Shown here piece after piece: positions 1 through 64,000 of a DNA stretch of 64,000 nt (position 1 is its first letter; every line of letters begins with the position of its first letter). The notes beneath the pieces were generated by a model. It was given only the letters and a program-made list of their open reading frames with translations. It was not told where the DNA came from and made no database searches. Source of the stretch: Oscillospiraceae bacterium (GTDB lineage Bacteria; Bacillota; Clostridia; Oscillospirales; Oscillospiraceae); assembly GCA_021770845.1 (NCBI GenBank), contig JAETQF010000012.1:1-64000 (forward strand), written 5' to 3'. The position numbers were made by a program, and so were the translations under genes.

Positions 1-34
1 CGGGAAGCCGGTACTGCTGATTTGACAGGGGGGG

Positions 35-259
35 GTGACAGCCGTGACCATTGCGGAACTGGAACAGCGTGTCATGGAACTGCGTTCCCGTCCCCTGGTG
101 CTGCTCTGTCGAACTCCAAAGGGGAAGGAGCAGGTCATGTCTGTCCGGGAATGCATGGCCACCGGCAGCGTATACATCCACATTGCCGCCGATGAACTGG
201 ATGAGCTGCTTTCCGCTGAGCTGGGCGAACGCACAAAGAGGCCCGCAGATGGCCCGTGA
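35..259 (+). CDS. Small conserved protein (paralogue of 577..807), probably mobile-element associated
   Basis: GTG start; protein about 65% similar by eye to the ORF at 577..807 (shared RTPxGxExVxSVREC...YIHIAADELDxLLxAELGxR). Confidence 0.6.
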   Translation: MTAVTIAELEQRVMELRSRPLVLLCRTPKGKEQVMSVRECMATGSVYIHIAADELDELLSAELGERTKRPADGP

Positions 260-338
260 AGCGTTGCCGGATCGAAGTGGTGTAGTTACATCACCCAACC
301 GAAAAAGCGTCGTATATGCGGCTTAAAATGGCAACGAA

Positions 339-364
339 ATGGGCCGGGGAACGCTCCCCGGCCC
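339..364. terminator. Hairpin gggccggggaacgctccccggccc, possible terminator
   Basis: GC-rich inverted repeat downstream of the 35..259 ORF. Confidence 0.35.
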
Positions 365-576
365 TCCTGTTTTCCACCGAGCGGGAGCGGCGAAAAATCA
401 CAGTGGGCAAAAAGCGCAAAAGTGCGAGAAAACGCGAACATAAAAAAGCCGGAAAGCGCCAAGAACTTCCACCTAAAAAAGGGGGGCGGTTACTTGTGAA
501 AACTTGGGGCAATCGGACATTTCGGAGTCCCTAAAAAGGATGGAAACCCGTCAAAACTTGACAAGGGGGCGATGGT

Positions 577-807
577 GTGGATTTTGCAGAATTGGAAGCA
601 CGAGTGGAAGAACTGCGCCGCCGCCCCCTTATGGTGATTTGCCGCACCCCGAGCGGGCGCGAGTGCGTCTTGTCTGTTCGGGAGTGCATAGACACTAAAA
701 GCGCCTATATCCATATTGCCGCCGATGAATTGGATGCACTGCTTGCGGCGGAGTTGGGCGACAGGTACGCCCCAAATTATGGAGACCTTCAATCAGCTCA
801 AATTTGA
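577..807 (+). CDS. Small conserved protein (paralogue of 35..259)
   Basis: GTG start; strong similarity to ORF 35..259. Confidence 0.6.
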   Translation: MDFAELEARVEELRRRPLMVICRTPSGRECVLSVRECIDTKSAYIHIAADELDALLAAELGDRYAPNYGDLQSAQI

Positions 808-975
808 GCCGATTTCAATGCCGCCAATTTGGGCGGTATCTGCGGTAGAAAGCCCGTAGGGCCGCGCCCGCTCGAAGGAGTATAGAGATTTACCCCGAGC
901 GACACAAAACGCCGTACAGGGCTGTTTGCGGGGCAAATAGGAGGGCCGGGGGAATCACCACCCGGCCCATCCATG

Positions 976-1197
976 CTATCTGAAGCCCTCCTTCGCCAAA
1001 CTGTAGAACCCAACCGCTACCAGCGCCCCTACCGCCCAGGCAATGGCCCATGTACCTACCATGTGTACCATGCCCAGCAGCACCACGCCGCCGATCATGG
1101 CTCCGGCCAGCTTGCAAAGGGCGGTGAACCTCTCCGGGGGCATGGATTTGCGCTCGAACTCGACTGTGCGGTCACCGTGTTTCCATGTGATTTTCAT
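976..1197 (-). CDS. Small membrane protein, hypothetical
   Basis: 73 aa with two hydrophobic segments; overlaps the upstream tiny ORF. Confidence 0.5.
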   Translation of the reverse strand: MKITWKHGDRTVEFERKSMPPERFTALCKLAGAMIGGVVLLGMVHMVGTWAIAWAVGALVAVGFYSLAKEGFR

Positions 1198-1321
1198 GCT
1201 GCGCCTCCTCTCTGAGCTTGCCCAACACCCCAGACTTCGCCAGCGCCAGCAGGGCGGCGTATACGGCTTCGGGGTTCTGGCAACTGTTCAGAAGCTGGCA
1301 GAATTTTTCATTATTATTCAT
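1172..1321 (-). CDS. Hypothetical 49-aa protein (MNNNEKFCQLLNSCQNPEAVYAALLALAKSGVL...)
   Basis: Internal ATG of the 1172..1384 ORF; overlaps both neighbours. Confidence 0.45.
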   Translation of the reverse strand: MNNNEKFCQLLNSCQNPEAVYAALLALAKSGVLGKLREEAQHENHMETR

Positions 1322-1436
1322 GGATGGAGTTCTCCTTCCCATTACAATCATAAGTAGATAGAATTGTTTTGCATTCTTCTTCACTCAGTTCCGCTATGGC
1401 AGAAATAAGTTCTTTTTTCAGGTCATTGTTCGTCAT
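1314..1436 (-). CDS. Hypothetical 40-aa protein (MTNNDLKKELISAIAELSEEECKTIL...)
   Basis: Internal ATG of ORF 1314..1508; RBS-like GGAGGACAACC just upstream. Confidence 0.4.
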   Translation of the reverse strand: MTNNDLKKELISAIAELSEEECKTILSTYDCNGKENSIHE

Positions 1437-1578
1437 GGTTGTCCTCCTTATTCTGCGTTGACCCCACCAGGGCCAGGAGCATATCGAGGGCTTTATACGG
1501 ATCATCAAACTTGCTCAGTTCAAGGGCTACCTGATACAGACGGGGCTTCCTTTGGTACAGCTCTTTGTCTGAACTCAT
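1423..1578 (-). CDS. Hypothetical 51-aa protein (MSSDKELYQRKPRLYQVALELSKFDDPYKALDMLLALVGSTQNKEDNHDEQ)
   Basis: Hand-translated, absent from the ORF track; ATGA overlap with the stop of 1575..2039. Confidence 0.45.
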   Translation of the reverse strand: MSSDKELYQRKPRLYQVALELSKFDDPYKALDMLLALVGSTQNKEDNHDEQ

Positions 1579-2039
1579 GCCGTCACCTCCCTGTGCAGCC
1601 AAACCCGGCGGATATATCCGATGGCTTCTTCATACAGATCCGCATATTCGGGATGTTTCCCTTGAAGCACTCTCAGCTGCTTGATGGCCCTTTTGAAGTC
1701 AGAGCGGGTGCAGCTTTCCAACATATCAAGGCCATCTTGCCCGCTTCCGCTGGACATAATAGCGACTGTCGCAATTTTTTCAGCGGTATCCGCTTTGCGA
1801 AACCGATTCAAAAATTTGCGCTCATCTTCGGTCAGTTCATTTTCGCTCATATTTATCCCGCCTTTCCTGGTTGCGTGTAAGTCGTGCCGTTTTGACTGCG
1901 CGTCCACCAAAGCAAACGCAAGGGAATCAACTTTGCGCTTGTTTTCCGGGGTCAGTCTGTTGTATTTGCTGAGGGTGCAGTCGCAGAACTCGCCGGGATC
2001 CAGGTACGCCCCGCAATAGGGACAAGTATAATAGTTCAT
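1575..2039 (-). CDS. Zinc-ribbon-like hypothetical protein
   Basis: N-terminal CPYCGAYLDPGEFCDC motif; typical of mobile-element accessory ORFs. Confidence 0.55.
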   Translation of the reverse strand: MNYYTCPYCGAYLDPGEFCDCTLSKYNRLTPENKRKVDSLAFALVDAQSKRHDLHATRKGGINMSENELTEDERKFLNRFRKADTAEKIATVAIMSSGSGQDGLDMLESCTRSDFKRAIKQLRVLQGKHPEYADLYEEAIGYIRRVWLHREVTA

Positions 2040-2158
2040 TTTTCCTCCTCTTGATTTCTACCGGGAGGGGCGGTATAATAGCTGTACCAGCCCCTCCTGG
2101 GCTGTGTGTGGGCTTCTATCCTGTTGGCTGTGGCGGCGTTCAGGATAGGGGCCTTTCC

Positions 2159-2434
2159 TTACGCCACGCAGAAACGGCGCGTGGTAGTGGTTTTGATGAA
2201 CGCTTGGGCCACTTCCGGGAAAGCCTGCTGAAACGCCTTGCCGTCAATGCGGGTGGTGGTGATGGGCTTCCAGCTTACCCGGTACTCCCCGGCCCGCAGC
2301 TCGTCCACCCCCTGGGCGGTGAGATGGGCCTTGATGCTGTCCTTGATGGCCTCCGCCTCCTGCTGGGCTTCCTCGATCAGGTTCTGGAGTTGCCGCAGAT
2401 CCCGGCACTTGCCCTCCAATTCGCTCATGCTCAT
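2159..2434 (-). CDS. Coiled-coil phage/mobile-element protein, hypothetical
   Basis: 91 aa, helical N-terminus (LRQLQNLIEEAQQEAEAIKDSIKAHLTAQG) resembling phage accessory proteins. Confidence 0.45.
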   Translation of the reverse strand: MSMSELEGKCRDLRQLQNLIEEAQQEAEAIKDSIKAHLTAQGVDELRAGEYRVSWKPITTTRIDGKAFQQAFPEVAQAFIKTTTTRRFCVA

Positions 2435-2619
2435 GATGTGTACCTCCTTGATTTTTAGGTGATTGACCAGGCGGCGGGGGGGCTTCTGTGTACTCGCTCC
2501 TATGGCTTTCTAAATCCCGTTCCGCTCTTGCCTCTGGTTCTTCCCCACATAGTGGACTTCTCCAGTTGGCCCAGTCTGTGGTGGGCTGTCTTGCCCTCCT
2601 GACATGATTATAATAGCAT

Positions 2620-2697
2620 ATCTACAATTAGATATCAATAGGCATAGTAGCCAAATATCTAACTGTAGATTTGTGTATTATGTATCTATAATTAGAT
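2620..2697. promoter_or_regulatory. Three 14-bp operator-like boxes (ATCTAyAATTAGAT consensus) upstream of the RHH-like gene
   Basis: 2620-2633 ATCTACAATTAGAT; 2657-2670 ATCTAACTGTAGAT (reverse orientation); 2684-2697 ATCTATAATTAGAT. Confidence 0.6.
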
Positions 2698-2709
2698 TAT
2701 GCTTTGTGG

Positions 2710-2715
2710 TATACT
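2710..2715 (+). promoter_or_regulatory. Putative -10 (TATACT) for the RHH-like gene
   Basis: Position downstream of the third operator-like box; about 60 bp upstream of the ATG. Confidence 0.4.
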
Positions 2716-2776
2716 ATGACCATATAAGGAGAGATGCGCCCAATTTTGGACACATCCAATCAAAGGAGGGAACGCC

Positions 2777-3151
2777 ATGCCTGAGAAAACAGAGGCCCAA
2801 AAAAAGGCCCAAAAGAAATACATGGAGAAATTCATGGTTGCCCAAGTAAGAATGGAACGGGCAAAATATGAGCGTGTTCAGGCCCACGCCGAAGCCCGGG
2901 GCGAGAGCGTCAACGGATTTATCAACCGTGCCATAGACCGCCAGATATCCCAAGACCGCGATAAAGGCCCCTGTGAGGCTCAACAAGGCACGCCTGGGGG
3001 TGAGGGTATATCCTTACACCCGGAAGCCATTCAAACGGCCCAGAACGCCGCACAAAAGGCTGGAGAGACGGTTTCCCAATTTGTCGAGCGGGCGGTGGAG
3101 ACACAAGCACAGCGAGACGAAATGGCCCGGAAGATGGAGGGCGTACAATGA
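2777..3151 (+). CDS. Ribbon-helix-helix/Arc-like DNA-binding protein with an internal repeat
   Basis: YERVQAHAEARGESVNGFINRAIDRQ resembles the RHH pattern; second similar segment IQTAQNAAQKAGETVSQFVERAVETQ. Confidence 0.6.
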   Translation: MPEKTEAQKKAQKKYMEKFMVAQVRMERAKYERVQAHAEARGESVNGFINRAIDRQISQDRDKGPCEAQQGTPGGEGISLHPEAIQTAQNAAQKAGETVSQFVERAVETQAQRDEMARKMEGVQ

Positions 3152-3167
3152 GGTACGCATAAAGAAA

Positions 3168-3196
3168 AGGTCGGGGAAATCTGCTCCCCCACCTTG
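3168..3196 (+). terminator. Putative terminator hairpin
   Basis: AAGGTCGGGG...CCCCCACCTT inverted repeat just after the RHH-like gene. Confidence 0.35.
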
Positions 3197-3293
3197 CTGT
3201 TTGCCAATGAAATAAAAATTGTTTACCTTTTCTGTTTACCCCCGCCAGGATGCCAAAAATCAAAAATCGATAAAAAGCTATCAGAAACAAAGA

Positions 3294-3328
3294 TTTAAGG
3301 CTTGAAACAATGCGTTTCAAGCCTTAAA
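3294..3328 (-). terminator. Perfect 15-bp inverted repeat downstream of tRNA-Pro
   Basis: TTTAAGGCTTGAAAC-aatgc-GTTTCAAGCCTTAAA, 3 nt from the encoded CCA. Confidence 0.6.
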
Positions 3329-3331
3329 AGT

Positions 3332-3408
3332 TGGTCCGAGTGACAGGACTTGAACCTGCGGCCTCTTGACCCCCAGTCAAGCGCGATACCAAACTTCGCC
3401 ACACCCGG
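3332..3408 (-). tRNA. tRNA-Pro (anticodon GGG)
   Basis: Reverse complement CCGGGTG...CTTGA-CTGGGGG-TCAAG...GGTTCAAGTCC...CACTCGGACCA; acceptor stem pairs, CCA encoded. Confidence 0.93.
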
Positions 3409-3675
3409 ATATAAAGTTGTTTCATGAACCTCAAATATACTACCACACCCCCCGGAAAAAATCAAGAGGGAATTTAAAGTTTTTTCTCAGTTTTCCAATC
3501 GCGGCCAATCGGAGAATTGGAGCAGCCCACCGCAGGGGGGCGGTGGGCTGCTGCCGGTCGATTCAAGAAAAGAGAGAGGGAGGAGTTGTCATTGCATCTG
3601 ACAGTGTTAAGGATACCAGATTCCGGCCCAAAGTGGTGTATAGACTTTGAAATATCTTTGAACAATTTGTAAAGC

Positions 3676-3867
3676 TCAGACGGAGTCCATCCCCGGCGGC
3701 AGGGCCGCGTCCTCCGGAGACGGAACCGACTGGAGCAGCTCCAGCGCCCGCAGGGCGGCGGGGAGATCCCCCGCCGGCACCCACACATGGCCTTTGGGCA
3801 GGCGGGCCGATGTGGGGGCGGTTCCCTGCACGGGCTCAGAGCAGGGTGATGAAATCGCTGTTGGCAT
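3676..3867 (-). CDS. Possible small ORF coupled to the amidase gene
   Basis: 63-aa ORF overlapping the amidase 3' end; weak support. Confidence 0.2.
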   Translation of the reverse strand: MPTAISSPCSEPVQGTAPTSARLPKGHVWVPAGDLPAALRALELLQSVPSPEDAALPPGMDSV

Positions 3868-4579
3868 AGCCCTCGGCGCCGTCGAAGGACACCAGATACC
3901 AGCCCTGCCACTGGTTTAGGATGGTCAGCCGCGCGCCGTCATAGGCCTTGGCAATCACCGGGGCGGAGGTGGACGGCCTGGCCCGGATATTCAGATAGCC
4001 CCAGTCCACGTCCACCACGCCCTGCCGGGGGGCGACCCCGGGGGCCAGGAACGGGATGCCGAAATACTCGGTAAGGGCCAGCACGATGGTGCGGGCGATC
4101 TGGTTCAGGTTATTCTTGATCCAGGCGGCGTCGTCCTCATTGTCGTGGTAGCCCAGCTCAATGAACACCGACGGGGCCCGGGGCTGCCGCACCTCGCCGA
4201 TGGAAGTGGTGCCCTCCGCCCGTACCTTGTCGGGCAGAGGATAGATGGCCCTCAGATTGTCCGCCATGATCTCCGCCGCCCGCTTGCCCTTGGTGCTTCC
4301 GGGGTAGTAGAACACGATGATCCCCCGGGTGCCGCCGTAGTTGCTGGGGGCGGAGGCGTTGGAGTGCAGCGCCAGGTGCAGGTCATAAGTACCGGCGTTA
4401 GAGGCCCGGATGGAGGACGCGGCGGTCATGTCCGGCGTGTTGCGGGTATAGCGGATGCCGGACGCGTCCAAATAGGGGATCATGGCGTCGGCCAGCCGGT
4501 TCATCCACTCCTCCTCACTGCCGCCGGTGACATACATATTGGACTCTTGCGTAGATGGGGACAAATATATGATAGGCAT
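3836..4579 (-). CDS. N-acetylmuramoyl-L-alanine amidase with C-terminal SH3-like domain
   Basis: LHLALHSNA, VFIELGYHDNEDDAAWI (Amidase_3 motifs); YLNIRARPSTSAPVIA SH3-type repeat. Confidence 0.85.
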   Translation of the reverse strand: MPIIYLSPSTQESNMYVTGGSEEEWMNRLADAMIPYLDASGIRYTRNTPDMTAASSIRASNAGTYDLHLALHSNASAPSNYGGTRGIIVFYYPGSTKGKRAAEIMADNLRAIYPLPDKVRAEGTTSIGEVRQPRAPSVFIELGYHDNEDDAAWIKNNLNQIARTIVLALTEYFGIPFLAPGVAPRQGVVDVDWGYLNIRARPSTSAPVIAKAYDGARLTILNQWQGWYLVSFDGAEGYANSDFITLL

Positions 4580-4655
4580 AAGGAAACCCTCCTTTGACCC
4601 ATCCTATGCGTTGAAGCCCCTCCGCGTCCCTGCCTGCGCCGCTCAGGCCGCCTCC

Positions 4656-7055
4656 TCAGGGGATGACCGCCGTCCAGTAATGCTGTCCATACAGATCCGT
4701 AAACCGGTAGGTGGCCCGGGTCTCGCCCTCGATGGGCACGTCGGTGACGGCAAGCCCGTCCTCCCCCACGGTCACCGGGTCGCCCAGCAGATAGCTGTCC
4801 TGATAGGTTCCGTCATAGCCGTAATAGTCGCACAGGAACTCCAGGACGTCCCCGGGCTGGAGCGACTGCTGGCTCTTGGCCACCGTGTCCGTCTCCCCGT
4901 CAAGGTACACCGCCTGGATTCCCGCCACATAGCCGCCGGGGTGCTCATTGTCAAAGGTCAGCAGCAGCTCCGCCCGCACGCCGTTGTGGAGCACCGGCAC
5001 CCGGCCCGTGATGGAATAACGCTCCCCGTCGTCCACGGTGGCGGTGTGGTAGTAGGCCACCGGCTGGCCGTCGATGGCCAGCCAGGCGTTGTCCTTCACC
5101 CCCAGCAGGCCGCCCTCGTCGTCAAATTGGAACACGTTGTCCAGACCCAGATCGATGTAGCCCTCCCCGTCGTCATAGAACAGGTTGAGCTCCAGGTTCT
5201 GCACCAGCCCCCACTGGGCCTCGGTGAGCCGGATCACGCTCGTCCCGTCCGCCTCCTGCCGCCACAGCAGGGCCTCGGCGGGGAAGCGGTTGTCGGTCAG
5301 GTACTGGAGCAGCTCCTCGTCCCCCAGGGCCCGGTCGCTGAGGAAGCCGGTATTTTCCCCGTCCAGCCCCTGGAAGCGGCCGAAGGAGCCCCCCAGCAGC
5401 TCGCCCAGCAGGGCGGAGATCTGATCCGCCCCGGCGCCGGAGCCGCCCAGATTGCCCAGCAGGGAGGGCAGGGGGGAGGCGGTGCCGCCGGAGGCCGCCT
5501 GTCCGCTGACCTCCAGGCTGGCAAACTGCCGGATGCACTGGATATACCCCTGATCCAGGCCGATCTGGCCGAAGGTGGACGCCGCCTTGTCCACATTGGA
5601 GGACTTCCGGTAGGGGAAGTAGATGGACAGGCCGTAGGCGTTGGTCATGTTGGAGGAGGTGCGGTTATACTTCACTGACCCCAGCAGGGCGTCAGCCAGG
5701 GCGTCCCCCTCCTTGGTGCCCAGGTTTTTGGCCAGGTGCACCAGATCCACCTGATCGATCCGGCTGGACTGGGCGAACTCCCGGGCCCCGCTGCGGGCGT
5801 TGGAGACGGTCTGGTACTCCTTCTCCCGGAGCAGCTTGACAGTGGACTGGGAGAAGTCCGCCAGCGCCTGGGGCAGAACGGTTTCCAGCTCCGCCAGATC
5901 CACCACCGACAGGGTGGTGAGCTGCCCCCGGCATTGCTCCGCGCAGGTGTCCACGAAGCTGTCCACAATCTGCTTGCCCAGCTCCACGGTGGGCAGGGAG
6001 GGGTTCTCCCCGAGGGCGGTGAGCCAGTCGGTATAATACCAGCCCACCCCGGGCTCCGTCTCCTCGGAGGCGATGAGATAGTCGGCGTACTGTGCCATGG
6101 TGAGGGCGGTCTCCGCCGTGGCCATGAGGCAGGCGTCGAAGCCGATGAAGTCAAACTTCACCCCCGCGTCCTTCAGGGCCTTGTCCAGCCCCGCCAGGCT
6201 CATGGAGCCGGAGGAGGCGAATTTCTCGTCGTAGCCGTAGCCGCTCACCGAGCCGCCGCCGTGATCCCAGAGGATCAGCTCATACCGGCTGGCGGGGTAG
6301 TTCTTCACGCACCATTTGATATAGCCGGACAGGACGTCGGGCTCCGTCATGGATTTGCTGCCCAGATTGTCCTGGAGGCAGACCATTTTCCCGTCCCGAA
6401 CCTGCCAGATCTGGTTGGTGGAGCTGGACACCAGATTGTTTTTCCAGCCCTTGCAGCCCCCGGTATACACCAGCAGGTTCAGCTCGTCCCCGAATTTGGC
6501 CCCCAGCATCTCCTGGAGGTCGGCGGTGCCCATGCCGTTCCGGGACTCCAGATCGGTGCCGCACATATAGATCATGATAGTGGCGGTGTCCCGGCCGCCG
6601 CCCTTTAACTTGGTATACTTGGCCCGGGCGCCCTTGGCCACGGAGCTGTCCAGCCGCCCGGTGTTGGCGGGAAGCTGCCAGCCGGAGGACACGCTGCCGC
6701 CCCCCAGCCCGCTGAGCAGCTGGGCCCAGTTGGTGCCGGAGCTCCCGCCCCCCTGGGTGGGCTGCTGCTGGGTATGGGCAGGGGGCTGGGTTGTGCCGGA
6801 CTGTCCCCCGAGGAAGGCGGTGAGCCCCCCGCCGCCCCCCACCAGCAGGGCCAGCAGCAGAAGGATCAGCTTTACGCCGCCCCCCTTGCCCCCGGGGCCC
6901 CGCGGGCCTGCGCCGGAGGGCTGCCCGCCGCCGGACTGCCCGCCGCCTGCGCCCACCGGCCCGGTGCCCAGGCCATCCCCCCGCTTGTGTACCGTCTTGC
7001 CTGGGCCGGTGACGTTTCGCTCCCGGCCTCTGGGCCTGTTCTGATCTGCTGCCAT
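4656..7055 (-). CDS. Clostripain-family (C11) cysteine peptidase
   Basis: TATIMIYMCGTDLES, YELILWDHGGGSVSGYGYDE, IGFDACLMATAETA motifs; TM segment and Gly/Pro-rich linker; start set to MAADQNRPRG. Confidence 0.85.
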   Translation of the reverse strand: MAADQNRPRGRERNVTGPGKTVHKRGDGLGTGPVGAGGGQSGGGQPSGAGPRGPGGKGGGVKLILLLLALLVGGGGGLTAFLGGQSGTTQPPAHTQQQPTQGGGSSGTNWAQLLSGLGGGSVSSGWQLPANTGRLDSSVAKGARAKYTKLKGGGRDTATIMIYMCGTDLESRNGMGTADLQEMLGAKFGDELNLLVYTGGCKGWKNNLVSSSTNQIWQVRDGKMVCLQDNLGSKSMTEPDVLSGYIKWCVKNYPASRYELILWDHGGGSVSGYGYDEKFASSGSMSLAGLDKALKDAGVKFDFIGFDACLMATAETALTMAQYADYLIASEETEPGVGWYYTDWLTALGENPSLPTVELGKQIVDSFVDTCAEQCRGQLTTLSVVDLAELETVLPQALADFSQSTVKLLREKEYQTVSNARSGAREFAQSSRIDQVDLVHLAKNLGTKEGDALADALLGSVKYNRTSSNMTNAYGLSIYFPYRKSSNVDKAASTFGQIGLDQGYIQCIRQFASLEVSGQAASGGTASPLPSLLGNLGGSGAGADQISALLGELLGGSFGRFQGLDGENTGFLSDRALGDEELLQYLTDNRFPAEALLWRQEADGTSVIRLTEAQWGLVQNLELNLFYDDGEGYIDLGLDNVFQFDDEGGLLGVKDNAWLAIDGQPVAYYHTATVDDGERYSITGRVPVLHNGVRAELLLTFDNEHPGGYVAGIQAVYLDGETDTVAKSQQSLQPGDVLEFLCDYYGYDGTYQDSYLLGDPVTVGEDGLAVTDVPIEGETRATYRFTDLYGQHYWTAVIP

Positions 7056-7200
7056 GCCATCCCGCTCCTTCTCGATCCGGCCCTCCGCGGGCCGTTGGTT
7101 TTCCCGCACATTATATCGAATGCCCCGCCGAAAGGCAAGGGGATTCCCAAGAAAACCGGGGGCGGACGCGCCCTGCGCCCACCCCCGGTTCAACAGTTCC

Positions 7201-8517
7201 TTATGAGCCCGCCAGCGCCGCGTCCTGGAGCCTGTCAAAGGACGCCATGCACTCATCCACTGTGGCGCCCCCCAGCAGCTCCCGCACGATCAGGCAGGTG
7301 TTGCCCCACTGCTCCACCCGCATTCCCGCGTTGGAGCCCAGCACGTAGACCCCCTCCTCAATCCGCTGGTTCAGCGGCCGCAGGGCGGGCACGCAGTCCA
7401 CCTTCACGTTTTTGGAGGGGGAGATCACCCGGTTCGTCTCCGCGAACAGCTGGAGCGCCTCGTCAGAGGTGATCACGTTCATCACCCGCAGGGCGTCCTC
7501 GGCGTGCTCCGCCTCAGCCCCCACGGCCCACCCCGTCATGGGCATCACCGGCATCTGGCCCCGGCTGCTGGGGAAGCCGATGACCTGCATCTCAAAGTCC
7601 GTTTTGCCGTAGGCGGTCTCCGTGTTGGCCGCCCCCCAGTAGGCCATGACGATGGGGGTTTTGCCCGCCAGGAAGTCCGCGCCCTCCCCCTCGATGGCCT
7701 CGCTGACCAGGGCCTTCTCCGCGTCGATGTAGCCCCTGTCGATCAGCGTCTGGAGGAATTCAAAGCCGGGGCGCATATAGTCGCTGTACCGGGCCTCGCC
7801 GCTGTTGAGGGCTTTGATTTCCGCCTCCGTATTTCCGCCGTTGTACAGATCGGCATAGGCCTGGGCGAACACAAAGGTCTCCAGCCACCAGCGGTTGGCG
7901 CCGATGGGGGTCTCGATCCCGTTCTCCTGGAACACCCGGCAGCACTCCAAAAACTCCTCCGGGGTGTTGGGCAGATCCAGCCCGTACTGCCGGAACAGAT
8001 CCACATTGACAAACAGCCCATAGGCCACCACCTCCTGGGGGATGGCCACCAGCTTGCCGTCCACGGTGTTGGCCACGCGGATGATGTCCCGCAGGTTCTT
8101 GACGCTGTCCAGCCCGGACAGATCCATCAGCTTTCCCTCCGAGCCAAGGGCCAGGACGACGTCCGGGTTGAGCAGATACAGATCGTCCATGTTGCTGCGG
8201 GCCCGATCCAACGCCACGTCGTCATAGGTCTTGTCCTGGTAATCCTCGGCGGTGTAGGTCCAGTAGGCCACGCTGACCCCCAGCTTCTCCTCCGCCATGG
8301 CGATGGTTAAATCCGCCGCGGTTCGGGCCACGTTTTCCGCGTTCGGGTCGGTCTTTTCCATGGGGCTGAACAGGTTGACCACCGGTACGCTCACCTGATC
8401 CGACGGCAGCAGGTTCTGGCTCGGAGTTCCGCTGCCGCAGGCCGCCGTCAGCAGCAGCATCCCCGCAAGCAGGGCCGCCGCCCACCGGCGGGAGCCTCTG
8501 GCGCGCTGTTTTTTCAT
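7201..8517 (-). CDS. Extracellular solute-binding lipoprotein
   Basis: Lipobox LLTAACGSG; family 1 SBP-like body (TPEEFLECCRVFQENGIETPIG, GKTPIVMAYWG). Confidence 0.8.
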   Translation of the reverse strand: MKKQRARGSRRWAAALLAGMLLLTAACGSGTPSQNLLPSDQVSVPVVNLFSPMEKTDPNAENVARTAADLTIAMAEEKLGVSVAYWTYTAEDYQDKTYDDVALDRARSNMDDLYLLNPDVVLALGSEGKLMDLSGLDSVKNLRDIIRVANTVDGKLVAIPQEVVAYGLFVNVDLFRQYGLDLPNTPEEFLECCRVFQENGIETPIGANRWWLETFVFAQAYADLYNGGNTEAEIKALNSGEARYSDYMRPGFEFLQTLIDRGYIDAEKALVSEAIEGEGADFLAGKTPIVMAYWGAANTETAYGKTDFEMQVIGFPSSRGQMPVMPMTGWAVGAEAEHAEDALRVMNVITSDEALQLFAETNRVISPSKNVKVDCVPALRPLNQRIEEGVYVLGSNAGMRVEQWGNTCLIVRELLGGATVDECMASFDRLQDAALAGS

Positions 8518-11111
8518 GATTCATCCTGTCCTTTCTTAATAACATACTGGCGGATCACCCGCTTCAGCAGCTCCACGTCCAGGGGCTTGGCCACATGGGC
8601 GTCCATGCCCGCGGCCAGCGCCGCCTTTTCGTCCTCCGCGAAGGCGTTGGCGGTCATGGCGATGATGGGGATCCGCCGGGCGTCCGGCCGATCCAGCGCC
8701 CGGATGGCCCGGGCGGCCTCGTGCCCGTTCATCACGGGCATCTGCACATCCAGCAGGATGGCGTCAAACTCGCCCTCCGCCGCGTCCTGGAACCGTTCCA
8801 CCGCCAGCTGCCCGTTCTCCACCAGCTCGCAGGAGGCCCCCTCCATGTCCAGCAGCTCCGCCAGAATTTCGGCGTTGATCTCGTTGTCCTCCGCCGCCAG
8901 GAAGTGCAGCCCCTCCAGACTGCTGCCCGGCCCGGACTCGGGGCCGTCCGAAGCTCCGGAGGCCAGCAGCTCCGCCGCCCGTTCCCGGAGGGCGGACACC
9001 AGGAAGGGCTTGGCCAGCGCCCCGGTGTGGGCCATTTGGAGGGCGTCCTCCAGGCCCTGGGCGCCGTGCTCCGCCAGCAGCAGCAGGGGCACGCCGTCCG
9101 GCAGGGCGCCCCGCAGGGCCCGAACCGTTTCGGGTTCGTCCAGCCCCGGCCCGTCCCAGTCCACCAGCGCCAGCTGGTACGGCCTGCCGTCCGCCAGCAG
9201 GGCCCGGGCCTCGTCCACACCGGCGGCCGTGTCCACCTGGACGCCCATGTCCCCCATGAGGCTCTGGATGGCGTCCAACGTCTCCGGCTCGCCCCCCACA
9301 GCCAGCATTTGGGACACGCCCCGCTCCGCCCAGAACTGCCGCTCCACGTGGTTTTCCTGGATGCGCAGCTCCAGATCCACCCGGAACAGGGAGCCCTGGT
9401 TGATCTGGCTGGACACGTCGATGGTGCCGCCCATCAGCTCCACAATGCTCTTGGTGATGGCCATGCCCAGGCCGGTGCCCTGCACCTTGTTGGTGGTGCT
9501 GTTCTCCGCCCGGGTGAAAGCGTCGAAGATGATTTTCAGATACTCCGGCGTCATGCCGTAGCCGTTGTCCTCCACCTCGATGCGGATGTGCTGGTACTGG
9601 CTGGAGCGCTGCTTCAGCCCGATGATCCGCAGCTGGATGCGGCCCCCCTCCGGCGTATATTTCACCGCGTTGGACAGCAGGTTGATGAGAATCTGGTTGA
9701 TCCGGGTCTCGTCCCCGATGAGGTACTCGTGGCGGACGCCGGACACCTCCACATGGAACTCCTGCCCCCGGCTTTTAGCCATGGGCCGGATGATGGCGTC
9801 CACCGAGGACACCACGTCGTTGAGGGAGAACTCGTCAAAGGTGAGCACCACCTTGCCGCTCTCGATCTTGGACACGTCCAGCACGTCGTTGATGAGGCTC
9901 AGCAGGTGCTGGCCGGAGGCGGTGATCTTCCGGGTGTACTCCCGCACCTTCACCGGATCCTCCGCGTCCCGGGCCAGCAGGGTGGTGAAGCCCAGCACCG
10001 CGTTCATAGGTGTGCGGATGTCGTGGGACATATTGGACAGGAAGGTGGTTTTGGACTCGCTGGCGATCTGGGCGGCGCTGAGGGCCTCGGCCAGCTGCTG
10101 GCTGTGGATCCTGCGCTCCTCGTCCCGCTCCTTCCGCACCCGCTCCTGCTGCCGCCAGCTCAGGTAATAGAGGCTCACGCACAGCAGGAAGGCCGCCAGC
10201 ATGGCCAGCACCACCATGGCGATGTTCTGGTTTACGGTGCGCCCCTCCTGCTGGATGGCGGCCACCGGCACGTAGCCCACCAGAAACACCGTCCCGTCGT
10301 TCACCGACCACATATAGTTGAGGGCGCTTTGCCCCCGTATATCATGGTAAAACAGAATATTCCGCCCGTCCCGCAGGCATTGGGACACCTCCGCCCGGAT
10401 ATCCGGATCCTGGACGCTGTTGGCCCGGTAGAAGTCGTCCAGGTTCAGATGGCCCGCGCTGCGCTGGCCCATGCCCTTGGGCTTGAGGACGAAACGCTGG
10501 CTCTGGGCGTCCATGATATAGAGGGAGGCCTGCTTGTTGTAAAACCCGTCTGTGGGGAGGGAGCGGTCAATGGTGTCGTAGACGTATTCGACGTAAAGGG
10601 TGCCCAGGGTCTGTCCGTCCCGCTCCACGGGGCACTTGATGGTATACGACCAGGTGCCCATATAGTTTACATAGGACTGGGAGACGGGCATACCGGCCAC
10701 CTGGCCGCCGGCGGAGAAGTCCAGCCCCTCCTCCGTGAAGGGCTCCCCGGTGTTGGAGACGCCCTGCGTCCTGCCCTTTAGGATCAGGGACAGCTTGACG
10801 ATGGAGCGGCTGCTCTCATAGGAGTGGATGAAGGCCTCCGGATCCTCGGCCTGGGCGATCTCCCGGGCGATGAGGTTCTGGAACTCGGCCTCGCTGTTGA
10901 GAATGGCCTCGATGGTGCACTGGATCAGATCCAGGCTTTCGCTGAGGTTCTGAATGGCGGCGGCGGACATCTCCCGGGTGGTGCGCCGGGCCACCATATA
11001 TACGATTGTGCCAAACACGCAGAAGATCAGAACAATGGAGAGGGGCAGGGAGAGCCTCCTCCAGCGTTTCCGCTTTTTCGACGTTTCCTTCATGCCGTCA
11101 TCGATCTCCAT
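8514..11111 (-). CDS. Hybrid sensor histidine kinase/response regulator (two REC domains, the first divergent)
   Basis: H-box FLSNMSHDIRTPMNAVLGF, N-box INQILINLLSNAVKYTPEGG, REC DAILLDVQMPVMNGHEAARAIR; N-terminal TM plus extracytoplasmic sensor; ATGA overlap with the SBP gene. Confidence 0.92.
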   Translation of the reverse strand: MEIDDGMKETSKKRKRWRRLSLPLSIVLIFCVFGTIVYMVARRTTREMSAAAIQNLSESLDLIQCTIEAILNSEAEFQNLIAREIAQAEDPEAFIHSYESSRSIVKLSLILKGRTQGVSNTGEPFTEEGLDFSAGGQVAGMPVSQSYVNYMGTWSYTIKCPVERDGQTLGTLYVEYVYDTIDRSLPTDGFYNKQASLYIMDAQSQRFVLKPKGMGQRSAGHLNLDDFYRANSVQDPDIRAEVSQCLRDGRNILFYHDIRGQSALNYMWSVNDGTVFLVGYVPVAAIQQEGRTVNQNIAMVVLAMLAAFLLCVSLYYLSWRQQERVRKERDEERRIHSQQLAEALSAAQIASESKTTFLSNMSHDIRTPMNAVLGFTTLLARDAEDPVKVREYTRKITASGQHLLSLINDVLDVSKIESGKVVLTFDEFSLNDVVSSVDAIIRPMAKSRGQEFHVEVSGVRHEYLIGDETRINQILINLLSNAVKYTPEGGRIQLRIIGLKQRSSQYQHIRIEVEDNGYGMTPEYLKIIFDAFTRAENSTTNKVQGTGLGMAITKSIVELMGGTIDVSSQINQGSLFRVDLELRIQENHVERQFWAERGVSQMLAVGGEPETLDAIQSLMGDMGVQVDTAAGVDEARALLADGRPYQLALVDWDGPGLDEPETVRALRGALPDGVPLLLLAEHGAQGLEDALQMAHTGALAKPFLVSALRERAAELLASGASDGPESGPGSSLEGLHFLAAEDNEINAEILAELLDMEGASCELVENGQLAVERFQDAAEGEFDAILLDVQMPVMNGHEAARAIRALDRPDARRIPIIAMTANAFAEDEKAALAAGMDAHVAKPLDVELLKRVIRQYVIKKGQDES

Positions 11112-11284
11112 TCCGCGCCCCGGGCGGGGCAGCTCAGCCGCAGAAGGAGAAGCGGCTGTTGCTCAATTATACCATTTGCTTCATTTTAGTGTCAATAGCG
11201 GGCAGAGATTCCGGCCGGGACGGAATGCCGGCCGGGGAAGCGCGGCGGCTTCGGCCGCGGCGCCGGCCAAAAAACGGCAAAAAA

Positions 11285-11325
11285 GTGAAGTTGGCAGATT
11301 TCTCATTGAAATCTGCCAACTTCAC
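11285..11325 (-). terminator. Rho-independent terminator of tRNA-Arg (perfect 18-bp stem)
   Basis: GTGAAGTTGGCAGATTTC-tcatt-GAAATCTGCCAACTTCAC, followed on the minus strand by TTTTTT. Confidence 0.85.
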
Positions 11326-11402
11326 TGGTACGGCTGAAGGGATTCGAACCCCCGACCTTTTGGTTCGTAGCCAAACACTCTATCCAGCTGAGCTACAGCC
11401 GC
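11326..11402 (-). tRNA. tRNA-Arg (anticodon ACG)
   Basis: Reverse complement GCGGCTGTAGCTCAGCTGGATAGAGTGTTTGGCTACGAACCAAAAGGTCGGGGGTTCGAATCCCTTCAGCCGTACCA. Confidence 0.95.
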
Positions 11403-11617
11403 GTATCGCTCCCTTGAGCTTGTTTATCATACCACACTGTTCCGGGAAATGCAAGTGTTTTTTTCAAGTTTTTTTGATTTTTTTATTTTTGCTGTTTGTT
11501 TACAAAAATCCGTAGGCAGAGCGGGAAATTTGTGTTATAATAACTCCTAACCGTCCGCGGCGGGCGCGCCCCGCTGCTGCGGGAAACTACTTTGGCGGAG
11601 AAAGGAGGCCGGGGGCC

Positions 11618-13003
11618 ATGAGGCGCAGGATTCGGCAGGGGCTGCTGGTGGCGATGGCCCTGGGGCTGACGGCTCTTTTGAGCGGCTGCGTGTTCCAGCC
11701 GGTGGACAGGCTGTATGCTCTGCCTGTGCTGCCCCAGGAGTATAAGGATCTCCAGGCCACCATCGAAGCCACCATGAGCGAGCTGGGGGCGGAGTACGCC
11801 ACCATCAACTACGGCAGCAACACCTCCACCATCCAGCTGCTGGACTTGGATGGAGACGGGGAGCAGGAGACCGCCGCGGTATTCCTCCGGGTGACCTCCG
11901 TGGAGGAGCAGCCCATGCGGGTGTGCCTGTTCCGGCAGGGGGGCGGCCAGGGCGGCGACCACACCTACCGGCAGGTTCATATGCTGTCCGGGGAGGGGAA
12001 CTCCATCAACTCCGTGGCCTATGAGGATCTCACCGGGGACGGGAGCCGGGAGATCATCGTCAGCTGGCAGCTCAGCGGCGGGGTGCACATCCTGTCCGCC
12101 TACAGCCTCATCGGCACCGAGGCGGATCAGCTGATGAACACCGCCTATAACGAGTCTTACCTCGTGTCCGACCTGAATGGGGACGGCAAGCAGGAGATCA
12201 TGGTATTCCAGCAGGACAGCTCCGGTGAGGGGAACAACCAGGCGGAATACTACGAATATGTGGACGGAGCCATGACCATCACCTCCAACGTGGCCCTGTC
12301 CGACGGAATGCGGGATGTGGTTGCCGCCGAGGTGGGCCGCCTGGGGGACGGCCGGCTGGCGGTGTATGTGGCGGTGGAGCTGGAGGGCGGTATGCTCACC
12401 GACATCCTGGTGCTGGACAAGGACGGGCTGAAGAACATCACCCGGGACGTGGAGAGCGGGGCCAGCCTGGCCACCGCCCGCTCCTATACCGAGGTGGGCG
12501 CCGCCGACATCAACAGCGACGGGGTGCTGGAGATCCCCCGGCCCCAGCTTCTGACCCCCATCGACCCGGAGAACGACTCCGCCCAGTACTTCATCTACTG
12601 GCAGCAGTTCGACTCCGCCGGCAAGGGCAGCACCAGCTGCGTCACTTACCACACGGTGACGGACAGCTGGTACCTGAACCTGCCCAACGGCTGGGACACG
12701 GGGAACATCGCCGTGGCCAGGGACGACAGCCTCAGCAGCCGGGGGGAGCGGTCGGTGGTGTTCTACTACTGGCCCAAGCGGGAGGAGGGGGATCCGCCCC
12801 CGAAGAAATTCCTCACCATCTACCGGCTCACGGGGAGCAACCGGAACGCCCGCTCCAAGCTGGCGGGGCGGTTTACCTTATATACAGACAGTAACGCCAC
12901 CTATTGCGCGGTGCTGGACGACAGCGTATGGGACTGCGGCCTGGATGAGGAGGGGCTGATCCAGCGGTTCAGGCTCATCACGGTGGAGTGGGCCACCAAA
13001 TAG
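11618..13003 (+). CDS. Lipoprotein with FG-GAP/EF-hand-like DxDGDG repeats
   Basis: Lipobox LLSGC; DLDGDGEQE, DLTGDGSRE, DLNGDGKQE, DINSDGVLE motifs. Confidence 0.7.
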   Translation: MRRRIRQGLLVAMALGLTALLSGCVFQPVDRLYALPVLPQEYKDLQATIEATMSELGAEYATINYGSNTSTIQLLDLDGDGEQETAAVFLRVTSVEEQPMRVCLFRQGGGQGGDHTYRQVHMLSGEGNSINSVAYEDLTGDGSREIIVSWQLSGGVHILSAYSLIGTEADQLMNTAYNESYLVSDLNGDGKQEIMVFQQDSSGEGNNQAEYYEYVDGAMTITSNVALSDGMRDVVAAEVGRLGDGRLAVYVAVELEGGMLTDILVLDKDGLKNITRDVESGASLATARSYTEVGAADINSDGVLEIPRPQLLTPIDPENDSAQYFIYWQQFDSAGKGSTSCVTYHTVTDSWYLNLPNGWDTGNIAVARDDSLSSRGERSVVFYYWPKREEGDPPPKKFLTIYRLTGSNRNARSKLAGRFTLYTDSNATYCAVLDDSVWDCGLDEEGLIQRFRLITVEWATK

Positions 13004-13040
13004 CGGCCCATCCCATGACGACGAAAGCGGGGAGACGACA

Positions 13041-13733
13041 GTGACAAGGAAGGTTTTGGTGCTGGAGGACGAGGCCAACATCCGCAGCTTTGTGGTGATC
13101 AACCTGAAGCGGGCGGGGTACGACGCCATCGAGGCGGGCACCGGCGAGGAGGCCCTGGCCCTGATCCAGCAGAACCCGGATATCCAGGTGGCCCTGCTGG
13201 ACATCATGCTGCCCGGGGAGATGGACGGCTTCGAGGTGTGCCGCCGCATCCGGGCGGGCAATTCCCAGATGGGCATCATCATGCTCACCGCCCGCACCCA
13301 GGAGATGGACAAGGTCAGCGGCCTGATGACCGGGGCGGACGACTACGTGACCAAGCCCTTTTCCCCGGCGGAGCTCACCGCCCGGGTGGACGCCCTGTTC
13401 CGCCGCACCGGCGGCGGGGCCATGCGGGACGCGGACGAGATCGAGCAGCCGCCCTTCCTGCTGAACACCCGGAACCGCACCCTGGAGAAGAACGGCAAGC
13501 GGGTGAAGCTGACCCAGGTGGAGTATTCCATCGTGAAGCTGTTCATGGAGAACCCGGGCAAGGCCCTGTCCCGGGAGGAGATCCTGGAGGCGGTGTGGGG
13601 CACCGAGTTCCTGGGCGAGCTGAAAATCGTGGATGTGAACATCCGCCGCCTGCGGATCAAGCTGGAGGACGACCCCCAGAACCCGTCCTTCGTGATCACG
13701 GTCTGGGGCTTCGGCTACAAGTGGGAAGCGTAA
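13041..13733 (+). CDS. OmpR-family response regulator
   Basis: REC domain (VLVLEDEANIRSFV, VALLDIMLPGEMDGFEV) plus winged helix ending in VITVWGFGYKWEA. Confidence 0.93.
   Translation: MTRKVLVLEDEANIRSFVVINLKRAGYDAIEAGTGEEALALIQQNPDIQVALLDIMLPGEMDGFEVCRRIRAGNSQMGIIMLTARTQEMDKVSGLMTGADDYVTKPFSPAELTARVDALFRRTGGGAMRDADEIEQPPFLLNTRNRTLEKNGKRVKLTQVEYSIVKLFMENPGKALSREEILEAVWGTEFLGELKIVDVNIRRLRIKLEDDPQNPSFVITVWGFGYKWEA
13667..13726. repeat. 60-bp direct repeat, copy 1 (inside the response-regulator 3' end)
   Basis: GGACGACCCCCAGAACCCGTCC...GGCTACAAGTGGGA, identical to 13899..13958. Confidence 0.95.
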
Positions 13734-13898
13734 TCGCGGGATAAGGGGGCGTCCTCCCGCCGCGCAAGCGGCGCCGGCGCGAGTGCGCCGCACAAGCGTT
13801 TTCGCGGAGCGAAAACCTTGAAATCGACGGGATTCACTCCCGGCGATTTGAGTAAAATCCGGGGCCCCGCAAAAGCCGCCCTTTGGCTTTTGTGGGGC
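13727..13898. other. 172-bp hairpin-array insert between the duplicated 60-bp segments
   Basis: Five successive stem-loops: 13758-13773, 13775-13790, 13798-13816, 13821-13849, 13865-13897. Confidence 0.75.
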
Positions 13899-13958
13899 GG
13901 ACGACCCCCAGAACCCGTCCTTCGTGATCACGGTCTGGGGCTTCGGCTACAAGTGGGA
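13899..13958. repeat. 60-bp direct repeat, copy 2 (orphan copy of the response-regulator 3' end)
   Basis: Identical to 13667..13726; continues to GAGATCTGA, giving an alternative C-terminus KWEI*. Confidence 0.95.
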
Positions 13959-14007
13959 GATCTGAGCAGGTAAGGCAGAGCCCGGAAGTGAGAGGGGAGG
14001 TGGCGGC

Positions 14008-15504
14008 ATGGAGCAGGAAAACCGGGGCAAACGGAAGAAAAAGAAGCCGGTAAAGCCGGAACCGGCGGCGGAGGAGGTTCAGCCGGCGGCGGACAGGCGT
14101 CCCCGGGGCAAGCTGCGGTGGCGCTGGCTGTTCAACACCCTGGGGGCCACCCTGGTGGTGGTGGCCACCGCGGTGACGGCGTTCTCGCTGGCCATGTACA
14201 GCTACTACACCTCCACCATTCTGGCCACCCTGGAGAGCAAGGCCCAGACCGCTGCCGGGATGTTCCGCAACTATACGGAGACCACCTATCTTTACACCGC
14301 CCGGCAGTTCGTCAACCAGTTTGAGGAGAAGAACTACATCGAGGTGCAGATCCTCAGCGCCGGCGGCCGGGTGCTGATGTCCTCCATGATGGACATATCC
14401 GGGGCGGGGGTGGAGACCCCGGATGTGCCCAAATCCATTGAGAGCAAGCGGGTGGAGGCCTACACCGGGCCCGATCCCAACACCGGCGACCACATCATCG
14501 CCGCCTCCGCCCCCGTGGTGTACAACGGCACGGTGGTGGGGGTGGTGCGCATGGTGACCTCCCTGCGGCAGGTGGAGAACCAGATGTTCCGCATCATCGC
14601 CATCACCTCCGGCTTGGGGCTGGTGATCCTGATCGTGATGGGCGTCACCGCGTCCTATTTCATCAAATCGGTGCTGGATCCGGTGATCCGGGTGACGGAG
14701 ACCGCCAAGCGGATCGCCACCGGCAGCTACGGCGTGCAGATGGAGTCCCGCTCCAACGACGAGATGGGGGATCTGGTGGACGCCATCAACGATATGTCCA
14801 TGAAGATCGATCAGGCGGAGCGCACCCAGTCGGAATTCATCTCCTCCGTGTCCCACGAGCTGCGCACCCCCCTCACCGCCATCAGCGGCTGGGCGGAGAC
14901 GCTCTACAACGGCGAGGTGCGGGACGCGGCCGATGTGAAGAAGGGCATGGGCATCATTGTGTCCGAGGCCCAGCGCCTCACCCGGATGGTGGAGGAGCTG
15001 CTGGAGTTCTCCCGGATGGAGACGGGCCGGTTCAACCTGTCGGTGGAGCCCATCGACATTCTGGCGGAGCTGGAGGACGCGGTGTACACCTACCGGGAGT
15101 TCTTCCGCCGGAAGAACCTGGAGCTGGACTATACCGAGTGCGACGAGGATCTGCCCATCATCAGCGGCGACCCGGAGCGGCTGCGGCAGGTGTTCTGCAA
15201 CCTGCTGGACAACGCGGACAAGCACGGCGGCTCCGGCGGGCGCATCGAGGTGTCGGTGGGCCGGGAGGAGGACGATGTGGTGATCCGCATCCGGGATCAC
15301 GGCCCCGGTGTGCCGGAGGACGAGCTGCCCTACATTAAATATAAGTTCTACAAGGGCTCCTCCAAGGCCCGGGGCTCGGGCATCGGCCTGGCCGTGTGCG
15401 ACGAGATCATCAACAGCCACAACGGGACGCTGGACATCGGCAACGCCCCCGGCGGCGGCTGCGTCGTCACCATCCGCCTGCCCATCGGGGTGGAGAACGT
15501 GTAG
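14008..15504 (+). CDS. Sensor histidine kinase with HAMP domain
   Basis: FISSVSHELRTPLTAISGWAETL, VFCNLLDNADKHG, GSGIGLAVCDEIINSHNG. Confidence 0.93.
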   Translation: MEQENRGKRKKKKPVKPEPAAEEVQPAADRRPRGKLRWRWLFNTLGATLVVVATAVTAFSLAMYSYYTSTILATLESKAQTAAGMFRNYTETTYLYTARQFVNQFEEKNYIEVQILSAGGRVLMSSMMDISGAGVETPDVPKSIESKRVEAYTGPDPNTGDHIIAASAPVVYNGTVVGVVRMVTSLRQVENQMFRIIAITSGLGLVILIVMGVTASYFIKSVLDPVIRVTETAKRIATGSYGVQMESRSNDEMGDLVDAINDMSMKIDQAERTQSEFISSVSHELRTPLTAISGWAETLYNGEVRDAADVKKGMGIIVSEAQRLTRMVEELLEFSRMETGRFNLSVEPIDILAELEDAVYTYREFFRRKNLELDYTECDEDLPIISGDPERLRQVFCNLLDNADKHGGSGGRIEVSVGREEDDVVIRIRDHGPGVPEDELPYIKYKFYKGSSKARGSGIGLAVCDEIINSHNGTLDIGNAPGGGCVVTIRLPIGVENV

Positions 15505-15531
15505 TAAGTCGAACAAAAGTTTCAAAACGGG

Positions 15532-15560
15532 TTGCAATTCTCCAGCCGTTGTGGTATAGT
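15532..15560 (+). promoter_or_regulatory. Putative sigma-A promoter TTGCAA-N17-TATAGT
   Basis: -35 at 15532-15537, -10 at 15555-15560 upstream of the DUF1385 gene. Confidence 0.6.
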
Positions 15561-15639
15561 CAGCCCACGTGAAAAAGCGGGCGGGCGGCGCGGAATGGGC
15601 GGGCGGCCCCGGAGACAGACCATCAAAGGAGACAGATCC

Positions 15640-16608
15640 ATGGCAAAAGAGGAATTCCACAGTACCCCATTCAAAACCACCTGCGGCGGGCAGGCCCTGC
15701 TGGAGGGCATCATGATGCAGGGCCCCGGCAAGCGGGCCATCGTGGTGCGCAAGCCGGATGGGGAGCTGGACATCACCGAGGAGCCCATCAAGCCCCGTTC
15801 GGGGCTGGCGAAGCTGCCCTTCATCCGGGGAATCTTTATTTTCTGCGGCTCCATGGTGCACGGGATGCGGGCGCTGATGCACTCCGCCGAGGTGTCCGAC
15901 GACGGCACGGGAGAGACGGAGGAGCTGACCGGCATCGACAAGTGGCTCAACGACCACCTCAGCGAGGACAAGGCCATGACGGTGATCATCACCCTGGGGG
16001 CTATTTTAGGCATCGCCTTCTCCATCGGGCTGTTCATCCTGCTGCCCACGGCGCTGACGGGGCTGCTGGGGCTGGTGTGGAAAACCATGCCCCTGTGGGT
16101 GCGCTCGGTGATCGAGGGTGTGCTGAAGGTGGCCATCTTCATGCTCTACCTCTATTTGTGTTCCAAAATGAAAGAGATCCACCGGGTGTTTCAGTACCAC
16201 GGCGCGGAGCATAAAACCATCTACTGCTACGAGAACGGCTTGGAGCTGACCGTCGAAAACGTCCGCAAGCAGCCCCGGCACCATCCCCGGTGCGGCACCA
16301 GCTTCCTGTTTGTGGTGATCGCGGTGTCCATCTTCCTGTCCATCGTGATCTTCACCCCGCTGGAGATTGAGAATACCTCCCTGCGCATGGCCCTGCATCT
16401 GCTGATGCTGCCCGTCATCGTGGGGGTGACCTATGAGTTCAACCGCTATGTGGGCGGGCACGACGGGGGGATGTGCCGCGCCCTGCGCTCGCCTGGTATG
16501 TGGATGCAGAACTTCACCACCTTTGAGCCGGACGACTCCATGATCAAGGTGGGCATTGAGGCGCTCAAGCGGGTGCTGCCCGAGGAGAAGGGCGCGGATC
16601 AGTGGTGA
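15640..16608 (+). CDS. DUF1385 domain-containing membrane protein
   Basis: GGQALLEGIMMQGPGKRAIVVRKPDG, YHGAEHKTIYCYE, HPRCGTSFLF motifs; located upstream of prmC. Confidence 0.85.
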   Translation: MAKEEFHSTPFKTTCGGQALLEGIMMQGPGKRAIVVRKPDGELDITEEPIKPRSGLAKLPFIRGIFIFCGSMVHGMRALMHSAEVSDDGTGETEELTGIDKWLNDHLSEDKAMTVIITLGAILGIAFSIGLFILLPTALTGLLGLVWKTMPLWVRSVIEGVLKVAIFMLYLYLCSKMKEIHRVFQYHGAEHKTIYCYENGLELTVENVRKQPRHHPRCGTSFLFVVIAVSIFLSIVIFTPLEIENTSLRMALHLLMLPVIVGVTYEFNRYVGGHDGGMCRALRSPGMWMQNFTTFEPDDSMIKVGIEALKRVLPEEKGADQW

Positions 16609-16741
16609 TTGAGAAGCGCGGAAAAGCGACCAAGCGGCGATGTTTGCCAGTGGCAAACGTCCATCGCCGACCGAGCCAAAGGCGAGAACCTGGCCGCTTT
16701 GCAGCGTGACAAGGAGACTGACAGAGAGAAGGTGAGAGGCC

Positions 16742-17611
16742 ATGCCCGCAACCTACAACGACCTGTATCTGGACGCCCGGAAGGCTCTGAAGGGGATGGG
16801 GGTGGAGGCCGCCCAGCTGGAGGCCCGGGAGCTTTTATGCGCCGCCTCCGGCAAGGATCGCACCCAGCTGATCCACGACCTGCCGCTGTACGCCTCCGAC
16901 GGGGTGGAGCAGCGGTTCCGGGGCCTGCTGGAGCGCCGGATCAAGGGGGAGCCGGTGGCCTATCTTTTGGGGGAGTGGGAGTTCTACGGCCTGACGCTGG
17001 ACGTGTGCCCGGACGTGCTCATCCCCCGGCCGGACACCGAGACGCTGGTGGAGCGGGGCATCCTGTTCCTCCGGGATCGGGAGGAGGCCCGGGTGCTGGA
17101 TCTGTGCGCGGGCAGCGGCTGCGTGGGTCTTGCCATTGCGGACAACTGCCCCGAGGCCCGCGTGATCTTAGGCGAATGGCAGCCGGACGCCCTGCGGGTG
17201 TGCCGGCAGAACATCCGCCGCTGCGGCCTGACGGAGCAGGCGCAGGCCGCTCAGGTGGACGCGCTGGATCCGCCTCCCCGCGTTCTGCGGGACTTTGATT
17301 TGATTTTGTGCAATCCTCCATATATCCCCACGCTGGAGATCGCGCGGTTGGATCCGTCGGTGCGGGACTACGAGCCCCATATCGCCCTGGACGGGGGAGA
17401 GGACGGGCTGAAATTCTACCGGGCGGTGGCGAAGAAGTGGAAGCGGGCGCTGAAGCCGGGGGGCAAGCTGGCCTTTGAGGTGGGCTATGATCAGGCCCCG
17501 GCGGTGGAGGAGATCCTCCGGGAGAACGGCTACCAGGGCATCCAGACCACCCTCGACCCGGGGATGCACTGGCGGGTTGTGGAGGGCAGCGCGGAGGAAA
17601 CCCCCACTTAA
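16742..17611 (+). CDS. prmC: Peptide chain release factor N5-glutamine methyltransferase
   Basis: VLDLCAGSGCVGLAIA, CNPPYIP motif, PVAYLLGEWEFYGL. Confidence 0.92.
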   Translation: MPATYNDLYLDARKALKGMGVEAAQLEARELLCAASGKDRTQLIHDLPLYASDGVEQRFRGLLERRIKGEPVAYLLGEWEFYGLTLDVCPDVLIPRPDTETLVERGILFLRDREEARVLDLCAGSGCVGLAIADNCPEARVILGEWQPDALRVCRQNIRRCGLTEQAQAAQVDALDPPPRVLRDFDLILCNPPYIPTLEIARLDPSVRDYEPHIALDGGEDGLKFYRAVAKKWKRALKPGGKLAFEVGYDQAPAVEEILRENGYQGIQTTLDPGMHWRVVEGSAEETPT

Positions 17612-17705
17612 TGTCCGGTTTATGGGACACATAAAGGGGTACTATATGGGACAGTAAGAGGCCGGCGGCCCTTCCAAACACGCCGGCGGGAAAGGATGAT
17701 CGTAC

Positions 17706-18806
17706 ATGGCAGACAAGAAAAAGACGGTGGAGGCCGCCGCCCCCGCCTCGGACAAGAAAAAGGCCCTGTCCACCTGCATTGCCCAGATCGAGAAGGACTA
17801 CGGCAAGGGCTCCATCATGCGCCTGGGCGAGAACTCCCACATCGTGGTGGAGGCCATCCCCACCGGCTCCCTGTCCCTGGACATCGCCCTGGGCATCGGC
17901 GGCGTGCCCAAGGGGCGCATTATCGAGATCTACGGCCCCGAGTCCTCCGGCAAGACCACCCTGGCCCTGCACATCGTGGCCGAGGCCCAGAAGCGGGGGG
18001 GCGAGGTGGCCTTCATCGACGCCGAGCACGCCCTGGATCCCACCTATGCCCGGGCGCTGGGCGTGGACATCGACTCCATGCTGATTTCCCAGCCGGACAC
18101 CGGCGAGCAGGGGCTGGAGATCTGCGAGGCCCTGGTGCGCTCCGGCGCCATCGACGTGGTGGTGGTGGACTCGGTGGCGGCGCTGACCCCCCGGGCGGAG
18201 ATCGAGGGCGACATGGGCGACTCCCACGTGGGCCTGCTGGCCCGGCTCATGAGCCAGGCCCTGCGGAAGCTGGCGGGCTCCATCTCCAAGACAAACTGCA
18301 TCGTCATCTTCATCAACCAGCTCCGGGAGAAGGTGGGCGTGGTGTACGGCAACCCGGAGGTCACCACCGGCGGCCGGGCGCTGAAGTTCTACGCCTCTGT
18401 GCGTATGGAGGTGCGGCGGATCGAGGCCATCAAGAACGGCGCCGAGGTCATCGGCAACCGCACCCGGGCCAAGATCGTGAAGAACAAGGTGGCCCCCCCC
18501 TTCCGGGAGGCGGAGTTCGAGATCATGTACGGCGAGGGCATCTCCAAGCTGGGCGAGCTGGTGGATCTGGCCGTCCGGCTGGACATCGTGCAGAAGTCCG
18601 GCTCCTGGTTCTCCATGGGGGAGACCCGGCTGGGCCAGGGCAGGGACGCGGTGAAGCAGTATTTCCAGGAAAACCCGGAGGTGGCGGAAAAGGTGGAAGC
18701 CGAGGTGCGGGCCAACTCCTTCAAGCTGATGAGCCGCCAGTCCCAGGTGGCGGCCAAGGCCGCGGGCCGGGCGGTGGACGTGTCCGCCGACGAATTTGAA
18801 GGGTGA
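17706..18806 (+). CDS. recA: Recombinase RecA
   Basis: [51 protein letters not shown]. Confidence 0.98.
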
Positions 18807-19498
18807 AAATCAAGAAGCTGGAGCCCTCCCGGCATAAACAGGGCCGCTGGCTGGTGTGGCTGGACGATGCCTCCCTTGTCCGGGTGGGGGAGGGGGATGT
18901 GGTGTCCCTGGGCCTGTACGCCGGCAAGGAGCTGACCGACGCCGAGGGGGAGGCCCTGGCCGCCGCCGGGGAGCAGTCCCGGCTGATGGAGCGGGCGGTG
19001 GGGCTGCTGGCCCAGCGGCCCATGTCCCGGCGGGAGCTGCTGGACAAGCTGTGCGCCCCGCCCCGGCCCAAGCGGGGAAAATACCCCTATGACAAGCTGG
19101 ACGACGGGCCCGATCCGTCGCTTTTACAGGCCCAAAAGGAGGCCCTGCGGGAGCGGGCGGAGGGGGTGGCCGACCGGCTCGCCGACCTGGGCCTGCTCAA
19201 TGACGAGGAATACGCCCGCACGGTGGTGCGGCACTACGCCGCCAAGGGCTACGGCCCCCGGAAGATCCGGGACGAGCTGTACCGCCGGGGGGTGCCCCGG
19301 GAATACTGGGAGGAGGCCCTGGAGGAGCGGGAGCCGGACAGCAGCCAGATCGAGAAGCTGGCCCGGCAGAAGCTCCGTGGGGCCGAGCCCACCCGGGAAA
19401 ACCTGAAAAAAGTGTCCGACTATCTGGCCCGCCGGGGCTATGGGTGGGACGAGATCTCCGGGGCGCTGGAGCGCCTCCGGGAGGAGGAATGGGAGTAG
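18803..19498 (+). CDS. recX: Regulatory protein RecX
   Basis: Directly downstream of recA with a GTGA overlap; [27 protein letters not shown] motifs. Confidence 0.88.
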
Positions 19499-20824
19499 AT
19501 GGGATATAAGGTGGCGTTCCAGTCCCTGGGCTGCGCCAAAAATCTGGTGAACACCGAGCAGATGATGGCCCTGTGCCGGGAGGCGGGCCACACCGTCACC
19601 GGCGAAGTAGAGGGGGCGGACGTGGCGGTGCTCAACACCTGCGGCTTCATTGAGTCCGCCAAGAGCGAGGCCATCGACGCCATTTTGGAGCTGGGGGCGC
19701 TGAAGCAGGCGGGGAAGCTGAAAAAGCTGCTGGTGGCGGGCTGCCTGAGCCAGCGCTATCCCGACGAGATCCGGGCGGATCTGCCCGAAGTGGACGGCCT
19801 GCTGGGCACGGGGAGCTATACCGACGTGGTGTCCGCCGTGGAGGAGCTGATGGCGGGGGAGCGGCCGGAGCATTTCGGGGAGATCGCCCAAGCCTATGAC
19901 GACGGAGAACGGTGGGTGACCACCCCGCCCTGGACGGCCTACCTGAAAATTGCCGAGGGCTGCTCCAACGGCTGCGCCTTCTGCATCATCCCCAAGCTGC
20001 GGGGAAGATACCGCAGCCGCTCCATGGCGGCGCTTTTAGCGGAGGCCAAGGGGCTGGCGGACAGCGGGGTGAAGGAGCTCATTGTTATCGCCCAGGACAT
20101 CACCCGCTATGGGCTGGACTTGAAGGACGGCTCTACGCTGGCGGGGCTGCTGACGGAGCTTTGCAAGCTGGACTTCCACTGGATCCGGCTGCACTACCTC
20201 TACCCGGAGGCGGTGACGGACGAGCTGATTCAGGTCATTGCCCGGGAAAAGAAGATCGTCCACTATCTGGATATCCCCATCCAGCACGCCAACGACGGCA
20301 TTTTGAAGGCCATGCGCCGCCGCAGCACCAGGGCGGAGATCGAGGCGCTGTTTGCCAAGCTCCGGGCGGCCATGCCCGACGTGGTGATTCGCACCTCCCT
20401 GATCTGCGGCCTGCCCGGGGAGGGGGAGGCGGAGTTCGAGGAGCTGTGCGAGTTTCTGCGGGAACAGAAGCTCCAGCGGGCGGGGGTGTTCCAGTTCTCC
20501 CCGGAGGAGGGCACCCTGGCCGCCGCCATGGGCAGCCAGGTGGATCCGGACGTGGCGGAGCGCCGGGTGGAGCTGGTGGTGGATCTCCAGTCCCGGATCA
20601 TGGACGAATACAACGAGCAGCGGCTGGGCTCCTGCATGGAGGTACTGTGCGAGGGTTTTGACGTTGAGGCGGGCTGCTACGCGGGCCGCACCTATGCCGA
20701 CTCGGTGGATATCGACGGCCGGGTGCTGTTCACGGCGGCGGGGCTTGTCCCGGCGGGGGAATTCGTGTGGGTGCGGATCACCGGCGTGTCCGACGGCGAC
20801 CTCACCGGCGAGATCGAGGACTGA
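19499..20824 (+). CDS. rimO: Ribosomal protein S12 methylthiotransferase RimO
   Basis: SLGCAKNLVNTEQM, EGCSNGCAFCIIPKLRGRYRSR radical SAM motif. Confidence 0.95.
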   Translation: MGYKVAFQSLGCAKNLVNTEQMMALCREAGHTVTGEVEGADVAVLNTCGFIESAKSEAIDAILELGALKQAGKLKKLLVAGCLSQRYPDEIRADLPEVDGLLGTGSYTDVVSAVEELMAGERPEHFGEIAQAYDDGERWVTTPPWTAYLKIAEGCSNGCAFCIIPKLRGRYRSRSMAALLAEAKGLADSGVKELIVIAQDITRYGLDLKDGSTLAGLLTELCKLDFHWIRLHYLYPEAVTDELIQVIAREKKIVHYLDIPIQHANDGILKAMRRRSTRAEIEALFAKLRAAMPDVVIRTSLICGLPGEGEAEFEELCEFLREQKLQRAGVFQFSPEEGTLAAAMGSQVDPDVAERRVELVVDLQSRIMDEYNEQRLGSCMEVLCEGFDVEAGCYAGRTYADSVDIDGRVLFTAAGLVPAGEFVWVRITGVSDGDLTGEIED

Positions 20825-20841
20825 GGAAAGGAAGAAAGGGA

Positions 20842-21384
20842 ATGAATACGGCAAACAAGCTGACCATGCTGCGGGTGGTGCTGATCCCGGTGTACCTCAT
20901 CCTGTGGCACATTGACGCTCCGTGGAGCATCTACGCCGCCCTGGCGGTATTCGTGATCGCCAGCCTGACGGATCTGCTGGACGGCTACATCGCCCGGCAC
21001 TACAACCAGGTCACCGACTTCGGCAAGTTCATGGATCCCCTGGCGGACAAGGTGCTGGTGCTCACCGCCATGGCCTGCTTCTGCGGGGCGGGCCGCTTCC
21101 CGGACTGGGCGCTGGTGATCGTCATCGCCCGGGAGTTCGCCGTGTCCGGCCTGCGGCTGGTGGCGGTGGACAACGGGCGGGTCATCGCCGCCGGGTGGTC
21201 GGGCAAGGTGAAAACCGCCTCCACCATGGTGTGCCTGTGCCTGATGCACCTGGCCGCGCCTATCCTGAGCGGCCTGCCCAACTATCTGGACTGGGCGTGC
21301 GTCATCATCATCGCCGCCACCACCCTGTACTCCGGCATCGAGTATTTCGTCCTCAACCGGGACGTGCTGAACTGGAACAAGTGA
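20842..21384 (+). CDS. pgsA: CDP-diacylglycerol-glycerol-3-phosphate 3-phosphatidyltransferase
   Basis: CDP-alcohol phosphotransferase motif DLLDGYIARHYNQVTDFGKFMDPLADK. Confidence 0.93.
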   Translation: MNTANKLTMLRVVLIPVYLILWHIDAPWSIYAALAVFVIASLTDLLDGYIARHYNQVTDFGKFMDPLADKVLVLTAMACFCGAGRFPDWALVIVIAREFAVSGLRLVAVDNGRVIAAGWSGKVKTASTMVCLCLMHLAAPILSGLPNYLDWACVIIIAATTLYSGIEYFVLNRDVLNWNK

Positions 21385-21388
21385 GAAC

Positions 21389-21424
21389 AAGTCCGGCCCG
21401 CGCGCAGCGCGGGCCGGACTTTTA
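21389..21424 (+). terminator. Rho-independent terminator after pgsA
   Basis: AAGTCCGGCCCGCGCGCAGCGCGGGCCGGACTTTT. Confidence 0.8.
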
Positions 21425-22369
21425 TCCCGTCATGAACCGCGCCAGCAGGAAGGCGATCCCCCCGCAGGCGGGGAAGGTGAGGATCCACGCCCCCGCCATC
21501 TGGCCCATCACCGCCCCGCTGGCCCCCCGGCCCGCGCCGCATACGGCGGCCACCTTGGCGTGGGTGGTGGACACGGGCAGCCCCAGGGCGGAGCAGGCCA
21601 GCAGCACCGCCCCCGCCCCCAGATCCGCCGCCAGCCCCTCGGCGGGGGAGAGTTGGGCCAGCTGGGTGCCCACCTTTTCCACGATGGGCTTCCCGCCCAG
21701 GGCGGTGCCCAGGGCCATCACCCCGGCGGTGAGCAGGGCCAGCCCCAGCCGGGAGGGCCCGCCGTCCGGGCCAAAGCCGTGGATCAACAGGAGCAGGGCC
21801 AGGAACTTCTGCCCGTCCTGGGCCCCGTGGAGCAGGGCGGTGAGGGCGGCGGCCCACCGCTGGCCCCGGTCGGGGCGGCGTATGCGGCCCTCCAGCCCCC
21901 GCCGGAGGATCCGCCCCGCCAGCGCCCCGGCGGGCAGGGACAGCCCCAGCCCCGCCAGCGCCCGGATCCACGCCCCGGCGTTGAGCTGGGCCAGTCCGCC
22001 GCCTAAAGCCAGCGCCCCGCCGGACAGGCCCGCCAGCAGGGCGTGGCTCTCGCTGGTGGGCAGGCCGAACCGCCAGGCCGCCACCGCCCACAGCACGATG
22101 GCCAGCAGGGCGGCGTTCAGGGCGATGACCCCGGAGCGGGGCTGGGCGAAGGACACCAGCTCCCCCACCGTGTCCGCCACGGCGGGGAAGCACAGGCAGG
22201 CCAGCGCCGCCCCGGCGAAGTTGCACACCGCCGCCAGCGCCACCCCCCGGCGGAAGGACAGCGCCCCGGAGCCCACGGCGGTGGCGATGGCGTTGGGCGC
22301 GTCCGTCCAGCCGTTGACGAAGATCACCGCCAGCACCAGCAGACGGGCCAGACCCACAGCCCCCTCCAT
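21422..22369 (-). CDS. PiT-family inorganic phosphate transporter
   Basis: NGWTDAPNAIATAV, GLPTSESHAL, LGLPVSTTHAKVAA motifs. Confidence 0.85.
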   Translation of the reverse strand: MEGAVGLARLLVLAVIFVNGWTDAPNAIATAVGSGALSFRRGVALAAVCNFAGAALACLCFPAVADTVGELVSFAQPRSGVIALNAALLAIVLWAVAAWRFGLPTSESHALLAGLSGGALALGGGLAQLNAGAWIRALAGLGLSLPAGALAGRILRRGLEGRIRRPDRGQRWAAALTALLHGAQDGQKFLALLLLIHGFGPDGGPSRLGLALLTAGVMALGTALGGKPIVEKVGTQLAQLSPAEGLAADLGAGAVLLACSALGLPVSTTHAKVAAVCGAGRGASGAVMGQMAGAWILTFPACGGIAFLLARFMTG

Positions 22370-22548
22370 GGCGTTCCCCCCTCTTATATGGTCAAACTGC
22401 TGTCTGAGTATACGGGAGAGCGGGGGCGGATATGACGAAGCTGATAAATTTGAAAATCTTTCAAAATAAAAAAGGTTTTTTCCCGCCGCCCGGGTATAAG
22501 AGCGTAGACAGAAAAAACGCCTATGGGGCGTGCGAGGAGGGACGGCAC

Positions 22549-23559
22549 ATGGATCAGAGCATACGGGAGCGCACCGAGGCGCTGGAGCGGCAGACCCTCT
22601 CCCCCCGGGCCTGCCTGTCCGCCCAATCCAAAGGGCGGGCGGTGGACATCCCCCCCTGTCCCATGCGAACCTGCTTCCAGCGGGACATCGACCGGGTGGT
22701 GCACTGCAAGTCCTTCCGGCGGCTGAAGCACAAGACCCAGGTGTTCCTCCAGCCCGAGGGGGATCACTACCGCACCCGCATGACCCACACCCTGGAGGTG
22801 TCCCGCATCGCCCGCACCATGGCCCGGGGGCTGGCCCTCAACGAGGATCTCACCGAGGCGGCGGCCCTGGCCCACGACCTGGGCCACACCCCCTTCGGCC
22901 ACGCCGGGGAGCGGGCCCTGTCCCGGATGGTGGAGGGGGGCTTCCGGCACTACGAGCAGTCCCTGCGGGTGGTGGATCGGCTGGAGAACGACGGGGCGGG
23001 GCTGAACCTGTGCCATGAGGTGCGGGACGGCATCCTGTGCCACACCGCCGGCCGGCCGGCGGACACCCTGGAGGGCCAGCTGGTGCGCTTCGCCGACAAG
23101 ATCGCCTACATCAACCACGACATCGACGACGCCATGCGGGGGGGCATCATCTTCCCCACCGACATCCCCGCCCACATCTCCGAGGTTCTGGGCTACACCC
23201 ACGGGGAGCGCATCGAGGCCCTGACCCTGGACGTGATCCGCTCCAGCGGGGAGGGGGACGAGATCCGGCAGTCCCCCACCGTGGCCCAGGCCATGGCGGA
23301 GCTGAAGGCGTTCATGTTCGAGTCCGTCTACTTCAACCCCCTGGCCAAGGGGGAGGAGGGCAAGGCGGAGGACATGATCTGCCTCCTCTTTGAATACTAT
23401 TGCAAGCACACGGACAAGCTGCCGCCGGAGTACCAGGACATCCTCCTGCGGGAAGGGGTGCAGCGGGCGGCGCTGGACTACATCGCGGGCATGACGGACA
23501 CCTACGCCGTGGAGCAGTTCGGGGATCTGTTCATTCCGAAGGGGTGGGTGGTGAAATGA
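22549..23559 (+). CDS. dgt: dGTPase-like HD-domain triphosphohydrolase
   Basis: FRRLKHKTQVF, THTLEVSRIAR, ALAHDLGHTPFGHAGE (HD motif). Confidence 0.9.
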   Translation: MDQSIRERTEALERQTLSPRACLSAQSKGRAVDIPPCPMRTCFQRDIDRVVHCKSFRRLKHKTQVFLQPEGDHYRTRMTHTLEVSRIARTMARGLALNEDLTEAAALAHDLGHTPFGHAGERALSRMVEGGFRHYEQSLRVVDRLENDGAGLNLCHEVRDGILCHTAGRPADTLEGQLVRFADKIAYINHDIDDAMRGGIIFPTDIPAHISEVLGYTHGERIEALTLDVIRSSGEGDEIRQSPTVAQAMAELKAFMFESVYFNPLAKGEEGKAEDMICLLFEYYCKHTDKLPPEYQDILLREGVQRAALDYIAGMTDTYAVEQFGDLFIPKGWVVK

Positions 23560-24185
23560 CCGAGTACCTTGTCCCCACCCGCGCCTCGGAGACAGAGTTC
23601 ACCGAAAAGCGATCCACCTTCATCGGCCGCGTCTTTCCCGTGGAGACGGAGGAGGAGGCCCGGGCCCGCATCGACGAGGTCAAAAAGAAGCACCACGACG
23701 CCCGGCACAACTGCTGGTGCTACCTGATCCAGGACGGCCCGGTGCGCTACTCCGACGACGGGGAGCCCCAGGGCACCGCGGGCCAGCCCATGCTGGGGGT
23801 GTTCCAGAAGGAGGGGGTCACCAACGTGTGCTGCGTGGTGACCCGGTACTTCGGCGGGGTGCTGCTGGGGGCGGGGGGCCTGGTGCGGGCCTACACCCAG
23901 AGCGCCAAGGACGCCCTGGACGCGGCGGGCGTCTCGGCGGTGCGCCGCTGGCTGGAGCTGGCGGTGGAGTGCCCCTACAGCTTTCTGGAGCGGGTGAAGC
24001 TGGCCTGCGCCGCCCAGGGGGGCGCGGTGGGGGAGATCGAGTACGCCGCCGCCGTCACCGTCCACGCCCTGCTGCCCGAGGAGGGGGCGGAGGCGTTCCG
24101 GGCGGGAATCACCGAGCTGTCCGCCGGGGCTTTTTCCGCCGTGGAGCTGGGCGAGGTTTTGAAAGCAGTTCCCATTGACCAATAA
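23556..24185 (+). CDS. YigZ/IMPACT-family protein
   Basis: KRSTFIGRVFPV, SDDGEPQGTAGQPML, VTRYFGGVLLGAGGLVRAY. Confidence 0.9.
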   Translation: MTEYLVPTRASETEFTEKRSTFIGRVFPVETEEEARARIDEVKKKHHDARHNCWCYLIQDGPVRYSDDGEPQGTAGQPMLGVFQKEGVTNVCCVVTRYFGGVLLGAGGLVRAYTQSAKDALDAAGVSAVRRWLELAVECPYSFLERVKLACAAQGGAVGEIEYAAAVTVHALLPEEGAEAFRAGITELSAGAFSAVELGEVLKAVPIDQ

Positions 24186-24240
24186 ATTCCCAAAACAGTG
24201 TAAAACAGGGCAAATTTGGCTATGATGCGGAGGTGGAACC

Positions 24241-26022
24241 ATGCCGATACCCGAGCCCTTTCTGGACGACCTGAACAGCAGGCTCAATATTGTGGACGTG
24301 GTTTCCGCCTATGTGCCCCTGACCAAAAAGGGGGGGAACTACTGGGGGCTGTGCCCCTTCCACCACGAAAAAACCCCCTCCTTTTCCGTCAACGAGTCCC
24401 GGCAGATCTTCCACTGCTTCGGCTGCGGCAAGGGGGGCGGGGCGGCCCGGTTCCTCATGGAGATGGAGAGCCTGTCCTTCCCGGACGCGGTGCGCAAGCT
24501 GGCGGATCAGGCGGGGCTTCAGATGCCGGAGGACACCGGCGGCGACGGCCGGTGGCGGGAACGGCGGGCGCGTATTCTGGAGCTCAACCGCGAGGCCGCC
24601 CGGTTCTACCGCTCCATGCTGTCCGACCCCCGGGGGGCGGAGGTGGCGTCCTACATCCGGGACAAGCGGCGGATCAGCCCCAAATTTTCCGCCCGGTTCG
24701 GCCTGGGGGCGGCCCCCGACGCCTGGGACAGCCTGATCCTGGCCATGCGGGACAAGGGCTACGAGAAGGCGGAGCTCATTGAGGCGGGCCTGGCGGTGGC
24801 GGGCAAGGGGGGCGGCGTGTACGACAAGTACCGCAACCGCCTGATGCTGCCCGTTATCGACGTGCGGGGGGACGTGATCGGCTTCACCAGCCGGGTGATG
24901 GACGACTCCACCCCCAAGTACCTGAACACGCCGGAGACGGCCATCTTCAAAAAACGTTCCATCCTCTACGGGTTGAACTACGCCAAAAAGACCAAGCGGC
25001 CCAACTTCATCCTGGTGGAGGGGAACATCGACGTCATCACCCTGCACCAGGCGGGCTTTGACAACACGGTGGCCACCATGGGCACCGCCCTGACGGAGGA
25101 GCACGTGCGCCTGCTGGGGCGGTACACGAAAGAGCTGGTGCTGTGCTACGACAACGACGCCGCCGGGGAGGACGCCACCCAGCGGGCCATCGCCCTGCTG
25201 CGCGGCTCGGAGATCGGGGTGAAGGTGCTGCGCCTGCCCCGCCGCCGCACCCAGTCGGGGGAGCTGGTGAAGCAGGACGCGGACGACTATATCAAGAACT
25301 GCGGCCCCGCCGCCTTTGAGGAGCTGATGAACGGCAGCGCCAACTCCGCCGAGTACCGCCTGAGCGTGGTGCGGGATCAGTTTGACCTGACCCGGGACGA
25401 CCAGCGGGCCCAGTACCTGCTGGCGGCGGCGGAGGTGGTGGCCGGCCTGTCCAGCCCGGTGGAGCGGGAGATCTACGCCGGCCGGTGCGCCGAGACGGCG
25501 GGGGTGTCCAAGGAGGCGGTGCTCCAGGAGGTGGAGCGCCAGCGCCAGAAACGCCGCCGGGAGGCCCGCAAGCAGGAGGAGCGCCGGAACCTGGCCCCCG
25601 TCCGGGAGCTCCAGCCCAGGAGCCGGGAGCTGCGGTACGAGAACGTCCGCTCCGCCCGGGCGGAGGAGGGCGTGCTGCGGATCGTGCTGCTGGACGGCGA
25701 CTACTTCCGGCAGATGGAGCCGCTGAGCGAGGAGCACTTCACCTCGCCGCTGCTGAGAAAGGCGTTTGTGCTGCTGCGGGACAGGTGGAAGGCGGGCAAG
25801 AGCGTCACCCTGCCCGCCCTGGAGGGGCAGCTCACCCCGGAGGAGATGGATCAGCTCTCCGCCGCCGTCCAGGAGAACCAGCCCCGGACGACGGCGGCGG
25901 CGGCGCTGGAGGACTGCAAGCAGGTGATCCTGCTGGAGCACAGCAAAAGGGACATATCGGACGAGAGGGATCTCAGAGCCTTGAAGGATGTACTCAAACA
26001 GAAAAAAGCCTATGGAGGATGA
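24241..26022 (+). CDS. dnaG: DNA primase
   Basis: [13 protein letters not shown] zinc finger, [16 protein letters not shown] Toprim. Confidence 0.97.
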
Positions 26023-26029
26023 AAGACCA

Positions 26030-27334
<1,305 letters not shown>

Positions 27335-27343
27335 ATTTATTGG

Positions 27344-27377
27344 AAAAGCCCGTCTCCGGGTTCGGAGGCGGGCTTTT
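27344..27377 (+). terminator. Rho-independent terminator after rpoD
   Basis: AAAAGCCCGTCTCCGggttCGGAGGCGGGCTTTT. Confidence 0.85.
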
Positions 27378-27383
27378 GCCGGC

Positions 27384-28271
27384 TTATCGGAACACCCGGT
27401 TAAAATCCCGGGGCATTTTGGCCCTGAAGGTGACAGGTTCCCCGGTAGCGGGGTGGATGAAGGACAGCTCGTTGGCGTGGAGGCACAGCCGCCCGATGGG
27501 GTTGGTGCGGGCTCCGTACTGCTTGTCCCCCGCCACGGGGCAGCCCTTCTCCTTCATGTGCACCCGGATCTGGTTCTTCCGCCCCGTCTCAATGGAGATG
27601 TCCAGCAGGGCGTATCCGTTCCCGGCCTTGACGATCTGGTAGCTGGTGACGGCCTCCTTGGCCCCCTTCCCCGGCGCGCCGGAAAAGCTCAGGTGGGTGT
27701 CCGTCTCCACCAGCCAGGAGCGGATGGTGTCCTGGGTGGGCTTGGGCACCCCCTCCACCACCGCCAGATAGCCCCGGCGGGTGACGATCTCGTTCCACCG
27801 GGACTGGAACAGCTCCTTCGTCTCCGCGTCCCGGGCGAACATCAGCACCCCCGACGTGTCCCGATCCAGCCGGTGGAGCACGAAGATCCGGTCGTCCACC
27901 CGCCGGGCCTTCACGTAGTCGGTGACCATATGGTAGGCGGTGCGGGTTTTCTCCCTGTCGGTGGCCACGCTGAGCAGCTTGGCGGGCTTGTTCACCACGA
28001 TCAGGTGCTCGTCCTCATAGAGGATGGGGAAGGGCAGCGCGTCCGCCCTGGGGGCGGAGGAGGGCAGTATGGCCACCTGCTGCCCGGGCAGCAGCGGGGT
28101 GTCGAACTGGGAGAGGGGCACGCCGTCCACCGCCACCAGCCGGCGGGAGAGGAGGGATTTCACGTTGTTCCGGCTCTTGCCCTTCACGTGGGCCAGCAGG
28201 AAGGGGAGCAGGGTGTCGGGCTCGGTGACCGTATAAACCGGGGCGTCCCGGTGCTGTTCGCTGCGTTCCAT
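27384..28271 (-). CDS. RluA-family pseudouridine synthase
   Basis: VVNKPAKLLSVATD, HRLDRDTSGVLMFA motif, GRKNQIRVHM. Confidence 0.92.
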   Translation of the reverse strand: MERSEQHRDAPVYTVTEPDTLLPFLLAHVKGKSRNNVKSLLSRRLVAVDGVPLSQFDTPLLPGQQVAILPSSAPRADALPFPILYEDEHLIVVNKPAKLLSVATDREKTRTAYHMVTDYVKARRVDDRIFVLHRLDRDTSGVLMFARDAETKELFQSRWNEIVTRRGYLAVVEGVPKPTQDTIRSWLVETDTHLSFSGAPGKGAKEAVTSYQIVKAGNGYALLDISIETGRKNQIRVHMKEKGCPVAGDKQYGARTNPIGRLCLHANELSFIHPATGEPVTFRAKMPRDFNRVFR

Positions 28272-28422
28272 AGAAACCGCCTTTCCTGGCCCTCCCGCCC
28301 GCAGGCTGGGGGGCCGCGTCATTTGGGATATCATATCATATCCCGGGGAAAAAGTCCACGAAATTCCAGCGGACAGGCAAGCCGGGCCGGGCGGCCGCAT
28401 ATTCTTGCCAGAGGTGATTGCT

Positions 28423-28698
28423 GTGGGGGAAAAGGAGGGCCTGCTGGCCCGGGCCTCCCGGGTGTTCGACCTGCCCGCCGACGCGGTGGCGGGGGCGCCC
28501 CGGGTGGAGATCATAGGGGACGGGGAGCTGCGCATGGCCCCCCACCGGGGCATTCTGGCCTACGGGGCGGAGGAGATCCACATATCCGGGGGGAAGATGG
28601 TGGTGCTGGTGCGGGGCCAGGGCCTGGAGCTGCGGGCCATGACGCCGGAGGAGCTGCTGATCACCGGCGAGATCCGGGCGGTAGAGTTTATGAGGTGA
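28423..28698 (+). CDS. yqfC: YqfC-like sporulation protein
   Basis: Short protein directly upstream of yqfD; PRVEIIGDGELRMAPHRGILAYGAEEIHI pattern; likely GTG start after GAGGTGAT. Confidence 0.75.
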   Translation: MGEKEGLLARASRVFDLPADAVAGAPRVEIIGDGELRMAPHRGILAYGAEEIHISGGKMVVLVRGQGLELRAMTPEELLITGEIRAVEFMR

Positions 28699-28702
28699 CA
28701 TC

Positions 28703-29971
28703 ATGAAAAAACTCATCAATCTGCTGCTGGGCTATGTGGAGATCGCCGTCACCGGGGCCTTCCCGGAGCGGCTGCTGAACCTGTGCGCCCAGAACCGGCT
28801 GCCATTCTGGCGGCTGCGCTGGACGGACGAGACCAGCTTCACCTTCCGGGTGGCCCTCCGGGATCGCAAGCGGCTGGACGAGCTGGCCCGGCGGGCCATG
28901 TGCGATCTGGAGGAGCGAAGCCGCCGGGGGGCGGCGGTGGCGGCGGAGCGAATGGTGGAGCACCGCTGGGGCTTCCTGCTGGGGCTGGGCTTTTGCGTGC
29001 TGGCGGTGAGCTTCCTGTCCCGGTTCCTGCTGGTGATCGAGGTGACGGGCAACGAGCGGGTGCCCACCGCCGTGATCCTGTCCCAGCTCCAGCGGGCGGG
29101 GGTGCGGCCCGGGGCCTTCGGCCCCGCCATCCGGGAGCGGGAGGCGGCCAACACCGCTCTGCTGGGCCTGCCCGAGCTGTCCTACCTGGCGGTGAACATC
29201 TACGGCACCCGGGCGGAGATCATTGTCCGGGAGGTGGAGAAGGCCCCGGAGCTGCTGGAGGAGGACGTGCCCGCCGACATTGTGGCGGCGGCGGACGGCA
29301 TCATCGAGGACATTCAGGCCGACTCCGGCCGGGCCATGTTCCAGGACGGCGACGTGGTGGCCAAGGGGGAGACGCTCATATCCGGCGTGCTGGATCTGAA
29401 GGAGCCGGAGGGGGGGACGGTGGATCTGGGCAGCCTGGTGGTGCACGCCGCGGGCAGCGTCACCGCCCGCACCTGGCGCACCCTGGAGGAGACCGTCCCC
29501 CTCACCGGGCAGGTCAAGGAGTACACCGGGGAGGAGGCCCGGGCGTACCACATAAAAATTTTGTGGTTTGAGCTGGATTTTTTTGAAAACAGTAGCATTT
29601 CCGGTGGGAGATATGATAAAATAATAGAGACTGCGGATCTGACCCTGTTCGGGCGGCCCATGCCCGCCTCCCTCACCACCGTCACCCGCCGGGGCTACAC
29701 CCTCCGGGAGGAGCCGGTGGACGCAGAGGCGGCGGCCGGGGAGCTGAAGGAGCTGCTGCTGTTCCGGCTGGAGGAGCTGATGGAGGAGCGGAAGGGCGAG
29801 GCCCTGCGCACCGACTTCGTCACCCGGCAGGAGAACGGGCGGCTGACGGTCACCCTGCTGGCGGAGTGCCGGGAGGAGATCGGCCGCACCGTGGAGCGGG
29901 ACGGGGAAGTGGGGCGGGTGTACGGAGGAAGCGCCGCAACCCCGCCGGAGGATACCAAAGACAACGGCTGA
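28703..29971 (+). CDS. yqfD: Sporulation protein YqfD
   Basis: Between yqfC and phoH; N-terminal small domain, single TM, extracytoplasmic domain. Confidence 0.85.
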   Translation: MKKLINLLLGYVEIAVTGAFPERLLNLCAQNRLPFWRLRWTDETSFTFRVALRDRKRLDELARRAMCDLEERSRRGAAVAAERMVEHRWGFLLGLGFCVLAVSFLSRFLLVIEVTGNERVPTAVILSQLQRAGVRPGAFGPAIREREAANTALLGLPELSYLAVNIYGTRAEIIVREVEKAPELLEEDVPADIVAAADGIIEDIQADSGRAMFQDGDVVAKGETLISGVLDLKEPEGGTVDLGSLVVHAAGSVTARTWRTLEETVPLTGQVKEYTGEEARAYHIKILWFELDFFENSSISGGRYDKIIETADLTLFGRPMPASLTTVTRRGYTLREEPVDAEAAAGELKELLLFRLEELMEERKGEALRTDFVTRQENGRLTVTLLAECREEIGRTVERDGEVGRVYGGSAATPPEDTKDNG

Positions 29972-29999
29972 CAGGCCGTTTACGAAGGAGAAGCGATCC

Positions 30000-30977
30000 A
30001 TGACAGAACAGACCATCAGCATCGAGCGGATGGAGGAGGCCGTCAACCTGTTCGGCCTGTTTGACGAGAACATCCGCCTGATTGAGCAGGAGCTAAACGT
30101 GTCGGTGGTGAACCGGGAGTCCAACCTGAAGATCTCCGGCGAGGGGGAGAACGTCATGCTGGCGGTGAAGGCCATCCAGGGCCTGCTCACCCTGTCCGCC
30201 CGGGGGGAGGCCATCGGCCAGCAGAACGTGCGGTATATCATCGAGCTGGTGCGGGCGGGCAACGAGGGCAAGATCGCCCAGCTGGCCGGGGACGTGGTGT
30301 GCGTCACCGCCAAGGGCAAGCCCATCAAGGCCAAGACCATCGGCCAGAAGAAATACGTGGACGCCATCAAGGCCAGCACCGTCACCATCGGCGTGGGCCC
30401 CGCCGGCACCGGCAAGACCTACCTGGCGGTGGCGGCGGCGGTGGCGGCCTTCCGGGAGAAGCAGGTGAACCGGATCATCCTCACCCGGCCCGCCGTGGAG
30501 GCGGGGGAGCGGCTGGGCTTCCTGCCGGGGGATCTGCAATCCAAGGTGGATCCCTACCTGCGGCCGCTGTACGACGCGCTGTTCGATATGCTGGGGGCGG
30601 AGACGTACCAGAAGTACCTGGAGCGGGGCAACATCGAGGTGGCCCCCCTGGCCTATATGCGGGGGCGGACGCTGGACGACAGCTTCATCATCCTGGACGA
30701 GGCCCAGAACACCAGCCGGGAGCAGATGAAGATGTTCCTCACCCGCTTAGGGTTCGGCTCCAAGATCGTCATCACCGGCGACGCGACGCAAATTGACCTG
30801 CCGGCGGACAAGGTATCGGGCCTGAAGGAGGCCATGCGGGTGCTGAAGGGGGTGGAGGATATCTCCATCTGCCAGCTCACCGGGGCGGACGTGGTGCGCC
30901 ATGTTATCGTCCAGCGGATCATCAAGGCCTATGAGGACGACGAGAAGCGGCGGGCGGCCAAGCGGGAGAGACGGTAG
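30000..30977 (+). CDS. phoH: PhoH-family ATPase
   Basis: TIGVGPAGTGKTYLAVAAAV, FIILDEAQNTSREQMKMFLTRLGFGSKIVITGD. Confidence 0.95.
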   Translation: MTEQTISIERMEEAVNLFGLFDENIRLIEQELNVSVVNRESNLKISGEGENVMLAVKAIQGLLTLSARGEAIGQQNVRYIIELVRAGNEGKIAQLAGDVVCVTAKGKPIKAKTIGQKKYVDAIKASTVTIGVGPAGTGKTYLAVAAAVAAFREKQVNRIILTRPAVEAGERLGFLPGDLQSKVDPYLRPLYDALFDMLGAETYQKYLERGNIEVAPLAYMRGRTLDDSFIILDEAQNTSREQMKMFLTRLGFGSKIVITGDATQIDLPADKVSGLKEAMRVLKGVEDISICQLTGADVVRHVIVQRIIKAYEDDEKRRAAKRERR

Positions 30978-30990
30978 GGACAGCGGGAGA

Positions 30991-31082
30991 GGAGCGGCAG
31001 GCCAGGGCTCTCTCTACAGGCCAGCCCAAGGCTACGGGGCGCTGAGGACTGGCCCTCCGGTCGAGCCCTGGCCTGCCGCTCC
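30991..31082. repeat. Long hairpin with perfect 20-bp arms
   Basis: GGAGCGGCAGGCCAGGGCTC (30991-31010) and GAGCCCTGGCCTGCCGCTCC (31063-31082); 52-nt loop, no poly-T tract. Confidence 0.85.
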
Positions 31083-31097
31083 ACGAGACGGATCGCG

Positions 31098-31280
31098 TTA
31101 GACCTTTTCCAGGCAGGCGTCGGTCAGCTGCATCCCGAGACATAGACCCTGGTAGAATGACCAGAGGCCGTGGCCCTGGATGGGGAGATCCCGAAGGTAA
31201 TCGGGCCAGAAGCAGGGATCGGGTTCGGTGACGAAATAGCGGTAGAGCTGTTCCACAATGACCGGGATAGTAGATTCCAT
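31098..31280 (-). CDS. 60-aa hypothetical protein (MESTIPVIVEQLYRYFVTEPDPCFWPDYLRDLPIQGHGLWSFYQGLCLGMQLTDACLEKV)
   Basis: GGAGGAGC RBS; consensus promoter TTGACA-N17-TATAAT on the minus strand; divergent from the Xre gene. Confidence 0.65.
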   Translation of the reverse strand: MESTIPVIVEQLYRYFVTEPDPCFWPDYLRDLPIQGHGLWSFYQGLCLGMQLTDACLEKV

Positions 31281-31312
31281 CGAAAGCTCCTCCAAATATG
31301 TCAGGCCAATAG

Positions 31313-31363
31313 TTGCAAGCCAATATTTATCTGTATTATAATGCGATGAAGAACATTTGTCAA
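31313..31363. promoter_or_regulatory. Bidirectional promoter with overlapping -10 elements
   Basis: Plus: TTGCAA (31313-31318) N18 TATAAT (31337-31342). Minus: TTGACA (31358-31363) N17 TATAAT (31335-31340). Palindrome ATTATAAT shared. Confidence 0.7.
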
Positions 31364-31375
31364 TAGGAGTGCGCT

Positions 31376-31594
31376 ATGATTTTTAACGAAAGATTGAGAA
31401 TTCTGCGGGAAGAACATAATTGGACGCAGGAGAAGGTGGCCCGAGCCGTAGATATGCCGCTGAGGACATATAGCCGCTTGGAAGCGGACGGCGCCAAAAC
31501 CCACTATGATACCCTTATCAAACTCGCGGATTTTTACGATGTATCGGTAGACTGGCTCATGGGCCGCACAGATAAAAGGGAGGTCAACCGGTAA
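31376..31594 (+). CDS. Xre-family helix-turn-helix regulator
   Basis: RLRILREEHNWTQEKVARAVDMPLRTYSRLEADGAKTHYDTLIKLADFYDVSVDWLMGRTD. Confidence 0.9.
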   Translation: MIFNERLRILREEHNWTQEKVARAVDMPLRTYSRLEADGAKTHYDTLIKLADFYDVSVDWLMGRTDKREVNR

Positions 31595-32085
31595 TGCCAA
31601 AGCATGAAATGATCGTTTCCACCGACGTTGACGACGTGAGCATACTTGTGCTCCCCTTCCTGAAAAAGGCGATCTGCAAGACCCTGGACGCGGAAGGGGT
31701 GGAGGTGCCCTGCGAGATCAACGTGCTGCTCACCGATGACGAGGGCATTCAAGAGATCAACTGGGATATGCGGAAGGTGGACGCCCCCACCGACGTGCTG
31801 TCCTTCCCCATGTTTGACCTGGCCCCGGGGGACAAGCCGTCGGAGGCGGACGCCGACCCCGCCACCGGCCTGGTGCCCCTGGGCGATATGTGCATCTCCC
31901 TGGAGCGGGCAAAGGCCCAGGCGGAGGAGTACGGCCATTCCGTGGAGCGGGAGCTGGCCTACTTAGCGGTTCACTCCGTGCTCCACCTGCTGGGCTACGA
32001 CCACCTGGACGAGGGGCCTATGAAGGCCCAGATGCGGGCTCGGGAGGAGGCCATCCTGGCGGAGCTTGGCCTGGAACGAGATTGA
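31594..32085 (+). CDS. ybeY: Endoribonuclease YbeY
   Basis: HSVLHLLGYDH metal-binding motif, TDVLSFPMFD. Confidence 0.95.
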   Translation: MPKHEMIVSTDVDDVSILVLPFLKKAICKTLDAEGVEVPCEINVLLTDDEGIQEINWDMRKVDAPTDVLSFPMFDLAPGDKPSEADADPATGLVPLGDMCISLERAKAQAEEYGHSVERELAYLAVHSVLHLLGYDHLDEGPMKAQMRAREEAILAELGLERD

Positions 32086-32126
32086 AGCATAACCACAAAA
32101 AAGCTCAAGAAAGTTGAGGATCACCT

Positions 32127-33020
32127 ATGAACATCAAGAAAAGCGGCATCATCACCATCTGCGGACGGCCCAATGTGGGCAAGTCCACCCTGACCAACAC
32201 CCTGGCGGGGGAGAAGATCGCCATCGTCTCCCCCAAGCCCCAGACCACGCGGAACCGGATCTGTGCCGTCCTCAACCGGGGGGACAGCCAGTTCGTCTTT
32301 GTGGACACCCCGGGGCTCCACAAGGCCCGCACCCGGCTGGGCGATTACATGGTGAAGGTGGTGCGCCAGTCGGTGGCGGACGTGGACGGGGTGATGCTGC
32401 TGGTGGAGCCGGTGGATCACATCGGCCCCCCGGAGCAGGAGCTCATCGACCGCATCAAGGCCCTGGGGGCCCCCGCCGCGCTGGTGATCAACAAGATCGA
32501 CACGGTGGAGAAGGAGAAGCTGCTGGCGGTGATGGCGGTGTACGGCGCGGCCTTTGATTGGGACGCGGTGGTGCCCATCTCCGCCAAGACCGGGGAGGGC
32601 GTGGACGAGCTGCTGGAGGTGCTGGGCGGCTGGCTGCCCGAGGGGCCCCAGCTGTTCCCCGACGGGGCGGTGACGGATCAGCCGGAGCGGCAGATCATGG
32701 CGGAGATCGTCCGGGAAAAGCTGCTGCGGGAGCTGGACAAGGAGATCCCCCACGGCACGGCGGTGGAGGTGACGAAATTCTCCCAGCGGGACAACGACAT
32801 CATCGACTGCCACGTGACCATCTACTGTGAGAAGGCGTCCCACAAGGGGATCATCATCGGCAAGGGCGGGGCCATGCTGAAGAAGATCAGCACCCAGGCC
32901 CGGCGGGACATGGAGGCCTTCATGGGGGCCAAGGTGTACCTGGAGACGTGGGTCAAGGTGAAGGAGAACTGGCGGGACAACCCGGCGGCCATCCAGAACT
33001 TTGGCTACACGGAGGACTGA
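32127..33020 (+). CDS. era: GTPase Era
   Basis: GRPNVGKSTLTNTL, DTPGLHK, KH-domain GKGGAMLKKISTQARRDMEAFMGAKVYLETWVKV. Confidence 0.96.
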   Translation: MNIKKSGIITICGRPNVGKSTLTNTLAGEKIAIVSPKPQTTRNRICAVLNRGDSQFVFVDTPGLHKARTRLGDYMVKVVRQSVADVDGVMLLVEPVDHIGPPEQELIDRIKALGAPAALVINKIDTVEKEKLLAVMAVYGAAFDWDAVVPISAKTGEGVDELLEVLGGWLPEGPQLFPDGAVTDQPERQIMAEIVREKLLRELDKEIPHGTAVEVTKFSQRDNDIIDCHVTIYCEKASHKGIIIGKGGAMLKKISTQARRDMEAFMGAKVYLETWVKVKENWRDNPAAIQNFGYTED

Positions 33021-33023
33021 GCT

Positions 33024-33695
33024 ATGGTGGAGATTGAGCGGTGGATGGCCGGACTCCGGGAGAAGCTGACTGAGCGGTTCGGCCCCCGGCTGCTGTTCCT
33101 GGGGTTACAGGGCAGCTACGGCCGGGGAGAGGCCACGCAGGACAGCGACATCGACGTGGTGACGGTGCTGGATCGGGTGGAGCTGCCCGATCTGGACGCT
33201 TACCGGGCCATTGTGCGGAGGATGCCCGAGGGGGAGAAGGCCTGCGGCTTTCTGTGCGGGGCGGCGGAGCTGAAAAGCTGGCCCAGGTATGACCTGCTGG
33301 CGGTGGCCCGGGACACCCGGGACGTGTACGGAACGCTGACGGAGCTGCTGCCGTCTTTTGACCAAGGCGATGTGGCGGAGGCCGCCGCCATCGGCGCGTC
33401 GGGGATCTACCACGCTGCCGTCCACACCTACCTGTACGCGGACAGAGAGAGCTGGCCCGGCTTTTTAAAGGAGGCCCACAAGGGGGCGTTTTTCACCCTC
33501 CGGGCCCTGCACGAGCTGCGCACCGGGGAGAACGTGCGGGCCAAACGGGATCTGCTGCCCCTGATGGAGGGGGACGAGCGGGCGCTTTTGGCTTACGGGC
33601 TGTCCCCCACGGACGAGCCGTTGGAGGATATTTTTGCCCGCCTGCTGCGCTGGAGCGCTGCGGTTATGGTGGAAGCGGAGGACTGGAGGGATTGA
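33024..33695 (+). CDS. Nucleotidyltransferase-domain protein with helical (HEPN-like) C-terminus
   Basis: GSYGRGEATQDSDIDVV nucleotidyltransferase motif; all-helical C-terminal half. Confidence 0.75.
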   Translation: MVEIERWMAGLREKLTERFGPRLLFLGLQGSYGRGEATQDSDIDVVTVLDRVELPDLDAYRAIVRRMPEGEKACGFLCGAAELKSWPRYDLLAVARDTRDVYGTLTELLPSFDQGDVAEAAAIGASGIYHAAVHTYLYADRESWPGFLKEAHKGAFFTLRALHELRTGENVRAKRDLLPLMEGDERALLAYGLSPTDEPLEDIFARLLRWSAAVMVEAEDWRD

Positions 33696-33696
33696 G

Positions 33697-34248
33697 ATGG
33701 AGTACACGGCGAATCAGGTGACGTTGAAAAACGGAAAAACCTGTGTGATCCGCCGGGGGGAAGAAAAAGACGCGCAAACGCTGCTGGACTATTGGGAAGC
33801 TACCGCCAGGGAAACCCGTAATCTGGCGCGGGAGCCGGAGGAGTATGGGCTGACGCCGGAGGAGGTACGGGAGTTGATCCGTGAAAAAAACGGATTGGAT
33901 GAGGCGTTGAACCTGCTGGCGTTTGTGGATGGGCGGTGCGTCGGCAGCGGCGCCTTCAATCCGGCGGACGATGGAAGCCGGACGCGGCACCGCTGTTCTG
34001 TGGGGATTGTGCTGTACCGGGAATTTTGGGGCTTGGGCATTGGTACGGCGCTGCTGGGCGAAGTGCTTGCCTGCGCCCGAAAAGCGGGGTATGAGCAGGC
34101 CGAGCTGAATGTGGCGTCCACCAACGCCGCGGCCATCGGGTTGTACGAAAAGCTGGGCTTTGAGACGGTTGGGACAATCCCCCGCGCCATGAAGTACCGG
34201 GATGGGAGCTACGCGGATTTTCTGCTGATGGTAAAATCCCTGCTTTGA
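33697..34248 (+). CDS. GNAT-family N-acetyltransferase
   Basis: IVLYREFWGLGIGTALLGEVLACARKAGYEQAELNVASTNAAAIGLYEKLGFETVG. Confidence 0.92.
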   Translation: MEYTANQVTLKNGKTCVIRRGEEKDAQTLLDYWEATARETRNLAREPEEYGLTPEEVRELIREKNGLDEALNLLAFVDGRCVGSGAFNPADDGSRTRHRCSVGIVLYREFWGLGIGTALLGEVLACARKAGYEQAELNVASTNAAAIGLYEKLGFETVGTIPRAMKYRDGSYADFLLMVKSLL

Positions 34249-34322
34249 TGGAACCGGACGAAAAATTTTCCTGACATAATCGCCGCCCTGCCGTCCATGC
34301 TAACAGGGATGGGAGGGACGGC

Positions 34323-34502
34323 ATGAGCATTGATTTTTGGAATCTGTTTTGGACCACCGGGATGCCGGAGGCCTGGCTGATGAGCCGGAACGGGGAGAAG
34401 CCCGCCCCCGACCGGCCGGAGCCCACAGGGGGAACAGGCCCGCTGGCCTTTCCCCCCAGCCGGCAGAGCGTCGCCCCCGGCGGCCTGGAGTGGATGTATT
34501 GA
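34323..34502 (+). CDS. yqzL: YqzL-like small protein with extended Pro-rich C-terminus
   Basis: Hand-translated MSIDFWNLFWTTGMPEAWLMSRNGEKPAPDRPEPTGG...; YqzL-like N-terminus immediately before recO, below the ORF-track cutoff. Confidence 0.7.
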   Translation: MSIDFWNLFWTTGMPEAWLMSRNGEKPAPDRPEPTGGTGPLAFPPSRQSVAPGGLEWMY

Positions 34503-34544
34503 CTTGAACACGCCCCGCACCGGGGCGTACATAGGAGCGGTGTT

Positions 34545-35315
34545 ATGCACCTGACCACCAACGCCCTCGTGCTGCGCGAGGTGAACTACAAGGAATCGGA
34601 TAAAATCCTCACCCTGCTGACGGAACAGGAGGGCAAACTCACCGTGTCCGCCCGGGGGTGCCGGAAGAAGGACAGCCCCATTGCTGCCGCCTGCCAGCTG
34701 CTGGCCTGGGGGGAGTTCACCCTGTATGAGTTCCGGGAGATGTGGTCGGTGAAGGAGACGGCGTCGGAGCGGCTGTTCGAGGGCGTCCGGACGGATCTGG
34801 AAAAGCTGTCCCTGGCCAGCTACCTGGCGGAGGTCACCGAGGCGCTGGCGGAGGAGGGCCAGCCCGATCCCGGCCTGCTGTCGGTGACGCTGAACTGCCT
34901 CCACGCCCTGGATAAGCTGCCGACGCCCCTGGCCCAGGTCAAGACCGCCTTCGAGTGGCGGGCCATGGCGCTGGCGGGGTATGAGCCCCAGTTGGAGCGG
35001 TGCGGGGTGTGCCTCCGGGAGAAGCCGGTGGAGCCCCACATCCACCTGGGGGAGGGTACCGTCCACTGCGCCGCCTGCCGGGACAGGCTGGGGGAGGGGG
35101 TGTCCATGCCGCTCACCGACTCGGCGCTGGCCGCCCTGCGGCACGTGGTGTGGGGCCCCCGGAAGCGGCTGCTGTCCTTCCGGCTGGACGGGGAGGGCAT
35201 GAAACGATTGGGCGACGCCTCGGAGGCCTATCTCATGACCCGGCTGGAGCGGGGCTTCCGGACGCTGGACTTTTACAAATCCATCACGTATAAACCGATG
35301 GGGGCGCCGTCCTGA
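34545..35315 (+). CDS. recO: DNA repair protein RecO
   Basis: ALVLREVNYKESDKILTLLTEQEGKLTVSARGCRKKDS; CGVC...CAAC zinc site. Confidence 0.93.
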   Translation: MHLTTNALVLREVNYKESDKILTLLTEQEGKLTVSARGCRKKDSPIAAACQLLAWGEFTLYEFREMWSVKETASERLFEGVRTDLEKLSLASYLAEVTEALAEEGQPDPGLLSVTLNCLHALDKLPTPLAQVKTAFEWRAMALAGYEPQLERCGVCLREKPVEPHIHLGEGTVHCAACRDRLGEGVSMPLTDSALAALRHVVWGPRKRLLSFRLDGEGMKRLGDASEAYLMTRLERGFRTLDFYKSITYKPMGAPS

Positions 35316-35347
35316 CGGGCCCCGAACCTACATTGAGGAATAAGACT

Positions 35348-37732
35348 ATGACACAGCTGTTTGAAAAATCTATTGAAACCCTGGAGCTGCCCCGGGTGCT
35401 GGCCCTGCTGGCCAACGAGGCGGTGACCGAGGAGGGCAAGGAGCGATGCCTGGCCCTGCGGCCCGTCCCCGTACAGAACGACGTGAACCGCCTGCAAAAG
35501 CAGACCTCCGCCGCCTTTGACCTGCTGGTGAAGCACGGCACCCCGTCCCTGTCGGGCATCCGCCCGGTGGCGGCGGCGCTCCAGCGGGCGGATCGGGGGG
35601 GCGCGCTGAACACCCGGGAGCTGCTGGACATCGCGCTGGTGCTGCGGTGCGCCCGAAATGTCCGGGAGTACGGCTCCGGGAACGGGGAGGTCAAGACCGT
35701 CCTGGACGGCTACTTCGAGAGCCTCACCGCCAACCGCTTTTTAGAGGACAAGATCACCGGCTCCATCCTCAGCGAGGAGGAGATCGCCGATGCCGCCTCC
35801 CCGGAGCTGGCCGACATCCGGCGGCACATCCGGGCGGCGGCGGGCAAGGTACGGGATGTGCTGAACCGGCTCATCTCGTCCAACCAGTCCAAGTATCTCC
35901 AGGACGCCATCATCACCATGCGGGGCGGGCGGTACGTGGTGCCCGTCAAGAGCGAGCACAAAAACGAGATCCCCGGCCTGGTGCACGACGTGTCCGGCTC
36001 CGGCGGCACCTTCTTCATCGAGCCCATGGGGGTGGTGAACGCCAACAATGAGCTGCGGGAGCTTGAGGTCAAGGAGCAGAAGGAGATCGAGCGCATTTTA
36101 GCGGAGCTGTCCGCCGACTGCGCCGGCTTCAAGACCGACATCGAGGACGACTACCAGACTCTGGTGTCCCTGGACTGCATTTTTGCCCGGGCCAAGCTGT
36201 CCTCCGCCATGGGGGCCATGGAGCCCGCCCTGGGGGATCACATTGAGCTGCGGAAGGCCCGCCACCCCCTGCTGGATCCCAAGACCGCCGTGCGCAACGA
36301 TCTGAAGCTGGGCGGGAGGTTCGACACCCTGGTGATCACAGGCCCCAACACCGGCGGCAAGACGGTGACGCTGAAAACCCTGGGCCTGCTCACCCTGATG
36401 GCCCAGTGCGGCCTGCACATCCCGGCGGCGGACGGATCCACCGTCAAGGTGTGCTCCGCCGTGCTGGCGGACATCGGCGACGAGCAGTCCATCGACCAGT
36501 CCCTGTCCACCTTTTCCTCCCACATGACTAACATCGTGGCCATCCTGGAGCAGGCGGATGACGAGACGCTGATTTTGTTCGACGAGCTGGGGGCGGGCAC
36601 CGACCCGGTGGAGGGTGCGGCCCTGGCCGCCGCCATCATCGAGTCCGCCCGGGCCATGGGGGCCCATGTGGCCGCCACCACCCACTACGCCGAGCTGAAG
36701 GTGTACGCCATGACCACCAAGGGGGTGGAGAACGCCTCCTGCGAGTTCGACGTGGAGACCCTGGCCCCCACCTACCGGGTGCTCATCGGCATCCCGGGCA
36801 AGTCCAACGCCTTCGCCATCTCCCGGCGGCTGGGCCTGCCCGACTATATCATCCAGAAGGCCGCCGACCGGATCGACGCGGAAAACGTGCGCTTTGAGGA
36901 CGTGCTCAGCCAGCTGGACATCCAGCGCCAGGCTATGGAGAAGGAGAAGGAGCAGGCCGTCCAGCTGCGCCGGGAGATGGAGGAGGCCCGCGCCCAGGCG
37001 GAGCAGTACCGCCAGCGGATCGAGGAGGAGCGCCGGAAGGCCACCGAGAAGGCCCAGGCGGAGGCCCGGGCCATTATCGAGCAGGCCCGGGACGCGGCGG
37101 ATCAGACCTTCAAGGAGCTCAACGAGATGCGCCGCCGCCAGGAGCAGAGCCGGGAGTGGATCGACGACAACGAGGAGCGGGCGGAGCTGCGCCGGAAGCT
37201 GAACGAGGCGGACGCCGCCCTGGGCGGACAAAAGGAGGAGCTGCCGCCCCCGCCCCCCACCCGGGAGGCTGTGTTGGGCGACACGGTGGAGCTGCTCAAG
37301 ACGGGCACCCAGGCGGAGGTCGTCGGGGTGAACAAGGACGGCACCCTCCAGCTCCAGGCGGGCATTTTGAAGCTGAAGGCCAGGCAGGAGGAGGTGCGGG
37401 TGCTGGAGGACGTCACCGCCCGGAAGAAGCAGAGCGCCAGGGACAAGGCCCGGGCCGCCTCGGTGAGCCGGCCCTTCCGGGCCTCCGCCGCCAAGGGGTC
37501 GCTGGATCTGCGGGGCATGATGGTGGACGAGGCCATCGGCGCGGTGGATCTGTTCCTGGACAACGCCCTCATGGGCAAGCTGGAGACGGTGACCATCATC
37601 CACGGCAAGGGCACCGGGGCGCTGCGCAAGGCGGTGCGGGAGCATTTGAAAAAGAGCCGTTACGTAAAGGAGTACCGCCCCGGCGTGTACGGAGAGGGAG
37701 AGGATGGGGTGACGGTAGCCACGCTGAAATAG
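35348..37732 (+). CDS. mutS2: Endonuclease MutS2
   Basis: ITGPNTGGKTVTLKTLGLL, DELGAGTDPVEGAAL, C-terminal Smr domain LDLRGMMVDEAIGAVDLFLDNA. Confidence 0.96.
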   Translation: MTQLFEKSIETLELPRVLALLANEAVTEEGKERCLALRPVPVQNDVNRLQKQTSAAFDLLVKHGTPSLSGIRPVAAALQRADRGGALNTRELLDIALVLRCARNVREYGSGNGEVKTVLDGYFESLTANRFLEDKITGSILSEEEIADAASPELADIRRHIRAAAGKVRDVLNRLISSNQSKYLQDAIITMRGGRYVVPVKSEHKNEIPGLVHDVSGSGGTFFIEPMGVVNANNELRELEVKEQKEIERILAELSADCAGFKTDIEDDYQTLVSLDCIFARAKLSSAMGAMEPALGDHIELRKARHPLLDPKTAVRNDLKLGGRFDTLVITGPNTGGKTVTLKTLGLLTLMAQCGLHIPAADGSTVKVCSAVLADIGDEQSIDQSLSTFSSHMTNIVAILEQADDETLILFDELGAGTDPVEGAALAAAIIESARAMGAHVAATTHYAELKVYAMTTKGVENASCEFDVETLAPTYRVLIGIPGKSNAFAISRRLGLPDYIIQKAADRIDAENVRFEDVLSQLDIQRQAMEKEKEQAVQLRREMEEARAQAEQYRQRIEEERRKATEKAQAEARAIIEQARDAADQTFKELNEMRRRQEQSREWIDDNEERAELRRKLNEADAALGGQKEELPPPPPTREAVLGDTVELLKTGTQAEVVGVNKDGTLQLQAGILKLKARQEEVRVLEDVTARKKQSARDKARAASVSRPFRASAAKGSLDLRGMMVDEAIGAVDLFLDNALMGKLETVTIIHGKGTGALRKAVREHLKKSRYVKEYRPGVYGEGEDGVTVATLK

Positions 37733-37786
37733 TAAATTGTAGGCGGTTTTACCGAAAGAGTCTGTGAGAATTTGGTGAAAATGCTC

Positions 37787-37816
37787 TTGACGTTTGGGGG
37801 CTAAATTTGGTATCCT
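37787..37816 (+). promoter_or_regulatory. Putative promoter TTGACG-N18-TATCCT upstream of the HPr gene
   Basis: -35 37787-37792, -10 37811-37816. Confidence 0.5.
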
Positions 37817-37890
37817 ATCAGCGTACAAAGATTCGGGGCGGGGGCAGGAGCTGTCCAGAGCCGAAACTTTTATGATGGAGGGGAACGCTC

Positions 37891-38154
37891 ATGTTCATGA
37901 AAGAGACTACGGTAAACAACCAGGTCGGCCTGCACGCCCGTCCGGCCACGTTTTTTATTCAGAAAGCCAACGAGTTCAAAAGCTCCATCTGGGTGGAGAA
38001 GGAAGACCGCCGCGTGAACGCCAAGAGCCTGCTGGGGGTGCTGTCCCTGGGCATCGTGAAGGGCACGGCCATCAACCTCATTGCCGACGGCCCCGATGAG
38101 GAGGCCGCCATCAACGCCCTGGTGGAACTGATTAACTCCGAGTTTTCCGAGTGA
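37891..38154 (+). CDS. HPr-family phosphocarrier protein
   Basis: GLHARPATFFIQKA (His15 site), KSLLGVLSLGI (Ser46 site). Confidence 0.93.
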   Translation: MFMKETTVNNQVGLHARPATFFIQKANEFKSSIWVEKEDRRVNAKSLLGVLSLGIVKGTAINLIADGPDEEAAINALVELINSEFSE

Positions 38155-38170
38155 CCCACTGCTGAGTAAC

Positions 38171-38199
38171 AAAAAGCGCCGCGGATGCGGCGCTTTTTT
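38171..38199 (+). terminator. Rho-independent terminator
   Basis: AAAAAGCGCCGCggatGCGGCGCTTTTTT. Confidence 0.88.
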
Positions 38200-38218
38200 C
38201 ATAGGGGGGTGAGCCGTT

Positions 38219-40066
38219 ATGACATTTGAGGAACTGCGGGACAAAGCCCACGCGCTGCCGCTGAAGCCCGGGGTGTATATCATGCAGAACGCCGCCAGCG
38301 AGGTCATCTACGTGGGCAAGGCCAAGGCGCTGAAAAACCGGGTGAGCCAGTACTTCCAGGATCAGTCCCGGCACAACGAAAAGACCCGGGCCATGGTGAG
38401 CCAGATCGACCACTTCGACGTGATCGTGGTGCAGTCGGAATTTGAGGCCCTGGTGCTGGAGTGCGCCCTCATCAAGCGGCACCAGCCCCGGTATAATATC
38501 CTGCTCAAGGACAGCAAGGGCTACCCCTACATCCGGCTGTCCCCGGGGGACTATCCGAGATTTTCCCTGGCCGCCCGGGCGGAGGACGACGGGGCCCGGT
38601 ATTTCGGCCCCTACGGCTCCCGGTTTGCCAGCCAGGGGATCATCGACGCCCTGCGGGAGGCCCTGCGCCTGCCCGGCTGCCGCCGGAAGTTCCCCAAGGA
38701 CATCGGGAAGGAGCGGCCCTGCCTCAACTTCCACATGGGTGTGTGCGACGGCTACTGCCGCCCCGAGATGGATCAGTCCCAGTACAAGCGCTCCATCGAT
38801 CAGGCGGTGCGGCTGCTGGAGGGGCGGCTGGACGAGGTGGTGGACGAGCTGACGGCGGAGATGGATCTGGCGGCGGAGGAGCTGCGGTTTGAGAAGGCCG
38901 CCCAGCTCCGGGATCGCATACGGGCCATCCAGCTGCTGTCCACCCGGCAGAAGGCGGTGGCGGGCTCCCTGGCGGACACCGACGTGGTGGGCTACCACCG
39001 GGGGGAGGCCAAGAGCTGCTTTGTGGTGCTGCACTACATGGGCGGCGAGCTGGCGGCCAAGGACTGGGAGCTGCTGGCCGTCCCCATGGAGGACGAGCAG
39101 ACCACCGTGTCCACCCTGGCGGCCCAGTATTACGGCGGGCGGGGCCAGCTCCCCCGGCAGATCCTGCTGCCCTGCGACATCGACGAGCAGGTGGAGCTGG
39201 CCCGTATGCTCACCGAGGCGGTGGGCCGGAAGGTGGAGGTGCTCACCCCCCAGCGGGGGGCCAAGATGGAGCTGGTGCGCCTGGCCAACGAGAACGCCGC
39301 CGAGGAGGTGCTCCGGGCCACCACGGCGGAGGAGCGCCGCTCCAAGCTCACCGAGGCCCTGGGGGCCCTGCTGGGGCTGGACGGGCCGCCCCACCGGATC
39401 GAGGCCTTCGACATCTCCAACACGGGCAGCTCGGATATCGTGGCGTCTATGACCGTCCACATCGACGGCAGGCCGCTGAAGCGGGACTACCGCCACTTTA
39501 AGCTGAAGGATATGCCCCACGCCGACGACTACGCCTCCATGGAGCAGGTGGTGGAGCGGCGGTTCCGGCGCTGGCTGGACGGGGACGAGAGGTTTGCCGA
39601 CAAACCCGACCTGCTGCTCATCGACGGCGGCGCGGGGCAGGTGAGGGCGGCCCGGGAGGCGCTGGACAAGCTGGGCTTAGGGGACATCCCGGCCTACGGC
39701 ATGGTGAAGGACAACCGCCACCGCACCCGGGCCCTCCAGGCCGGGGACGGCCGGGAGATCGGTATTCAGTCCAACCAGGCGCTGTTCGCCATGATCGGAC
39801 GGATCCAGGAGGAGACCCACCGCTTCGCCATCGAGTTCCACCGGCAGCAGCAGGCGGGGCACCTGAAGGGCTCGGCGCTGGACGGTATCCCTGGGGTGGG
39901 GCCCGCCCGGAAGGCCCAGCTTCTGAAGGCGTTCAAGAGCGTGAAGGCAGTCAGGGGGGCCTCGCTGGAGGAGCTGACGGCGGTGGTGCCGAAGAATACC
40001 GCCCAGGCGGTCTATCTGCACTTCCACTCCCAGCAGAAGGAGACGGAACAGGAGGAAACGCCATGA
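38219..40066 (+). CDS. uvrC: Excinuclease ABC subunit C
   Basis: KPGVYIMQNAASEVIYVGKAKALKNRVSQYF, LLIDGGAGQVRAA. Confidence 0.96.
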   Translation: MTFEELRDKAHALPLKPGVYIMQNAASEVIYVGKAKALKNRVSQYFQDQSRHNEKTRAMVSQIDHFDVIVVQSEFEALVLECALIKRHQPRYNILLKDSKGYPYIRLSPGDYPRFSLAARAEDDGARYFGPYGSRFASQGIIDALREALRLPGCRRKFPKDIGKERPCLNFHMGVCDGYCRPEMDQSQYKRSIDQAVRLLEGRLDEVVDELTAEMDLAAEELRFEKAAQLRDRIRAIQLLSTRQKAVAGSLADTDVVGYHRGEAKSCFVVLHYMGGELAAKDWELLAVPMEDEQTTVSTLAAQYYGGRGQLPRQILLPCDIDEQVELARMLTEAVGRKVEVLTPQRGAKMELVRLANENAAEEVLRATTAEERRSKLTEALGALLGLDGPPHRIEAFDISNTGSSDIVASMTVHIDGRPLKRDYRHFKLKDMPHADDYASMEQVVERRFRRWLDGDERFADKPDLLLIDGGAGQVRAAREALDKLGLGDIPAYGMVKDNRHRTRALQAGDGREIGIQSNQALFAMIGRIQEETHRFAIEFHRQQQAGHLKGSALDGIPGVGPARKAQLLKAFKSVKAVRGASLEELTAVVPKNTAQAVYLHFHSQQKETEQEETP

Positions 40067-40614
40067 GAGTGATCACGGGAACCGCCCGGGGGCGGCGCTT
40101 GGCGGAGCTGCCCGGGCTGGACACCCGGCCCACCACGGATCGGGTGAAGGAGGGGCTGTTCAGCGCCATCCAGTTCGACATCGAGGGCAGGCGGGTGCTG
40201 GATCTGTTCGCCGGCACCGGCCAGCTGGGCATTGAGTGCCTGAGCCGGGGGGCGGCCTTCTGCGACTTTGTGGACAGCGCCCCCAAGGCGCTGGAGGTGG
40301 TGCGGAAGAATATCCGCACCTGCGGCTTTGAGGGACGCTGCGCCTGCCACGGGAAGGATTTCGCCGCCTATCTCAACCGGTGCCGGGAGAGGTACGGGCT
40401 GGTGTTTCTGGATCCCCCCTACGCCTCGGGGAACCTGGAACGGGCGCTGGAGCTCATCGCGGCGATTGACATTGTGGTAGAACATGGTATAATAGTTTGC
40501 GAAAGTCCGGCGGATCACCTCTTGCCGGAGCTCCCCGCCCCCTATGAGAAGGGGAGGGAGTACCGCTATGGGAAGATCAAATTCACCCTGTATCGCAGGA
40601 GGACAAGCCCATGA
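40063..40614 (+). CDS. rsmD: 16S rRNA (guanine966-N2)-methyltransferase RsmD
   Basis: MRVITGTARGRRL, DLFAGTGQLGIECLSRGA, FLDPPY. Confidence 0.93.
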   Translation: MRVITGTARGRRLAELPGLDTRPTTDRVKEGLFSAIQFDIEGRRVLDLFAGTGQLGIECLSRGAAFCDFVDSAPKALEVVRKNIRTCGFEGRCACHGKDFAAYLNRCRERYGLVFLDPPYASGNLERALELIAAIDIVVEHGIIVCESPADHLLPELPAPYEKGREYRYGKIKFTLYRRRTSP

Positions 40615-41111
40615 GACGCGCCATCTACCCCGGCAGCTTCGACCCGGTGACCCTGGGCCACCTGGATGTCATCAAGCGGGCCGCCGCCATTTTCGATGAG
40701 CTGATCGTGTGCGTCAGCGTAAATTCCGCCAAGAATTCCGGCCTGTTCTCCCCGGAGGAGCGGGTGGAGCTGATCCGGCGGGTGACGGAGGATCTGCCCA
40801 ACGTAAAAGTGGACTGCTCCCGGGAGCTGGTGGCGGAGTACGCCCGGAAGAACCGATCCCGGGTGCTGGTGAAGGGGCTGCGGGCGGTGTCTGACTACGA
40901 GGCGGAGATCCAGATGGCCATGATCAACGCCAAGCTCTATCCCAAGCTGGACACGGTGTTTTTGTACACCCGGCCCAAATATGCCTACCTCAGCTCCACG
41001 GTGGTGAAGGAGATGGCCCGGTATGGGGCGGATCTGTCCGACTTCGTGCCCCGGCAGATCATCGAGGAGGTGCGCGCCAAGGTGGCGGGCGCCGCCCCCC
41101 GGGAGGGCTGA
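40611..41111 (+). CDS. coaD: Pantetheine-phosphate adenylyltransferase
   Basis: AIYPGSFDPVTLGHLDVIKRAA, YLSSTVVKEMARYGAD. Confidence 0.96.
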   Translation: MRRAIYPGSFDPVTLGHLDVIKRAAAIFDELIVCVSVNSAKNSGLFSPEERVELIRRVTEDLPNVKVDCSRELVAEYARKNRSRVLVKGLRAVSDYEAEIQMAMINAKLYPKLDTVFLYTRPKYAYLSSTVVKEMARYGADLSDFVPRQIIEEVRAKVAGAAPREG

Positions 41112-41156
41112 GCGCTTCCCGTTTGCAACCCATTGATAAAGGAGAGGATCCAAGAT

Positions 41157-41678
41157 ATGGCGACTGCTGTAGACGAACTGCTGGATATGCTGTTCGACAT
41201 GATTGACGAGGCGAAGAACGCCGCGTTCAGCGGGGACAAGTGCGTGATCGACCGGGACAAGGCGCTGGATCTCATTGAGGACGCCAAGAAGCAGCTCCCG
41301 GTGGATCTGGCCGAGGCCCGGAAGATCCTCAGCGCCCGGAACGAGTATATCGCCACGGCCAAGCGGGAGGCGGAGGAGATCCGCAAGCGGGCCGAGATCG
41401 AGGCCAACCAGATGGTGAGCGAGGCCCCGGTGATGAACCAGGCCCGGCAGAAGGCCCGGGAGATCGTGGCCCACGCCGAGGAGGAGGCCAAAAAGACCTG
41501 CCGGGAGACCAACGAATACTGCGTGGATTTGCTGCGCCGCACGGAGGACGCCCTGGCCGCCGCCCACGCGGAGATGCGCCAGGTGCACAATCAGTTCCGC
41601 TCCGGCATGGGCTCCACCGGGGGCGGGGGCTCCTCCTCCGGGAGCAGCAGGATGTACGACGCCGAGGCCGACGAATAA
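41157..41678 (+). CDS. Coiled-coil conserved hypothetical protein (ATPase-like)
   Basis: Long alpha-helical EAR/KREAEEIRKRAEIEANQMV segment downstream of coaD; Gly/Ser-rich tail. Confidence 0.7.
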   Translation: MATAVDELLDMLFDMIDEAKNAAFSGDKCVIDRDKALDLIEDAKKQLPVDLAEARKILSARNEYIATAKREAEEIRKRAEIEANQMVSEAPVMNQARQKAREIVAHAEEEAKKTCRETNEYCVDLLRRTEDALAAAHAEMRQVHNQFRSGMGSTGGGGSSSGSSRMYDAEADE

Positions 41679-41709
41679 TACCCAAAATATAGGACAACAA
41701 AAACAGGGA

Positions 41710-41744
41710 AAATCCCGCCGTGTATGGACACGGCGGGATTTTTT
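41710..41744 (+). terminator. Rho-independent terminator
   Basis: AATCCCGCCGTGTatggACACGGCGGGATTTTTT. Confidence 0.88.
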
Positions 41745-41866
41745 GCGCACAATTTCAGAAAAGAAGCGGGCCGGGGCGGATGGACAGGATTCGCATAAAA
41801 CAAATGTTTGTGCGAACAAATGATTTATAATAGCCAAAAAAAGCCAATTCAGAAGGAAAAAAGTTC

Positions 41867-41895
41867 TTGCTTTTTCCCGGGGGGTAGAGTATACT
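41867..41895 (+). promoter_or_regulatory. mraZ promoter TTGCTT-N17-TATACT
   Basis: -35 41867-41872, -10 41890-41895. Confidence 0.65.
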
Positions 41896-41959
41896 GAGAG
41901 CACAATGGAGTGAAATGGAGGAAATCTTCTATTTCATGGAGCGGATTGGAGGGAAAGAG

Positions 41960-42376
41960 ATGACCGGCACCTATGAGCACAGCATCGATGCCGCCGGCCG
42001 TCTCATCGTCCCCTCCAAGCTGCGGGACAAGCTGGGCGCCGCCTTCTATCTGGCGGTGGGGGTGAAGGAGAACCTGACCCTCTACCCCATGGAGGCGTGG
42101 GACAAGCTCCGGGCCAGGGTGTCCGAGCTGTCCACCACCGACGCGGCGGCCATGGATCTGTTCTTCGCCAGCGCACAGCTGTGCGAGGTAGACAAGCAGT
42201 GGCGGTTCCAGATCCCCTCCTACCTGAAGGATTACGCCAAGATCGACAAGGACGTGGTGGTGACGGGCAACAACGACCGGGCCCAGATCTGGAGCGCGGA
42301 GAACTGGAAGGCCAAGACCCGCCAGCAGCTCAATCCCGAAACCATCGCCAACCTGATGAAGAACCTGGGGATTTGA
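41960..42376 (+). CDS. mraZ: Transcriptional regulator MraZ
   Basis: YEHSIDAAGRLIVPSKLRDKLG; head of the dcw cluster. Confidence 0.95.
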   Translation: MTGTYEHSIDAAGRLIVPSKLRDKLGAAFYLAVGVKENLTLYPMEAWDKLRARVSELSTTDAAAMDLFFASAQLCEVDKQWRFQIPSYLKDYAKIDKDVVVTGNNDRAQIWSAENWKAKTRQQLNPETIANLMKNLGI

Positions 42377-42377
42377 T

Positions 42378-43310
42378 ATGGAATATACCCATAAGCCGGT
42401 GCTGTTAAACCAGTGCCTGGACGGTTTGAACATCCGCCCCGGCGGGATCTACGTGGACGGCACCCTGGGCCGGGCGGGCCACTCCCGGGAGATCGCGGCG
42501 CGGCTCACAAAGGGACGGCTTATCGCCATCGACCGGGACAAGGCCGCCCTGGACGCCGCCCCCGCCCGGTTCGGGGAGCTGATGGATCGGGTGACCCTGG
42601 TGCGGGGGAACTTCGGGGAGCTGCCCGGTATCCTCGCCCGGCTGGGCGTTGCCGGGGTGGACGGGATGCTGTTTGACTTCGGGGTGTCCTCCCCCCAGCT
42701 GGACGACGGCAGCCGGGGGTTCTCCTACCTCCAGGACGCAACCCTGGATATGCGCATGGATCAGTCCGCCCCCCTCACCGCCCGGGAGGTGGTGAACGGC
42801 TGGGACTATGAGGAGCTGCGCCGGATCCTCTGGCAGTACGGGGAGGAGCGGTACTCCGGCCCCATCGCCGCCGCCATCGTCCGGCGGCGGGAGGAGCGCC
42901 CCATTGAGACCACCGGGGAGCTGGCGGAGCTCATCCGCGCCGCCATGCCCGCCAAGGCCCGGCGGGAGAAGCAGCACCCCGCCAAGCGCTCCTTCCAGGC
43001 CATCCGCATCGCGGTGAACGACGAGCTGGGCGAGGTGGAGCGGCTGCTGGACGGTGTTCTGCCCCTGCTGAATCCCGGGGGACGGCTGGCCATCATCTCC
43101 TTCCACTCCCTGGAGGATCGGCTGGTGAAAACCGCCTTCGGAGACTGGGCCAGGGGCTGCACCTGCCCGCCGGATTTCCCGGTGTGCGTGTGCGGCAAGA
43201 CCCCCAAAGTGAGGCTCATAGGCAGGCGGCCCATCACGGCCTCTGAGGAGGAACTGGACGAAAACCCCCGCGCCCGCAGCGCCAAGCTGCGAATCGCGGA
43301 AAAGCTATAA
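42378..43310 (+). CDS. rsmH: 16S rRNA (cytosine1402-N4)-methyltransferase RsmH
   Basis: HKPVLLNQCLDGL, YVDGTLGRAGHS, HPAKRSFQAIRIAVNDEL. Confidence 0.97.
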   Translation: MEYTHKPVLLNQCLDGLNIRPGGIYVDGTLGRAGHSREIAARLTKGRLIAIDRDKAALDAAPARFGELMDRVTLVRGNFGELPGILARLGVAGVDGMLFDFGVSSPQLDDGSRGFSYLQDATLDMRMDQSAPLTAREVVNGWDYEELRRILWQYGEERYSGPIAAAIVRRREERPIETTGELAELIRAAMPAKARREKQHPAKRSFQAIRIAVNDELGEVERLLDGVLPLLNPGGRLAIISFHSLEDRLVKTAFGDWARGCTCPPDFPVCVCGKTPKVRLIGRRPITASEEELDENPRARSAKLRIAEKL

Positions 43311-43370
43311 ACCCCGAACCCCGCGGGCGTGCGGCGGGAAGCAGGGGGCCACACAAAGGAGACGTGTCCC

Positions 43371-43943
43371 ATGGCAGAGCAGAGGAGAAACAGAAGATAC
43401 CGCACCAGCGGCAACGTGGCCTACCAGCCCGAGGTGGAGCAGGAGCCCCTGCGGGCGGAGCCTGCCCGCCGGGAGCGGATTCACGGCAATACCGTCCGCC
43501 GTCAGGAGCCTGCCCGCCGCCCGTCCATCCAGCCCCGCCGCCGTCCGGCCCGTCGGCCCGACGTACAGGTGCGCACCCAGACCGCCGTGGCGCCCTTCGC
43601 CGTGGTGGGGGGATTCGCCGTGCTGGTGTGCACCCTGCTGCTGGTGGTGAGCATCGCCCAGCTGGCGGTGGCCAACAACGACATGGTGGAGCTGCGGGGC
43701 GAGCTGGCCGATCTCCAGGACGAGGGCCGGGTGCTCCAGGCCAAGTATGAACTGGTTTTCGATTTGGAGGCCATTGAGAAGCAGTTCCTGTCCAACGGCT
43801 CCATGGTGCGGGCCCGGGCGGGGCAGACGGTCTATCTGGATCTGTCCGAGCCGGACAGCGTGGTGTACTACGACGGGGCAGGGGAGGGCCTTTCCGCCCT
43901 GCTTCAGCGGGCGGAGCAGTACCTGGCAAATCTGCTGTCATAA
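43371..43943 (+). CDS. FtsL/DivIC-like cell division protein
   Basis: Arg-rich N-terminus, single TM, short coiled coil; between rsmH and PBP2. Confidence 0.7.
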   Translation: MAEQRRNRRYRTSGNVAYQPEVEQEPLRAEPARRERIHGNTVRRQEPARRPSIQPRRRPARRPDVQVRTQTAVAPFAVVGGFAVLVCTLLLVVSIAQLAVANNDMVELRGELADLQDEGRVLQAKYELVFDLEAIEKQFLSNGSMVRARAGQTVYLDLSEPDSVVYYDGAGEGLSALLQRAEQYLANLLS

Positions 43944-43986
43944 GCGGACAGGTACGGCACATAAACTTGCCATAGACAGAGACGCC

Positions 43987-44019
43987 GGGGCGCGAGAAAT
44001 GATACGTTTCCCGCGCCCC
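43987..44019 (+). terminator. Hairpin between the ftsL-like and PBP genes (attenuator or terminator)
   Basis: GGGGCGCGAGAAA-tgatacg-TTTCCCGCGCCCC followed by tcttt. Confidence 0.45.
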
Positions 44020-44049
44020 TCTTTCCCATATTTGTGGAGGTAAACCCCT

Positions 44050-46488
44050 ATGCAGGATCCCAAACGAACGCCCCGGAGCCGCGACCACGGCCGGAGCAAC
44101 CGCAGCCTGTTCCGACGCACCATCGCCCTGATGCTGGCGCTGGGGATCGGGCTGTTTATCCCTCTGGTGGGGCAGCTCTACAAGCTCCAGATCGTGGAGC
44201 ACGCCCAGTGGGAGGAGAAGGCCGCCATCCAGCAGACCAAGAGCATCTCCGTCAACGCCAACCGGGGGGCCATCTACGACCGGGAGGGCCGCACCATGGC
44301 CATGTCCGCCACGGTCTACAAGCTGATCCTGTCCCCCCTGGATCTGTACAACTCGGTGGAGCAGGAGGACTACAAGGACAAGGAGGGGAAGCCGGATCCG
44401 GACGCCTACAAGCAGGCCCTCTACGACCGGCGGAAGCTCATCGTAGACTGGCTGGTGGAGACCTTCGACTACGACGAGGACTGGCTCTGGAAGCAGATGG
44501 AGAAGACCAACAACGCCTGGATCGAGCTGGAGACCGAGATGGAGGAGGAGGACGCGGAAAAAGTCCGAACCTTCACCAGCAAGAACCGGATCACCGGCCT
44601 GCTCTATCCCACCCCCTCCAGCAAGCGGTACTACCCCTTCTCCTCGGTGGGCTCCCACGTGCTGGGCTATCTGTCCAAGAACGAGAACAGCGGCGACCGG
44701 AAGGTGGGCGCCCAGGGCATCGAGGCGGTGTACGAGGACGTGCTGTCCGGGGATCTGGGCCGGGTGGTGACCTCCAAGAACGGCGCGGGCATGGAGATGA
44801 TCTCCGGCTACGAGATGATCTTCGACGCGGAGGACGGCTGCGACGTGACCCTCACCCTGGATGAGCGCATACAGGCCATGCTGGAGCAGACCCTGGAGGA
44901 GGGCATCGAGACCTACGATGTGCAGAACGGGGCCTTCGGCCTGGTGATCAACCCCAAGACCGGGGCGGTGCTGGCCATGGCCAGCAGCCCGGACTTCGAC
45001 CCCAACAACTACTCCAAGATCCTCAACGAGGATCTGCAGCAGGAGCTGGCGGAGGTGGCGGCGGAGAAAGGGGAGGACAGCGAGGAGTACGGCAAGGCGT
45101 GGAAAGAGACCTGGGATAAGCAGATGAGAAACCGCACCCTGTCGGAGGCCTACGAGCCCGGCTCCGTGTTCAAGCCCATCACCGTGTCCATGGCGCTGGA
45201 GGAGGGGGTCATCTCCATGAACGACCACTTCCAGTGCAACGGCAGCAAGGTGGTGGGGGATCGTACCATCAGCTGCCACAAGCGCGGCGGCCACGGCGAC
45301 CAGGTTCTGACCAAGGCCGTGGGCAACTCCTGCAACGTGGCCCTGATGAATATTGCCGAGCGGATGGGCCCGGACATTATGTGGAAGTATTTCGGGGACT
45401 TCGGCCTGTTCGACCACACCGGCATCGACCTGGCCGGGGAAGGGGAGGACGTGTTCTGGCCGGAGAGCTCCTTCAAGGGCCCCTACGGGGCCCAGTCGGT
45501 GGCGGTCAGCTCTTTTGGCCAGCGGTTTAAAGTGACCCCCATCCAGATGATCACTGCTTTCGCCGCCGTCATCAACGGCGGGCACCTGCTCCAGCCCTAT
45601 GTGGTGCAGTCCATCGCCGACGGGGACGGGAACACTGTGTTCTATCATGAGACCACCGAGGTGCGCCAGGTGATCAGCGAGGACACGTCGGATAAGGTGC
45701 GGGGCATCCTGGAGAGTGTGGTGGCCAACGACTCCGGCCACAACGCCAGCATGAACGGCTACCGCATCGGCGGCAAGACGGGTACGTCGGAGCTGCTGGA
45801 TCGGGAGAACAACCCGGACTATCCGGATTACAATAAGGACGTCATGTGTTCCTTCATGGGCTTCGCCCCGGCGGACGACCCGGAGGTGCTGGTGCTGCTG
45901 GTGTACGACACCCCCAAGCGGGACGGCCCCGGCTCCAGCTATACGGCGTCGGGCACTTATATCAGCGGCGGCAATATCGCCGCCCCCATGGCGGGCCAGC
46001 TCATCGCCAGCATTCTGGACTACATTGGCATCGAGCGGGTCTATTCTGAGGATGAGCTGTCCGGGCCGGACACCCCCATGCCCAAGGTGACGGGCAGCGA
46101 GCTGACGGTGGCCAAGGGCACGCTGCAAAATGCGGGCTTTGAGTGCCGCACGGTGGGTACGGGCAGCATCGTCCAGGGCCAGGTGCCGGCGGCGGGCGTG
46201 TCCATCCCCGGCGGTTCCACGGTGGTGCTCTACCTGGGGGAGGACGCGCCCACGGAGCAGGTGGCGGTGCCCAGCCTGGCAGGTCTGACGCCCACCCAGA
46301 GCAAGAACAAACTGGAGGAACTGGGCCTGTTCATGCGGGCCAGCGGCGTGGTGGACTATAACGATCCCAGCGTGGAGGGGGCCAGCCAGTCCATTGACGA
46401 GGGCACCATGGTGACCTCTGGCACCGTGGTGGAGGTGCGGTTCGTGAGCAGTGTGGAATATGGTGACCAGGGCAGAATTGGCGACTGA
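44050..46488 (+). CDS. Class B penicillin-binding protein with two PASTA domains (SpoVD/FtsI type)
   Basis: Transpeptidase motifs EPGSVFKPIT, GNSCNVALM, GKTGTSE; C-terminal PASTA repeats. Confidence 0.92.
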   Translation: MQDPKRTPRSRDHGRSNRSLFRRTIALMLALGIGLFIPLVGQLYKLQIVEHAQWEEKAAIQQTKSISVNANRGAIYDREGRTMAMSATVYKLILSPLDLYNSVEQEDYKDKEGKPDPDAYKQALYDRRKLIVDWLVETFDYDEDWLWKQMEKTNNAWIELETEMEEEDAEKVRTFTSKNRITGLLYPTPSSKRYYPFSSVGSHVLGYLSKNENSGDRKVGAQGIEAVYEDVLSGDLGRVVTSKNGAGMEMISGYEMIFDAEDGCDVTLTLDERIQAMLEQTLEEGIETYDVQNGAFGLVINPKTGAVLAMASSPDFDPNNYSKILNEDLQQELAEVAAEKGEDSEEYGKAWKETWDKQMRNRTLSEAYEPGSVFKPITVSMALEEGVISMNDHFQCNGSKVVGDRTISCHKRGGHGDQVLTKAVGNSCNVALMNIAERMGPDIMWKYFGDFGLFDHTGIDLAGEGEDVFWPESSFKGPYGAQSVAVSSFGQRFKVTPIQMITAFAAVINGGHLLQPYVVQSIADGDGNTVFYHETTEVRQVISEDTSDKVRGILESVVANDSGHNASMNGYRIGGKTGTSELLDRENNPDYPDYNKDVMCSFMGFAPADDPEVLVLLVYDTPKRDGPGSSYTASGTYISGGNIAAPMAGQLIASILDYIGIERVYSEDELSGPDTPMPKVTGSELTVAKGTLQNAGFECRTVGTGSIVQGQVPAAGVSIPGGSTVVLYLGEDAPTEQVAVPSLAGLTPTQSKNKLEELGLFMRASGVVDYNDPSVEGASQSIDEGTMVTSGTVVEVRFVSSVEYGDQGRIGD

Positions 46489-46500
46489 AGGATATCGGAT

Positions 46501-47031
46501 ATGAAAACGGATCAGAGCTTGGAAAGAACCCCTGTGGCGGTGGTAGGCCGGGGCGGGACGATGACGGCCCAGCTCCTGCGCCGCCTGCTGCCCAACCCGG
46601 TGGTGGAGCTCACCCCCTGTCAGGCGGCGTTCTATGAGGGACGCTGCCGGGCGGTGGTGGTGGAAAACTATGACCTGCCCCCGTCCCCCGGGGGGCTGAG
46701 TGGCTGCGCCGCCGCCCGGTGGGAGCTGTCCCGCCGGGCAGGGGTGACGGTGGTGGGCCTGGACGACCCGGAGGGAAGACGGTTCGCCGCCGCGGGAGGC
46801 GGCGAGGTGTATGCTTACTCCGACGGCAGGCCCCAGGCGGATCTGACGGCAAAGAACGTCCGCCTGCGGGGGGATCGGCTGGAGTTCGAGGCCCTGGCGG
46901 GGACGGAGCTGCTGCGGGTGCGGGTGAGCGCGGGGGAGGAGCCCCGGCTGTACGACCACCTGGCGGCCCTGGCGGGGGCGCTGGCCCTGGGGGTGCCGCT
47001 GAAGGAGGCGGCGGCCCGGCTGGAACAGTGA
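46501..47031 (+). CDS. Degenerate Mur-ligase-like protein
   Basis: VAVVGRGGTMTAQLL (GTxGKT-like without the lysine), GLDDPEGRRFA (Mur NxDDP-like), YDHLAALAGALALGVPLKEAAARLE (YNALAAIA-like). Confidence 0.6.
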   Translation: MKTDQSLERTPVAVVGRGGTMTAQLLRRLLPNPVVELTPCQAAFYEGRCRAVVVENYDLPPSPGGLSGCAAARWELSRRAGVTVVGLDDPEGRRFAAAGGGEVYAYSDGRPQADLTAKNVRLRGDRLEFEALAGTELLRVRVSAGEEPRLYDHLAALAGALALGVPLKEAAARLEQ

Positions 47032-47064
47032 GACACAAAGGAAAAGAGAGTTGGAGGGAAAACC

Positions 47065-48051
47065 ATGCGGATACTGTTGGCGGCGCTGGCCGCGTTCGCG
47101 ATCTCTGCGGCGGTGGGATGGGTGCTCATACCCGCTCTGCGGGCCCTGCACGCGGGCCAGTCCATCAAGGAGATCGGCCCCAACTGGCACAAGAACAAGG
47201 AGGGTACCCCCACCATGGGGGGGATCATGTTCATCGTGGCGGCGATCGTCGCCGTGACGGCCTTCGGCTGGCAGGACATGGCGGAGGGGAACTGGCAGGC
47301 GCTGTTTGTGCTGGCCTTCGCCCTGGTGTGCGGGGCCATCGGCTTTGTGGACGACTACGCCAAGATCCGCAAGCACGAGAACACCGGCCTCACCGCCGGC
47401 TGGAAGTTCCTGCTCCAGCTGGCGGCGGCCATCGCCTTCCTGGCCCTGTTGCGGTGGCAGGGGATCCTGTCCCCCACCCTGTACGTGCCCTTCTTCAACG
47501 TGGAGCTGACCCTGACCTGGGGGGTGTACCTGGTGTTCGCCGCCTTCGTCATGGTGGGCTGCGTCAACGCCGTCAACCTCACCGACGGGCTGGACGGGCT
47601 GGCGGGCTCGGTGACGCTGGCGGTGTGCGTGTTCTTCGCCGTGCTGTCCAAGTGGTGGGAGATGGGCGCCGTGGGCGTGTTCGCCGGGGCGCTGGGCGGG
47701 GGGCTGCTGGGCTTCCTGCTGTATAACTTCCACCCCGCCAAGGTGTTTATGGGGGACACGGGCTCCCTGTTTTTAGGCGGCGCGGTGTGCGCCATGGCCT
47801 TTGCCCTGGACGTGCCGCTGGTGCTGGTGCTGGTGGGGATCGTCTACATCGCGGAGACCATGAGCGACATCATCCAGGTGGGCTACTTCAAGCTCACCCA
47901 CGGCAAGCGGATCTTCCGCATGGCCCCCCTCCACCACCATCTGGAGCTGGGGGGCTGGAGCGAGGTGCGCATCGTGCTCACCTTCACGGGTATTACCATC
48001 GCGTTCTGCCTGCTGGCCTTTGTGGGCGTGATGTACCGGTACGCCATCTGA
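47065..48051 (+). CDS. mraY: Phospho-N-acetylmuramoyl-pentapeptide-transferase
   Basis: KEGTPTMGGIMFI, GFVDDYAKI, NAVNLTDGLDGLAG, FMGDTGSLFLGG, HHHLE. Confidence 0.97.
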   Translation: MRILLAALAAFAISAAVGWVLIPALRALHAGQSIKEIGPNWHKNKEGTPTMGGIMFIVAAIVAVTAFGWQDMAEGNWQALFVLAFALVCGAIGFVDDYAKIRKHENTGLTAGWKFLLQLAAAIAFLALLRWQGILSPTLYVPFFNVELTLTWGVYLVFAAFVMVGCVNAVNLTDGLDGLAGSVTLAVCVFFAVLSKWWEMGAVGVFAGALGGGLLGFLLYNFHPAKVFMGDTGSLFLGGAVCAMAFALDVPLVLVLVGIVYIAETMSDIIQVGYFKLTHGKRIFRMAPLHHHLELGGWSEVRIVLTFTGITIAFCLLAFVGVMYRYAI

Positions 48052-48075
48052 GCTTCATTTTATGAAAAAGGGGGG

Positions 48076-49323
48076 GTGAGTCCCATGGCCAGAAAAGCGA
48101 AGCGGGATCTGACCATCGAGCAGAAGCTGGCCCGGGGGCCCATCGATCTGCCCTTCCTGGCACTGGTGATGCTGCTGACGGGCGTCGGGCTGATCACGCT
48201 GCTGTCCGCCTCCTTCCCCTCCGCCATGTATAACCTGTCCCCCAACGTCACCGACACCGGGGGCGACCCGCTGTATTATTTCATACGGCAGGCCAGGTTC
48301 GCGGCGGTGGGCGTGGTGGCCATGTTCATCATCTCCAGGATCGACTACCAGCAGTTCCGCTGGATGTCCATCTTTGTGCTGATCGGATCCATTCTGCTGA
48401 TGCTGCTGGTGTTCGTCCCCGGCATCGGCAAGTCCGGCGGCGGCGCGACGCGGTGGATCAAGCTGGGCCCCGTCCGCTTCCAGCCCTCGGAGATTGCCAA
48501 GGTGGGCATCATCCTGTACTTTGCCGCCGGGCTGTCCAAGCGGAACAGCCAGCTGGGCCCGCCTCTGGAGAAAAAATGGAACCGGCGCACCCTGCTGGGA
48601 CGTACCTGCGAGCGGCTGGACAGGATCGGCTTCCTGGAGCTGATCCCCTACGGCATTGCCCTGGTGGCGGTGCTGGGGGTTATCGCCCTGCAGGGGCATA
48701 TGTCGGCCATGGTGCTGGTGGTGGTGGCGGCGGGCTCTGTGCTGTTCGCGGCGGGCATCCGGCTGGGCTGGTTTGCCGCCGGCGGGGCGCTGGTGGGGGC
48801 GGCACTCTGGTTCATCATCACCAAGACAGACTACATGACCGAACGGATTAAGATCTGGCAGAACCCCCTCAGCGATCTGCAAGACGGCGGCTACCAGCCC
48901 TGGCAGGGCCGGATCGCCATCGGCTCCGGCGGGCTGCTGGGGGTGGGCCTTGGGAACAGCCGGCAGAAGTACCTGTTCCTCCCGGAGGAGCACAACGACT
49001 ACATCTTCTCCATCTGGTGCGAGGAGATGGGGCTGGTGGGGGCGGTGGTGCTGATGGCCCTGTTCGCCCTGCTGATCATCCGGGGGTTCTGGCTGGCCCT
49101 CCACGCCCGGGATCGGTTCGGCACTCTGCTGATCGTGGGCATCATGTCCCTGTTTGCCTTCCAGGTGTTTTTCAACATCGGCGTGGTGACCGGCTTCCTG
49201 CCCCCCACGGGCATCTCCCTGCCTTTCTTCAGCTACGGCGGCACGGCGCTGATGATCACCCTGGGGGAGATGGGAATTGTGCTGAGCGTATCCAGACAGA
49301 TCGCCGCCCCCAAGGCGGAGTAG
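48076..49323 (+). CDS. ftsW: FtsW/RodA/SpoVE-family glycosyltransferase
   Basis: GGGATRWIKLGPVRFQPSEIAKV, FLPEEHNDYIFSIWCEEMGL, LPFFSYGGTAL. Confidence 0.93.
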   Translation: MSPMARKAKRDLTIEQKLARGPIDLPFLALVMLLTGVGLITLLSASFPSAMYNLSPNVTDTGGDPLYYFIRQARFAAVGVVAMFIISRIDYQQFRWMSIFVLIGSILLMLLVFVPGIGKSGGGATRWIKLGPVRFQPSEIAKVGIILYFAAGLSKRNSQLGPPLEKKWNRRTLLGRTCERLDRIGFLELIPYGIALVAVLGVIALQGHMSAMVLVVVAAGSVLFAAGIRLGWFAAGGALVGAALWFIITKTDYMTERIKIWQNPLSDLQDGGYQPWQGRIAIGSGGLLGVGLGNSRQKYLFLPEEHNDYIFSIWCEEMGLVGAVVLMALFALLIIRGFWLALHARDRFGTLLIVGIMSLFAFQVFFNIGVVTGFLPPTGISLPFFSYGGTALMITLGEMGIVLSVSRQIAAPKAE

Positions 49324-49336
49324 GAGGAAAGGGCCT

Positions 49337-50452
49337 GTGAAAGTGATTTTTACCTGCGGCGGCTCGGCGGGCCACGTGAACCCGGCCCTGGCGGTGGCCC
49401 AGCAGTTTGAGCGGCACCACCCCGGCTGTGAGATCCTGTTCGTGGGGGCGGAGAAGGGGATGGAGCAGCGGCTGGTGTCCCAGGCGGGTTATCCCATCAA
49501 GACGGTGAAGGTGTCTACCTTCGAGCGCACCTGGAGCTGGGCCCATGTGAAGCACAACCTGAAAAGCGCCGTCAAGCTCCCTGTGGGCCAGCGGGAGGCG
49601 GCGGCCATCGTGAAGCAGTTCAAGCCCGATCTGGTGGTGGGCACCGGGGGGTACGCCTCCTATCCCGCCGTCCACGAGGCGGCCAGACGGCATATCCCCT
49701 GCGCCATCCACGAGTCCAACGCCTACCCGGGGCTGACCACCCGGGCGCTGGCCAACAAGGTGGATCTGGTGATGGTGGGCTTCCCCGAGGCGGCGGACTA
49801 TTATAAGGAGGCCAAGCGGGTGGCGGTCACCGGCACCCCGGTGCGGGGGGAGTTCTTCACCCTGGATCGGGAGCGGGCCCGGCTGGAGCTGGGGCTGGCG
49901 GACAGCCAGCCCCTGGTGATCTCCTTCTGGGGCTCCCAGGGGGCGGGGCACATGAGCGCCCGCACGGTGGATTTCGTGGAGCGGTGGGCGGCGGAAGGGC
50001 GCCGGTTCCACTACATCCACGCCGCCGGCCGGGACATCGACGAGATGCCCGGCGAGCTGAAAAAGCGGGGGATTGCGGTATCCGATCAGGAGATCCGCCC
50101 CTACATCGACAATATGCCGGTGGTGATGGCGGCGGCGGACCTGGTGATCTGCCGGGCGGGGGCGTCCACCATCGGGGAGCTCACCGCCCTGGGCAAGCCC
50201 GCCATCCTGGTGCCCTCCCCCTTTGTGGCGGCCAACCACCAGTATAAGAATGCCAAGGTGCTCTACGACCGGGGCGGGGTGGAGCTGGTGGAGGAGAAGG
50301 ACTGCACCGGCGAGGGGCTGTACCGCATGGCGCTGGAGCTGCTGGCGGACGGCAGCCGCCGGGCGGCCATGGGCCGGGCGCTGAAGGAGCTGGCGGCGCC
50401 GGACGCGGCGGGGAAAATCTATGAAAATCTGATGGAACTCATCCAAAAATAA
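49337..50452 (+). CDS. murG: UDP-N-acetylglucosamine-N-acetylmuramyl transferase
   Basis: TCGGSAGHVNPALAVA, GTGGYASYPAV, HESNAYPGLTTRALA. Confidence 0.95.
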   Translation: MKVIFTCGGSAGHVNPALAVAQQFERHHPGCEILFVGAEKGMEQRLVSQAGYPIKTVKVSTFERTWSWAHVKHNLKSAVKLPVGQREAAAIVKQFKPDLVVGTGGYASYPAVHEAARRHIPCAIHESNAYPGLTTRALANKVDLVMVGFPEAADYYKEAKRVAVTGTPVRGEFFTLDRERARLELGLADSQPLVISFWGSQGAGHMSARTVDFVERWAAEGRRFHYIHAAGRDIDEMPGELKKRGIAVSDQEIRPYIDNMPVVMAAADLVICRAGASTIGELTALGKPAILVPSPFVAANHQYKNAKVLYDRGGVELVEEKDCTGEGLYRMALELLADGSRRAAMGRALKELAAPDAAGKIYENLMELIQK

Positions 50453-50512
50453 CGGCGGAAGGGCCATCCGCATAGAATGGGGGGAAATCTCTTTCTATGG
50501 GGAGGCTTTGCC

Positions 50513-51769
50513 ATGAGCGTGATGTACATTCGGGGGGGCGGCCCCCTAAAGGGCGAATTGGCCGTCCACGGGGCGAAGAACAGCGTGCTGCCCATTTTAG
50601 CGGCCTGCCTGCTGGCCCGGGGGCCGGTGACGCTCCACAACTGCCCCCGGCTCACAGACGTGGACGCCGCCCTGTCCATCCTGCGCCGCCTGGGCTGCCG
50701 GGTGGAGCAGGAGGGCCGCACCATCACCGTAGACCCTTCCGGGGCGTCGGGGTGCTCCATCTCTGAGGAGCAGATGCGGGCCATGCGCTCGTCCATCATC
50801 TTTCTGGGCCCGCTGCTGGCCCGGGCGGGGGAGGCCCACCTGACCTACCCCGGGGGGTGCGAGCTGGGCCCCCGGCCCATCGACCTGCATCTGTCCGCCA
50901 TCCGCGCCCTGGGGTGCCAGGTGACGGAGGATCGGGGCATCCACTGCCAGGGGCGGCCCCGGGGGGGCGAGATCCAGCTGGCCCTGCCCAGCGTGGGGGC
51001 CACGGAGAACGCCATGCTGTGCGCCGTGGGGGCGGACGGCCCCACCACCATCACCAACGCCGCCCGAGAGCCGGAGATCGGGGATCTCCAGAGCTTCCTC
51101 AACCGGCTGGGGGCAAACGTCCGGGGTGCGGGCAGCTCCACCGTCACGGTGGAGGGGGGCCGCGCCCTGTCCGGCGGAGAGTACACGATCATGGGCGACC
51201 GGATTGTGGCGGCCACCCTGCTGTCCGCCGCGGCGGCAGCCGGAGGGCGGGTGCGGCTGAGCGGGGTGGACTGGCGGCATCTGGCCACCGTCCTGTCCGT
51301 GTTCCACCAGGCCGGGTGCCGGGTGGAGAGCCGGATGGAGTACGTGGAGCTGGCCCGGGACAGGGATGTCCCCCTGAAGGGGGTGCCCACCATCCGCACC
51401 GCCCCCTATCCCGGCTTCCCCACCGACGCCCAGGCCCCCGTCATGGCGGCGCTGGCGGCGTCCCAGGGGTGCACCCTCTTTGTGGAGACCATGTTCGACA
51501 GCCGCTACCGCCACGTGCCCGAGCTCATCCGCATGGGGGCGGACATCACCACCGAGGGCCGGGTGGCCCTGGTGCGGGGGGTGGAGCGGCTTCGGGGGGC
51601 CAGGGTGGAGGCCGCCGACCTGCGGGGCGGCGGGGCGCTGGCCGTGGCGGCGCTGGGCGCGGAGGGTGCCACCGTGCTGTCCGGCCTGCACCACATCGAC
51701 CGGGGCTACGAGGGGCTGGAGGGGATGCTCCGCTCACTGGGCGCATGGGTGGAGCGCCGGGAGGAATAG
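50513..51769 (+). CDS. murA: UDP-N-acetylglucosamine 1-carboxyvinyltransferase
   Basis: GAKNSVLPILAACLLA, ATENAMLCAVGADGPTTITNAAREPEI, FPTDAQAP. Confidence 0.93.
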   Translation: MSVMYIRGGGPLKGELAVHGAKNSVLPILAACLLARGPVTLHNCPRLTDVDAALSILRRLGCRVEQEGRTITVDPSGASGCSISEEQMRAMRSSIIFLGPLLARAGEAHLTYPGGCELGPRPIDLHLSAIRALGCQVTEDRGIHCQGRPRGGEIQLALPSVGATENAMLCAVGADGPTTITNAAREPEIGDLQSFLNRLGANVRGAGSSTVTVEGGRALSGGEYTIMGDRIVAATLLSAAAAAGGRVRLSGVDWRHLATVLSVFHQAGCRVESRMEYVELARDRDVPLKGVPTIRTAPYPGFPTDAQAPVMAALAASQGCTLFVETMFDSRYRHVPELIRMGADITTEGRVALVRGVERLRGARVEAADLRGGGALAVAALGAEGATVLSGLHHIDRGYEGLEGMLRSLGAWVERREE

Positions 51770-51796
51770 ACACAAAAGATCAGAGGTGAGTGACCG

Positions 51797-52561
51797 GTGG
51801 CACGACAGCGCAGACACCCCCCGAGAAGGCGGCGCCGGGGCCGGTTCAGTGGACTTTATAAGCTCCTGTCCATCCTGCTGGTGGCGGCGGCTGTGGTGCT
51901 GGCCTGCGTGGTGTTTTTCCGGGTGAACTCCGTGGAGGTGACGGGCAACGCCCGCTACACCGCCGCGGAGGTCATCAAGGCGTCGGGAATTCAGATGGGG
52001 GACAATCTCATTGCGCTGCCCCGGAGCCGGGTGTCGGCGTCCATCTGCGCCCAGCTGCCCTATGTGGAGAGCGTGTCCATCCGTAAGGCGCTGCCCGACG
52101 GGGTGGTGCTGTCGGTGACGGAGCGGGTGGCGGCGGCGTCGGTGGAGTCCGCCGAGGGCCGCTGGCTGGTGTCCGCCCAGGGCAAGCTGCTGGAAAAGGA
52201 CAAGGGCGGCGTGGACGTCATTCGGATCACCGGCCTGACGGCGGCGGGGCCCTATGCGGGAGGCATGATCCAGGCGGCGGAGGGGGAGGAGACCACCCTG
52301 CGCTACGTGGGGGAGCTGCTGGCGGAGCTGGAGAGCCGGGGCTTGCTGGGCCAGTGCGCCGCCCTGGACTGCTCCGCCGCCACCTCCATGACCCTGGATT
52401 GGGGGATCTACCGGGTGAAGCTGCCCCGGGGCGGGGACTATAGCTATTATTTGAGCCTGACCCAGGCGGCGCTGGACAGCGGGAAGCTGCCCGAGGGGGT
52501 GGCCGGGACGCTGGATCTGACGATCACGGAGGGAAAGGTCAATTTTAAGCCCGGAGTGTGA
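51797..52561 (+). CDS. ftsQ: Cell division protein FtsQ/DivIB
   Basis: TM followed by POTRA-like VNSVEVTGNARYTAAEVIKASGIQMGDNLIALPRSRV. Confidence 0.88.
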   Translation: MARQRRHPPRRRRRGRFSGLYKLLSILLVAAAVVLACVVFFRVNSVEVTGNARYTAAEVIKASGIQMGDNLIALPRSRVSASICAQLPYVESVSIRKALPDGVVLSVTERVAAASVESAEGRWLVSAQGKLLEKDKGGVDVIRITGLTAAGPYAGGMIQAAEGEETTLRYVGELLAELESRGLLGQCAALDCSAATSMTLDWGIYRVKLPRGGDYSYYLSLTQAALDSGKLPEGVAGTLDLTITEGKVNFKPGV

Positions 52562-52601
52562 CAAAGGAGCAGGAAAAATTTCCCCGTGCCCAAATTTTCT
52601 A

Positions 52602-52630
52602 TTGACCGTCTCGGGAAAAAAGAGTACAAT
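52602..52630 (+). promoter_or_regulatory. ftsZ promoter TTGACC-N17-TACAAT
   Basis: -35 52602-52607, -10 52625-52630. Confidence 0.65.
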
Positions 52631-52697
52631 AAACAAAATATAGGCACCTGATCTGAATGAGACACATTTTATCTGTTTTACATAGGAGGACTTGGCT

Positions 52698-53867
52698 ATG
52701 GCGTTTGTAATGGATTCCGCCGCGAAGAACGATGACGTCCTGAAGGTCATCGGGGTTGGCGGCGGCGGCAATAATGTGGTAAACCGTATGGTGCGGGCCG
52801 GGATGCAGGGCGTGGAGTTTATCGCGGTGAACACCGACCGGCAGTGCCTCAACGCGTCCGAGGCCACCCAGAAGCTGGCCATCGGGGAGAAGCTCACTGG
52901 CGGCAAGGGCGCCGGGGCCAACCCCGAGGTAGGCCGGGAGTCTGCCCGGGAGAGCAAAGAGCAGATCACCGCCCTGCTGGAGGGGGCGGACATGGTATTC
53001 GTCACCGCCGGCATGGGGGGCGGCACCGGCACCGGCGCGGCCCCGGTGGTGGCGGAGATCGCCAAGGAGAAGGGCATCCTCACCGTGGGGGTTGTCACCA
53101 AGCCCTTCAACTTTGAGGGCCGCCGCCGCATGGAGCAGGCCGCCCGCGGCATTGAGGAGCTGCGCCAGAAGGTGGACTCCCTGGTGATCATCCCCAACGA
53201 CCGGCTCCAGTACGCCACCGACGAGAAGATCACCTTTGCCAACGCCTTCGCCATCGCGGACGACGTGCTGCGCCAGGCGGTGCAGTCCATCTCCGACCTC
53301 ATCAAAACCACCGGCCTCATCAACCTGGACTTCGCCGACGTCACCGCCGTCATGAAGGACGCGGGGCTGGCCCACATGGGCGTGGGCCGGGGCTCCGGCA
53401 AGAACAAGGCGGAGGACGCCACCCGCATCGCCATCAACAGCCCCCTGCTGGAGACCTCCATACAGGGGGCCAAGGGCATCATCGTCAACATCACCGGGCC
53501 CATGGACATGGGGCTGGAGGAGGTGGAGCTGGCCGCCGAGATGGTCAAGCAGGTGGCCGACCCCGACGCTTTGTTCATGATGGGTACCGCTTTCGACGAC
53601 TCCCTGGAGGACGAGCTGCGGGTCACCGTCATCGCCACCGGCTTCGGCGAGGTGGACAACCCGGTGCCCGGCCAGGAGGAACCCAAGCAGGAGGTCAAGC
53701 AGGCGGCGCCCCAGCCCGGGCCCGCCAAAGAGAAGGAGGACAAGCCCGACTGCGTGCCCGCCGGGGTGGGGGCCGTCATGCCCCCCAAGCCCCTGTCCAG
53801 CGCGGCGGCGGAGCCCCCGGAGGCGGATCCCTTCGACGATATCTTCCGGATCTTTAATAAGAAATGA
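52698..53867 (+). CDS. ftsZ: Cell division protein FtsZ
   Basis: [31 protein letters not shown] tubulin signature. Confidence 0.98.
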
Positions 53868-53935
53868 GCAGCACCCCCTCCCGGGCCTGGGCCTGGGAGG
53901 GGGTTGTGAGCATCAGAGGAAAGGGGGGAGGGCGC

Positions 53936-54858
53936 ATGGGTGTGCGGGGACGGTTTGCCCCCACCCCCAGCGGGCGGATGCACCTGGGCAACCTGCTGGC
54001 GGCGCTGCTGGCCTGGCTGGACGCGCGCAGCTGCGGAGGAGAGCTGGTGCTGCGGATTGAGGATCTGGATACCCAGCGGACAAGCCCCGAGCTTGCCGCA
54101 CAGCTGATGGAGGATCTGCGGTGGCTGGGGCTGGACTGGGACGAGGGCGGCCTGGAGCCGGACTATATGCAGAGCTGCCGCACGGCCTGTTACGAGGAGG
54201 CGTTCCGGGCGCTGGGAGAGCAGGGGCTGCTCTACCCCTGCTACTGCTCCCGGACGGAGCGGATGGCGGCCTCCGCCCCCCACCGGGACGACGGGGCGGT
54301 GGTGTACTCCGGGAAGTGCTTCCACCTGACGCAGGAGGAGCGGGCCGCGCTGGAGCGGCAGGGCCGCCGTCCGGCGTGGCGGGTGCGCTGCCCGGATCTG
54401 TCCGTCACCGTGGAGGACGGAAACTGCGGGACGTACACCGAAAACCTGGCCCGGGACTGCGGGGACTTTATCGTCCGGCGCTCCGACGGGGTGTTTGCCT
54501 ATCAGCTGGCGGTGGTGGTGGACGACGCCCTCATGGGGGTGAACCACGTGGTGCGGGGGCGGGATCTGCTGTGCTCCGCCCCCCGGCAGGCGTGGCTCCA
54601 CCGGGTGCTGGGCTATGAGCCGCCCCGGTTCTTCCACACGCCCCTGCTGCTGGCCCCCGACGGGCGGCGGCTGGCCAAGCGGGATCGGGATCTGGACATG
54701 GGCGCCCTCCGGGCGCGGTACACGCCCCAGGAGCTCACCGGGCTGCTGGCCTGCTGCGCGGGGCTGCTGGACAGGCCGGAAAAAGTCACAGCGCAAGAGC
54801 TTGTCCGGCAGTTCTCATGGGCAAAAGTGCCGAAAAATGACGTTGTAGTTGGTTGTCC

Positions 54859-54862
<4 letters not shown>
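53936..54862 (+). CDS. gluQ: Glutamyl-Q tRNA(Asp) synthetase-like protein
   Basis: RFAPTPSGRMHLGNLLAALL, CYCSRTER zinc site, RLAKRDRD KMSKS-equivalent; no anticodon-binding domain. Confidence 0.88.
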
Positions 54863-56405
<1,543 letters not shown>

Positions 56406-56410
56406 GGTTA

Positions 56411-56443
56411 CAAACTCCCCCGGCATAGCCGGGGGAGTTTGTG
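56411..56443 (+). terminator. First guaB terminator hairpin
   Basis: ACAAACTCCCCCGGC-ata-GCCGGGGGAGTTTGT. Confidence 0.75.
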
Positions 56444-56451
56444 TCAGCATA

Positions 56452-56487
56452 GGAAGCCCCAGCTACGCCCCTAATCCCCAATAAGGA
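56452..56487. repeat. guaB 3'-end repeat, copy 2 (diverged)
   Basis: AGGAAGCCCCAGCTACGCCCCTAATCCCCAATAAGG. Confidence 0.8.
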
Positions 56488-56492
56488 GAACG

Positions 56493-56518
56493 GCCCCCCG
56501 GCGAAAGCCGGGGGGCCT
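56493..56518 (+). terminator. Second guaB terminator hairpin
   Basis: GGCCCCCCGGC-gaaa-GCCGGGGGGCC then tggttt. Confidence 0.75.
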
Positions 56519-56536
56519 GGTTTATGGGCGGAAGTT

Positions 56537-57076
56537 TTACAGCGTCAGCCTCACGGCGTCAGCCTCCGGGCGGAGGGGATCCAGCAGGAGGATGTCCAGC
56601 CCCTTGTCCATGGCATAGTTCAAGGTGTACTGGGTGCCTCCCGGCGTGCCGTCAAATACCGCCAGCACCGCCGCCGCCCGATCCACCAGATACCGATCCC
56701 GGCGGTGCATACAGTAGCGGTCATAGTGCTGCTGCACCACCGTCTCCAGGTCGCAGCGATCCAGGATGGAGCGCCAGCGGCGGCGCTGCCCCTCCGGCCA
56801 GCGATCCGCCTGGGTGGGGCAGGGCACCGCCCCTTCCACCGTGAGGCCGGGGAGGCTGTCCCGCAACTCCAGGGCGGCCTCGGCAAAGTAGAGGTCGCAG
56901 CCCATGGCCATGCCGGAGATGAAGTGCCGATAGCCCCGGCAGTACAGCGCCCGGATCTCCCGGCGCAGTCCGTCCTTCAGGGCGGCGCAGCGGGGGTCGG
57001 TCTCGTCATCCCCCCAGGGCAGCTTGTCCGGGCGGTGGCCCGTAAAACAGCAGGTGCGGCCGGATTCTATGGCCAC
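56537..57076 (-). CDS. SLOG/DUF1273-family protein (YpsA-like)
   Basis: CCFTGHRPDKLPWG, FISGMAMGCDLYFAEAAL, DGTPGGTQYTLNYA. Confidence 0.85.
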   Translation of the reverse strand: MAIESGRTCCFTGHRPDKLPWGDDETDPRCAALKDGLRREIRALYCRGYRHFISGMAMGCDLYFAEAALELRDSLPGLTVEGAVPCPTQADRWPEGQRRRWRSILDRCDLETVVQQHYDRYCMHRRDRYLVDRAAAVLAVFDGTPGGTQYTLNYAMDKGLDILLLDPLRPEADAVRLTL

Positions 57077-57190
57077 GGGACTCCCCCCTTCCTCTGATTA
57101 GTACAATTGTATAATATCAGCGGGGAGCCGTCAAGGGAAAAATAGAACGTTAGTTTTAAAAATTTCGACAGAAGGCGACAAAAAAGGGGC

Positions 57191-57219
57191 TTGCATTTTT
57201 TGCCGGTTGGGCCTATAAT
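57191..57219 (+). promoter_or_regulatory. Promoter TTGCAT-N17-TATAAT upstream of the FMN riboswitch
   Basis: -35 57191-57196, -10 57214-57219. Confidence 0.7.
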
Positions 57220-57243
57220 AGGGCACGGAACAAGTGAATGAGT

Positions 57244-57354
57244 GTCTTCAGGGCGGGGTGAAAGTCCCCACTGGCGGTACAGTCCGCAACCCGCGAAAGC
57301 GGTGGATCCGGTGAAACTCCGGAACCAACGGTTACAGTCCGGATGGAAGAAGAC
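57244..57354 (+). ncRNA. FMN riboswitch (RFN element)
   Basis: TCTTCAGGGCGGGGTGAAAGTCCCCACTGGCGGTACAGTCCGCAACCCGC...GGTGGATCCGGTGAAACTCCGGAACCAACGGTTACAGTCCGGATGGAAGAAGA. Confidence 0.97.
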
Positions 57355-57434
57355 GCGCGGCCCCTCTTGAGGTAGTGTTGCGCCTGGAAGACAGTCTTTT
57401 CAGGCGTTTCAGACTATTTCAGGAGGTTTTTGTT

Positions 57435-58157
57435 ATGTTGGAAAATCTGTCAAAGCTGTGGGCGGCGGTGCAGGAGAACGTGATGTTCCTGCTGATGTGC
57501 CTGCTGGTGTTCGCGGGCATCTTTGTGGCGGCCCTGCTGCTGGAGAAGCTGTGGCTCAAGCCGGTGAAGCAGTCCCCGGCCCGCCGGGTGGCCTATGTGG
57601 GCATCTTCGCCGCCATCGCCGCCGTGCTGATGTATCTGGAGTTTCCCCTGCCCTTCGCCCCGGCCTTCTATGAGATCGACTTCAGCGAGATCCCGGTGCT
57701 GATCTGCTCCTTCTCCATGGGCCCGGTGGCCGGGGTGGTGTGCGAGTTTCTGAAGGTGGTGCTCAAGCTGTTCCTGAAGGGCACCTCCACCGCCTTTGTG
57801 GGCGATCTGGCCAACTTTGTGGTGGGCTGCGCCCTGATCCTGCCCGCCTCGGTGGTGTACTTCGCCAATAAGACCAAGAAGGGCGCCGTCATCGGCATGG
57901 CCGTGGGCACCGTGTGCATCACGGTAGTGGGCAGCCTGTTCAACGCGGTCTACCTGATCCCCGCCTTTTCCGTGCTGTACGATATGCCGCTGGACGTGAT
58001 CATCGGCATGGGCACCGATATCAACCCCAGTATCACCAGCGTGAATACATTGGTACTGTTCGCCGTGGCGCCCTTCAACCTGCTCAAGGGCGTGGCGGAT
58101 TCCATCATCACCTTCCTGCTGTATAAGCACATCGAGCGGCTGCTGCGGATGCGGTAA
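57435..58157 (+). CDS. ribU: Riboflavin ECF transporter S component
   Basis: Multi-TM ECF-S protein immediately downstream of the FMN riboswitch. Confidence 0.9.
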   Translation: MLENLSKLWAAVQENVMFLLMCLLVFAGIFVAALLLEKLWLKPVKQSPARRVAYVGIFAAIAAVLMYLEFPLPFAPAFYEIDFSEIPVLICSFSMGPVAGVVCEFLKVVLKLFLKGTSTAFVGDLANFVVGCALILPASVVYFANKTKKGAVIGMAVGTVCITVVGSLFNAVYLIPAFSVLYDMPLDVIIGMGTDINPSITSVNTLVLFAVAPFNLLKGVADSIITFLLYKHIERLLRMR

Positions 58158-58166
58158 GACAGAGCG

Positions 58167-58204
58167 AAAGCGCCCCTCCGGTTCATCCGGAGGGGCGCTT
58201 TTTA
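58167..58204. terminator. Bidirectional terminator between ribU and the convergent hydratase gene
   Basis: AAAGCGCCCCTCCGG-ttcat-CCGGAGGGGCGCTTTTT; overlaps the hydratase stop region. Confidence 0.85.
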
Positions 58205-60418
58205 GTCCGCGTAGTAGTTGATGAGGCAGCCCGCCAGAATAATGTCCCGCTCCTCCCGGGTGAGGCCGGGCAGGGACAGGGTGACGGGGGTTTCGCCGCC
58301 GCGCCGCAGAATTGCGGCGGTGATGGTTTCGCCGTCCCCCTCCAGCAGGGCGCGGATGCCCGGGAGGTACACCTGATCCCCGGGCTGGAGATCCAGCTGC
58401 TTCAAATCCGCCGCCACAAAGGGCAGCATCCCCCAGTTTACCACGTTGGAGCGGTACCGCTTGGTGGCGTACTCCTCAGCGATGTTGGCGCAGCCCCCCA
58501 GCACCCGCTGGCAGGAGGCGGCCTGCTCCCGGGCGGAGCCGTCCCCGGGCTTCAGGGCCATGATCAGGGAGCCCAGGCCGGTGTGGACGGGATCGAAGTG
58601 TCCCAGGGCCTTCTTCACCTCGGGATCGGCGGGGTCGGCGCGGCGCAGGCGCTCCGTTGTCTGGACGGCCTTGGCCCGGGGGACGTACTGGGGATCCTTC
58701 CGGGACAGGGCGAACTCGGACAGCAGCAGGGGGTTGGAGCGGTAGGAGGAGGTCTCCCCGGAGGGGATGAGCTCGTCGGTGGTGGTCACCGGGTCGTAGA
58801 TGGCGGAGCACACCGTCAGCAGCAGGTTGTCCGGCAGGGGGATCTGCTCCGGCCAGTCGGCGATGTTGGGGCCGAACACCAGCTCCGCCTCGGGCTGGGG
58901 GTTGCCCACGCCGAAGTAGACCCGGGACTGGTAGGGGTGATCGTCATAGACCCAGTGCTCGTCGGGCCGGTCGGCGGGCACGTCGGGCAGCTCGTCCGCG
59001 CCGGTGAGGACGCCGCCCATCCGGGCGGTGGCGGCGATGGAGCGGGCGTCCATCAGGGCTACGTAGGAGATCTGGCCGTTCCCGGGCTTGGAGCCCTCCC
59101 GGTTGGGGAAGTTGCGGGTGGAGTGGCGGATGGAGAAGGCCCCGTTGGCGGGCACGTCCCCGGCGCCGAAGCAGGGGCCGCAGAAGCAGGAGCGGATGGA
59201 CGCCCCCGCCGCCATCAGCTGGGCGATGGCGCCGTTCCGGGTGAGCTCCAGGTTGATGGGCATGGAGCCGGGGTAGCAGGACAGCCAGAAGGCGCCGGAG
59301 CCGGTGGAGCAGTCCTTCAGAATTTCGGCGGCCCGCGTCAGGTTCTGGAAGGTGCCGCCGGAACAGCCGGCGATGACGCCCTGATCCACCCGGAACTGGC
59401 CGCCGATGGCCTTGCGCAGCAGGGAGGGGGCGTTTTTCGCGCCCAGCTGCTCCGCCGCGTCCTTGTCCACCTGGTGGAGGAGATCCGCCATGTTGGCCTT
59501 GAACTCCCGGATGGGGTAGGCGTTGGAGGGGTGGAAGGGCAGGGCGATCATGGGCTCCACCTTGTCCAGCTCCACGGTGACGACGCCGTCGTAGCAGGCG
59601 CCTTCCGCCGGGGCCAGTTTCCGATAGCCGTCCACCCGGCCCAGCAGGGCCAGGGCGGTTCTGGTCTGCTCGTCCGTCTGCCAGACGGAGGACAGGCAGG
59701 TGGTCTCGGTGGTCATCACGTCGATGCCGGAGCGGTAGTCCATGGAGAGGCTGGCCACGCCGGGGCCGAAGAACTCCAGCACGGCGTTTTTCACCGCGCC
59801 GCTTTTGAAGGTGGCCCCCACCAGGGCCAGGGCCACGTCCTGGGGCCCCACGCCGGGCCGGGGGGTTCCGGTGAGGTAGACGGCGATGATTTTAGGGAAG
59901 GCAATGTCGTAGGTTTTGCGCAGAAGCTGCCGGGCCAGCTCCGGGCCGCCTTCGCCGACGCCCATGCAGCCGTAGGCCCCGTAGCGGGTATGGGAGTCGG
60001 AGCCCAGGATCATCCTGCCCGGGGCGGCGTACCGCTCCCGCATATAGGAGTGGATGACGGCCTGATGGGCGGGGACGAACTCGCCGCCGTACTTCTTGGC
60101 GGCGGACAGGCCGAACACGTGGTCGTCCTCGTTGATGGTGCCGCCTACCGCGCACAGGGAGTTGTGGCAGTTGGTGAGCACGTAGGGCAGGGGGAACTCG
60201 GTCATGCCGGAGGCCCGGGCGGTCTGGATAATGCCCACGTAGGTGATGTCGTGGGAGGCCATGGCGTCGAACCGGAGGGACAGGCGGCCGGGGTCGCCGG
60301 ATGTATTGTGGGCCAGGAGGATGGAGCGGGCCATGGTGCCCTCGCCGCCCGGGGCGGCGCCGGCGGGGAGGAAGCGGCCGTCCTGCCAGCGGACGGGCGT
60401 ATTCTGTATTGTAATCAT
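58202..60418 (-). CDS. Aconitase-family hydratase (YbhJ-like)
   Basis: GSDSHTRYGAYGCMGVGEGG, CSGGTFQNL, SCFCGPCFGAG, NFPNREGSKPG; C-terminal swivel domain; start set to MITIQNTPVRW. Confidence 0.85.
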   Translation of the reverse strand: MITIQNTPVRWQDGRFLPAGAAPGGEGTMARSILLAHNTSGDPGRLSLRFDAMASHDITYVGIIQTARASGMTEFPLPYVLTNCHNSLCAVGGTINEDDHVFGLSAAKKYGGEFVPAHQAVIHSYMRERYAAPGRMILGSDSHTRYGAYGCMGVGEGGPELARQLLRKTYDIAFPKIIAVYLTGTPRPGVGPQDVALALVGATFKSGAVKNAVLEFFGPGVASLSMDYRSGIDVMTTETTCLSSVWQTDEQTRTALALLGRVDGYRKLAPAEGACYDGVVTVELDKVEPMIALPFHPSNAYPIREFKANMADLLHQVDKDAAEQLGAKNAPSLLRKAIGGQFRVDQGVIAGCSGGTFQNLTRAAEILKDCSTGSGAFWLSCYPGSMPINLELTRNGAIAQLMAAGASIRSCFCGPCFGAGDVPANGAFSIRHSTRNFPNREGSKPGNGQISYVALMDARSIAATARMGGVLTGADELPDVPADRPDEHWVYDDHPYQSRVYFGVGNPQPEAELVFGPNIADWPEQIPLPDNLLLTVCSAIYDPVTTTDELIPSGETSSYRSNPLLLSEFALSRKDPQYVPRAKAVQTTERLRRADPADPEVKKALGHFDPVHTGLGSLIMALKPGDGSAREQAASCQRVLGGCANIAEEYATKRYRSNVVNWGMLPFVAADLKQLDLQPGDQVYLPGIRALLEGDGETITAAILRRGGETPVTLSLPGLTREERDIILAGCLINYYAD

Positions 60419-60561
60419 ACTGTTAAGTACCTTTCTTTGAGGATTGGCAAATGATATTTCAGTGTAACAGATTACCGGGGAAAAAGCAAGAAAACCGAGG
60501 GACTTTACAAAAGAAAAATAGGGGCGGCCGGCGGGAGGAAAATATATTTTTGAAAAAGGGC

Positions 60562-60590
60562 TTGTCTTTACCAGTTCATTCCGGTATAAT
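60562..60590 (+). promoter_or_regulatory. yajC promoter TTGTCT-N17-TATAAT
   Basis: -35 60562-60567, -10 60585-60590. Confidence 0.65.
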
Positions 60591-60655
60591 AACTCTAATG
60601 CCGTGAGACAGAAGGGCCGCAAGCCGGCCCGCATCTTGACATAGGAGGAACTCAT

Positions 60656-61018
60656 ATGCTTAAAATCGCAGCCGCCGCCGCTGGCCCCGGATCCATGCTT
60701 CCGTCCATTCTGATGATCGTGGTCATGATCGGCGTCATGTACTTCCTGCTCATCCGCCCGGAGAACAAGAAGAAAAAGGCCGCCGAGGAGATGCGCAGCA
60801 GCCTGAAGGTGGGGGACGAGATCACCACCATCGGCGGCATTGTGGGCACCGTGTGCGCGGTGAAGGAAAAGACCGTGGTGCTGGAGACCGGCGCGGATCG
60901 CGTCCGGATCGAGTTCACCAAGTGGGCCATCTCCAGCAAGGGCACCCAGAGCACCGAGGAGCCCGTGGCTGAAAAGCCGGAGAAAAAGGACAAGAAGGAC
61001 AAAAAAGAGGACAAGTAA
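60656..61018 (+). CDS. yajC: Preprotein translocase subunit YajC
   Basis: YFLLIRPENKKKKAAEEMRSSLKVGDEITTIGGIVGTV. Confidence 0.95.
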   Translation: MLKIAAAAAGPGSMLPSILMIVVMIGVMYFLLIRPENKKKKAAEEMRSSLKVGDEITTIGGIVGTVCAVKEKTVVLETGADRVRIEFTKWAISSKGTQSTEEPVAEKPEKKDKKDKKEDK

Positions 61019-61037
61019 CGGCATTCCCAGGCATGAC

Positions 61038-61084
61038 AAGCACCCCTTTCGCATATGGTATATCACCATAGGAAAGGGGTGCTT
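61038..61084 (+). promoter_or_regulatory. Hairpin covering the Shine-Dalgarno of the next gene
   Basis: AAGCACCCCTTTC (61038-61050) pairs with GAAAGGGGTGCTT (61072-61084); GGAAAGGGG lies about 10 nt before the ATG at 61089. Confidence 0.7.
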
Positions 61085-61088
61085 TTGT

Positions 61089-61514
61089 ATGCGGAAGGGG
61101 GAGGCCCAGGGGGCCAACGCCGCCCAGATGGTGACGGCGGTGGCGCTGGGCGGCCTGCTGGCCCTGGGGGTGGAGCTGATGGTGCTCCTGCTGGGGGCGG
61201 TGGCGGTGTCCAACGGGATCCTGAAGGAGGACGCGGCGGCCCAGGTGACGGCGGCGGCCTGCGTGCTGGGCTGCCTCATCGGCGGGCTGCTGGCCTGTTC
61301 CCGGTGGAGCGCCCGGCGGCTGCTGGCTGGCCTGGCGGTGGGGGCGGTGTGCTGCCTGCTCATTCTGGCGGTGAGCCTGCTGATGGGGGAGGGCTTTCAG
61401 CTCGGATCCCAGGCGCTGGTGGAGCTGGCCGGGTGCCTGTGCGGCGGGGCGGTGGCCGGGGTGTTCGGCGGCCGGAAGGGCAAGAAGAAGCGGACGTCCG
61501 CCCGGAAGAAATGA
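61089..61514 (+). CDS. TIGR04086-like small membrane protein
   Basis: Four hydrophobic segments, downstream of yajC. Confidence 0.7.
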   Translation: MRKGEAQGANAAQMVTAVALGGLLALGVELMVLLLGAVAVSNGILKEDAAAQVTAAACVLGCLIGGLLACSRWSARRLLAGLAVGAVCCLLILAVSLLMGEGFQLGSQALVELAGCLCGGAVAGVFGGRKGKKKRTSARKK

Positions 61515-61540
61515 CAAGAGAAAACCCATCCGACGCACGG

Positions 61541-61572
61541 AAGGCCGCGGCCCCAAAGGGGCCACGGCCTTT
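61541..61572. terminator. Terminator-like hairpin between convergent genes
   Basis: AAGGCCGCGGCCCCaaaGGGGCCACGGCCTT. Confidence 0.7.
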
Positions 61573-61603
61573 GCCGGCTGTGTGGAGCAGAGCGGGGGAG
61601 GGC

Positions 61604-62167
61604 TCAGGGCTTCAGCTCGCGCAGGGGGAGGGTGTCCACGTCCACCGGGCAGGGCGCGCCGCCGTCCAGGGGATAGGCCATGCCGCCGAACACCACCGCC
61701 TCCATCTGGGAGAGATCCTGGATGGAGTTCAGCGTCCAGGTTTCATCCAGCTGCCAGAGCTCACCGGCACCGACATGGCGGTAGCCGGAAGCGCCGCCTC
61801 GGATCCCCAGCTGGCGGGCGGGAGACACACTGCCGTCCTTCCAGAGGAAGTGCAGGAGGGGGATGGGCGGGGAGTCGTCGGGGCTGGTAAACTCCGCCCG
61901 GAGGGACAGAGGGGACAGGGTGATCCGGTTCAACGTGACAGAGCCGGCAATGCTGTCCTCAAGGACGACCGGATCCAGCCCCGGGGCGTTGGCCCACAGG
62001 GCCACGAACACGTCGGCGCACAGCTCCTCCACATCCTCCCGGCAGGCGCGGCCCGCCAGCGCCCGGAGAATGACCGCGCTGACGTAGGGGGTGAATCGCT
62101 TCACCGCCGCGTCCAGGGCGCTCCTGCTGCCCCTGTTCAGTTTTTTGACCAGCGCGCGCTCGTCCAT
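61604..62167 (-). CDS. ECF sigma region 2 fused to anti-sigma-like C-terminal domain (possible pseudogene)
   Basis: N-terminal LVKKLNRGSRSALDAAVKRFTPYVSAVILRALAGRACREDVEELCADVFVALWANAPGLDP; C-terminal SVTLNRITLSPLSLRAEFTS...WTLNSIQDLSQMEAVVFGGMAYPLDGG. Confidence 0.6.
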   Translation of the reverse strand: MDERALVKKLNRGSRSALDAAVKRFTPYVSAVILRALAGRACREDVEELCADVFVALWANAPGLDPVVLEDSIAGSVTLNRITLSPLSLRAEFTSPDDSPPIPLLHFLWKDGSVSPARQLGIRGGASGYRHVGAGELWQLDETWTLNSIQDLSQMEAVVFGGMAYPLDGGAPCPVDVDTLPLRELKP

Positions 62168-62304
62168 GGGCGTACCTCCAAAGCTCTGTGAGGTGGGTTC
62201 CATTAGTATATACGAAAAGGAAGGGGCGCGGTTACGGGAAAAGACAATTTTTTCGGGGAAAATTTTAAGGGGGAAAATGGAAATGATACATTGGAAAAAA
62301 TCGC

Positions 62305-62334
62305 TTGACAAAACGCTTTTTCCGGTGCTACAGT
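62305..62334 (+). promoter_or_regulatory. Promoter TTGACA-N18-TACAGT upstream of the C69 dipeptidase
   Basis: -35 62305-62310, -10 62329-62334. Confidence 0.65.
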
Positions 62335-62380
62335 TTGGATGATCCCCTGGAGGGGAACTTTTAAGAAAGAAGGAACGAAC

Positions 62381-64000
62381 ATGAAGCATTGGAAACGGTT
62401 GGGCGCGGTGGTGCTGGCCGCTGTACTCACGGTGAGCGTCACCCTTTCCAGCGCCAGCGCCTGCACCAGTCTATTCGTCGGCAGCGAGCTGACTGAGAAC
62501 GGATCCACTTTCTTTGGCCGCGGTGAGGACATCGGCGAGCATTACGCCAAGATCTTCCAGGTCATTGAGGCCGCGGATCATGCCGAGGGCGAGATGTATG
62601 AGGACTCGTATGGCTTCACCATGCCCTGGCCCGCCCACACCTACCGCTACACCTACGTCCGGGACTCCCTGGAGTACGGCGAAAATATCGTAGACGACGA
62701 CGGCAATGTGGTCATCCCTGCCTACGCCCAAGCGGGCATCAACGAAAATGGCGTGTCCGTCACCGCCACCGTGTCCACCATCTATAACCCGGTGCTGGAC
62801 GAGTTCGATCCCCCCGCCGATGAGGGCATCTGCGAGCTGTCCATCGCCGGGGTGATCCTCCAGTCCGCCACCTCTGCCCGGGACGGCGTGCAGATCCTGG
62901 CCGACATCTTGGACGAGTACGGCGCCGGGGAAGACGGCGATTACTATAACTCTATCCTCATCGGCGACACCGAGGAGGTCTGGAATTTCCTGGTTGTCTC
63001 CGCCCACAACTATGTGGCGGTGAAGCTGCCCGCCGACAAGGTGTCCATCAACCCCAACATTGTCACCATGGGCGAGATCGACACGGCGGACACGGACAAC
63101 GTGGTCGCCTCCAAGGGGCTGATCTCCCTGCCGCTGGAGAATGGCTTCCTGGTGTCCTCCCAGTACGACGCGGACAAGTACAAGGAGGGCGACAAGATCA
63201 CCAAGGTCAACATCCGCGAGACCTATGGCACCGACGACGGGAACAGCCAGTACACCCGCTTCTGGCAGGGTGTGCACTACCTGAATCCGGCCATGGCCGC
63301 CGAGCTGGATATCAGCGGCTATGACGGCGAGGAGATGCTCCACAGCGCGGAGCTGGGCGGCCCCATCTCCTACCTGTTCGACACCGACCGCAAGCTGACC
63401 ACCTTTGAGGCTATGCGTTTCTTTGCCGCCCGGGGCGAGGGCACCGACTACGACTCCAATAAGGACGACGGCATCTGGTCTGTGGGCAATGAGCATCAGG
63501 CGGAGGTGCACCTCTTTGAGGTGCGCCATGACGACACGCTGCCCGCCGAGCTGGCCACCATCGAGTGGCTGGCGATGAACCGCTCGGAGTACTCCGTGTT
63601 CCTGCCCTTCTACTCCGCACTGATCAGCGAGACGGACAGTGTGTATCACTGCGACTGGACAAACAATGACGGCGAGAACTGGGCGTACTATAATCCGAGG
63701 GAGGATATGGAGCTGTTCGGTGACGTGGTGAACAGCCCCGCCGATCTGCCGGAGAACTCCATGTTCTGGGTGTTCGCCGCGCTGAACGATATGTGCGACA
63801 ATGATCGGGAGCACTACGGCGTCAACGTCAAGGCGTTCTGGGAGGAGTACCAGACCGCGCTCATTGAGAAGCAGGCCGCCGTGGACAAGGCTATGCTGAA
63901 CCTCTACAAGGCGGATCCCGCCCTGGCGCAAGCGAGTGCCACCGCCCTGGGCAAGGCCATTGCCCGGGAAACCTATGGCTATGCCAGGCAGATCATGGAG
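62381..64000 (+). CDS. C69-family dipeptidase, secreted (incomplete, runs off the window)
   Basis: Signal peptide followed by CTSLFVGSELTENGSTFFGRGED; hand-translated open frame to the window end, absent from the ORF track. Confidence 0.88.
   Translation, partial: MKHWKRLGAVVLAAVLTVSVTLSSASACTSLFVGSELTENGSTFFGRGEDIGEHYAKIFQVIEAADHAEGEMYEDSYGFTMPWPAHTYRYTYVRDSLEYGENIVDDDGNVVIPAYAQAGINENGVSVTATVSTIYNPVLDEFDPPADEGICELSIAGVILQSATSARDGVQILADILDEYGAGEDGDYYNSILIGDTEEVWNFLVVSAHNYVAVKLPADKVSINPNIVTMGEIDTADTDNVVASKGLISLPLENGFLVSSQYDADKYKEGDKITKVNIRETYGTDDGNSQYTRFWQGVHYLNPAMAAELDISGYDGEEMLHSAELGGPISYLFDTDRKLTTFEAMRFFAARGEGTDYDSNKDDGIWSVGNEHQAEVHLFEVRHDDTLPAELATIEWLAMNRSEYSVFLPFYSALISETDSVYHCDWTNNDGENWAYYNPREDMELFGDVVNSPADLPENSMFWVFAALNDMCDNDREHYGVNVKAFWEEYQTALIEKQAAVDKAMLNLYKADPALAQASATALGKAIARETYGYARQIME

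Follow-up and report, generated by a model that had tools for sequence, protein, structure and literature searches.

Organization of the regulator locus

The window, i.e., the whole stretch of 64,000 nucleotides analysed here from an Oscillospiraceae bacterium (contig JAETQF010000012.1, positions 1 to 64,000), carries an OmpR/PhoB-type response regulator gene (13041–13733, plus strand), supported by its open reading frame and by Pfam matches to Response_reg (4e-26) and Trans_reg_C (4e-25), followed by an undisturbed sensor histidine kinase gene (14008–15504, plus strand; Pfam HisKA and HATPase_c). Between them, the last part of the regulator occurs twice. The segments 13667–13726 and 13899–13958 form a maximal direct repeat, exact over 60 bp with a spacing of 232 and with different bordering bases on either side, which encodes the end of the winged-helix domain and encloses an insert of 172 bp (13727–13898). 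The first copy reads ...YKWEA*, with its stop codon (13731–13733) lying within the insert, and the second reads ...YKWEI*, with a TGA at 13963–13965. An earlier, sequence-only reading had described this duplication, the new stop provided by the insert and the preservation of the regulator, and all three are confirmed; the downstream copy is indeed the ancestral end, since the empty site of a relative (G017) also terminates in KWEI*.

The locus is ordered as U, D1, t, guide, core and D2, all on the plus strand, where U is the upstream part of the host gene. D1 (13667–13733) is the functional gene end supplied with the unit, and D2 (13899–13965) is the displaced native end, with an intact frame and no start codon; both are the same over 13667–13726 and differ in the last codon and the stop. 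The spacer t (13727–13744), 3' of D1, gives the alanine codon and the TAA stop. It is followed by a feature missed in the sequence-only reading, an inverted copy of the split site: the segment GGGGGCGTCCTCC (13745–13757) is complementary, with one mismatch, to GGAGGACGACCCC (13664–13676), which comprises the last 3 nt of U and the first 10 nt of D1. The core (13760–13899) is a covarying, RNA-like hairpin element, containing the most conserved hairpin, CAAG-CGTTTT...AAAAC-CTTG (13793–13820; invariant alignment columns), and a terminal CCCC...GGGG hairpin (13865–13897), which is preceded by another GGGG (13861–13864) and has D2 starting right behind it. Since D1 and D2 do not differ within the 60 bp, this copy alone gives no proof of replacement; recombination between them at this locus would lead to homogenisation and excision.

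Within 600 bp, no other comparable repeat was found in the whole window, except for two. At its edge (51–761), a 178-bp stretch recurs at a spacing of 533 bp with 71% identity. At 56362–56486, the end of guaB (IMP dehydrogenase) and a terminator precede a second, decayed version of this gene end (77% over 43 nt), which has a terminator of its own but lacks a core and may be left over from an earlier gene-end replacement.

A family of hairpin units

Relatives of the insert were found in the same genome, in 37 of the 42 genomes of the genus, with per-genome counts of 0 to 39 in the covariance-model search, and in other Oscillospirales, with 16 of 147 genomes sampled across the order being positive, including a diverged form in another family. 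The covariance model, built from 42 copies, has 30 pairs, 18 of them with compensatory changes, and the window copy scores 107.3 bits against it; its membership and the structure of the family are established. Record titles of the pattern-scan matches (Flavonifractor, Pseudoflavonifractor, Intestinimonas and Oscillibacter) place the family in Oscillospiraceae. The Rfam covariance models gave no match over the window element or seven further loci, and in the literature searched (bioRxiv not covered as such) these elements are not described, with only the yeast WHO elements, discussed below, matching the architecture. The duplicated gene end flanks one member of an apparently undescribed family of mobile units in gut bacteria, which are tiny, non-coding, hairpin-rich and inserted near the ends of housekeeping genes.

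Copies share one arrangement, in which U and D1 are followed by a spacer t (0 to about 50 nt), the complementary segment, the core and D2, and the 3' junction is fixed, D2 starting immediately after the terminal CCCC...GGGG hairpin. The mobile unit, formed by the tail of D1, t, the guide-like segment and the core, measures about 150–230 bp and has no open reading frame apart from the carried gene end. Among the copies without a nearby repeat, no long autonomous version was found between a distant repeat and the core; such copies often lie beside tRNA terminators or look decayed. At six loci (L085, L096, L097, L172, L194 and L265), the cores adjoin apparent tRNA genes on the opposite strand, and the terminal hairpin has apparently been swapped for the tRNA terminator. 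The core was present in 3 of 2.9 million viral contigs, indicating that phages are not its usual carrier.

The diverged form was observed in two genomes of family f7 (G030 and G070; L301–L320), with a GAAGTTGCTTGCC/GGCAAGCAACTTC hairpin and at least 22 copies per genome, mostly without repeats and sited in intergenic repeat arrays; one of its loci (L318) has a gene-end repeat of 45 bp, and another (L307) shows three gene ends in succession and two identical cores. Separately, a different dispersed repeat, GGGGCCCCCGCAAAGCCGCCCTTTGGCTTTGTGGGG...GACTTTGCCCCGACG, lies 3' of a crt-like gene (L008; G000:C16:37377-37415 and flanks), with an exact 50-bp gene-end repeat on both sides and its own stretch of complementarity to the split site, and may represent a second family using the same mode.

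Duplicated gene ends as diverged coding alleles

When 106 copies were chosen by the core pattern alone, direct repeats (score of at least 25) flanked 80 of them, compared to 4 of 303 displaced control positions. The genome that holds the window is a draft (82% complete), which would leave room for an assembly artefact; however, the same anatomy occurs in isolates, in the closed genome AP018533.1 (L132 and L141) and at about 100 independent loci, and this recurrence excludes both an artefact and chance. A plain tandem duplication does not account for the locus either, as no insert follows the second copy, and an ordinary MITE with a long target-site duplication is contradicted by the repeats, which range from 28 to 107 bp with no fixed length, mostly end at a stop codon and are accompanied by no terminal inverted repeats. 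The breadth of the family thus already refutes these readings, and a DDE transposon is rejected on the same features of the repeats. The earlier remark that a 60-bp repeat exceeds the length of an ordinary target-site duplication is supported, and gene-end segments of about 30–105 bp recur in copies at other sites.

In 81 copies, the host gene and the unit have the same orientation. In 51 of these, the similarity between D1 and D2 stops no more than 4 nt from the stop codon, and exactly there in 22, and beyond the two stops the flanks are generally unrelated; D2 has an intact frame and the same length as D1 in 75 of the 81. Another 12 copies are inserted antisense at gene starts, with the repeat covering the start region. 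In several of these (L120, L094 and L279, among others), the ATG marks the end of D1, and the spacer provides a ribosome-binding site that is new and differs from the native one. These gene-end boundaries are established for the family, and the ends of the repeats respect stop and start codons, unlike what a duplication from a fixed staggered cut would do.

The codon changes between D1 and D2 comprise 215 synonymous and 42 non-synonymous ones (215/257, 84%), compared to 26% synonymous expected from the neutral decay of a dead D2, and 229 of the 312 differences fall at third positions. Since the differences are mainly synonymous, D1 and D2 diverged as two working alleles, and the displaced copy was recently coding. 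At the junction the divergence is about 2%, and it climbs to 14% at the stop; the first bin is biased low because alignments begin on a match, the trend persisting past it; this gradient fits a crossover inside D1, with recipient sequence on the left and unit sequence on the right. The sequence-only reading had pointed to an unusual insertion or a template switch, and the view of the repeat as simply a long duplication of that origin is not supported: in general the two copies behave as diverged coding alleles, the first has its end at the stop codon, and the tail travels with the insert between species at the YhbY-like site described below. The upstream copy is thus most plausibly a replacement gene end that the element brings along.

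The restored gene end and the direct repeats also recall the anatomy of integrative elements, and the native left and unit-type right of D1 would suit a non-autonomous integrative mini-element, mobilised by a trans-acting site-specific recombinase that uses the gene end as attachment site (D1 as attL, D2 as attR), as in gene-end islands. Nevertheless, the targets are dozens of unrelated genes with no shared attachment core, the unit has no integrase and the inverted segment has no role in such a scheme, making this origin very improbable.

The target-complementary segment

Directly 5' of the core hairpins, copies possess a segment of 9–21 nt complementary to the top strand, with the match crossing the U/D junction and usually covering 3–9 nt on the U side and 5–17 nt on the D side. 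A complementarity score of at least 10 was reached by 66 of 79 copies, compared to 5 of 392 shuffled pairings. Between species at the same site, the segment follows its own target at 70 of 74 variable positions, a proportion that is an upper bound because the positions were picked inside matched segments. It may pair as RNA with DNA. At the informative positions, it matches D1 at 13 and D2 at 9, with no clear preference for D2, so that a guided-cleavage model does not account for immunity of the occupied allele, which is its chief weak point. No PAM or TAM logo was found upstream of the segment, and the junction bears a weak AAGGA^GG.

Movement between species and site lineages

The clearest comparison comes from a gene that we take to be YhbY-like from its protein motif. 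At this site, three species (G005, G042 and G048) have one 150-bp unit, 98.7–99.3% identical, made of the last codons, the stop, the complementary segment and the core hairpins; meanwhile, the left parts of D1 are 84–95% identical, D2 84–90% and the DNA beyond D2 43–76%. Each species retains its own displaced native end, D2, which in G048 matches the empty site of G018 at 98.8% identity, compared to 87% for D1 of G048. Consequently, a short, mostly non-coding tract has moved horizontally between species, replacing the gene end each time.

The regulator site of the window is occupied in its own genome and two others (G000, G016 and G047) and empty in intermingled relatives, a pattern to which precise loss by recombination between D1 and D2 could contribute. 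For 36 of 59 copies, the nearest core was one at the same gene in a different species, where 2% would be expected; the units are thus site-specific lineages, and the first colonisation of a site is rare. In addition, units occur in tandem at five loci (L107, L108, L142, L183 and L307) and among further matches of the model search, and these arrays show repeated invasion.

The strongest rival to an active process is passive spread, in which no homing enzyme acts, gene-end alleles are exchanged by ordinary homologous recombination between related strains and the complementary segment is either a leftover or part of an RNA structure whose match is maintained by intrastrand template correction. 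Homology on both flanks would allow such exchange, the mosaic D1 resembles its product, the segment matches D1 as often as D2 and the enzyme searches described below gave no candidate. On the other hand, the replaced tract in the three species is only about 150–210 bp and both its borders lie near the unit, nearly all copies have the segment across the junction, and the occupancy of 37 of 42 genomes, the tandem re-invasion and the dozens of host genes suggest an active process, so that passive spread is considered unlikely, though to be taken seriously.

Candidate partner enzymes and proposed mode of action

A reverse transcriptase is present in 25 of the 42 genomes of the genus, but it is missing in the genome with 39 copies (G020, 96% complete) and in other well-sampled carriers. 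IscB exceeded the cut-off in 1 of the 42 genomes and TnpB in 14, the latter missing where copies are abundant. Thus, all three were rejected as obligate partners, their presence showing no correspondence with copy number among these 42 genomes.

The RNA-like structure of the unit could also point to target-primed retro-insertion, where a reverse transcriptase would copy the hairpin RNA at a nick in the split site and template switching or snap-back would generate the gene-end repeat and the inverted segment, making the unit a bacterial counterpart of SINEs with long target duplications. The 3' junction fixed right after the terminal GGGG hairpin, the G-rich start of D, able to prime on GGGG, and the inverted segment at the junction agree with this route, which could explain the rare first colonisation of a site. 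As a general mechanism it is improbable, because D1 ends at stop or start codons instead of random points, D2 evolves as coding sequence and several well-sampled carriers lack a reverse transcriptase.

The best explanation, to which we assign a probability of roughly 60%, is homing by gene-end replacement, performed by a segment-guided unit with a trans-acting enzyme. The unit would home into alleles that lack the element, at their split site U^D2, whereby the host gene would gain the terminal codons and stop of the unit (D1) and its native end would be displaced downstream as D2. For this, the unit is presumably transcribed, and the 9–21-nt segment 5' of the hairpin scaffold would guide a putative trans-acting enzyme to U^D2 of empty alleles, where it may cut or prime synthesis, the repair then probably copying the unit from the donor allele. 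The fuller proposal, put forward tentatively and with less than even confidence, is that of a natural protein-less RNA-guided homing element, in which a hairpin guide RNA with its own target-matching segment, joined to a rescue gene end, would use a trans-acting host or plasmid enzyme to spread across species and many housekeeping genes.

Comparison with known mobile elements

Homing that replaces gene ends is, as such, already known from the WHO elements of Torulaspora and Lachancea yeasts, which home into one point of a housekeeping gene and replace its 3' end each time, the old 3' end staying downstream as a fragment (Coughlan et al. 2020, PMC7282813). They form clusters by repeated homing, leave the two parts of the gene with discordant histories, encode an intein-like endonuclease with zinc fingers, mainly target FBA1 and have demonstrated allele-specific resistance (PMC7282813). 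Similarly, the bacterial element has the functional end upstream and the displaced native end downstream, its new end comes from a different allele or lineage, as seen in the synonymous divergence and the YhbY-like unit, and its tandem clusters arise from repeated homing. The bacterial units differ in being hairpin-based, in occupying many host genes and in bearing a segment complementary to the split site; moreover, they have no open reading frame or endonuclease and are therefore not members of the WHO elements.

Other systems share single features. Group I and II introns carry guide sequences (IGS and EBS) complementary to the joined exons and, together with inteins, form site-specific lineages in conserved housekeeping genes, as the units do; however, splicing is unnecessary here, the unit duplicates the gene end and lies 3' of the stop, no Rfam intron model matches and the antisense insertions at gene starts argue against an intron. 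The guide RNAs of IscB and Cas9 have the guide on the 5' side of the scaffold, and the segment joined to the hairpin scaffold resembles these OMEGA and CRISPR-type RNAs (IscB, TnpB and Cas9), although the unit lacks a PAM/TAM-like motif, a consistent IscB or TnpB in its carriers and an Rfam match. Bacterial MITE, REP and RUP repeats have short or absent target duplications and are not known to carry a gene end or a target-complementary segment; the units are likewise short, palindromic, intergenic, multicopy and non-autonomous but possess both. To our knowledge, no protein-less unit with its own target-complementary segment has been described.

Implications

If the proposed homing is true, these units would constitute a class of selfish DNA absent from the literature and libraries searched, small enough to pass as intergenic repeats, which rewrites conserved genes of common gut bacteria at their ends and is apparently programmed by the target-complementary segment. 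Such homing would explain the otherwise puzzling duplicated gene ends, predicts a new programmable enzyme in Oscillospirales and would make the units a bacterial counterpart of the yeast WHO elements. In the carrier genomes, annotation and phylogeny based on gene ends would be affected.
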